From NCBI GenBank assembly GCA_003220595.1, contig QHSZ01000017.1, positions 1 through 35,587 on the forward strand: a DNA stretch of 35,587 nucleotides. The letters are read 5' to 3'. The position numbers and the translations under genes are program-made. This document shows, in pieces, positions 1 through 35,587 of the stretch. The notes under the pieces are model-generated. The model made no database searches. It saw nothing but the letters and a program-made list of their open reading frames with translations, and was not told the origin of the DNA. Numbering within the stretch: position 1 is the stretch's first letter; each line of letters starts with the position of its first letter. The DNA is from Candidatus Rokuibacteriota bacterium (GTDB lineage Bacteria; Methylomirabilota; Methylomirabilia; Rokubacteriales; CSP1-6).

Positions 1-178
1 CGAGCATGTCGTCGCCGAGCTGGCCGAGCTGGTCGGCGGGATCCGCGTGGGGCGCACGAGGGCCGAGGAGATCACGCTCTTCAAGTCCGTCGGCTGGGCC
101 CTGGAGGACCTCGCCGCCGCCCGGCTCGCGTACAATCGGGCGCGGGAGCGCTCCATCGGCCTGGAGGTGAGCCTGTGA
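1..178 (+). CDS. Ornithine cyclodeaminase/mu-crystallin family protein, C-terminal fragment
   Basis: Only the last 58 codons are present, because the gene begins before the window; the reading frame starts at base 2 and ends in TGA at 176-178. The fragment has the closing signature of the ornithine cyclodeaminase/mu-crystallin family: a G-R-T-x-x-E-E-I-T-L-F-K-S-V-G segment followed by a helix A-L-E-D-L-A-A-A. Family members are NAD(P)-dependent and act on amino or imino acids (ornithine to proline, ketimine reduction, alanine dehydrogenase and others); the fragment cannot show which. Its stop overlaps the GTG of the next small ORF by 4 nt (GTGA), so the two were probably translated together. 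An FAD amine oxidase-like gene downstream fits an amino-acid or opine breakdown operon, by inference. Confidence 0.8.
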   Translation, partial: EHVVAELAELVGGIRVGRTRAEEITLFKSVGWALEDLAAARLAYNRARERSIGLEVSL

Positions 179-312
179 CGGGTCGGATCGTGCAACTCGG
201 CGTCTCGCCGGGCGGGGTGCCCAAGACGCGCGTGACGGCGGCGCGCGGCGAGGTCACGCGCTTGCTCACGGAGGGCGAGGCCGCCCGGCTCGCCGGACCG
301 ACGCGAGCGTGA
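175..312 (+). CDS. Small ORF resembling the N-terminus of a MOSC domain protein (possible remnant)
   Basis: This 45-codon ORF begins with GTG overlapping the previous stop and ends in TGA overlapping the GTG of the next gene, so it sits in the operon as a coupled gene would. Residues 4-22 (R-I-V-Q-L-G-V-S-P-G-G-V-P-K and onward) resemble the opening of MOSC domain proteins, which usually continue for 140 or more residues and carry a conserved cysteine. Here the similarity ends around residue 23, and the rest (E-V-T-R-L-L-T-E-G-E-A-A-R-L) is not recognisable. It could be a truncated MOSC gene, a genuine small protein, or chance. The GTGA overlaps on both sides favour translation; function is unknown. 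Confidence 0.4.
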   Translation: MTGRIVQLGVSPGGVPKTRVTAARGEVTRLLTEGEAARLAGPTRA

Positions 313-1496
313 GGCGCGCCGCCGACGTCATCGTCATCGGCGGTGGCGTCACCGGCGCCTCCATCGCCTTCCACCTGACGTCGCTCGGCGTGCGCGACGT
401 CCGCGTGCTCGAGCGCCGGTTCCTCGCCGCCGGCGGGACGGGCCGCTCGGTCGGCATCATCCGGCAGCTTTACCCGACGCCCGAGACGAGCGCGATGGTC
501 TTGCGCTCGCTCCGGGTGTTCCAGCGCTTCGCCGACGCCGTCGGCGGCGACGCGGGCTACGTCGCCTGCGGCGCGCTCATCGGCGTCTCACGGGCGATGC
601 GCCCGGCCCTGGAGGCAACGCTGGCCGTCCAGCGCGCACTCGGCATCCGGGCCGAGCTCCTCGAGCCCGCCGAGCTCCTCCGTGTGGAGCCGCGGATCGA
701 CGCCTCCGGGCTCGGTGCCGTCCTCCACGAGCCGGAATCGGGCTACGGCGATCCGACGGCGGTCACGCACGCGTTCGCCGACGGCGCGCGGCGCCAGGGC
801 GCCACGATCGAGCAGGGCGTCGAGGTCGTGGCGATCCACCGGCGCGGCGACCGCGTGACGGGCGTCACGACCGCCGGCGGCGAGTCGATCGACGCGCCCA
901 TCGTCGTGAACTGCGCCGGCCTCTGGGCAGGGCCGGTGGCGCGCCTGGCGGGCGTGGAGCTCCCGATCGTCGTCGGCCGCCATCCGGTCTTCATCGTGGA
1001 GCGCGACGCCGCGTTCGGCGGGCCGCACCCCGTCTATCTCGACCTGGCCGGCGGCGCCTACGTGCGCCCCGAGACCGGCAACCTCACGCTCACGGGTTCG
1101 CTGACGGACGACGAGACCGAGCATCCGATGGACCCCGAGCTCCTCGGCCGCGACACCGGGCTCGACGAGGCGACGCCGGTGCTCGAGCGGACCGGGCGGG
1201 CGCTCCCGCGCCTCGCCGAGGCGCGCTACCGCCAGGGCTACGCCGGAGCCTTCGACATCACGCCGGACTGGATGCCGATCCTCGACGAGTCGCCCGTGCG
1301 CGGCTTCTGGATCGCGGCCGGCATGAGCGGCCATGGGTTCAAGCTCTCTCCCGCCGTGGGGGAAATGATGGCGGCCCTCATCACACGCGGGACCCCCCCG
1401 GTGAGCGCCCTGCCCTTCGCGCTCGCCCGCTTCACTGGCGTGCGGCCCGAAGGCACCTTCGTCGCGTCCTATCTCGGCGCGCCCGAGGGTCGCTGA
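309..1496 (+). CDS. FAD-dependent oxidoreductase, DAO family (sarcosine oxidase beta/glycine oxidase-like)
   Basis: A 395-residue protein of the D-amino-acid oxidase superfamily. The N-terminus holds the FAD-binding G-G-G-V-T-G (residues 11-16) in a beta-alpha-beta fold, followed by an E-R-R end to the second strand and a G-G-T-G-R-S-V-G-I-I-R segment. The C-terminus has the family's closing FAD site (W-I-A-A-G-M-S-G-H-G-F-K-L-S-P). Relatives such as sarcosine oxidase beta, dimethylglycine oxidase, glycine oxidase and HcnC oxidise C-N bonds of amino acids. The sequence alone does not give the substrate. The GTG start at 309 overlaps the preceding stop (GTGA). With the cyclodeaminase-family gene upstream, it probably belongs to an amino-acid or amine catabolic operon. 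Length and ends look intact. Confidence 0.85.
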   Translation: MRRAADVIVIGGGVTGASIAFHLTSLGVRDVRVLERRFLAAGGTGRSVGIIRQLYPTPETSAMVLRSLRVFQRFADAVGGDAGYVACGALIGVSRAMRPALEATLAVQRALGIRAELLEPAELLRVEPRIDASGLGAVLHEPESGYGDPTAVTHAFADGARRQGATIEQGVEVVAIHRRGDRVTGVTTAGGESIDAPIVVNCAGLWAGPVARLAGVELPIVVGRHPVFIVERDAAFGGPHPVYLDLAGGAYVRPETGNLTLTGSLTDDETEHPMDPELLGRDTGLDEATPVLERTGRALPRLAEARYRQGYAGAFDITPDWMPILDESPVRGFWIAAGMSGHGFKLSPAVGEMMAALITRGTPPVSALPFALARFTGVRPEGTFVASYLGAPEGR

Positions 1497-1674
1497 CAAG
1501 GAATGTAACCGATGGGTGCAACTCTGGCTCGAGGGCGTGTTCGGGCCCCTGCCCCTGACCCGCGGCCCCTTAGGTCACGGGCACTTGCCGCGCGTCCCTT
1601 CCAGGGTGGGCCTGGCGTATCGCTTGCACAACGGTTGTCGTCCCGGACATGGCAGCATCGAAGGGCGCCCCCGC

Positions 1675-1680
1675 TATAAT
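1675..1680 (+). promoter_or_regulatory. Perfect TATAAT -10 box candidate upstream of the glycan module
   Basis: A perfect TATAAT lies in the 202-bp gap between the oxidoreductase (ends 1496) and the membrane glycosyltransferase (GTG at 1699). In DNA this GC-rich an exact -10 hexamer just before a gene is notable. No good -35 hexamer is visible 16-18 bp upstream. A start about 7 bp downstream would leave a leader of roughly a dozen bases, cutting into the GGAGG ribosome site at 1684-1688. I see nothing else in this gap. Confidence 0.35.
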
Positions 1681-1698
1681 CGTGGAGGTGTCGTCACG

Positions 1699-3231
1699 GT
1701 GATCGCGCGAATCGACCAGGCTGGCCCGAGGGTTATCTGCGTGTTCCTCATCCTCCTGATGGCCGCAGTCTTCGTGCCGATGTCTCAGTTCCGCCTCATC
1801 GACGGCGACGAGGGCACCTACCTCCTCGACGCGCGCCTCGTCATGGAAGGCCAGATGCTCTTCCACGACCTCTACTGGCCGCAGATGTTCCTGACACCGT
1901 ACATCTACGGCGCCTGGATGAAGTTCGTCGTCGGCTACTCCTGGTACGGCGCGCGGCTTCTGTCGGCGTTGGCCGCCGTCGCGCTCGGCCTCGTCCTCTA
2001 TCGGCAGGTCCGGTACCTCACGGAGCGCCAGGCCTGGGGCGTCCTCGCGGTCGTCGTGTTCACCTTCACGAGCCTCGAGTTCGGCTGGCTGCCGCTCGTC
2101 AAGACCTTCCCTTTCGGCACGCTGATGCTCTTCGGCGCGTATGCGGCGCTCTCGCTGAGCGCCTCGCCGAACCGCTGGTTCTACAGCGGCTGTCTGCTCG
2201 GGCTCGCGATCGACATCCGGCTCTACGTCGTCTTCGTCGTGCCCGTGTTCCTCGTCCAGCTCTACCTCGACGAGCGCCACGACTTCAGGAAGCGCATGAT
2301 GGAGGCCGCCCGCTTCGCCGTCGGCCTGACGCTGGCGCTGCTGCCCAACCAGTTCTTCTACCTCATCGATCCCGAGACCTTCGTCTTCAACATCATCGGG
2401 AGCCACGCGACCCGGTCGCCGTGGGGGTTCTTCGGATTCGTCCAGCAGAAGATCTACGTCGCGCTCCACGTGCTCGGGATCAACAGCGCCGACGGTGTGG
2501 CGAGCCTCCAGTTCGCGCTCCTCTTCCTCCTGAGCCTGGCGTCGTGGGTTGCGTGCGTGGCGGCGCGCCGGCGCCTGCCCCTCTCCGCGATGATCTTCGT
2601 CACGCTGGCGCTCGTGGGCCTGATCCCCACCCCGACCTACACCCAGTACTTCTCGATGACGGTCCCGTTCGTGATCGTCGACGCCGTGGTCTTCGTCGCC
2701 AGGATCGCCGCCGAGGGCGCGCCGCGCGGGCTCAGGCAGCTCGGCTCAGTGACCCTCGCGGTGTACGTCCTCCTCTCGCCGCTCGATCTCTACCGCTACA
2801 CCGTCAGTGGCCGTGATCTCTTCTACTACGAGGGCAGCTACCAGAACTGGAAGATCTCGACGGTCCGGGCCGTCGGGCAAGCGATCGACCGTGAGATCAC
2901 GCCGGAGCGTCCTGCCGTCATCGGGTTCTGGCCGGGGTACTTCGTCGAGACCCGGGCACGCATCCTCCCGAAGATGGAGAACCACTTCACGATCCACTTC
3001 GCCCCCTTCATGACGCCGCGGGAGGTCGGGAAGTTCAACTTCATGTCCTACGCCGAGCTGCTGAAGGCACTCGAGCGCCACGCGGTCGACGTGGTCGTCC
3101 TCGGCAATCTGCTCGACATGTGGGCGGCGGAACGGCCGTGGCTGAAGGAACAGGTCGTGCGCAACGGCTACGTGCGGGTCGCCACGCTCGGGGACACCGA
3201 GATCTACAAGCTCCCGGTGGGCCTCCGTTGA
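1699..3231 (+). CDS. Multi-spanning membrane protein, GT-C glycosyltransferase-like (PMT/ArnT type)
   Basis: About 510 residues. GTG at 1699 is chosen because GGAGG at 1684-1688 precedes it by 10 nt and the first membrane segment follows at once; the upstream part of the open frame does not look like protein. There are around ten hydrophobic segments. The first external loop contains D-G-D-E-G-T-Y-L-L-D-A-R, the acidic D-x-D/E motif typical of GT-C transferases that use lipid-linked sugars. The C-terminal ~110 residues (from about 400) are soluble and lie on the outer face in such proteins. Likely role: transfer of a sugar from a polyprenyl-phosphate donor to a surface acceptor; donor and acceptor are unknown. 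It overlaps the methyltransferase by 4 nt (TTGA) and leads a four-gene plus-strand unit. Confidence 0.7.
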   Translation: MIARIDQAGPRVICVFLILLMAAVFVPMSQFRLIDGDEGTYLLDARLVMEGQMLFHDLYWPQMFLTPYIYGAWMKFVVGYSWYGARLLSALAAVALGLVLYRQVRYLTERQAWGVLAVVVFTFTSLEFGWLPLVKTFPFGTLMLFGAYAALSLSASPNRWFYSGCLLGLAIDIRLYVVFVVPVFLVQLYLDERHDFRKRMMEAARFAVGLTLALLPNQFFYLIDPETFVFNIIGSHATRSPWGFFGFVQQKIYVALHVLGINSADGVASLQFALLFLLSLASWVACVAARRRLPLSAMIFVTLALVGLIPTPTYTQYFSMTVPFVIVDAVVFVARIAAEGAPRGLRQLGSVTLAVYVLLSPLDLYRYTVSGRDLFYYEGSYQNWKISTVRAVGQAIDREITPERPAVIGFWPGYFVETRARILPKMENHFTIHFAPFMTPREVGKFNFMSYAELLKALERHAVDVVVLGNLLDMWAAERPWLKEQVVRNGYVRVATLGDTEIYKLPVGLR

Positions 3232-3935
3232 CGCAGCTCACGTTCCGGGACCGTCGCGAGTTCAAGGCGTGGAACGACGCAATGGTCGAGAAGTACGACG
3301 TCGAGCAGTTCCACAGTCACCCGAGCCCCCTCGTCCGCTATGTCGAGCGCAAGCGCATCCGCCGCATCTTCGCCCTGCTGGCGCCGGAGCCGGCCGACCG
3401 GGTGCTCGAAGTCGGCTGCGGTGCGGGCCATCTGCTCGCCGCGCTCCCGGCGGGCCGCGGCTTCGGACTCGACCTCGCGGAGTCGCTCCTCGCGAAGGCG
3501 GCGCGCCGCCTCGGCGGTCGCGACGTCCTGGTCCAGGGCGACGCCGAGCAGCTCCCGTTCCGCGCGTCCGCGTGGGACCGGGTCTATTGCTCCGAGGTCC
3601 TCGAGCACGTCCCCTCGCCCGCGCGCGCCCTCGCCGAGATGCGGCGTATCGTCGGGCCGCGCGGCGTCGTGGTGGTGTCGGTCCCGAACGAGCGCCTGAT
3701 CAACGCCCTCAAGGCGGCGCTCCGACGGAGCGGCCTCTATCGCCTCCTCATGCGGGCCCGGACGGGCGACTACACCATGCCCGAGCGGATGGACGACGAG
3801 TGGCACCTGCACAGCTTCGACCTCGCGAGCTTCCGGGCGCTGATCCCGCCAGGCTTCAGGGTGACCCGCGTCGAGGGCGTCCCGTTTCGCTGGCTCCCGA
3901 TCCGCTACGTCCTGCGCTGCGAGGCGGCGGACTGA
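3228..3935 (+). CDS. Class I SAM-dependent methyltransferase
   Basis: A 235-residue protein with the Rossmann methyltransferase core: motif I V-L-E-V-G-C-G-A-G at about 59-67, an acidic loop G-L-D-L-A-E, the D-A-E-Q-L-P-F motif and a Y-C-S-E-V-L-E-H-V motif IV region. It matches the Methyltransf_11 pattern, often found in surface-polysaccharide and quinone clusters. I chose the TTG at 3228 because it overlaps the previous stop (TTGA) and the following residues form a plausible N-terminal helix; an ATG at 3282 is an alternative. Only 2 nt separate it from the next gene, so it is almost certainly co-expressed with the glycosyltransferases and may methylate a sugar or lipid in the same pathway. 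The substrate cannot be told. Confidence 0.8.
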   Translation: MTQLTFRDRREFKAWNDAMVEKYDVEQFHSHPSPLVRYVERKRIRRIFALLAPEPADRVLEVGCGAGHLLAALPAGRGFGLDLAESLLAKAARRLGGRDVLVQGDAEQLPFRASAWDRVYCSEVLEHVPSPARALAEMRRIVGPRGVVVVSVPNERLINALKAALRRSGLYRLLMRARTGDYTMPERMDDEWHLHSFDLASFRALIPPGFRVTRVEGVPFRWLPIRYVLRCEAAD

Positions 3936-3937
3936 GC

Positions 3938-4900
3938 ATGGGCGGCCTCGAGGGGCTCTCCGTCGTCCTGCCGGTCCTCAACGAGCGGGACAACCTCGAA
4001 CCGCTGCACGCCCGCCTGACGGAGGCGCTGGAGCCTCTGGGGCGCCCGTACGAGGTCGTCTACGTGGACGACGGGAGCACCGACGGCTCGTGGGACGTGC
4101 TGAAGCGCCTCGCCGCGAAGGACGCCCACGCGCGCCTGGTGAGGCTCCGCCGGAACTTCGGCCAGACGCCGGCGCTCACCGCCGGTTTCGTCCACTCGCG
4201 GCACCCGATCGTGGTGACGCTCGACGCGGACCTCCAGAACGATCCCCGCGACATCCCGCGGCTCGTCGCCGCGCTCGGCGACAGCTACGACGTGGTGTCG
4301 GGCTGGCGGCGGCACCGGAGCGACCCGTGGCTGACGCGTCTCCTGCCCTCGCACGTCGCGAACTATCTGATCCGCAAGCTCAGCGGCGTGCCCCTGCACG
4401 ACTTCGGCTGCACGCTCAAGGCGTACCGGCGCGAGGTCATCCAGGACGTGAGCCTCTACGGTGAGATGCACCGCTTCCTGCCCGTCCTGGCGGCGTGGGT
4501 CGGCGGCCGCGTCTCCGAGCTCGAGGTCACGCACCACCCGCGCACGCGGGGCACATCCAAATACGGGCTCACCCGGACCTACAAGGTCCTCGTGGATCTC
4601 ATCACGCTCAAGTTCATCAGCGGGTTCTCGACGCGGCCCAACTACGTCTTCGGCGGGTTCGGCCTGGCGAACCTGGCGCTCGGGTTCCTGGCGTTCGACG
4701 TCGTGGCCTACCGGGTCCTGGTGCTCCGGCACTACGAGGCGACGCCGCTCGTCTTCGTCATGATGTTGCTCCTGATCACCGGCACGCTCTCCCTCTTCAT
4801 CGGCTTCCTCGCCGAGATCGTGATCCGCGGGTTCTACGATACGCAGCGGAAGCCGACCTATTACGTGCGCGAGACGGCGGGCCCGGACGAGGAGCCGTAG
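3938..4900 (+). CDS. Family 2 glycosyltransferase, DPM1/ArnC/CsbB-like polyprenyl-phosphate type
   Basis: A 320-residue GT2 enzyme. The GT-A fold starts at once (L-S-V-V-L-P-V-L-N-E, residues 7-16), with V-D-D-G-S-T-D-G near 43-50 for nucleotide-sugar binding and D-A-D-L-Q-N-D-P at 96-103 for the metal. D-F-G-C-T-L-K-A-Y-R and R-G-T-S-K-Y-G are typical of dolichol/undecaprenyl-phosphate sugar transferases (DPM1, ArnC, GtrB, CsbB). Two hydrophobic segments at about 235-260 and 270-300 anchor the C-terminus, as in GtrB and CsbB. The likely reaction is NDP-sugar + undecaprenyl phosphate giving Und-P-sugar at the inner face of the membrane. GT-C transferases nearby, including the YfhO protein at 6803-9709, would be natural users of the product. 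Confidence 0.85.
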   Translation: MGGLEGLSVVLPVLNERDNLEPLHARLTEALEPLGRPYEVVYVDDGSTDGSWDVLKRLAAKDAHARLVRLRRNFGQTPALTAGFVHSRHPIVVTLDADLQNDPRDIPRLVAALGDSYDVVSGWRRHRSDPWLTRLLPSHVANYLIRKLSGVPLHDFGCTLKAYRREVIQDVSLYGEMHRFLPVLAAWVGGRVSELEVTHHPRTRGTSKYGLTRTYKVLVDLITLKFISGFSTRPNYVFGGFGLANLALGFLAFDVVAYRVLVLRHYEATPLVFVMMLLLITGTLSLFIGFLAEIVIRGFYDTQRKPTYYVRETAGPDEEP

Positions 4901-4905
4901 CGTCC

Positions 4906-6795
4906 GTGTGCGGGATCGTCGGCAACGTCTTCGCGCGCGCCGACCGGCGCCCGGACCCCGCCGTCCTCCGGCGCATGAACGACCGGCTCGCCCACCGCGG
5001 ACCCGACGACGAGGGCTTCTTCGTGAACGGGCCCGCGGGGCTCGCGATGCGCCGGCTCAAGATCATCGACCTCGCGACCGGCCACCAGCCGATGACGGGC
5101 GAGGACCGCCGGGTCTGGGTCGTCTTCAACGGCGAGATCTACAACTACCGCGAGCTCACCCGGACCCTCGCCGCCCGCGGGCACGCCTTCGCGACGCGCT
5201 CGGACACCGAGGTCATCGTCCACGGCCTCGAGGACCGTGGCGTCGAGTCCATCGCGGACCTCGAGGGCATGTTCGCCTTCGCCGCCTGGGACGAGCCCGC
5301 GCGCACGCTCGTCCTGGCCCGCGACCGCCTCGGGATCAAGCCCCTCTACTACGCGGTCCTGCCCGACCAGCTCGTCTTCGCGTCGGAGCTCCGGGCTCTC
5401 GTTGAGCACCCCGAGGTCGACCGGCGCCTCGACCTCACCGCCCTCTCGCGCTACCTGGCGCATGAGTACGTGCCCGCGCCGCACGCGATCCTCCGCTCGG
5501 TGCGGAAGCTGCCCGCCGGCCACTGGCTCAGCTACACCGACGGGCGCCTGAAGGTCGAGCCGTACTGGGACGTCCAGTTCGGCCGCCGCGGGCCCGTCGG
5601 TGAGGCCGAGGCGGTCGCGGCGCTGCGCACGACGCTCGACGCGTCGGTCCGACAGCATCTCGTGAGCGACGTGCCGCTCGGTGTCTTCCTCTCGGGCGGG
5701 ATCGACTCGAGCACGGTGGCGGCGTTCGCCGCCCGCCACGCCTCGGGGCGGCTCAAGACCTTTTCGATCGGCTTCGAGGACCCGTCCTTCGACGAGTCCG
5801 CCCATGCGCGGCGCGTGGCGCGCGCCCTCGACACGGACCACCACGAGGAAATCCTGAGCCCACGCGCGGCCGTCGACCTGGTCGGCCGGCTGCCGGATCT
5901 GCTCGACGAACCGCTCGGCGACGCCTCGCTGCTGCCGACCTACCTGCTCTCCCGCTTCACCCGGCGGTCCGTGACGGTGGCGCTCTCGGGCGACGGCGGG
6001 GACGAGCTCTTCGCGGGCTACCCGACCTACCAGGCCCACCGCCTGGCAGGCGTCTTCGGGCACCTGCCGCGGTGGCTCCGCCGGGGCGTGGTGCGGCCCG
6101 CCGTCGAGCGGTTGCCGGTGTCGCTCGACGACCTGAGCCTCGACTTCAGGCTCCGGCGCTTCGTCGCCGGCCTGGAATACCCGGCGGTCGAGCGTCACGC
6201 GCTGTGGCTCGGGTCCTTCACGCCGGCCGAGCAGCGCGAGCTCTTCACGGCCGACACGCTCGCGCGGCTTCCGGCGCCGCCGTCCTACGACGCCTTCCAC
6301 GAGATCCTCGCCCACACCGCCTCCGCCGAGGGCCTCGAGCGCATGCTCTACCTCGACCTCAAAGGCTATCTCGGTGAGGGCGTGCTCACGAAGGTGGACC
6401 GCGCGAGCATGGCCTGCTCGCTCGAGGTGCGGGTGCCGCTCCTCGACCGGCGCGTCGTCGAGCTCGCCGCGAGCCTCCCGATGCGCCTCAAGCTCCGGGG
6501 CTTCACGACGAAGTATGCGCTCAAGCGCGCGGTGCGGGACGTCCTGCCGAAGGAGGTCCTCGGACGTCCGAAGAAGGGGTTCAGCGTGCCGCTCGGGCGG
6601 TGGTTCAGGGGTGAGCTGCGCCAGGTCCTGCGCGACGCGTGCGCGCCCGACGTGATCCGGCGCGACGGCCTCTTCAGGCCCGAGGGGATCGAGCGGCTCC
6701 TGGCGGAGCACGACGCCGGCCGACACGACCACCGGAAGAAGCTCTACACGCTGCTCGCCTTTCAGCTCTGGGCGCAGCGGTACCACCCCGTCTGA
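4906..6795 (+). CDS. asnB: Asparagine synthase (glutamine-hydrolysing) family amidotransferase
   Basis: A 629-residue class II amidotransferase. The GTG at 4906 places Cys at position 2 (C-G-I-V-G), which becomes the N-terminal nucleophile after Met removal and fixes the start. The glutaminase domain (to about 215) shows H-R-G-P-D-D-E-G, F-N-G-E-I-Y-N-Y and R-D-R-L-G-I-K-P-L-Y-Y. The synthetase domain has the pyrophosphatase loop L-S-G-G-I-D-S-S (about 262-269), L-S-G-D-G-G-D-E-L-F-A-G-Y and L-T-K-V-D-R-A-S-M. All key residues are present. It lies 5 nt after the GT2 gene. AsnB paralogues in polysaccharide and exosortase-linked clusters often amidate sugar acids or other surface precursors rather than make free asparagine, so the true acceptor is open. 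Confidence 0.9.
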   Translation: MCGIVGNVFARADRRPDPAVLRRMNDRLAHRGPDDEGFFVNGPAGLAMRRLKIIDLATGHQPMTGEDRRVWVVFNGEIYNYRELTRTLAARGHAFATRSDTEVIVHGLEDRGVESIADLEGMFAFAAWDEPARTLVLARDRLGIKPLYYAVLPDQLVFASELRALVEHPEVDRRLDLTALSRYLAHEYVPAPHAILRSVRKLPAGHWLSYTDGRLKVEPYWDVQFGRRGPVGEAEAVAALRTTLDASVRQHLVSDVPLGVFLSGGIDSSTVAAFAARHASGRLKTFSIGFEDPSFDESAHARRVARALDTDHHEEILSPRAAVDLVGRLPDLLDEPLGDASLLPTYLLSRFTRRSVTVALSGDGGDELFAGYPTYQAHRLAGVFGHLPRWLRRGVVRPAVERLPVSLDDLSLDFRLRRFVAGLEYPAVERHALWLGSFTPAEQRELFTADTLARLPAPPSYDAFHEILAHTASAEGLERMLYLDLKGYLGEGVLTKVDRASMACSLEVRVPLLDRRVVELAASLPMRLKLRGFTTKYALKRAVRDVLPKEVLGRPKKGFSVPLGRWFRGELRQVLRDACAPDVIRRDGLFRPEGIERLLAEHDAGRHDHRKKLYTLLAFQLWAQRYHPV

Positions 6796-6810
6796 GCGGG
6801 CTTCAGCCGC
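6796..6810. terminator. Small hairpin between convergent asnB and YfhO genes (possible terminator)
   Basis: The asnB stop (6793-6795) and the YfhO stop (6803-6805 on the minus strand) are only 7 bp apart. GCGGGC at 6796-6801 and GCCGC at 6806-6810 can pair around a TTCA loop with one bulged G. No T-run follows on either strand, so it is at best a weak bidirectional terminator. Confidence 0.25.
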
Positions 6811-9709
6811 CCGGAGCGTCCGACGCCGGCCGCGCGGGGATCAGCCACGTCAGGACGAGCGCGGCGAGCGTGAGGAGGCCGAGCGCCCCCAGCGCCGTTG
6901 CCGTCCTCGAATCGCCGTCGCCCCGAGGGTCGACTCGCACCGTCGCGAGGAGCGGCGGGTAGACGTAGTGCTTGCGCGTCGGCTGCTCGGCCGAGGCGCG
7001 GATGAACTGCACGCGAAAGAGGTACCAGCCTCCGGGTCCCACACCCTGCAGGGTGACGAGCAGGCCGCCGAGGGGCCGGCCGGGCACGGCGCGGACGTAC
7101 GCGGTCGGCGTTCCCTGGAGGGCCCCCGTGGCAGAGACGAACACCCAGTATGGCGCGCCGTCGCGGGCGACCGAGACGTACACGTCGACACCGTCCCGCC
7201 CGTCGAGCGCCGCGCTCGCGGCGTCCGGATGGAGGCGGAGCGTGAGGTTCCCGCCCTCGGTCAGTTCGGGCGGCGTCACCTCGAGGGTCGCGGGCGCCGC
7301 GGGAAGCTTGGCGTCGGCGGCTCCCGGCCACACGGCGAGGGCGAGAGCGAGCGCCGCGCCCGGGGTGGCCCGGCGCCCCGGCGCCCAGAGAAGACCCGCG
7401 ACGACGAGCGCGGTGAGCGCGCTGACGAGCAGGCCCACGCGGAACGACGCCGGCGCGTAGCTGAACTCGACCCGGTGGCGCCCGGGCGGCAGCCAGACGG
7501 CGCGCAGGGCATGGTCGGCGCGCCACAGCGTCTGCTCGGCGCCGTCGACCCGCACCTGCCAGCCCGGGAACCACGCGTCGGCCAGGACGAGGTAGGCGGC
7601 GACCGCGGTCGTGGCGTCGAGCACCACGTGGTCCGGAGCGTAGCGCCTGATCTCCACGCTGCCGGCCTCGGCGGGCCCGCCCGCCGGCGGCACGCCGTCG
7701 CACCCCGCGATGACGACCTCCTGCTTCACGTCGAGCGCGCCCTGCTGGAGAAGACGCAGCGTCGCGGCGTCGTCGAGGCACGTCCGGGTCCGCGACACCA
7801 GGAACGCGCGCGGCAACGCGTGGTCGTTCCGATAGACGACGGCGTCGGGCCCCTGGTATTCGAGGACCAGGTGAGGGGCAGGGCTCGGCGAGCCGGGCGT
7901 CCGCATCACATAGCGGATCCCGAGCAGGTCGAACACGGGCGACGCGACCCCCGCCGTCGGGCGGAACGCGCCGCTGGCCGCGGAGTCGATCGACCCGACG
8001 GGGTCGGTCAGTTGCTCGATGCGAAGGGGCGTCATGCCGTCGTAGCCGCCGACCTCGTCGAGCCTGAAGATGGTCCCGAGGTTCGCCGCGCCGAGCCCGG
8101 TGCTGAAGAGCACGCGCGCGTGGTCGCGCGCCGCCCGCTCGCGGAGGTGCCTCACGGCCGGTGGCGGGCCCAGGTCGAGGAACCGGGTGTCGATGACGGG
8201 GTTGTAGGTGGCGGCGACGGGCAGGAGGCTGGCGAGCTCGACCGCCGCGAGCGCGGCCCAGAGGCCGGGCGCCGCGCCGGCCGCCCGGAGCAGGCGCAGC
8301 AGTAGGACGGCGGCGAGCGTCAGCAGGAGGAGAAACCAGGCGTACTGCGCCCAGAGCGGCACCCGCATCGCCGCGCGCTCGGCGAGCGTCCAGTGGCTCC
8401 ACGTGAACCCGAGCGCGCCCAGGCTCAGAAGCGCGAAGGTGGCGCGCACGGCGACCGGCAGCAACCGCCTCGCCGCCGGCAGGGCCGTGCGGACCGCGTC
8501 GAGGCCGAGCGCGCCGAGGACCGGGAGCGCGAACACGAACAGGTCGGCCGTGCGCACGATGAGCGTCGTGGAGAAGAGCGGCAGCCGCGCGAGCGCATCG
8601 CCGACGAGCGGCGCGCCGTAGACCAGGGCGGCCGAGCCCACCGCGAGGCCCGCGAAGTACTTCGTCCCCGGCCGCGACCACGCGGCCACGAGCGCCAGCG
8701 GCAGCGCGAGCCAGGGCACGACGCCGACCGAGAGCGCGATTTCGTTGAAATTCGCCGGGCCCCAGAAGTCGCGCCCGGGATCGCTGCCGAAGAAGTGCGG
8801 CATGAGCACCACGATCGCGGCGCGGAGGGGCAGCGGGAAGTGCGGCATCCACTCTTCCCGGTAGGCGAGCACGACGCTCGCGCGCGCGTACTCGACGAAC
8901 GGCAGGAGCTGGACGGCCGAGAGCAGGAGACCGAGCGCCACGCCCGCGGCCCAGCACCCGAGGAAGGGCCCAGGCCGCGCGGCGGAGCGGCAGCGGTAGA
9001 GGGCCCAGATCGCCAGGACCGGAAACCCGTAGACGACCCGCTGCGGGTAGCCGGCGAGCACGGCGAGCGCCACGGTGAGCGCCAGGGCGCCGACGGGTCG
9101 CACGCCGGGGCGCGCGCGCAGGAGCTCGGTCACCCCGAACAGGAGAGGCAGGAGCACCACGGGGCTCGTGTTCGACCACTGGAGCCACGTCACGAGCAGC
9201 GCGTTGAACTCGAACGCGACCGCACCGACCAGCGCCGCGAGGCTCGCGACGTCGAGACGACGGAGGAACCAGTACATCCCGACGCCCGCCACCGAGAGCT
9301 TGAGCACCGACATGAGGGTCAGGGCGAGCGCCGGCGGCAGGACGTAGGCCAGCGCGGTCAGCGGAAAGAGGAGCGCGGTCTGTGGGTTGGCGAAGAACGG
9401 GGCCCCGCCGAAGACGTGGGGGTTCCACAGCGGGAAGCGTCCCGCGCGGATCTCCTCGGCGCCGTAGAGGATGGAGGGGTGAAAGAGGAAGGTGATGTCG
9501 GAGAGCCGCGGGTTCACGGGCGCGACGCCCGGAGCGAGCGCCGCCCAGGGGGCGAAGGTGACGACGTTGTCGGCCGGCGAGAGGACCTTGCCGGGCAGGA
9601 GCGCGCGCCCGAGCACGAGGAACGGCAGGATCAGGAGCAGGAGGGCGGCGACGAGGTCGGGGTGCTTTCGGCCGAGCGCGGCGAGGCGCGACATCGTCTC
9701 CGCGCGCAT
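6803..9709 (-). CDS. YfhO-family membrane protein with an extra C-terminal extracytoplasmic domain
   Basis: A 968-residue multi-spanning protein. The first 780 or so residues match the YfhO family (Pfam 'Bacterial membrane protein YfhO'): an early D-N-V-V-T-F-A-P-W segment, W-N-P-H-V-F-G-G-A-P-F-F-A-N-P-Q, many membrane helices, then a soluble region with D-E-V-G-G-Y-D-G. In Bacillus, YfhO moves GlcNAc from undecaprenyl phosphate to lipoteichoic acid, fed by CsbB. Unusually, residues ~785-800 form a hydrophobic stretch ending A-D-A before Lys801, like a signal peptide with its cleavage site, followed by a beta-rich domain (V-D-V-Y-V-S-V, G-G-W-Y-L-F-R-V-Q-F-I-R) and a final membrane helix. 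ATG at 9709 or 9694 could be the start; neither has a strong Shine-Dalgarno. It lies 29 bp after the radical SAM gene. Confidence 0.8.
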   Translation of the reverse strand: MRAETMSRLAALGRKHPDLVAALLLLILPFLVLGRALLPGKVLSPADNVVTFAPWAALAPGVAPVNPRLSDITFLFHPSILYGAEEIRAGRFPLWNPHVFGGAPFFANPQTALLFPLTALAYVLPPALALTLMSVLKLSVAGVGMYWFLRRLDVASLAALVGAVAFEFNALLVTWLQWSNTSPVVLLPLLFGVTELLRARPGVRPVGALALTVALAVLAGYPQRVVYGFPVLAIWALYRCRSAARPGPFLGCWAAGVALGLLLSAVQLLPFVEYARASVVLAYREEWMPHFPLPLRAAIVVLMPHFFGSDPGRDFWGPANFNEIALSVGVVPWLALPLALVAAWSRPGTKYFAGLAVGSAALVYGAPLVGDALARLPLFSTTLIVRTADLFVFALPVLGALGLDAVRTALPAARRLLPVAVRATFALLSLGALGFTWSHWTLAERAAMRVPLWAQYAWFLLLLTLAAVLLLRLLRAAGAAPGLWAALAAVELASLLPVAATYNPVIDTRFLDLGPPPAVRHLRERAARDHARVLFSTGLGAANLGTIFRLDEVGGYDGMTPLRIEQLTDPVGSIDSAASGAFRPTAGVASPVFDLLGIRYVMRTPGSPSPAPHLVLEYQGPDAVVYRNDHALPRAFLVSRTRTCLDDAATLRLLQQGALDVKQEVVIAGCDGVPPAGGPAEAGSVEIRRYAPDHVVLDATTAVAAYLVLADAWFPGWQVRVDGAEQTLWRADHALRAVWLPPGRHRVEFSYAPASFRVGLLVSALTALVVAGLLWAPGRRATPGAALALALAVWPGAADAKLPAAPATLEVTPPELTEGGNLTLRLHPDAASAALDGRDGVDVYVSVARDGAPYWVFVSATGALQGTPTAYVRAVPGRPLGGLLVTLQGVGPGGWYLFRVQFIRASAEQPTRKHYVYPPLLATVRVDPRGDGDSRTATALGALGLLTLAALVLTWLIPARPASDAPGG

Positions 9710-9738
9710 TGTACCGGACGGGGTGCGGCGACGACGAC

Positions 9739-11274
9739 CTATCCCGTCGCTCGAACCTTCCGCCCCAGCGCGTCCTTGAGGCGATGCTCGAACACGGTCG
9801 CGGCGGAGTGCCGGGACATGAAGACGTTCCGGAGCGTCCGCCAGATCCGTCGCGGATACAGCATGTAGCCGACCAGGTAGTTGAGCACCATGAAGGAGAT
9901 CCGGTAGAGCGCGAGCTCCCGGGGCCCCATGACGGGGTTGAGCGTCAGGGGGTTGGTGCGCGTGTAGTCGCTGTTCAGCGAGGTGAGCTTGAGAAAGTAA
10001 CGATCGCCGAGCTCGATCGCGCCGGCCGCGGCGAGCTCGCGATAGAGCTCCGAGCCCGGGTACGGCGAAAAGATGTTGATGCTCACCTCGTCCACGCCGC
10101 GGGCGGCGAGCATCAGCCCGTAGCGGATGGTCTGAAAGACCTCCCGGCGAGTCTCGTGTGGGAACCCGATGATGAGATTCGTGCGCACGACGATCCCCTG
10201 CCGCTTGGCCTCGAGGATCGAGGCGGTGATGCGCGGAAGCTGGATCTTCTTCTTGATCTTCCGGAGCGTGTTCGGCGACCCGCTCTCGGGCGCGAACACG
10301 AGGTAGGTGCAGCCCGTGCGTCTGAGCAGGCTGAGCGTCTCGTGGTCGAGCGCCTCGCTGCGCGTCCCGGACGGGAGCGACCACTTCAGGTCGATCCCGC
10401 GGGCCAGCAGCTTGGTCGTGAACTCGACCGTCCAGCTCTTCTTCGTGATCGCCGTGAGGTCGTAGAGCTGCAGGCTCGTGATCGCGTACCGCGTCCGGTA
10501 GTGCTCGATCTCGGCGATCACGTCGTCGGCGTCGCGCAACCGGTAGAGCGTGGTCCACATCTGCGGGCTCGAGCAGAACGTGCACTGGTACGGACAGCCC
10601 CGCGAGACGAGCAGCGGCATGTCGCGCTCGGAGGCGACCCCGTACGACTTGCCCGCCGCCCAGAACTTCTCGAGGTATCCCTCCGGCCAGTCGGGCCACG
10701 GGATTTGATCCAGCTCCCGGATCCGCGGCATGTGCTCGTTCGCCCGGAACTGGCCGTCGTCGTCCAGGTACGCGACGCCGTTCACGGCGCTCAGATCGCG
10801 CCCCTCGCCCAGATGCTCCAGCAGCTCGTAGAAGGTGTGCTCTCCCTCGCCCCTCACGCACACGTCGAGCGCCGGACAGTCACGCAGGCTGTACTCGGGC
10901 AGTGCGGTGATGTGCTCGCCTCCGGCGACCAGGACCGCCTTCGGGAACTCCCGGCGCATCGCGGTCATCAGCTCCCGCTGCACCGGCCACTCGCCCGAGA
11001 ACATCGCGGAGAAGCCGATGACGTCGGGGTCGCGCGGCATCCGCTCCAGCACTTCCTCGACCGTCAGCCCCTGACAGACGTAGCCGGGATGCGCGGCGAG
11101 CGGCCAGTAGCGGTTGAGGCCTTCGCCGATGGCGTCGACGATCGTCGGCGCGTACCCGTGCGCCCGCGCGTAGCCGGACACGTAGGCAAGGCCGAGGCAG
11201 GGCGTGGCCTCGTTGTTGAGCGAGCGCGTCGTCGAGACGATCGGACCACGGACGAGCGCGACGCGGAGCTTCAT
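9739..11274 (-). CDS. B12-binding-domain radical SAM protein
   Basis: A 511-residue protein. The N-terminal ~180 residues have the cobalamin-binding Rossmann layout (R-V-A-L-V-R-G, P-C-L-G-L-A-Y-V-S-G-Y-A, V-I-G-F-S-A-M, V-A-G-G-E-H-I-T-A-L-P-E, R-G-E-G-E-H-T-F), although the D-x-H-x-x-G ligand motif is not evident, as in many relatives. The radical SAM core begins at S-R-G-C-P-Y-Q-C-T-F-C, with the cluster ligands at Cys227, Cys231 and Cys234. T-N-L-I-I-G-F-P-H-E-T and F-S-P-Y-P-G-S-E-L-Y are typical of the BchE/HpnR-like class. Members perform methyl transfers, cyclisations or lipid modifications. ATG at 11274 is chosen because the B12-domain strand begins directly after it. It is first in a minus-strand operon with the YfhO gene, suggesting a lipid or glycan-lipid substrate, which is inference. 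Confidence 0.85.
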   Translation of the reverse strand: MKLRVALVRGPIVSTTRSLNNEATPCLGLAYVSGYARAHGYAPTIVDAIGEGLNRYWPLAAHPGYVCQGLTVEEVLERMPRDPDVIGFSAMFSGEWPVQRELMTAMRREFPKAVLVAGGEHITALPEYSLRDCPALDVCVRGEGEHTFYELLEHLGEGRDLSAVNGVAYLDDDGQFRANEHMPRIRELDQIPWPDWPEGYLEKFWAAGKSYGVASERDMPLLVSRGCPYQCTFCSSPQMWTTLYRLRDADDVIAEIEHYRTRYAITSLQLYDLTAITKKSWTVEFTTKLLARGIDLKWSLPSGTRSEALDHETLSLLRRTGCTYLVFAPESGSPNTLRKIKKKIQLPRITASILEAKRQGIVVRTNLIIGFPHETRREVFQTIRYGLMLAARGVDEVSINIFSPYPGSELYRELAAAGAIELGDRYFLKLTSLNSDYTRTNPLTLNPVMGPRELALYRISFMVLNYLVGYMLYPRRIWRTLRNVFMSRHSAATVFEHRLKDALGRKVRATG

Positions 11275-11280
11275 GCGCGC

Positions 11281-11310
11281 ATTATGCGAGAGGCGCGAAC
11301 AGAATCGCAA
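11281..11310 (-). promoter_or_regulatory. Promoter candidate for the radical SAM/YfhO operon, leaderless layout
   Basis: On the minus strand TTGCGA (11310-11305) is followed after 18 bp by CATAAT (11286-11281), and then after only 6 bp by the ATG at 11274. That spacing puts the transcription start at or next to the initiation codon, and no Shine-Dalgarno is seen, so a leaderless mRNA is likely if the promoter is real. The remainder of the 258-bp gap (11275-11532) holds an AT-rich patch at about 11405-11446 and a small hairpin; no gene is recognisable. Confidence 0.45.
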
Positions 11311-11494
11311 TGTTGGCTCCGGGGCGCACGAGCGTGATCGCATGGGCTCGGGACATGGCCATGAATGGGAGCAATTCAGGGGCCAAGCTTGCCCGCGGAG
11401 CCCTACGAGTAACTATCAGTTATTACAGCAATTTTATCGTGTTCCCTGGGGGCGTTCGGTGGAAATCGAGCCCATGGCCAAACTGTAGCGAGGG

Positions 11495-11514
11495 GGTGAC
11501 ACAGGGACGTCACC
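11495..11514 (-). terminator. Hairpin just downstream of the FIST gene (possible terminator)
   Basis: GGTGAC (11495-11500) and GTCACC (11509-11514) are perfect inverted repeats around an 8-nt loop, 18 bp beyond the FIST gene's stop. There is no T-run after it, so an intrinsic terminator is not secure; it could also be a protein-binding dyad. Confidence 0.3.
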
Positions 11515-11532
11515 GGGGGAGGCGACGCGCGC

Positions 11533-12471
11533 TCAGCGGTTGGGAGCGTCGCCGAGCGCCACGACGACGAGGGGACCGTGCGCGTCGAGCGGGCGGACGC
11601 CGCGCCCGTACGCCGCAACCTGGTCGCAGAGCCAGCCGACGCACGGTGTGCGTCCGCCGATCGAGCCACGAATGGCCTCCCACTCGTCCGCTGCGGCCGA
11701 GCCGAGCGCGCGGTGCCGCGCCGTGCTCTCGATGACGAGCACCAGCCGCGCCGCGTCACCCTCGAGCCGCTTGACCGCGGTCAGCGTCGCGTCCACCGCG
11801 CCCTGGACAAGCGCGTCGGGCTCGGGCGGGGCGCTCGGCTCGAAGCCCTCGGCCCACCCGAGACCCGTCGAGTAGGGGGCCTCGAGGCAGCCCACGCTCA
11901 CGACCGGGTCCGCGGGCGAGGAGCCGAAGACGGCCGGCGCCGAGAGCACGCTGCACACCGTCCGCATCTTCGGCCCCATGAGGAGCCGCCACGACGGCAG
12001 GAACCCTTCGGCCGGCGGGCCGTAGCCGGGCTTGGCGAACGCGAAGCCGAGGCCGCGGGGGTAGCGCATCCTGAAGGGCCAGCCCGCGAGAATGAGCCTG
12101 GCGGCGCCCTGCGCGGCCTCTCCGAGGTCATGGCCGGCGGCCGCGGCCGTGCCGCTCACCGCACCCTCGCCGTTCGCCAGGCACACGACGAGGGCGCCGC
12201 TGGCCACGGCGCCGCTGTGGGTGATGATGGCGGAGGTGGCGCCGCCGGCGATGCCGACGGGACCGAGGACGCTCTTGATCACGGGCACGACGTCCTGGCT
12301 CGGCACTCCCGCCGTCACCAGCAGGACGAGCTCCGGGGTCGCGCCGTTGAGGCCCGTGCGCGCCATCGCCGTCGCGCGCACGGCGGCCCAGAGGGTGTCC
12401 GGGTGGGAGGCGAACCCCACGCCGACCTGGAGGATCCTCGCCCCAGTCTCGACGGGTAGAACCCCGATCAT
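11533..12471 (-). CDS. FIST-domain protein (FIST_N/FIST_C sensory family)
   Basis: A 312-residue soluble protein. Residues ~15-210 resemble FIST_N (G-V-G-F-A-S-H-P-D, A-R-T-G-L, P-E-L-V-L-L-V-T-A-G, a G-G-A-T-S segment) and the rest FIST_C (L-V-L-V-I-E-S-T-A-R-H-R-A-L-G, a D-E-W-E-A-I helix, C-V-G-W-L-C-D-Q-V-A-A-Y-G, ending V-V-V-A-L-G). FIST proteins are proposed small-ligand sensors, probably for amino acids, often near chemotaxis or signalling genes. No effector domain is attached. The ATG at 12471 has no visible Shine-Dalgarno. The 130 bp separating it from the DUF2142-like gene hold nothing I recognise apart from a TTGGCA that could be a -35 for this gene. Family assignment rests on pattern recognition. 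Confidence 0.6.
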   Translation of the reverse strand: MIGVLPVETGARILQVGVGFASHPDTLWAAVRATAMARTGLNGATPELVLLVTAGVPSQDVVPVIKSVLGPVGIAGGATSAIITHSGAVASGALVVCLANGEGAVSGTAAAAGHDLGEAAQGAARLILAGWPFRMRYPRGLGFAFAKPGYGPPAEGFLPSWRLLMGPKMRTVCSVLSAPAVFGSSPADPVVSVGCLEAPYSTGLGWAEGFEPSAPPEPDALVQGAVDATLTAVKRLEGDAARLVLVIESTARHRALGSAAADEWEAIRGSIGGRTPCVGWLCDQVAAYGRGVRPLDAHGPLVVVALGDAPNR

Positions 12472-12601
12472 GAGAATCCGGAAAGCAGGAGAAATGCCAA
12501 TCGTAAGTGCCTGAAACGTCGGAAGTCCCGCAACGCGAGCGAGCGTCGGCAGTGTCAGTTCGACAACATCTGTGTCGTTTTAGGCGTCGGCGAGCTCTCG
12601 C

Positions 12602-13888
12602 TCAGGCCAGGTGTGCCAGGCCGATCAACGCAAAGGACAGGAGCGAGAACGTGCCGAGCAGTGCGGTCACCAGAAGGGCCGGCGTGCGAAGCGCGCGCTC
12701 CTCGCACTGCCGCCAGTAGAAGAAGAGCATCGGCAAGATCGGAAACAGGTACCGGCCTTGACCCTGAAAATTGACGGTCCAGGACCGGTAGAGTGACTGG
12801 GCGACCACGAGCGCGGCGCAGACGAGGACACCGAGGAACAGCAGTCGCGCACTCGGACCGCCGCGCAGCGCGACCGGCAGGACGAGGATGGCGAGCAGCG
12901 CGGCGTCGAGCGCGCCGAAGACGTAGTAGACCCAGGGGACGGCCACGATGCTCATCCAGCCGTAGAGGCCCGAGAAGCTCCGGAAGGACAGACCCGGCCA
13001 GTCCATCGACATGATGAGGGCAGACAGCGGCACGCCCTTGGCCCGGAGCATGATGAAGGCAAAGGACTGCGGGCTCGCAAACGCCGACGGCTTCAGCTCC
13101 GGCTCCGCCACCTGGTCCGCGTACGCCGCCACCTTCGCACCAGTCTGGAAGTCGTTGACCCAGGCGTGGTAGCACGACCATGGGACGGCGATCGCGGCGG
13201 CGACCGCGAGCGGGAGCGTGAGCCGCTTCCAGTGCGCGATCTCCCCTCGCAGCCACCCCAGGATCCCGCCCAGAAACACGACACCCACCAGGTAGTTCAG
13301 CTTGGAGGTCAGAAGGAATCCGAGCAGAGCGCCGACCGCGAACACGCCCGCCGTGGGCCCAGCCTCCCGGCTCCTCCAGAAGGCGCGGATACCGGACTCT
13401 GGCCAACCCAGCTCGAATATGAGGCCCGTCAAGAGCAGGAATGGGAGCGCATCACCGTTGATGTAGGAGAAGACGTACCAGAGCTGCGGCGTTAGCAGGA
13501 GGAATCCCAGCGCGGGGCTGAACGTCCGCGCCCGGGCAAGGCACCACGCGACGAGGACCACGTAGAGGAAAACCTGGAACGAGCGCATCGCCACCGCCGG
13601 CGTCGCGCCGAAGAGCCCCCCGGCGGCCGCCGCCTTGCCGAGGAGGCAGTACACGACGTCTCCCATGTCCAGGTAGGAAAAGCCCCATCGGCTGTAAGAT
13701 GCGGCCGTCTCCGGCGCCCCGACGGGCGGAGGCAGCCAATGGGTCTGGAAGTATCGTCCGGCCAGCAGGTGGAGCATCTCGTCGGGATGAGCGTCGATCG
13801 GACTGCGCGCGGCCATGAGGAACACCAGGACCACCGAGGCGAGGAGCTGGACCATCAGCACGATGCCCAGCACCCGCTGGACCTTCAC
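12602..13888 (-). CDS. DUF2142-like multi-spanning membrane protein (GT-C glycosyltransferase-like)
   Basis: A 428-residue integral membrane protein with around ten helices. After the first helix comes S-P-I-D-A-H-P-D-E-M-L-H, an acidic/His cluster on the outer side as in DUF2142 and related GT-C proteins, and near the end Q-G-Q-G-R-Y-L-F-P, a DUF2142 hallmark. Such proteins are found in polysaccharide and exopolymer loci and probably act on lipid-linked sugars; no activity is proven here. The GTG at 13888 overlaps the TGA of the response regulator upstream by 4 nt (GTGA), so its translation is probably coupled to that gene. The downstream end shows no T-rich terminator. Confidence 0.7.
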   Translation of the reverse strand: MKVQRVLGIVLMVQLLASVVLVFLMAARSPIDAHPDEMLHLLAGRYFQTHWLPPPVGAPETAASYSRWGFSYLDMGDVVYCLLGKAAAAGGLFGATPAVAMRSFQVFLYVVLVAWCLARARTFSPALGFLLLTPQLWYVFSYINGDALPFLLLTGLIFELGWPESGIRAFWRSREAGPTAGVFAVGALLGFLLTSKLNYLVGVVFLGGILGWLRGEIAHWKRLTLPLAVAAAIAVPWSCYHAWVNDFQTGAKVAAYADQVAEPELKPSAFASPQSFAFIMLRAKGVPLSALIMSMDWPGLSFRSFSGLYGWMSIVAVPWVYYVFGALDAALLAILVLPVALRGGPSARLLFLGVLVCAALVVAQSLYRSWTVNFQGQGRYLFPILPMLFFYWRQCEERALRTPALLVTALLGTFSLLSFALIGLAHLA

Positions 13889-15234
13889 AGCATCCCGTAC
13901 TCTTTGAGGCGGCGGTAAATGGTGCGGCGCGAGATGCCGAGCGCGTTCGCCGCTGCCTCCTTGTCGTCCTTGTAGTGTGCGAGCGCGCGGAGGATCAGAT
14001 CCTTCTCCACCTCGGCCAGCTGGGGGATCGTGCCGGTGCTCATCGGCGCCGGGGCCGCGTGCCCGCTCGCGAGGCTCGGGAGGTCGGCGAGCGTGATCTG
14101 CTCCTTCGCGCCCATCGCGTACGCGCGCTCCATGAGGTTCTCGAGCTCGCGCACGTTGCCGGGGAAGTCGTAGGCTTGGAGGGCCGCGAGGGCGTCGGGC
14201 GTGATGCCCCGGAGATCGCGCCGGAAGCGTCGGTTGAAGCGGCGGATGAAGTAGTTGGCGAGCGCGACGACGTCGTCGCGCCGCGCCCGGAGCGGCGGCA
14301 GGTTGATCCTGACCACGTTCAGCCGGTAATAGAGATCCTGGCGGAACTTCTCCTCGGCGATCACGCGATCGAGGTCGCGATTCGTGGCGGCGATCACGCG
14401 AACGTCCACCGTGTACGCCTTGGTCGAGCCCACGGGCCGCACCTGCATCTCCTGGAGGACCCGCAGGAGCTTGACCTGAAGGGCGGGCGAGAGCTCCGCG
14501 ATCTCGTCGAGGAAGAGGGTCCCATCGTTGGCGCCGCGGAAGAGCCCAAGCGTATCGGAGACCGCGCCCGAGAACGCGCCGCGGACGTGGCCGAAGAACT
14601 CGGACTCGAGGAGGTCCGAGGGGATCGCGCTGCAGTTCACCGGGATGAAGGGGCCCTTGGCCCGCGGGGACAGGCGGTGGATCGCCGCGGCGACGAGCTC
14701 TTTGCCCGTGCCGCTCTCACCCTCGATGAGCACGGGCGAGCCGGTCCCCGCCACCTTGCCGATGATCTCCTTCACGCGCTGCATCGGCACGGAGTTGCCG
14801 ACGAGCTCCGTGACCGTGAGCTCCTCGCCCAGGCGCTCCCGCAGCGTGTGCACCTCGCCGCGGAGGAAGCGCCGCTCCATCATCCGCGCCATGAGGTGGC
14901 GGAGCTCGTCGAGGATCAGCGGCTTCGAGAGGTAGTCGTACGCCCCCTCCTTGAGGGCCTCGACGGCGGAGGCGATCGTCGGGTAGCCCGTCATCATGAC
15001 GATCTCGATGGACTCGTCCTGGCGCTTGACCTCCTTGAGGAGCTCGAGACCGCTCATCTCAGGCATGCGAATGTCGGTGATGACGGCGTCGAACATCTCG
15101 GCCCGGACCGCTTCGACCGCCTCGGTGCCGCTCGAAGCGCACTTCACGGAATAACCCCACTGTGTGAGCGCCTCCTGCAGCAAGCGCAGGATCGAGGGCT
15201 CGTCGTCCACCACCAGGATCTTCGCCGTCTCCAT
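13885..15234 (-). CDS. NtrC-family sigma-54-dependent response regulator
   Basis: A 449-residue three-domain activator. The receiver (1-120) has D10/D11, the phospho-acceptor D54 (V-I-T-D-I-R-M-P), T82 and K104. The AAA+ domain (~140-375) has Walker A G-E-S-G-T-G-K-E (172-179), Walker B L-F-L-D-E-I (D243, E244) and R-Q-D-L-Y-Y-R-L-N-V. The loop that touches sigma-54 reads G-A-F-S-G-A (219-224), not the usual GAFTGA. The C-terminus is a Fis-type helix-turn-helix (A-A-N-A-L-G-I-S-R-R-T-I-Y-R-R-L). Phosphorylation should drive ring assembly and open-complex formation. No histidine kinase lies in the window, so it is an orphan here. It is co-translated with the DUF2142-like gene. ATG at 15234 is chosen as the start of the receiver; no strong ribosome site precedes it. 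Confidence 0.93.
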   Translation of the reverse strand: METAKILVVDDEPSILRLLQEALTQWGYSVKCASSGTEAVEAVRAEMFDAVITDIRMPEMSGLELLKEVKRQDESIEIVMMTGYPTIASAVEALKEGAYDYLSKPLILDELRHLMARMMERRFLRGEVHTLRERLGEELTVTELVGNSVPMQRVKEIIGKVAGTGSPVLIEGESGTGKELVAAAIHRLSPRAKGPFIPVNCSAIPSDLLESEFFGHVRGAFSGAVSDTLGLFRGANDGTLFLDEIAELSPALQVKLLRVLQEMQVRPVGSTKAYTVDVRVIAATNRDLDRVIAEEKFRQDLYYRLNVVRINLPPLRARRDDVVALANYFIRRFNRRFRRDLRGITPDALAALQAYDFPGNVRELENLMERAYAMGAKEQITLADLPSLASGHAAPAPMSTGTIPQLAEVEKDLILRALAHYKDDKEAAANALGISRRTIYRRLKEYGML

Positions 15235-15260
15235 GGGTGTCAGAGACTCTATCAAACTGG

Positions 15261-15273
15261 TGTCAAAGTGACA
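15261..15273. promoter_or_regulatory. Palindrome TGTCA-AAG-TGACA in the divergent regulator/trxA promoter region
   Basis: A perfect 5+3+5 inverted repeat lies in the 130-bp gap between the response regulator (minus) and thioredoxin (plus). A further TGTCA half-site is at 15238-15242, 23 bp away. On the minus strand the dyad contains TTGACA, an ideal -35 sequence, but no good -10 follows at 16-18 bp. An operator for a dimeric regulator is plausible. Confidence 0.35.
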
Positions 15274-15364
15274 AGCTAATCCGTTGGCTCGGTCCCCGGG
15301 GGCCTTGCTTCGACGACGACGCCATGTTAGCGTCGACGTTGACTTTTTAACGAGGAGATCGCTC

Positions 15365-15694
15365 ATGTCTGACGCCGCAACCGTCCACCTCAACGAGCAG
15401 AGCTTCGACGAGACCCTCAATCGGCAGCACGGCCTCATGATGGTGGACTTCTGGGCCGAGTGGTGCGGACCCTGCCGAGCGATCTCACCTGTGCTCGAGG
15501 AGCTGGCGCGCGAGTCCGGCGGCAAGGTCACGCTCGCCAAAGTCAACGTGGACGAGAACCCCGGGCTCGCCGCCCGTTACGGGATCCGGTCGATCCCGAC
15601 GGTCCTGTTCGTCAAACAGGGGAAGGTCGCCGACCAGGTCATCGGCGCCGTGCCCCGGGCCAAGATCAAAGAGAAGCTGGACGCTCTCGCCTGA
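15365..15694 (+). CDS. trxA: Thioredoxin
   Basis: A 109-residue thioredoxin with the redox site W-C-G-P-C (Cys34, Cys37), the preceding D-F-W-A-E strand, the buried V-D-E-N-P segment and the cis-proline at S-I-P-T (Pro78). It reduces protein disulfides in the cytoplasm using electrons from thioredoxin reductase, which is not in this window. There is no signal peptide or membrane anchor, so this is the cytosolic form. The ATG at 15365 is preceded by GAGGAG at 15352-15357 with 7-nt spacing, one of the best ribosome sites in the window, which fixes the start. The trpE frame begins within about 20 bp of its stop, so read-through into the trp/thi operon is likely. Confidence 0.95.
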   Translation: MSDAATVHLNEQSFDETLNRQHGLMMVDFWAEWCGPCRAISPVLEELARESGGKVTLAKVNVDENPGLAARYGIRSIPTVLFVKQGKVADQVIGAVPRAKIKEKLDALA

Positions 15695-15714
15695 GGCAGC
15701 CGGGCGGGGATCGC

Positions 15715-17250
15715 ATCAGTACCTCGGGCATAGGCATCCCGTCTCTCTCTCCGACCCGTGACGAGTTCAGGTCTCTCGCGGCGCGAGGGAACCTTGTCCC
15801 GGTCTTCGCCGAGCTCCCGGCCGACCTCGACACGCCGCTCTCGGCCTACCTGAGGCTCAGGCCTGGTCCCTACGCGTTCCTGCTCGAGTCGGTCGAGGGC
15901 GGCGAGGTCTGGGCGCGCTACTCCTTCCTGGGGGCCGACCCGCTCATGGTCCTGACGGCGAAGAACGGCCACCTCACGCTGCGGCGCGGGACGCGGACGG
16001 AGCGTCTGCCCGACGGCAACCCCCTCGAGGCGGTGCGCGAGCTCCTGCGGCAGTTCCAGCCGGTGACGGTGCCGGGTCTGCCACGGTTCCAGGGTGGCGC
16101 GGTCGGCTATCTCGCCTACGACATGGTCCACCACATGGAGCGGCTGCCAAGGACGACCGCGGACGACCAGGCACTTCCCGACGCCGTGTTCCTGTTCACC
16201 GACACGCTGCTCGTCTTCGACAACCTGCGCCACCGGCTGCTCGTGATCGCGAACGCGGTGATCGACCGGCTCGACCCGGCGGCGCTCGACCGCGCCTACG
16301 ACCGCGCGGCCGTGCGCATCGGCATGACGCTCGCCAAGCTCGCGCGCCCCGCCCGCACACCGGCACCGCTGACGCTGCCCTCGCATGCCCCCCTGCTCGC
16401 CCAGGGCGAGGAGGGCTTCACCTCGACGATGAGCGAGCAGGACTTCACCGACGCCGTCCGCCGCGCCAAGGAGTTCATCGCCGCCGGCGATGCCTATCAG
16501 GTCGTGCTGTCGCGACGGCTCGATTGCCAGCTGACGGCCGACCCGTTCACGGTGTACCGGGCGCTCCGGACGATCAACCCGTCGCCGTACCTGTTCTTCC
16601 TCCGGCTCGGCAAGACGACGCTCGTGGGCTCCTCGCCCGAGGTGCTCGTCAGGCTCGAGGGTGACCGGGTCGACCTCCGGCCCATCGCGGGCACGCACCC
16701 GCGCGGAGGAACCGAGGCGCAGGACCGCGAGATCGAGACCCGGCTCCGCCACGACCCGAAGGAGCGCGCCGAGCACGTCATGCTCGTGGATCTCGGGCGC
16801 AATGACGTCGGGCGCGTGGCCGAGCTCGGCTCGGTCAAGGTGACGGAGTTCATGGCGATCGAGCGGTACTCCCACGTGATGCACCTCGTGAGCCACGTGA
16901 CGGGCCAGCGTCGGGCGGGCACGGACGCGCTCGACGTGCTCCAGGCGTGCTTTCCCGCCGGAACGCTCACCGGCGCGCCGAAGATCCGTGCGATGGAGAT
17001 CATCGACGAGCTCGAGCCCACCCAGCGCGGGCCCTACGGCGGCGCCGTGGGCTACGTCTCGTACTCGGGCAACCTCGACTCGTGCATCACGATCCGCACG
17101 GTCGTCTGCGACGGCACCCGGGCCTCGGTGCAGGTCGGCGCGGGGATCGTCGCCGACTCCGACCCGAAGACCGAGTGGCTCGAGACGCGCTCGAAGGCCC
17201 AGGGGATGCTGCTGGCGCTTCGGATCGCGGCGGGGAGCCCGGGGCGATGA
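15715..17250 (+). CDS. trpE: Anthranilate synthase component I
   Basis: About 511 residues. It converts chorismate plus ammonia (from TrpG) to anthranilate, the first step of tryptophan synthesis. The N-terminal domain carries the usual [15 protein letters not shown] segment. The catalytic domain has [21 protein letters not shown] (Ala marks TrpE; PabB has Lys there), D-L-G-R-N-D-V-G-R, and [11 protein letters not shown]. It ends in ATGA overlapping trpG. The start is odd: after the trxA stop no ATG, GTG or TTG is found in frame before the conserved N-terminus. I placed it at ATC 15715, which follows a GGGCGGGGA stretch; CTG 15691 is another option, and the nearest upstream ATG (15460) lies inside trxA. 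A start-codon error or non-canonical initiation is possible. Confidence 0.9.
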
Positions 17251-17819
17251 TCCTGGTCATCGACAACTACGACTCCTTCACCTACAACCTCGTCCAGTAC
17301 CTGGGCGAGCTCGGCGCCCGGCTCGAGGTGCTGCGCAACGACGCCGTTGACCTCTCGGGCATCCTCGCGCGGGCACCCGAGCGCGTTGTCGTCTCGCCGG
17401 GTCCCGGCAACCCCGACCAGGCGGGGATCTCCCTCGAGGTGATCCGGCGCCTCGGCCCTACCACGCCGATCCTCGGCGTCTGCCTCGGCCACCAGGCGAT
17501 CGGGCAGGCGTTCGGCGCCACCGTCGCGCGCGCGCAGACGCAGATGCACGGCAAGACCTCGGCGATCCGCCACGACGGCCGCGGCCTGTTCGCGGGGCTC
17601 TCGAACCCGTTCGTCGCGACGCGCTATCATTCCCTCGCGGTGCTACGCGACACCGTGCCCGACGACCTCGAGATCACGGCCACGGCCGAGGACGGCGAGA
17701 TCATGGGCCTGCGGCACCGGCGCTATCCCGTCGAGGGCGTGCAGTTCCACCCGGAGTCGGTCTTGACCGTCGAGGGCAAGCAGCTCCTCAAGAACTTCCT
17801 GACGCTCCCGGGGCCATGA
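17247..17819 (+). CDS. trpG: Anthranilate synthase component II / class I glutamine amidotransferase
   Basis: A 190-residue glutaminase subunit. The catalytic triad is visible: Cys79 in G-V-C-L-G-H, and His168 with Glu170 in V-Q-F-H-P-E-S. The oxyanion segment S-P-G-P-G-N-P is at 50-56, and the start [14 protein letters not shown] is classical. It hydrolyses glutamine and channels ammonia to TrpE. In many bacteria the same subunit serves PabB for folate synthesis, so an amphibolic role is possible. The ATG overlaps the trpE stop and its own stop overlaps thiL (both ATGA), supporting one coupled transcript. Confidence 0.95.
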
Positions 17820-18832
17820 CACCCCGCGCCACCGAGCGCCGGCTCATCGAGACCATTCGCCGAGCTCCGGCAGGCGGCCCGGGGGTGCGAGTGGGCATCG
17901 GCGACGACTGCGCCGTGCTCGAGCCGGACGCGGGACGGCTCCTGCTTGCGACGACGGACCTCATGATCGAGGACGTCCACTTCCGCCGGCGCTGGGCCGC
18001 GCCCGGCGACGTCGGCTGGAAGTCGCTCGCGGTGAATCTGTCCGACATCGCGGCGATGGGCGGCCGGCCGCGCTGGGCGCTGATCGCCCTCGCGTGTCCG
18101 GCGGGCGTCGGCCTCGAGGACGCCGAGGAGTTCTATTCCGGCCTCCTGGCGCTGGCCAGCGAGCATGGCGTCGCGGTCGTGGGGGGCGACACCGCGGCGT
18201 CGCCGGCCGGCTGGCTCGTCAACGTGACGCTGCTCGGCGAGGCCGTCGCCGCGCCCCTGCTCCGCTCCACGGCGCGCGCCGGCGACGTCGTCGCCGTCAC
18301 CGGTGCGCTCGGCCGCTCGGCCGCCGGGCTCGCGCTCCTCGAGTCTCCGGCGGTGCCCGCGGGCCTTGCTCCGGCCGCCGGCGACGACGTGAGGGCCGCG
18401 CACCTGCGGCCCCGGCCGCGCGTGCGCGAGGGGCTATGGCTCGGCTCGGCGGGCGGCGTGACCGCCATGATCGACCTCTCCGACGGGCTCGCCACCGACC
18501 TCGGTCACGTCGCCGAGGAGAGCGGCGTCGGCGCCCGGATCGCCCTCGACCGGGTGCCGGTCGGCGAGGGCGCGCGCGCGGTGGCGGCGGCGCTCGGCCG
18601 CGACGCGCTCGCCTGGGCGACGGGCGGGGGTGAGGACTACGAGCTCCTGTTGACCTGTGAGCCGGGTGCCTTCCGGCGGCTCGCTGACGGGCTCGCCGCG
18701 GCGACGGGCACGCGGCTGACCGCGATCGGCGAGGTCGTGGTCGCGGCCGAGGGTGTGCGCTACACCGACGCCTCGGGCCGTGAGGTCGCGGTCACGCCCG
18801 GGTTCGAGCACTTCGTCACGGGACGCGCGTGA
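17816..18832 (+). CDS. thiL: Thiamine-monophosphate kinase
   Basis: A 338-residue member of the PurM/ThiL ATP-binding superfamily. It phosphorylates thiamine monophosphate to thiamine pyrophosphate, the last step of cofactor synthesis. Signatures include G-I-G-D-D-C-A-V at the N-terminus, [11 protein letters not shown], the metal and ATP site [22 protein letters not shown] and S-D-G-L-A-T-D-L, and the late G-G-G-E-D-Y-E-L-L. Length is normal. The ATG overlaps the trpG stop and the TGA overlaps the following GTG. Its place after trpEG has no obvious metabolic reason and is probably operon packing. Confidence 0.95.
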
Positions 18833-20097
18833 ACGACGGGGTGCTCGTCAAGCTCCTGGGGCTCGTCCTGTTCGTCCTTTGCTCCGCCCTCCTCACGGGC
18901 GCGGAGGCGGCGTACTTCTCGCTCGGCCGCGCGCGGCTCAAGCGGGTGGCCGACGCGGGGGCCGGCGCGGTGAAGCCGCTGATCGAGCGGCCCCACGACC
19001 TCCTCGTCACGCTGCTCGTCGGCATCACCGTGATCAACATCGCGGCCGCCGCGCTCGCCGCGCTGATCGCCGACGCGCTCTTCGGCCATCAGTGGGCGCT
19101 CCCCGTCCAGATGCTCGGGACGATTCTGATCCTGACGACCTTCGGCGAAGTGCTCCCGATGACGCTCGCGGTCAAGTACCCGGAGCGGTTCCTCACGCTC
19201 GCTCACCGCCCCGTCGGCTGGCTCGGACGGCTCCTCACGCCCGTGCGAGCGCTCCTGGGGGCGCTCAGCGAGCTGACGGTCCGGCTGATCGGCAGCGAGC
19301 GGCAGGGCCAGCCGGAGCTCTCCGAGGAGGAGCTGCGCACGCTCGTGGACGTGGGCGCGAGCGAGGGTGTCGTGGAGCGCGAGGAGCGCGAAATGATCCA
19401 CAAGGTCTTCGAGCTCGAGGGCACGCTCGTACGCTCGCTCATGGTCCCGCGGCCCGATATGTTCTGCCTCGACGTCGTGACACCGACGGACAAGATCCTG
19501 CCCGCACTGCGCGAACATCTCCACTCCCGCGTGCCCGTGTACGAGGGCTCGATCGACGTGATCGTGGGGGTCCTCTACACGAAGGACCTCCTGCCGTACG
19601 TCGGCGGCCTCCCGGCCGCCTTCGATCTCCGCGCCCATCTCCACCCACCCTACTTCGTGCCCGAGTCCAAGCGCGCCGACGCCCTCCTCCAGGAGTTCCA
19701 GGCCAAGAAGCTCCAGCTCGCCATCGTCGTGGACGAGTACGGCGGGACGGCGGGCCTGGTCACGCTCGAGGACCTCCTCGAGGAGCTGGTGGGAGAGATC
19801 GCGGACGAGTTCGACGAGCCCGAGCGGCTCATCCAGCGGGTGAACGCGACGACCTTCCGCGTCTCCGGCAAGCTGCCGATCGACGAGCTCAACGCCGTGA
19901 CCGGGCTCAACATCTCGAGCGAGTCGTACGACACGGTCGGCGGCTGGGTCCTGGATCTCTTCGGGCGCGTGCCCCGGCGCGCCGAGCGGAAGCAGACGCC
20001 CGAGCTGGTCGTGACCGTCGAGAAGGTCGAGCGCACCCGCATCGTGGAGGTGCTCGTCGCCCTCCAGAAGCCCGCGTCGGGTGAGGTGGCCGCGTGA
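18829..20097 (+). CDS. HlyC/CorC (CNNM) family transporter-like protein, first of a tandem pair
   Basis: A 422-residue protein with three to four N-terminal membrane segments (DUF21/CNNM, to ~180), a pair of CBS domains (~200-330; [23 protein letters not shown]) and a C-terminal CorC_HlyC domain. Relatives are magnesium/cobalt efflux or sensing proteins, with CBS domains binding nucleotides. The membrane motifs vary: the usual G-N-x-L-V-N reads G-I-T-V-I-N (Asn70 kept), and the usual G-E-I-x-P-K reads G-E-V-L-P-M (Met111 replaces Lys). GTG at 18829 overlaps the thiL stop and the gene overlaps its paralogue (both GTGA). Ion specificity cannot be told. Confidence 0.85.
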
Positions 20098-21344
20098 CGC
20101 CCATGCTCTGGCTCGCCGCGCTCTGCCTGCTCGGGACGATGTTCTTCTCCGCCGCCGAGATGGCCTTTATCGCTGCGAACCGGCACCGGCTCCGCCACCT
20201 CGCCGCGGAGGGGAGCCGGACCGCGGCGCTCTACCTCGAGGCCTTCCGCCAGCCGGAGCGCGTGCTCTCCACCGCGATGATCGGCGTGACGGTCGCGCAC
20301 ATCGTCGCCGCTTCGGCCGCCACGTGGAGCCTCCTGCCCGTCCTCGGGGGGCTCGCGCCGCTGGTCGTGACGGTCTCGCTCACGCCCGTGATGCTGGTCT
20401 TCGGCGAGATCATCCCGAAGGCGGTCGCGCGGGAGTGGGCGACGACCCTGATCCTCCGCCTCTACTGGCCGCTCACCTGGGCGGCCGCTGCGCTCCTGCC
20501 CTTCGTCGCCTTCGCCAACCTGGCCGTCCGCTCCGTGCTGCGCGTCTTCGGCGCGCGCGAGCCGGACGTGCGCGCGTTCGTCTCGCGCGAGGAGCTGAAG
20601 GCGCTGCTCCAGATGGAGCCGGGCGAGGCCGCCGTGACGACCCAGGAGGCGGAGCTGATCGACAACATCTTCGACCTCGGCGACACGACGGTCCGCGAGG
20701 TCATGGTGCCGCTCGTCGAGGTCGCGATGCTCCCCGAGACCGCCTCGCCGTGGGAGGCGATCACGCTCATCCGCGAGCGCGGCTTCTCGCGCATCCCGAT
20801 CTACCGGCAGCGGGAGACCAGCGTCGTGGGCATCGTCGCGGCGATGGATCTCCTCAGCCGGGGCGCGCAGGTGACGACGCTGGCGGAGCTCGGGCGCCCG
20901 CCGTATTATGTGCCGGAGACGAAGCGGATCGACGACCTCCTACGCGAGATGCAGCGCGCGCGGACCCACATGGCGGTGGTCGTGGACGAGTACGGCGGGT
21001 CCACCGGCGTCGTGACCCTCGAGGACATCCTCGAGCAGATCGTCGGCGAGATCCGGAACGAGCACGACCGGACCCCCGCCGCGGTGGAGCGGCTGCCCGA
21101 CGGGAGCTACCTCGTGGCCGCGCGCGCGAACGTGGACGAGCTGAACGAGGCGCTCGACTGGTCCCTGCCGAAGCAGGACTACGAGACGGTCGCCGGGCTC
21201 GTGCTGGCGACGCTCCACCGGATCCCGCGCGTCGGCGAGGAGTTCCAGATCCCTGGCTACACGATCACGGTGCTCGAGGCCGACGCACGGCACGTCACCG
21301 CGGTGAAGATCGTCCCGATCCCGACGACCAAAGGAGGTTCCTGA
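20094..21344 (+). CDS. HlyC/CorC (CNNM) family transporter-like protein, second of a tandem pair
   Basis: A 416-residue paralogue of the preceding gene with the same order: DUF21 membrane region ([11 protein letters not shown]), two CBS domains (~200-330; [23 protein letters not shown]) and a C-terminal CorC_HlyC domain. Here F-G-E-I-I-P-K is intact (Lys109), but the G-N-x-L-V-N position reads G-V-T-V-A-H (His69). The two proteins are clearly related but well diverged, so the duplication is old. Divalent-cation efflux or homeostasis is the likely role. GTG at 20094 overlaps the upstream stop; an ATG three codons later (20103) is an alternative. Its last codons encode the ribosome site of the next gene. 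Confidence 0.85.
21330..21337 (+). promoter_or_regulatory. Strong Shine-Dalgarno (AAAGGAGG) for the dienelactone hydrolase gene
   Basis: A near-perfect anti-16S match sits 9 nt before the ATG at 21347 and inside the end of the previous gene. Among genes in this operon that otherwise rely on overlap coupling, this one seems to be initiated independently and strongly. Confidence 0.75.
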
Positions 21345-21346
21345 GC

Positions 21347-22021
21347 ATGGCTGGCACCATGGTGGAGTTCCCGTCCAACGGCGGGAAGACGTCCGGTTAC
21401 CTGGCGACGCCCGCGTCCGGCAAGGGCGCCGGCATCATCGTCATCCAGGAGTGGTGGGGCCTCGTCGGCCACATCAAGAAGGTGTGCGATCGGTTCGCGG
21501 CCGAGGGCTTCACGGCGCTCGCGCCCGACATGTACCACGGCAAGACCGCGAGCGAGCCCGACGGCGCGGGCAAGCTCTTCATGGCGCTCAACATCGCGCA
21601 GGCCGAGAAGGATCTGCGCGGCGCCGCGACCTACCTGCTGGGCCGCTCGTCCACGAAGAAGCTCGGCGCCGTCGGCTTCTGCATGGGCGGCCAGCTCGCC
21701 CTGTTCGCGGCGACCCTGAACCCTTCGGTCGGCGCCTGCGTCAATTTCTACGGCATCCATCCGAACGTCAAGCCGGACTACGGGAAGCTCTCCGGCCCGG
21801 TGCTCGGGCTCTTCGCCGAGAAGGATGGCTTCGTGACCCCGCAGGTGGCCAAGGACACGGACGCGGCGATCAAGAAGGCCGGCAAGCAGTCGGAGATCCA
21901 CATCTATCCGGGCGCGGACCACGGCTTCTTCAACGACGAGCGGCCCGACGTCTACGACAAGACGGCCGCCGCCGACGCCTGGCACCGCACCCTGGCCTGC
22001 TTCCGCCAGCACCTGAAGTAG
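21347..22021 (+). CDS. Dienelactone hydrolase family protein
   Basis: A 224-residue alpha/beta hydrolase of the dienelactone hydrolase family. The catalytic triad is recognisable: Cys112 in G-F-C-M-G-G, Asp160 in E-K-D-G-F-V and His192 in G-A-D-H-G-F-F-N. Glu35 in I-Q-E-W-W-G-L matches the residue that activates the cysteine in classical dienelactone hydrolase. That enzyme opens 4-carboxymethylenebutenolide in chlorocatechol breakdown, but no aromatic pathway genes are nearby, and most genomic homologues are general carboxylesterases. It has its own strong ribosome site and is last in the plus-strand run, followed by a hairpin. Cytoplasmic, without a signal peptide. Confidence 0.9.
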   Translation: MAGTMVEFPSNGGKTSGYLATPASGKGAGIIVIQEWWGLVGHIKKVCDRFAAEGFTALAPDMYHGKTASEPDGAGKLFMALNIAQAEKDLRGAATYLLGRSSTKKLGAVGFCMGGQLALFAATLNPSVGACVNFYGIHPNVKPDYGKLSGPVLGLFAEKDGFVTPQVAKDTDAAIKKAGKQSEIHIYPGADHGFFNDERPDVYDKTAAADAWHRTLACFRQHLK

Positions 22022-22029
22022 CAGGGACC

Positions 22030-22053
22030 CCGGGAGCGCTCGTCGTCTCCCGG
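22030..22053. terminator. Bidirectional hairpin between convergent genes
   Basis: CCGGGAG (22030-22036) and CTCCCGG (22047-22053) form a perfect 7-bp GC-rich stem with a 10-nt loop, midway in the 43-bp gap between the hydrolase (plus) and the GT-C gene (minus). There is no U-tract, but position and stem strength suit a terminator shared by both strands. Confidence 0.5.
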
Positions 22054-22064
22054 CCGTGCGCCGC

Positions 22065-24320
22065 TCAAGGCAGCGCCGCGAGCAGGAACTTCTGGTCGGC
22101 CCGGAGCACGCGCGCCTCGTCGACGAGAAAGGCCCGGGCGCGGGCGAGCCTGGCTCGATTCTCGGCGTCCGGCCTCGAGTCGTCCACCAGGACCGAGCGG
22201 GCGGGATCGAAGAGGACGTCGTGGCGGACCAGCAGGTGGGTGATACCCGCGGCCCGCGCCCGGGCCCGGAGCTCGGCCGCGCTCCCGGCCTCGGCCACCC
22301 ATCGGCGGAGCGTGTAGTCCTCGAACAGGTAGTCGCCCACGTAGGGCCGCTCCAGGTGATACGTGTCCCGTCGCACGTCGATGAGCCAGACCGTGGCATC
22401 GGTCGGCAGCGTCTCGTTGATGAGCCGGTAGTATGGATAGTAGTCAAGCCGGCGGGTGAGGTACGCGTCGCGCGGCTCGGTCCCCAGCGCCACGCGGAGC
22501 GGGTCGTCGCCGACGAACCAGGCCAGGATCACCAGCTGGCCTCCCAGCGTGGCCATCAGCAGGGCGCGGGACAGCACCCGCGCGTTGTCGGCCAGGGCTG
22601 CGGCGGCGCCGGCGACGACGAGGGCCCAGAGCGCCGTCGCGGGGAGCAAATAGCGGAGCACCTGGGCCGAGAGAGCCCACCAGGCGAAGAGCCACGCCCC
22701 TCCGGCCGCCGCGATGCCGAGCTCGGCGTCGAGCTGACGACGCCAGAGCGCGAGCGCGACCAGCGGCGTGCCGGCGAGGAACGCGGGACCGCAGACGCTC
22801 TCCCATTCCAGCGGCACGTCCCGCCGCCCCATCAGCGCGAGCCGCACCGGCAGCAGCAGGTAATCGAGCGGGCCCTTGGGGTCGCCGCCGTACTGGGCGT
22901 TGAAGGCCTGGAACAGGACGGCGCGCGTCTCGTCCCAGCCGAGTGCCTCGCCCGGCCACAACCCAGGGAAGAACGGGAAGAGCGGGCTGCCGGTGAGGAG
23001 CCACGTGCGGAGATACCACGGGCTTCCGATCAGGACTCCTAGGGCGAGCGCGGCGACGCCGGCGGTGGCGAGTCGCGCCCCGTCCCGCTGTCCGTGGGCT
23101 CGGCGCGCGCGGAGTAGCACCAGAAGCGCCAGGAGCACCAGCGCCGCGGCGGCCAGCGGCTTCACCGAGAGCGCGAAGCCGAGCGCCAGGGCGAGCTCGG
23201 CCAGCGCGGCGCGGCCTCCCCCGGTCGACCAGCGGGCGGCGGCGCGGAACGCGAGCACCACGTAGAGGGCCAGCGCCAGATCGACGTAGCTGGCGCCGGC
23301 AACCTCCCACGCGACCGGGGCGGAGGCCACCAGCGCAGCAGCGGTGAGGGCCGGGCCCCGGCCGAGGCCGCGCTCGCGCGCCCACCCATGTACGACGGCC
23401 AGGAGCAGTGGGAAGTACGCGAACATCGCCGCGCCGAAGGCGGCCTCTCCGGCCCGAGGACTCAGAAGCCGGCCGAGGAGCATCCCCCAGACCCCGCTCA
23501 TCTCGGCGCCGAGCGCGCGCAGACCCGGGATGTTGTAGGGCACATCCACGAGCGCGCCGACCGCCAGCCAGGCTTTGGGGAGTGCGATGTGGTACTGCAG
23601 CGTGTCCTTCGCCGTGGGCGGGGCCAGCGCCGCGACGGCGGCGAGCGTGACCGGTAGCACGACGGAGGCGAACGCGAGCCGCGTGAAGAGGTCATCAGGC
23701 CGGTCCGCCAGGCGAAGGCTGACCCGCGCGCGCCCGAACGCCAGGCCGGCCAGCCCCAGACCAATCGAGAGCGTGACGACGGCCACGTCCGGCCGGTAGA
23801 GGCCGACCAAGCCGAGGGCGAGCCCGAGGTGCGACCAGAGGCCGGCGCCGAGCGCGCAGCGCCTGGCGACCCCGAGCGACGCCGGGGGGCCGTCCCCGGC
23901 GCCCCGCGCGAGGACCCGCAGGAGGAGGTCGCCGGTGCCGTACCAGGCGACGAGGAGGAGGAGCGCCGCGCCCGCGCCGGCCGCGCTCTCGCGGACGCCC
24001 TGGGCCTCCGGCAGGCCGCCGCGAGCGAGTCGGGCCAGAAGCGCCAGGGCCTCCTCGGGGAGGCGGCCTAGCTCGATGCGCTGGGACCAGACGAACGCGA
24101 GGAGGAGTGCGAGAACGCCGGCAGCAGCCGACAGGGAGCGGGCGGCCGGGGGACGCGTGAGGAGCCTACCCCGACGCGGCGGCGGCTTTTTCTTTCTTCT
24201 TTCGCTTGCCCGTCGCGCCGGCCTCGCCGCGGGGCGCCTTCTCCTTCTTCTCGGCCGTCTTGTCCTTGTCCTTCGGCGCCTCGGCGCGGTCGACGAGCTC
24301 CAGGAGGACCATGGGCGCAT
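22065..24320 (-). CDS. Multi-spanning membrane protein, GT-C glycosyltransferase-like
   Basis: A large integral membrane protein with a dozen or so helices. An outer-loop motif [16 protein letters not shown], then T-S-x-P-V-A-W-E-like and S-P-W-Y-L-R-T-W segments, is typical of ArnT/PMT-like GT-C proteins. The C-terminal ~130 residues are soluble ([18 protein letters not shown]). The start is uncertain. The only ATG/GTG/TTG in frame ahead of the first helix is the ATG at 24320, inside rplQ, and the stretch it would add is Arg-rich shadow sequence of the rplQ tail. A CTG at 24134 lies just before the first helix but lacks a ribosome site. The gene follows the ribosomal operon on the same strand and may be read from it. 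Substrate unknown. Confidence 0.65.
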
Positions 24321-24639
24321 TGTCGCCGGCGCGGTACCCCGCCCTGATGATCCGCGTGTAGCCGCCGTTCCGGTCGCCGAAGCGCGGCGCGATCGTGCGA
24401 AACAGCTCGCCCACGACGCCCGTGTCGGGGACCATCGCCAGGACCTGACGCCGCGCGTGGAGATTGTCGCGCTTGGCGAGCGTGATCATGTGCTCGGCGA
24501 GCCCCCGCACGGCCTTGGCCTTCGCCTCGGTCGTCTCGATCCGCTCGTGACGGAACAGCGCCACCAGCAGGTTCCGGAAGAGCGCCCAGCGGTGCTGGGT
24601 GATCCGGCCGAGCTTGAAGCCGGCGTTCCGGTGTCTCAT
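24166..24639 (-). CDS. rplQ: 50S ribosomal protein L17
   Basis: 157 residues with the L17 core [12 protein letters not shown], then [16 protein letters not shown] and [19 protein letters not shown]17 binds 23S rRNA near the exit tunnel. The core ends at about residue 118; residues 119-157 form an added Lys/Ala/Glu-rich, probably disordered tail. Most bacterial L17 proteins are 115-130 residues. The ATG overlaps the rpoA stop (ATGA). Confidence 0.97.
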
Positions 24640-25622
24640 CGACCCACTCCCGTACCGCGCCCCAGCGCGCCGAGGACGTTCGGGTCGATCCGCATGCCCA
24701 GCGATAGCCCGAGGGCGGCCAGCGCGGTCTTGATCTCGTCGATGGACTTCTCGCCCAGGTTCTTCACGTGCTCGAGGTCGCCCTCGCCCTTCTGGACGAG
24801 GTCCACCACGAGGTTGATGTCGGCGTTCTTCAGCGCGTTGATGGCCCGGGCCGGCAGCGCCAGCTCCTCGAGCGTCTTGGCGAGCGCGTCGCGCAGGAAG
24901 GCCTCGCCCGAGGCGGCCGCCGCCTCTTCATCCTCCTCGGTCGCGCCGGCCGCGAGCGGGCTCCAGTGCTGCTTGAGGTAGGTCGAGGCCCGCGTGAGCG
25001 CGTCGTCCGGGCTCACCGAGCCGTTGGTCCACACCTCGAGGATCAGCTTCTCGTAGTCGGTGATTTTCCCGAGCCGCGACATCTCGATGTTGTACGAGAC
25101 GCGCGTGATCGGCGAGTAGGCCGCGTCGAGCGGGATCGCCCCCGCCGGGACCGGGCTCGCCTTCTTGCCCGCGGCCTCGTAGCCGCGTCCGATCCCGACG
25201 CCGAGCTCGATCGCCACCTTCGCGGCGGACTCGAGCGTGAAGAGGTGGAGCTCCGGGTTCACGATCTCGACCTCGGTCTCCGGCACGTCGGCGCCCGTGA
25301 CGCTCCTGGGGCCGGTGACCTCGAACCGCAGCGTCTTGGGCTCACCGGACGGCACCTGGACGGCGAGTTTCTTGAGGTTCAGGAGCACGTCCACCGTGCT
25401 CTCCTTCACCCCCGGGATCGGCGCGTCCGCGCTCCGGACGCCCTCGATCCTGACCCACGAGAACGCGGCGCCCGGCACGACGGCGAGCAGCGTCCGCCGG
25501 AGCGAGTTCCCGACCGTGAGGGCGTAGCCCTTCTCGAAGGGCTCGGCGACGAGGCGGCCGTACCGGTCGCTCAGGATCTCCCACTCGACCTTCTTCGGCT
25601 TCTGGAACGGAATCCGTGGCAT
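24636..25622 (-). CDS. rpoA: DNA-directed RNA polymerase alpha subunit
   Basis: 328 residues. The N-terminal domain (to ~230) directs alpha dimerisation and beta/beta-prime assembly: [15 protein letters not shown] and [12 protein letters not shown] are present. An acidic, Ala-rich linker (E-E-D-E-E-A-A-A-A) follows, then the C-terminal domain with two helix-hairpin-helix motifs (R-A-I-N-A-L-K-N and [10 protein letters not shown]) that bind UP elements and activators. ATG at 25622 is chosen because P-R-I-P-F-Q-K-P follows as a usual N-terminus. It lies between rpsD and rplQ as in most bacteria. Confidence 0.97.
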
Positions 25623-25645
25623 GGTCTGGCGGCTGCCCTCCTCCC

Positions 25646-26269
25646 CTACTTGCTGTAGAGCTCGACGATGAGCTGCTCGGCGACCGGGATCTGGATGTCG
25701 TCGCGGAGCGGCAGGCTCCGCACGACGCCCTTCTTCTCGTTCGGGTCGACCTCCAGCCACTGCGGCACCTGGCCGCGTCCCGCGTTCACGTTGTCGTCGA
25801 GGCGCGCCTGGAGCTTCGAGGTCGGGCGCAGCTGGACGACGTCACCGACCTTGACGAGGAACGACGGCACGGAGACCTTCCGCCCATTCACCTGGAAGTG
25901 GCCGTGCGCGACCATCTGCCGGCCCTCCCGGCGCGAGGCCGCGAAGCCCAGGCGGTGGACCACGTTGTCGAGACGCAGCTCGAGCAGCCGCAGGAGATTC
26001 TCGCCCGTCACGCCCTTCTCGGCCTCCGCCCACTGGAAGTACTTCCGAAACTGGCTCTCCAGCACGCCGTAGATGCGCTTGGCCTTCTGCTTCTCGCGGA
26101 GCTGGACGCCGAAGGCGGTCAGCTTGCCGCGGTTGAGCCCGTGCTGGCCCGGGGGATAGTTCCGGCGCTCGATCGCACACTTGTCCGTGAAGCAGCGCGC
26201 GCCCTTCAGGAACAGCTTCAGACCCTCACGCCGGCAGAGGCGGCACTTCGCGTCGCGATACCGCGCCAT
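25646..26269 (-). CDS. rpsD: 30S ribosomal protein S4, zinc-binding type
   Basis: 207 residues. A primary 16S rRNA binder and, in E. coli, the translational repressor of the alpha operon. Cys9, Cys12, Cys26 and Cys31 form the zinc site of the C+ type. The S4 RNA-binding domain follows ([25 protein letters not shown]). The ribosome site GGAGG lies across the rpsK stop, 5 nt before the ATG, so the two genes are tightly linked. Confidence 0.97.
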
Positions 26270-26278
26270 CGTCGCCTC

Positions 26279-26686
26279 CTACACCCGCCGCCGCTTCGGC
26301 GGCCGGCAGCCGTCGTGCGGGATCGGCGTCACGTCGCGGATCGCGGTGATCTCGAGTCCCACGGCCTGCAGCGAGCGGATAGCGGCCTCACGGCCCGCGC
26401 CGGGCCCCCGCACGAAGACCTCGATCTGCTTGAGCCCGTATTCCATCGCCTTGCGGGCGGCGATCTCCGCCGCCGTCTGGGCGGCGAACGGGGTGCTCTT
26501 GCGGGACCCCTTGAACCCGGCGCTCCCGGCGCTCGACCACGACACGACGTTGCCCATCCGGTCGGTGAGCGTGACGATCGTGTTGTTGAACGTGGCCTGG
26601 ATGTGCGCGATACCCGTGCGCACCTCGCGCCGCTCGCGCTTCTTGCCGCCCTTCTTCCGTGGTGTCGGTTTCGTCTCGTCGGCCAT
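26279..26686 (-). CDS. rpsK: 30S ribosomal protein S11
   Basis: 135 residues: a basic N-terminal arm ([11 protein letters not shown]), the [14 protein letters not shown] core, and the C-terminal [19 protein letters not shown] signature. S11 lies on the 30S platform and contacts S7 and the E-site mRNA. It follows rpsM after 3 bp. Length is near the family norm with no oddity. Confidence 0.97.
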
Positions 26687-26689
26687 GCC

Positions 26690-27133
26690 TTACGCTCCTG
26701 CCTTCTTGGGCGCCGGCGCCGCCGCGGCGGGCGCCGCCGCCGGCGCCGCTGCCGCCGCCGCCGCCGGCTTCTTCTTGATCATCACGCCCCGGGTCTTGCC
26801 CTTCCGGGTCCGTGCGTTCGTGTGCGTGCGCTGCCCGCGCACCGGCAGCCCGCGCCGGTGACGGATGCCGCGATACGCCCCGATGTCCATGAGCCGCTTC
26901 ACGTTCATCGACACCTCGCGCCGCAGGTCGCCCTCGACCTTCAACTCGCGCTCGATGATGTCGCGCACACGCCCCGTCTCGTCTTCCGTCCACGCCTTGA
27001 CCCGCTTGTTCGGATCGACGTGCGCCTTCGCAAAGATGTGCTTCGCCGTCGGCCGCCCGATGCCGTAGATGTACGTGATCGCGACTTCGCCCCGCTTGTC
27101 CCGGGGTAGGTCCACTCCGGCCACTCTCGCCAT
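26690..27133 (-). CDS. rpsM: 30S ribosomal protein S13 with Ala/Pro-rich C-terminal extension
   Basis: 147 residues. S13 is in the 30S head, makes bridge B1a/b and contacts the P-site tRNA. The core ([36 protein letters not shown]) ends near residue 118, the usual family end. Residues 119-147 are an added K-K-K-P then Ala/Pro tail, encoded by a GCC-type simple repeat. The ribosome site AGGAGA lies upstream of the ATG in the 51-bp gap after rpmJ. Confidence 0.96.
26709..26768. repeat. Low-complexity GCC/GGC tract encoding the Ala-rich tail of S13
   Basis: About 60 bases of almost pure GCC/GCG-type triplets encode the alanine run at the end of rpsM. Slippage in such a tract would change the tail length in steps of one residue without breaking the frame. 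Confidence 0.7.
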
Positions 27134-27171
27134 GTCTGCTCTCCGTCTCCTGTTCCCGGAAGGGCGCCGAG

Positions 27172-27185
27172 GCCCCGTCCGGGGC
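27172..27185 (-). other. Short hairpin in the rpmJ-rpsM gap
   Basis: GCCCC and GGGGC flank a 4-nt loop (GGAC on the minus strand), starting at the rpmJ stop codon and 38 bp before the rpsM ATG. In E. coli the S4-responsive control site of the alpha operon lies just before rpsM, so the position is suggestive; the hairpin alone proves nothing. Confidence 0.3.
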
Positions 27186-27298
27186 TACCCCTGTCGGGCC
27201 TTGTGCCGCGGGTTCTTGCAGATGATGCGCGTCACGCCCTGCCGCTTGACGATCTTGCAGTGCTCGCAGCGCGTCTTCACCGATGGTCTGACTTTCAT
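27185..27298 (-). CDS. rpmJ: 50S ribosomal protein L36, zinc-binding type
   Basis: A 37-codon gene: [14 protein letters not shown] at the start and [11 protein letters not shown] at the end. Cys11, Cys14, Cys27 and His32 make the C-C-C-H zinc site of the standard L36. L36 is a small 23S rRNA binder in the large subunit. It lies between infA and rpsM, its usual place. Start ATG 27298, stop TAG 27187-27185. Confidence 0.96.
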
Positions 27299-27311
27299 CG
27301 TCTTCGCCCTC

Positions 27312-27530
27312 CTACTTGAACCGGTACGTGATGCGCCCGCGCGTGAGGTCGTAGGGCGAGAGCTCGACCTTCACGCGGTCGCCCGGGAGGATCCGGATGA
27401 AGTTCATTCGCATCTTCCCGCTCACGTGCGCGAGCACCTTGTGGCCGTTCTCCAGCTCCACGCGGAACATCGCGTTCGGGAGCGGCTCCACCACCGTGCC
27501 CTCGACCTCGATCGCGTCTTCTTTCGTCAT
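27312..27530 (-). CDS. infA: Translation initiation factor IF-1
   Basis: 72 residues, the exact usual length. An OB-fold protein that occupies the A site of the 30S subunit during initiation. Landmarks: [40 protein letters not shown] and [13 protein letters not shown]. The ATG overlaps the map stop by 4 nt (ATGA). Confidence 0.97.
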
Positions 27531-28276
27531 TTGCGCGTCAGCACCTCCGGCTCGCCCTCGGTCACCGCGACGGTGTGCTCGAAGTGCGCCGCCAAGCTCC
27601 CGTCCTTGGTGACGGCCGTCCAGCCGTCGTCGAGGATCTTGACCTCCCAGCTCCCCATCGTGATCATCGGCTCGATCGCGAGCACCATCCCGGGCCGGAG
27701 CTGCGGGCCGCGCCCGGGGTCGCCGAAGTTCGGGACCTGCGGCTCCTCGTGCAGGGCGCGCCCGATCCCGTGCCCCACGAAGGCGCGGACCACGGACAGG
27801 TCGTGCGCCTCGACGTGCGCCTGCACGGCGTGGGAGACGTCGGAGAGCCGCCGTCCGGGCCAGCACTCCTTGATCGCCAGGTCGAGGCTCTCACGCGTCA
27901 CGTCGAGCAGCTTCTGGACGGCCGCCGGCACCGGGCCGACGGCGAGCGTGAACGCGCAATCCGCGTAGTATCCGTCCACGACGCAGCCGAGGTCCAGGCC
28001 GACGATGTCGCCGTCCCTGATCTTCCGCCGCGCCGACGGGATCCCGTGAACGATCTCCTCGTTGATCGACACGCAGACCGTCGCCGGGAAGCCGCGGTAG
28101 CCCTTGAAGGCCGACCGTGCGCCGCGCGCGGTGATGAACGCCTCGACGTCCGCGTCGATCTCGAGCGTGGACATGCCGGCCTTCACGGTCACGCGCAGCC
28201 GATCCATCACGTCGGCCAGGATGTGCCCGGCCTGCCGCATGAGCCCGACCTCGCGCGGCGACTTGAGCACGATCAT
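27527..28276 (-). CDS. map: Type I methionine aminopeptidase
   Basis: 249 residues. It removes the initiator methionine from new proteins. The dinuclear metal ligands are visible in [23 protein letters not shown] and the late T-V-A-V-T-E-G-E-P; the substrate-site His is in I-V-H-G-I-P. ATG at 28276 is set by the family start M-I-V-L-K-S-P-R-E and overlaps the adk stop (ATGA). The order secY-adk-map-infA is conserved in many bacteria. Confidence 0.97.
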
Positions 28277-28923
28277 CGCGCCGTCCCCGCCGCCCGGCGG
28301 ATCGCCTGCCGGATCGAGTCGATCGGGCCCTCGCCCGCGACGGTCGTGAGGAGGTTCCGCTGGCGATAGTAGTCGAGCAGCGGTGCCGTCTGTCGCGCAA
28401 AGACCTCCAGGCGGCGCCGCACGGTCTCGGCGCGATCGTCCTCGCGCTGGTAGAGCTCGCCGCCGCACCGGTCGCACACGCCGGGCTTCTGCGGGGGCGC
28501 GGAGACCAGGTGGTACGTCGTCTGGCACTGGCGGCAGACGCGCCGGCCCGTGAGCCGACGCAGGAGCTCCTCCTCGGACACGTCGAAGAAGATCACCGCG
28601 TCGAGGGCCTGGCCCGCGTCCTTCAGGAGGCGGGCGAGCGCCTCGGCCTGGGCGATCGTGCGCGGGAAGCCGTCCACGATGAACCCCTTCGCGGCGTCGG
28701 GCTTCGCGAGCCGCTCGCGCATGAGGCCGATGATGACCTCGTCGGGCACGAGCGCGCCCTGGTCCATAAAGCGCTTGGCCTCGAGGCCGAGCGCGGTCCG
28801 GGCCGCGAGCGCCTCGCGCAGCATGTCGCCCGTCGCGAGGTGAGGCACGCCCCACTCGCGGCTGAGGTCGCGGGCCTGCGTGCCCTTGCCGGCGCCCGGG
28901 GGTCCGAGAAACGCGAGCCGCAT
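28273..28923 (-). CDS. adk: Adenylate kinase, zinc-LID type
   Basis: 216 residues. Catalyses ATP + AMP to 2 ADP. P-loop G-P-P-G-A-G-K-G-T (7-15), the AMP site T-G-D-M-L-R, and D-G-F-P-R-T for nucleotide binding. The LID domain carries Cys130, Cys133, Cys150 and Cys153, the four-cysteine zinc site also seen in Gram-positive and many other bacterial long-form enzymes. The ATG at 28923 is 2 nt after the secY stop. Confidence 0.97.
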   Translation of the reverse strand: MRLAFLGPPGAGKGTQARDLSREWGVPHLATGDMLREALAARTALGLEAKRFMDQGALVPDEVIIGLMRERLAKPDAAKGFIVDGFPRTIAQAEALARLLKDAGQALDAVIFFDVSEEELLRRLTGRRVCRQCQTTYHLVSAPPQKPGVCDRCGGELYQREDDRAETVRRRLEVFARQTAPLLDYYRQRNLLTTVAGEGPIDSIRQAIRRAAGTAR

Positions 28924-28925
28924 GC

Positions 28926-30257
28926 TCAACTGCGCGCGAACGCCCCGCTCGAGCGCGACTTCGACCGTTTGAGGAAACCCTCGTAGTTGCGCATGAGGAG
29001 GTGCGACTCCATCTGCCGGACGGTGTCGAGGGCCACGCCGACGACGATCAGCAGGCTCGTGCCGCCGAAGTAGAAGGGCACGTTGAACCAGCGGATGAGG
29101 TAGTCGGGAAGCACCGAGATGAGCGCGAGGAAGAGCGCCCCCGGCAGCGTGATGCGGGTGAGCGTGCGGTCGATGTACTCGGCCGTCTTCTTGCCCGGGC
29201 GGACGCCCGGGATGAAGCCGCCGTACTTCTTCATGTTGTCGGCGAGGTCGATCGGGTTGAAGACGATCGCGGTGTAGAAGTACGCGAAGAAGACGATCAG
29301 GCCCATGTAGAGGAGCGTGTACGTGAACCGCCCCGGCGAGAGCGCGTCCGCGATCGCCTGCATCCACGGATGCGGGACGAAGCGCGTGAGCGTCGCCGGG
29401 AACAGGATGAGCGACGAGGCGAAGATGACCGGGATGACGCCCGCGGTGTTGATCCGGAGGGGGATGTGCGTGGACTGCCCGCCGTAGACCCGGCGGCCCA
29501 CCACCCGCTTGGCGTACTGGACCGGGATCTTGCGCTGCCCCTCCTGCATGAGCACCACGGCCGCGGTCACCGCGACCATCGCCGCCAGGATGATGACGAA
29601 GACGAAGAGCTTGAGCTCGCCCGTCGTCATGAGCGTGTAGGAGGCGGTGACGGCCGACGGCAGGCGGACGACGATGCCCGCGAAGATCAGGAGCGAGATG
29701 CCGTTGCCGATGCCCTTCTCCGAGATCTGCTCGCCCATCCACATGATCAACGCCGTGCCGGCGGTGAGCGTCACCATCGTGAGCAGCCGGAAGCCCCAGC
29801 CGGGCGTCGGGACGATCGAGACCCCCGTCGGGCTCCGCATGCTCTCGAGCCCGTAGGCGATGCCGAGGCCCTGCACGGCCGAGAGGACGACCGTGCTGTA
29901 GCGCGTGTACTGCGTGATCTTCTTCCGCCCCGCCTCGCCTTCCTTGGCGAGCCGCTCGAGCGCCGGAATGACGACCGTGAGGAGCTGGAGGATGATCGAC
30001 GCCGAGATGTACGGCATGATGCCGAGCGCGAAGATGGAGAGCCTTCGGAGGTTGCCCCCCGAGAACAGATCGACCATGCCGAGCAGCGTGCCCTGGACCT
30101 GGTCGAAGAACTGCGCGAGTGCTGAGCCGTCGATGCCGGGCGTCGGCACGTGGGCGCCGATGCGGTAGGCGATCAGCATGCCCGCGCTGAACAGCACGCG
30201 GCGCTTCAGCTCCGGGATCTTGAAGACGTTCTGGAAGCTCTGCAGGCCTTCGATCAC
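28926..30257 (-). CDS. secY: Protein translocase subunit SecY
   Basis: 443 residues with ten membrane helices, the channel of the Sec translocon in the inner membrane. Landmarks: the plug-region loop after helix 1 (H-V-P-T-P-G-I-D), F-A-L-G-I-M-P-Y-I-S-A-S-I-I, the G-E-A-G-R-K-K-I-T-Q-Y-T-R-Y cytosolic loop, V-V-G-R-R-V-Y-G-G-Q-S-T-H-I-P-L, and A-D-N-M-K-K-Y-G-G-F-I-P-G-V-R-P-G. All are as expected. It overlaps rplO by 4 nt. SecE and SecG are not in the window. Confidence 0.97.
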   Translation of the reverse strand: MIEGLQSFQNVFKIPELKRRVLFSAGMLIAYRIGAHVPTPGIDGSALAQFFDQVQGTLLGMVDLFSGGNLRRLSIFALGIMPYISASIILQLLTVVIPALERLAKEGEAGRKKITQYTRYSTVVLSAVQGLGIAYGLESMRSPTGVSIVPTPGWGFRLLTMVTLTAGTALIMWMGEQISEKGIGNGISLLIFAGIVVRLPSAVTASYTLMTTGELKLFVFVIILAAMVAVTAAVVLMQEGQRKIPVQYAKRVVGRRVYGGQSTHIPLRINTAGVIPVIFASSLILFPATLTRFVPHPWMQAIADALSPGRFTYTLLYMGLIVFFAYFYTAIVFNPIDLADNMKKYGGFIPGVRPGKKTAEYIDRTLTRITLPGALFLALISVLPDYLIRWFNVPFYFGGTSLLIVVGVALDTVRQMESHLLMRNYEGFLKRSKSRSSGAFARS

Positions 30258-30721
30258 GAAGCCGACACCCGCGCACCGAGGACTTCCACCGTCCCGCCCT
30301 TCGCGGCGATCTTCGCGCGCGCGGACTCGCTCACGGCGTGCGCCTTCACCGTGAGCGCGTGGGCGACGTCGCCCTCGCCGAGGATCTTGACCCGCGCGCG
30401 GTCGCTCCGACGGATCAAACCCGCCGTGACGAGGGCGTCCGGATCCACCACCGCGTTCGCGGCGAACCGGCCGAGGGCCTCGAGGTTCACGATCGCGTAC
30501 TCGGTCCTGCCCCCGTGGGGCACGAACCCGCGCTTCGGCAGCCGGCGGTAGAGCGGCATCTGGCCGCCCTCGAAGCCGCCGCCCTTGACGCCGCCCGAGC
30601 GGGCGTGCTGGCCCTTGTGGCCCTTGCCGGAGGTCTTGCCGTGGCCAGAGCCCGGGCCCCGCCCGATCTTCTTGCGCCGCTTCTTGGCGCCCGGCGCGGG
30701 CCGGAGGTCGTCAAGCTTCAT
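30254..30721 (-). CDS. rplO: 50S ribosomal protein L15
   Basis: 155 residues. An early large-subunit assembly protein with a long basic, glycine-rich arm (K-K-R-R-K-K-I-G-R-G-P-G-S-G-H-G-K-T, K-G-H-K-G-Q) and the R-L-P-K-R-G-F segment, ending in a compact C-terminal domain. The stop overlaps the secY start (ATGA), and the start overlaps the rpmD end by 11 nt. Confidence 0.97.
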   Translation of the reverse strand: MKLDDLRPAPGAKKRRKKIGRGPGSGHGKTSGKGHKGQHARSGGVKGGGFEGGQMPLYRRLPKRGFVPHGGRTEYAIVNLEALGRFAANAVVDPDALVTAGLIRRSDRARVKILGEGDVAHALTVKAHAVSESARAKIAAKGGTVEVLGARVSAS

Positions 30722-30899
30722 GCGTCACCTGGAGCACGTGGGGGACCTTCGCGATCATACCCCGGACCGTCGGATTGTCCTCGTGGGTCACCTGCTGCCG
30801 CACGCGGCGGAGTCCGAGCGCCTTGACCGTCGCCTCCTGCTTGGGCGAGAGGCCGATGATGGAGCGCGAGAGGGTGATCCTAAGCCTCTTGCTTGCCAC
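30711..30899 (-). CDS. rpmD: 50S ribosomal protein L30
   Basis: 62 residues: [13 protein letters not shown] is the usual N-terminus, [16 protein letters not shown] the centre. The GTG at 30899 is chosen because it directly precedes this motif; it makes a 20-nt overlap with the end of rpsE. The longer frame upstream adds Arg/Trp-rich shadow sequence and is rejected. Confidence 0.93.
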
Positions 30900-31416
30900 C
30901 GGCCGCCTCCTCCACCACCGGCGCACCATCGCCGCGCCGCCGTGCCGCGTGCAGGTCTTGCAGGCGCTTGATCTGGCGGAGCGCGTCGAGCGTCGCCTTG
31001 AGGACGTTGTGCGGGTTGTTCGAGCCGAGCGTCTTGGTGAGGATGTCCTGCACCCCCGCGGCCTCGAGGATCGGCCGGACCGCGCCGCCCGCGATGACGC
31101 CCGTGCCCGGGACGGCGGGCTTCAGGAACACGCGGCCCGCGCCGAAGTGGCCGGTGATCTCGCATGGGATCGTCGTGTCTCTGAGCGGGACGAAGATGAG
31201 GTCCTTCTTCGCGTGCTCGACCGCCTTGCGGATTGCCTCCGGGACCTCGTGGGCCTTGCCCAGACCCATGCCCACGTGACCGCGGCCGTCGCCCACGACG
31301 ACGAGCGCCGTGAACGAGAACCGGCGACCGCCCTTCACGACCTTCGCCACGCGGTTGATGGACACCACGCGGTCGTTCAGCTCGAGCACGCTCGGATCGA
31401 TCTTCGCTTCTGCCAC
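30880..31416 (-). CDS. rpsE: 30S ribosomal protein S5
   Basis: 178 residues, starting with GTG. S5 forms part of the mRNA entry channel and affects fidelity. Landmarks: [34 protein letters not shown] and G-S-N-N-P-H-N-V. The last ~25 residues form a charged, Ala/Glu-rich tail slightly longer than usual. Its end overlaps rpmD. Confidence 0.97.
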
Positions 31417-31433
31417 TCAGGTCTCCTTGCGAA

Positions 31434-31799
31434 TTAGAACGCGAGGCCGCCGGCGCGCGCCGCATCGGCCAGGGCCTTCACCCGCCCGTGGTATTTGAAC
31501 CCGCCGCGATCGAACACCACCCGCTCGATGCCGTGCGCCTTGGCCTTCTGCGCGAGCAGCTCACCGACCGCCTTCGCCGCGACCACGTTGCCGCCCGTGG
31601 TGTGGAGCGCGCGGAATTCCTTGCTGCGGCTGTCCACCGCGAGCACCGTCCGCCCCGCGTCGTCGTCGATGAGCTGCGCGTAGATGTGCTGGAGGCTCCG
31701 GTACACCGCCAGCCGCGGCCGCGCGGCCGAGCCGCGCACGTACCGCCGGAGGCGCCGGTGCCGGATGTCGCGCGCGGCCCGCCGCTCCTTCGTGATCAT
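31434..31799 (-). CDS. rplR: 50S ribosomal protein L18
   Basis: 121 residues. Binds 5S rRNA in the central protuberance with L5. Contains [29 protein letters not shown] and the C-terminal [20 protein letters not shown]. Normal length. The ATG overlaps the rplF stop by 4 nt. Confidence 0.97.
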
Positions 31800-32344
31800 T
31801 TCGCGCCCGCCCCCGCCTTCTTGCCGACCTTGCGCCGGATGACCTCGTCCGCGTACTTGATGCCCTTGCCCTTGTAGGGGTCGGGCTTGCGCAGCATCCG
31901 CAGGCGCGCCGCCGTCTCGCCGAGGACCGCCTTGTCCGGCCCGCGCAGCGTGATCGCCGTCTGCTTGTCGATCTCCGCTGTGACGCCCTCGGGCAGCGGG
32001 AAGACGATGGGGTGGGAGTAGCCCAGCGCGAGCTGGATGGCCCGCCCCTGCAGCTGCGCGCGATAGCCGATCCCGACGATCTCGAGCTTCTTCTCGAAGC
32101 CGTTCTTGACACCGCTGACCATGTTGGCGACGAGCGCCCGCGCGAGGCCGTGGAGCGCGCGCACCTTGCGGTCGTCTCCCGCCCGGGAGATGACGAGCAC
32201 GTTGTTCTCCACCTTCGCGCTGAGCCCCGAGGGGACCGGCTGGGCGAGCTTGCCCTTGGGACCCTCGGCGCGGACGGTCGCGCCGTCCACCTGGACCTTC
32301 ACGCCCTGCGGGATGGGGATGGGTTTCCGGCCGATCCGTGACAT
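31796..32344 (-). CDS. rplF: 50S ribosomal protein L6
   Basis: 182 residues with the duplicated L6 fold. Begins [12 protein letters not shown]; the second half has the signature [12 protein letters not shown]6 is near the sarcin-ricin loop and the factor-binding site. Normal length; 10 bp after rpsH. Confidence 0.97.
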
Positions 32345-32354
32345 GGGCGACCTC

Positions 32355-32750
32355 TCACCACACGTAGGCGAGGACTTCTCCGCCCATTCGCTGCTTGCGC
32401 GCGTCGCGGTCCGTCAGGACGCCCCTCGACGTAGACAGCAGGGCGACGCCCATACCGCCGAGGATCGACGGGATCCGCTCGTGCGTGACGTAGACGCGCC
32501 GCCCCGGGGTCGACACGCGCACGAGCCCCGAGATCATCCTCTCGTTGGCCACGCCGTACTTGAGATAGACGCGCAGCATGCCCTGCTTCCGGTCCTCGAG
32601 CAGCCGGAAGTTCTTGATGAAGCCCTCCTCCTTGAGGAGCTCCGCGATGCGCACCTTGAGCCGCGAGGCCGGGATGTCCACCTTCTCGTGCTCCGCCCGG
32701 CTCGCGTTGCGGATGCGGGTCAGCATGTCGGCGATGGGATCGCTGCGCAT
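32355..32750 (-). CDS. rpsH: 30S ribosomal protein S8
   Basis: 131 residues. A primary binder of the 16S central domain and, in E. coli, the translational repressor of the spc operon. Starts [16 protein letters not shown]; the C-terminus has the RNA-binding [13 protein letters not shown] and ends G-G-E-V-L-A-Y-V-W. Normal length. Confidence 0.97.
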
Positions 32751-32753
32751 GGC

Positions 32754-32939
32754 TTACCAGCTCGCCTTTATAATGCCCGGCACCTCGCCCTTGAGCGCGA
32801 GCTCGCGGAAGCACAGCCGGCACATCTCGAACTTCCGGAGATACGCGCGCGGGCGCCCGCACAGCTTGCACCGGTGGTACGCGCGCGTCGAGAACTTCGG
32901 CGTGCGCTGCGACTTCATGATGAGGGCGGTCTTCGCCAT
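32754..32939 (-). CDS. rpsN: 30S ribosomal protein S14, short zinc-binding type
   Basis: 61 residues. Cys24, Cys27, Cys40 and Cys43 form the zinc site of the type Z protein, with M-A-K-T-A-L-I at the start and [12 protein letters not shown] near the end. It lies in the 30S head near S3 and S10. Three bases separate it from rpsH. Confidence 0.97.
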
Positions 32940-32946
32940 ACGCCTG

Positions 32947-33642
32947 CTACTCCCTGAACGGCATGCCGAGGTGCGTCAGGAGCGCCTTCGCGTCCTCGTC
33001 CGTCCGCGCCGTCGTGACGATGATGATGTCCATCCCGCGAACCTTGTCGATCTTGTCGTACACGATCTCCGGGAAGATCAGCTGCTCCCGGAGCCCGAGC
33101 GCGTAGTTGCCCCGGCCGTCGAACCCCTTCGGGGGCACGCCCTTGAAGTCGCGGACGCGCGGCAGCGCGACGTTGACGAGCCGGTCGAGGAACTCGTACA
33201 TCCGCGCCCCCCGCAGCGTCACCTTCGCGCCGATCGGCACGCCCTCGCGCAGCTTGAAGTTCGCGATCGACTTCTTCGCGCGCGTGACGACGGGCTTCTG
33301 GCCCGTGATCGCCTGGAGCTCGGCCGTGGCGAAGTCGAGCACCTTCGCGTTCTCGCGTCCCTCGCCCACGCCCATATTGATGACGATCTTCTCCACGCGT
33401 GGCACCTGCCACGGGTTCGTGTAGCCGCGCGCCTTCATCAGCGCCGGAAGGAGCGTCTTGTGGAACGTCTCCTTGAGCCGCGCGGGCACCGTGCCGGTGC
33501 CCTTCGGGCGCCCCTTCGCGATCGAGGGGGCCTGGGCCGCGCCCTCGCCCTTCTTTCGCTGGGCCTTGTCCCCGGACGGCTTGGCCGCCGCCTGCGGCTT
33601 CGCCGCCGGCTTCGGTGCGTCCTTGGTTGCGTCCTTGGCCAT
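32947..33642 (-). CDS. rplE: 50S ribosomal protein L5 with N-terminal extension
   Basis: 231 residues; the family norm is about 180. The core starts near residue 52 (P-A-R-L-K-E-T-F) and runs through [26 protein letters not shown] and [15 protein letters not shown]5 binds 5S rRNA and the P-site tRNA side of the central protuberance. Residues 1-51 are Ala/Lys/Pro-rich ([14 protein letters not shown]) and look disordered. No good start exists closer to the core, so the extension is probably real. Confidence 0.95.
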
Positions 33643-33646
33643 GTCC

Positions 33647-33973
33647 CTAACCCTTGTCGATCGGCTCGCCGCACCGTCGGCACACGCGGAGCTTGCGGCC
33701 GTCGGCGAGCGTCTTGACGCCCGTGCGCACGGGCTTGTCGCACCGGCCGCACACGAGCAGCACGTTCGAGAGCGCGAGCGCGCCCTCGCGTTCGATGATG
33801 CCGCCCTGCCGCAGCTTTTGCGTGGGCCGCTGGTGCTTCTTCACCATGTTCACCTTCTCGACGAGCACCCGCCCGTCGGTGAGCAACACGCGCAGCACCT
33901 TGCCACGCTTGCCCCGCTCCTTGCCGGCGATCACGGCGACCGTGTCGCCCCGTCGCACGTGGGCGTCGGCCAT
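33647..33973 (-). CDS. rplX: 50S ribosomal protein L24 with C-terminal Cys4 motif
   Basis: 108 residues. The KOW domain ([20 protein letters not shown]) starts subunit assembly on 23S r[13 protein letters not shown] follows. The C-terminus carries Cys75, Cys78, Cys98 and Cys101 (C-G-R-C and C-R-R-C), which could bind zinc, as in a subset of L24 proteins. ATG at 33973 meets the rplN stop with one shared base (TGATG arrangement). Confidence 0.96.
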
Positions 33974-34341
33974 CAGAGCACCTCCGGCGCCAGCGAGATG
34001 ATCTTCGTGAACTGGCGCTCGCGCAGCTCCCGCGCGACGGGGCCGAAGATGCGCGTGCCGACCGGATTCTCGTCCGGCTTGATCAACACGACGGCGTTCC
34101 GGTCGAAGCGAATGTACGAGCCGTCCTTGCGTCGCACCTCCTTCACGGTGCGCACGACCACCGCGCGGGCGACCTCGCCCTTCTTCACCGTGCCGTCCGG
34201 CGCGGCTTCCTTCACCGCGACGATCACCGTGTCCCCGAGCGAGGCGTAGCGCTTGTTGGCCCCGCCCATCACGCGGATGCACTGCACCCGCTTGGCCCCC
34301 GAGTTGTCCGCTACATCGAGCATCGAGCGCGGCTGGATCAT
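33973..34341 (-). CDS. rplN: 50S ribosomal protein L14
   Basis: 122 residues, the standard length. [31 protein letters not shown] and the late G-P-V-A-R-E-L-R are all classical. L14 lies at the subunit interface and joins bridges B5 and B8. Three bases after rpsQ. Confidence 0.97.
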
Positions 34342-34344
34342 CGG

Positions 34345-34593
34345 CTAGGACACGCGGCTCAGGATCTTTCGGATCCGCCAGCGCTTCTCCTTCGACAGCG
34401 GCCGGGTTTCCTCGATCAGCACCCGATCGCCGACGCGGCTCTCGTTGGCCTCGTCGTGCGCCTTCAGCTTCTTCGACATCCGGACGACGCGCTCGTACTT
34501 CGGGTGACGGAACACGCGCTCGATCCTCACCACGCGCGTCTTCTGCATGGTGTCGCTCACCACCACGCCCTCGCGGCTCTTCCGCTCGCCCAC
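34345..34593 (-). CDS. rpsQ: 30S ribosomal protein S17
   Basis: 82 residues: G-E-R-K-S-R-E-G-V-V-V-S-D-T-M-Q-K-T, then H-P-K-Y-E-R-V-V-R and R-P-L-S-K-E-K-R-W-R. An OB-fold primary 16S rRNA binder. GTG at 34593 is preferred because AGGAAGGGA lies 7-9 nt upstream and the usual N-terminus follows; the GTG at 34614 would overlap rpmC and add seven unlike residues. Confidence 0.93.
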   Translation of the reverse strand: MGERKSREGVVVSDTMQKTRVVRIERVFRHPKYERVVRMSKKLKAHDEANESRVGDRVLIEETRPLSKEKRWRIRKILSRVS

Positions 34594-34597
34594 GCGG

Positions 34598-34786
34598 CTA
34601 TCCCTTCCTCTCACGCAGCACCGTGAACGCCCGCGCGAGGTCCCGGCGGGCCTGGCTCAGGCGCGACGGGTTCTTGGCCATCCCCATCGACAGCTGGAAA
34701 CGCAGGTTGAAGACCTCCTCGCTGAGCTCGCGCGCCTTCTGCTTGAGCTCCTCGTCCGAGAGATCGCGCCACTTCGCAGCCTTCAT
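34598..34786 (-). CDS. rpmC: 50S ribosomal protein L29
   Basis: 62 residues, two helices, with L-S-D-E-E-L-K-Q-K, L-R-F-Q-L-S-M-G and R-L-S-Q-A-R-R-D-L-A-R-A. L29 sits at the exit tunnel next to L23 and near the trigger-factor and SRP docking site. Its end region carries the ribosome site for rpsQ. Confidence 0.96.
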   Translation of the reverse strand: MKAAKWRDLSDEELKQKARELSEEVFNLRFQLSMGMAKNPSRLSQARRDLARAFTVLRERKG

Positions 34787-34805
34787 GCTCCGTCCCCGGC
34801 TCGCA

Positions 34806-35222
34806 CTAGAGGGCCCGCGTGCGCATCACGAACCTCGTCGCGATGCCCATCTTCTGCGCGGCCGTGCGGAACGCCTCGCGCGCGATGTCCTCGGGCACGC
34901 CCTGCATCTCGTAGATGATGCGTCCCGGCTTCACCACGGCCACCCACTCTTCGGGGTTCCCCTTGCCCTTGCCCATCCGGGTCTCGGCAGGCTTCTTCGT
35001 CACCGGCTTGTCGGGAAAGATCCGGATCCAGATCTTGCCGCCGCGCTTGAGGCTCCGCGACAGCGCGACGCGCGCGGCCTCGATCTGGCGGTTCGTGACC
35101 CACCCGGGCTCGAGCGCCTTCAGGCCGTACTCGCCGAACGCGAGCGCCGCGCCACGCTGCGCGGTGCCCTTCATCCGCCCGCGCTGGGCCTTCCGGTACT
35201 TGACGCGCTTGGGCATCAGCAT
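34806..35222 (-). CDS. rplP: 50S ribosomal protein L16
   Basis: 138 residues: [43 protein letters not shown] and M-G-K-G-K-G are classical. L16 lies near the A-site tRNA and the peptidyl transferase centre. ATG at 35222 or 35216 (M-L-M-P) may be used; the second matches the usual start better. Confidence 0.97.
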
Positions 35223-35234
35223 GGCCGGTCCGCC

Positions 35235-35587
35235 TCACGCCTCCGCCGGCGCGGCGCGGAGCACCTCGCCCTTGAAGATCCACACCTTCACCCCGATCGT
35301 GCCGTAGGTCGTGTGCGCGGTCGCGAGCCCGTAGTCGATGTCGGCCCGGATCGTGTGGAGCGGCACGCGCCCGTCGCGGTACCACTCCCGGCGCGCGATC
35401 TCGCCGCCGCCCAGCCGGCCGGCGCACGCGATCCGGATGCCGTCGGCCCCGAGCCGCAACGCGGACGTCACGGCCTTTTTCATCGCGCGCCGGAACGCGA
35501 CGCGCTTCTGGAGCTGGAGCGCCACGTTCTCTGCCACGAGCTGGGCGTCGAGCTCCGGGTGGATGACCTCCTCGATGTTGAGGTAGA
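35235..35587 (-). CDS. rpsC: 30S ribosomal protein S3, C-terminal part (cut by window edge)
   Basis: About 117 C-terminal codons are present; the frame continues past the window end. [13 protein letters not shown], then [34 protein letters not shown] and [10 protein letters not shown] identify S3, which lines the mRNA entry tunnel. The N-terminal KH domain is outside the window. It ends 12 bp before rplP. Confidence 0.97.

Follow-up and report, generated by a model that had tools for sequence, protein, structure and literature searches.

GT-C glycosyltransferases and fused membrane precursors

The presumed task of YfhO proteins is the transfer of a sugar from a polyprenyl-phosphate carrier to an acceptor on the outer side of the membrane; in Bacillus subtilis, YfhO works with the GT2 enzyme CsbB, whose C-terminus has two helices (PMC5836110). 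In the GT-C enzymes EmbC and AftD, extra extracytoplasmic carbohydrate-binding modules are reported to bind the acceptor (PMC11127046). Beyond the Gram-positive bacteria, little is known about the acceptors and the mechanism of YfhO-type glycosyltransferases.

The best bacterial precedent for a polytopic membrane protein that is made in one polypeptide with an exported, membrane-anchored partner is fbcH of Bradyrhizobium japonicum, whose cytochrome b/c1 precursor is cut at an internal signal peptide; this cleavage is experimentally known. The fbcH proteins form part of a respiratory complex and are unrelated to the protein described here, for which cleavage is only predicted. Thony-Meyer et al. 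(Cell 57:683, 1989) described the fbcH gene cluster. A search of the open literature for fbcH and bacterial internal signal peptides gave nothing directly useful.

A YfhO gene with an additional C-terminal domain

The window, the whole stretch of 35,587 nucleotides that was analysed, comes from the Rokubacteria (Methylomirabilota), a family found in soil and groundwater. A minus-strand frame runs from an ATG at 9709 to a stop codon at 6803, and its translation of 968 residues can be divided as follows:

6803..9709, minus strand: fused gene for a YfhO-type GT-C glycosyltransferase and an exported Ig-like domain (968 aa; translation)
8204..9709, minus strand: multi-helix GT-C membrane region, residues 1-502 (helices of the model, Foldseek)
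7451..8203, minus strand: YfhO extracytoplasmic C-terminal loop domain, residues 503-753 (model, ends of the profile matches)
7385..7450, minus strand: last YfhO membrane helix, running from outside to inside, residues 754-775 (model)
7361..7384, minus strand: short basic cytoplasmic loop APGRRATP, residues 776-783 (alignment of the joint)
7310..7360, minus strand: signal-peptide-like h- and c-region GAALALALAVWPGAADA, residues 784-800 (alignment with six separate genes)
6929..7309, minus strand: predicted Ig/FnIII-like beta-sandwich domain without known sequence family, residues 801-927 (AlphaFold2, Foldseek)
6842..6913, minus strand: C-terminal membrane anchor helix, residues 933-956 (models)

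The protein matches the Pfam family YfhO (PF09586) with 62.9 bits (curated cut-off 28.5; E 2.6e-17). With B. subtilis YfhO (PF09586/PgfM) it shares the profile match, many membrane helices, a large loop in front of the last helix and the GT-C fold; the loop, residues 503-753, is placed by the model between helices 481-502 and 754-775. A Foldseek search with the full model, which is of moderate quality (pLDDT 69), returned AftD, OST, PglB, ArnT and AftA at E-values of 1e-8 to 1e-3, with AftD as the best PDB fold match. Two aspartates in the first extracytoplasmic region of the YfhO part, D47 and D71, are invariant in the alignment columns.

B. subtilis YfhO as described ends at its last helix, whereas the window's protein continues into an exported Ig-like domain and one more membrane helix. 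The Pfam match stops at residue 763 of 968, where the model is complete (771-835 of 835), the NCBIfam PgfM2 match reaches residue 770, and the ends of the YfhO and PgfM2 profile matches lie at 763-774. Helix 754-775 aligns with the C-terminal end of the unfused YfhO proteins of G015, G011, G047, G058 and G068. Behind it, the joint reads GRRATPGAALALALAVWPGAADA followed by K801LPAAP, and the motifs VDVYV and GGWYLFRVQF are both present in frame. The sequence-only reading of this locus is thus borne out in that the frame runs beyond the usual end of the family, that a hydrophobic stretch ending in A-D-A precedes Lys801, and that beta-rich residues, modelled by AlphaFold2 as a sandwich (approximately residues 801-927), are followed by one C-terminal helix.

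The HMM search and the structure prediction which that reading had proposed were both carried out. Residues 787-968 matched no Pfam or NCBIfam family and no PDB sequence, and the domain, searched alone and as an alignment, gave no usable match in Pfam, NCBIfam or the PDB sequences. AlphaFold2 modelled residues 801-968 from a nine-row alignment with a mean pLDDT of 82.5, and of about 90 over most strands, as a beta sandwich, whose strands lie within fragment positions 7-127, with a C-terminal helix at 134-156. Foldseek matched this model weakly to many Ig/FnIII proteins, with TM-scores of up to 0.6 by target length and of 0.29-0.46 by query among the matches listed, and the matches do not indicate a function; all that the PDB and the viral structures yielded were Ig/FnIII sandwiches of a generic kind. 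A carbohydrate-binding module was considered as well; none of nine domain sequences had a Pfam match, and the domain was not filed as such a module.

Distribution of the domain and its separate-gene relatives

In a search with a profile of the domain, 16 of the 57 genomes in the window's family had it; the other 38 genomes in the phylum had no match. Each of the 17 complete copies immediately follows a YfhO, always from a single clade; eleven copies are fused in frame and six are encoded by separate genes. Within the family, every YfhO that scores at least 829 bits has the domain behind it, and no neighbouring domain match was found for YfhO proteins with scores of up to 282 bits. In a set of 78 YfhO loci that covers many phyla, the domain occurs at the Rokubacteria ones only. 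It is found exclusively beside YfhO, though the surrounding neighbourhoods vary, and a comparison of the neighbouring genes across seven loci revealed no constant partner other than the domain.

The separate genes, found in G015, G011, G047, G058, G068 and G071 (copy b), show how the two parts are arranged outside of the fusions. At these loci, YfhO has a short tail followed by a stop codon, and the domain gene lies in another frame. In five of the six, the start codon of the domain gene overlaps the YfhO stop codon by four nucleotides as ATGA or GTGA; in G015, the domain gene starts with GTG and overlaps YfhO by eight nucleotides. All six domain genes have signal-peptide-like N-termini, which align with the position of the window's joint: MTAPGLGLGLWLGLSLLAALAAEADA before ALPPAPF and VSRLALALVTALALARTAEA before ALPAPPF stand at the same place as GAALALALAVWPGAADA before KLPAAP. 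The C-terminal anchor helix is found in fused and separate copies alike. Genomes in which YfhO and the domain are neighbouring genes had been suggested as a check on the idea that YfhO has taken up an originally independent exported protein, and these six relatives, in which the domain keeps an overlapping gene of its own with a signal-peptide-like start, strongly support it. They also show the feature expected of a precursor with an internal signal peptide, namely a downstream part that is a separate exported protein in relatives (six loci). From the alignment, APGRRATP (residues 776-783) is apparently the former YfhO tail joined to the n-region of the signal peptide. The partner is a previously unnamed exported protein of a YfhO glycosyltransferase.

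Repeated fusion of the two genes

A tree of YfhO was built on residues 1 to approximately 763, so that the fused or separate state was left out. In this tree, the fused genes of G000, G001 and G045b stand beside the separate-gene locus of G015, those of G018, G044 and G045a beside G058, and those of G009, G071a and G072 beside G071b, while G010, G043 and G068 form a mixed group. At least five changes between the fused and the separate state are needed on the tree, of which at least four are forced by well-supported branches, and a single fused clade is rejected by the AU test (p 8.8e-39). A tree of the domain alone shows the same groupings with weaker support, which indicates that the two parts have travelled together. 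We read this pattern as four to five independent fusions in the family. The domain is under purifying selection, with dN/dS values of 0.29-0.41 in the fused ecto-domain (four pairs). At the joint, values of 0.46-1.3 were obtained compared to 0.25-0.41 in the YfhO core and the domain, although the stretches are short and the estimates imprecise; signal peptides are known to evolve fast, to which the faster-changing joint can be compared. That the same two genes have fused repeatedly argues strongly for the unnamed Ig-like protein functioning as a partner of glycosyltransferases of the YfhO type.

Other accounts of the fused gene fare less well. That the C-terminal region is an ordinary, unrecognized part of the YfhO family draws on the clade in which every close YfhO has the domain, either fused or adjacent; it is very improbable, since the Pfam model is complete at residue 763, the tails of 84 YfhO frames with a complete C-terminus, drawn from many phyla, have a median length of 23 residues, this tail occurs in Rokubacteria fusions only, and the long tails outside of Rokubacteria are unrelated to it according to the domain profile. 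The sequence-only reading had set its proposal against homologues with this region as a standard part of YfhO, and such homologues exist inside the one Rokubacteria clade but not otherwise among the 84 complete frames. All sequences are metagenome assemblies, and a broken second copy in G009 lies beside a run of unknown bases, so that an assembly or frameshift error joining two genes has to be considered; this is the least credible of the alternatives, as eleven fused loci come from several assemblies and are conserved within species groups, and purifying selection extends through the joint and the domain. The same fusion in the same-genus genome G001 (79% identity), together with the eleven fused loci, speaks against both chance and assembly error, and the fusion is confirmed as real. 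Finally, the fused form could be ancestral and the separate genes could stem from repeated gene splitting, which by simple counts takes about six splits on the tree compared to four to five fusions. However, each of the six splits would have to create a stop codon, a start codon and a working N-terminal signal, five of them would have to produce the same four-nucleotide overlap in the same -1 frame, and YfhO proteins across other phyla are without the domain. Repeated splitting is therefore possible but less likely than repeated fusion, and we consider an ancestral fusion improbable.

Cleavage or tethering at the joint

Eight fused proteins (G000, G001, G018, G044, G045a, G045b, G043 and G010), those of the window's lineage among them, carry A-x-A or T-x-A behind the hydrophobic core, followed in G010 by a longer linker. 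The genome also has a gene for signal peptidase I (PF10502). Among the in-frame GTG, ATG and TTG codons at the joint, none is preceded by a Shine-Dalgarno-like site. A crude signal-peptide rule flags the window's joint and misses the N-termini of two of the separate genes; given these misses and its background at other sites, which ranges from about 0.07 (other YfhO proteins) to 0.2 (the same proteins) per 64 aa, the rule does not decide on cleavage. On the basis of its sequence, the window's protein is fairly probably cleaved by signal peptidase, with a predicted cut after A800.

Alternatively, the stretch of residues 784-800 might stay in the membrane as an extra helix, leaving the Ig-like domain covalently tethered to YfhO. 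Such an arrangement would resemble that of EmbC, AftD and ORF12, GT-C enzymes with covalent extra extracytoplasmic domains, and it finds a counterpart in the fused proteins of one genus (G009, G071a and G072), in which a longer hydrophobic helix is followed by SPGP or PPGP in place of A-x-A. Proline-rich sequences of this kind are poor substrates of signal peptidase. A tethered form is thus very probably functional in this genus, where the domain probably stays attached, and retention of the fusion without A-x-A implies that cleavage is not required everywhere. For the window's protein, however, tethering is rather unlikely: unlike the longer helices of the G009/G071/G072 genus, its hydrophobic stretch is short and broken by W-P, and the sum of hydrophobicity over 19 residues, calculated on a rough scale, is the least favourable for membrane residence (8.3, compared to -1.9 for the most favourable, G009). 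In addition, residues 777-801 are modelled with a confidence below 50 and without a full-length helix, and the alanines at -1 and -3 are kept in G000, G001 and G045b even though the joints of G000 and G001 are only 54% identical.

A proposed role for the exported partner

Taken as a whole, the locus is likely the product of a merger of two translationally coupled genes, one for a YfhO-type GT-C enzyme and one for a dedicated exported partner, giving a precursor that is probably cut after A800. In the proposed ancestor, the start codon of the partner overlapped the YfhO stop codon (ATGA/GTGA), so that a small indel would have sufficed for fusion, and the partner would have consisted of a signal peptide, the Ig/FnIII-like domain and a C-terminal membrane anchor. 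As the C-terminus of the window's YfhO part is predicted to lie in the cytoplasm, the partner's old signal peptide would act as an internal signal, carrying the Ig-like domain to the outside, where signal peptidase I probably cuts after A800. The domain would be left behind as a type I membrane protein in a 1:1 ratio to YfhO and would most likely act next to the enzyme on the outer face of the membrane, holding or presenting the acceptor or stabilizing the enzyme. By analogy with known systems, the chances that the Ig-like domain is a partner near the acceptor site are about even, and acceptor binding by the domain is a guess. Like the window's protein, EmbC, AftD and Citrobacter ORF12/GT136 combine a GT-C core with an extra beta-rich domain at the outer face; no sequence relation to them was found and, unlike theirs, the window's extra domain is a former signal-peptide protein with its own anchor, for which ligand binding is only conjectured. 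The full scenario, in which enzyme and partner are made as one precursor and split at an internal signal peptide, with several origins and a later loss of the cut in one genus, may be right or wrong with equal chance. If true, the partner represents a new subunit family of YfhO-type glycosyltransferases. Close relatives form a natural series, from a pair of genes through a single gene that has a cut site to a single gene that lacks it, and this series allows a direct test of how bacteria process internal signal peptides.

Two further genes of the window lie near the fused gene:

3269..4900, plus strand: frame with a GT2 glycosyltransferase (PF00535 at residues 231-393; true start further in)
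9739..11343, minus strand: B12-binding radical SAM protein, immediately upstream of the fused gene and outside of the conserved pair

By eye, the C-terminus of the GT2 frame contains two CsbB-like membrane helices, and in G010 a GT2 gene is located directly upstream of the fused gene. The GT2 enzyme of the window is a possible donor-lipid synthase partner, and by analogy, with this GT2 gene nearby, the window's YfhO is putatively a transferase of a polyprenyl-phosphate-linked sugar. The B12-binding radical SAM protein did not turn up among the neighbouring genes that were examined at the other loci.

Further YfhO variants

Two YfhO proteins of Anaerolineae/Caldilineales (L103:4977-9362 and L118:1954-6342) are extended at the C-terminus by about 520 residues that by eye read like a Wzx/PST-type flippase, which would be a different type of YfhO fusion. 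In G009 (C188:2888-3121 and 12997-13161), a single contig holds, about 10 kb apart, remnants of a YfhO like that of the window (77% identity over residues 14-91) and of its domain, and the same is seen in G071 (C265); the pattern looks like that of a broken or interrupted gene. On contig C7 of G009, a second, degenerate copy of YfhO plus domain (L132, L058:7869-8636) lies 3' of the fused gene and adjoins a run of unknown bases, where the related genome G071 carries an intact separate-gene pair in tandem (L053).
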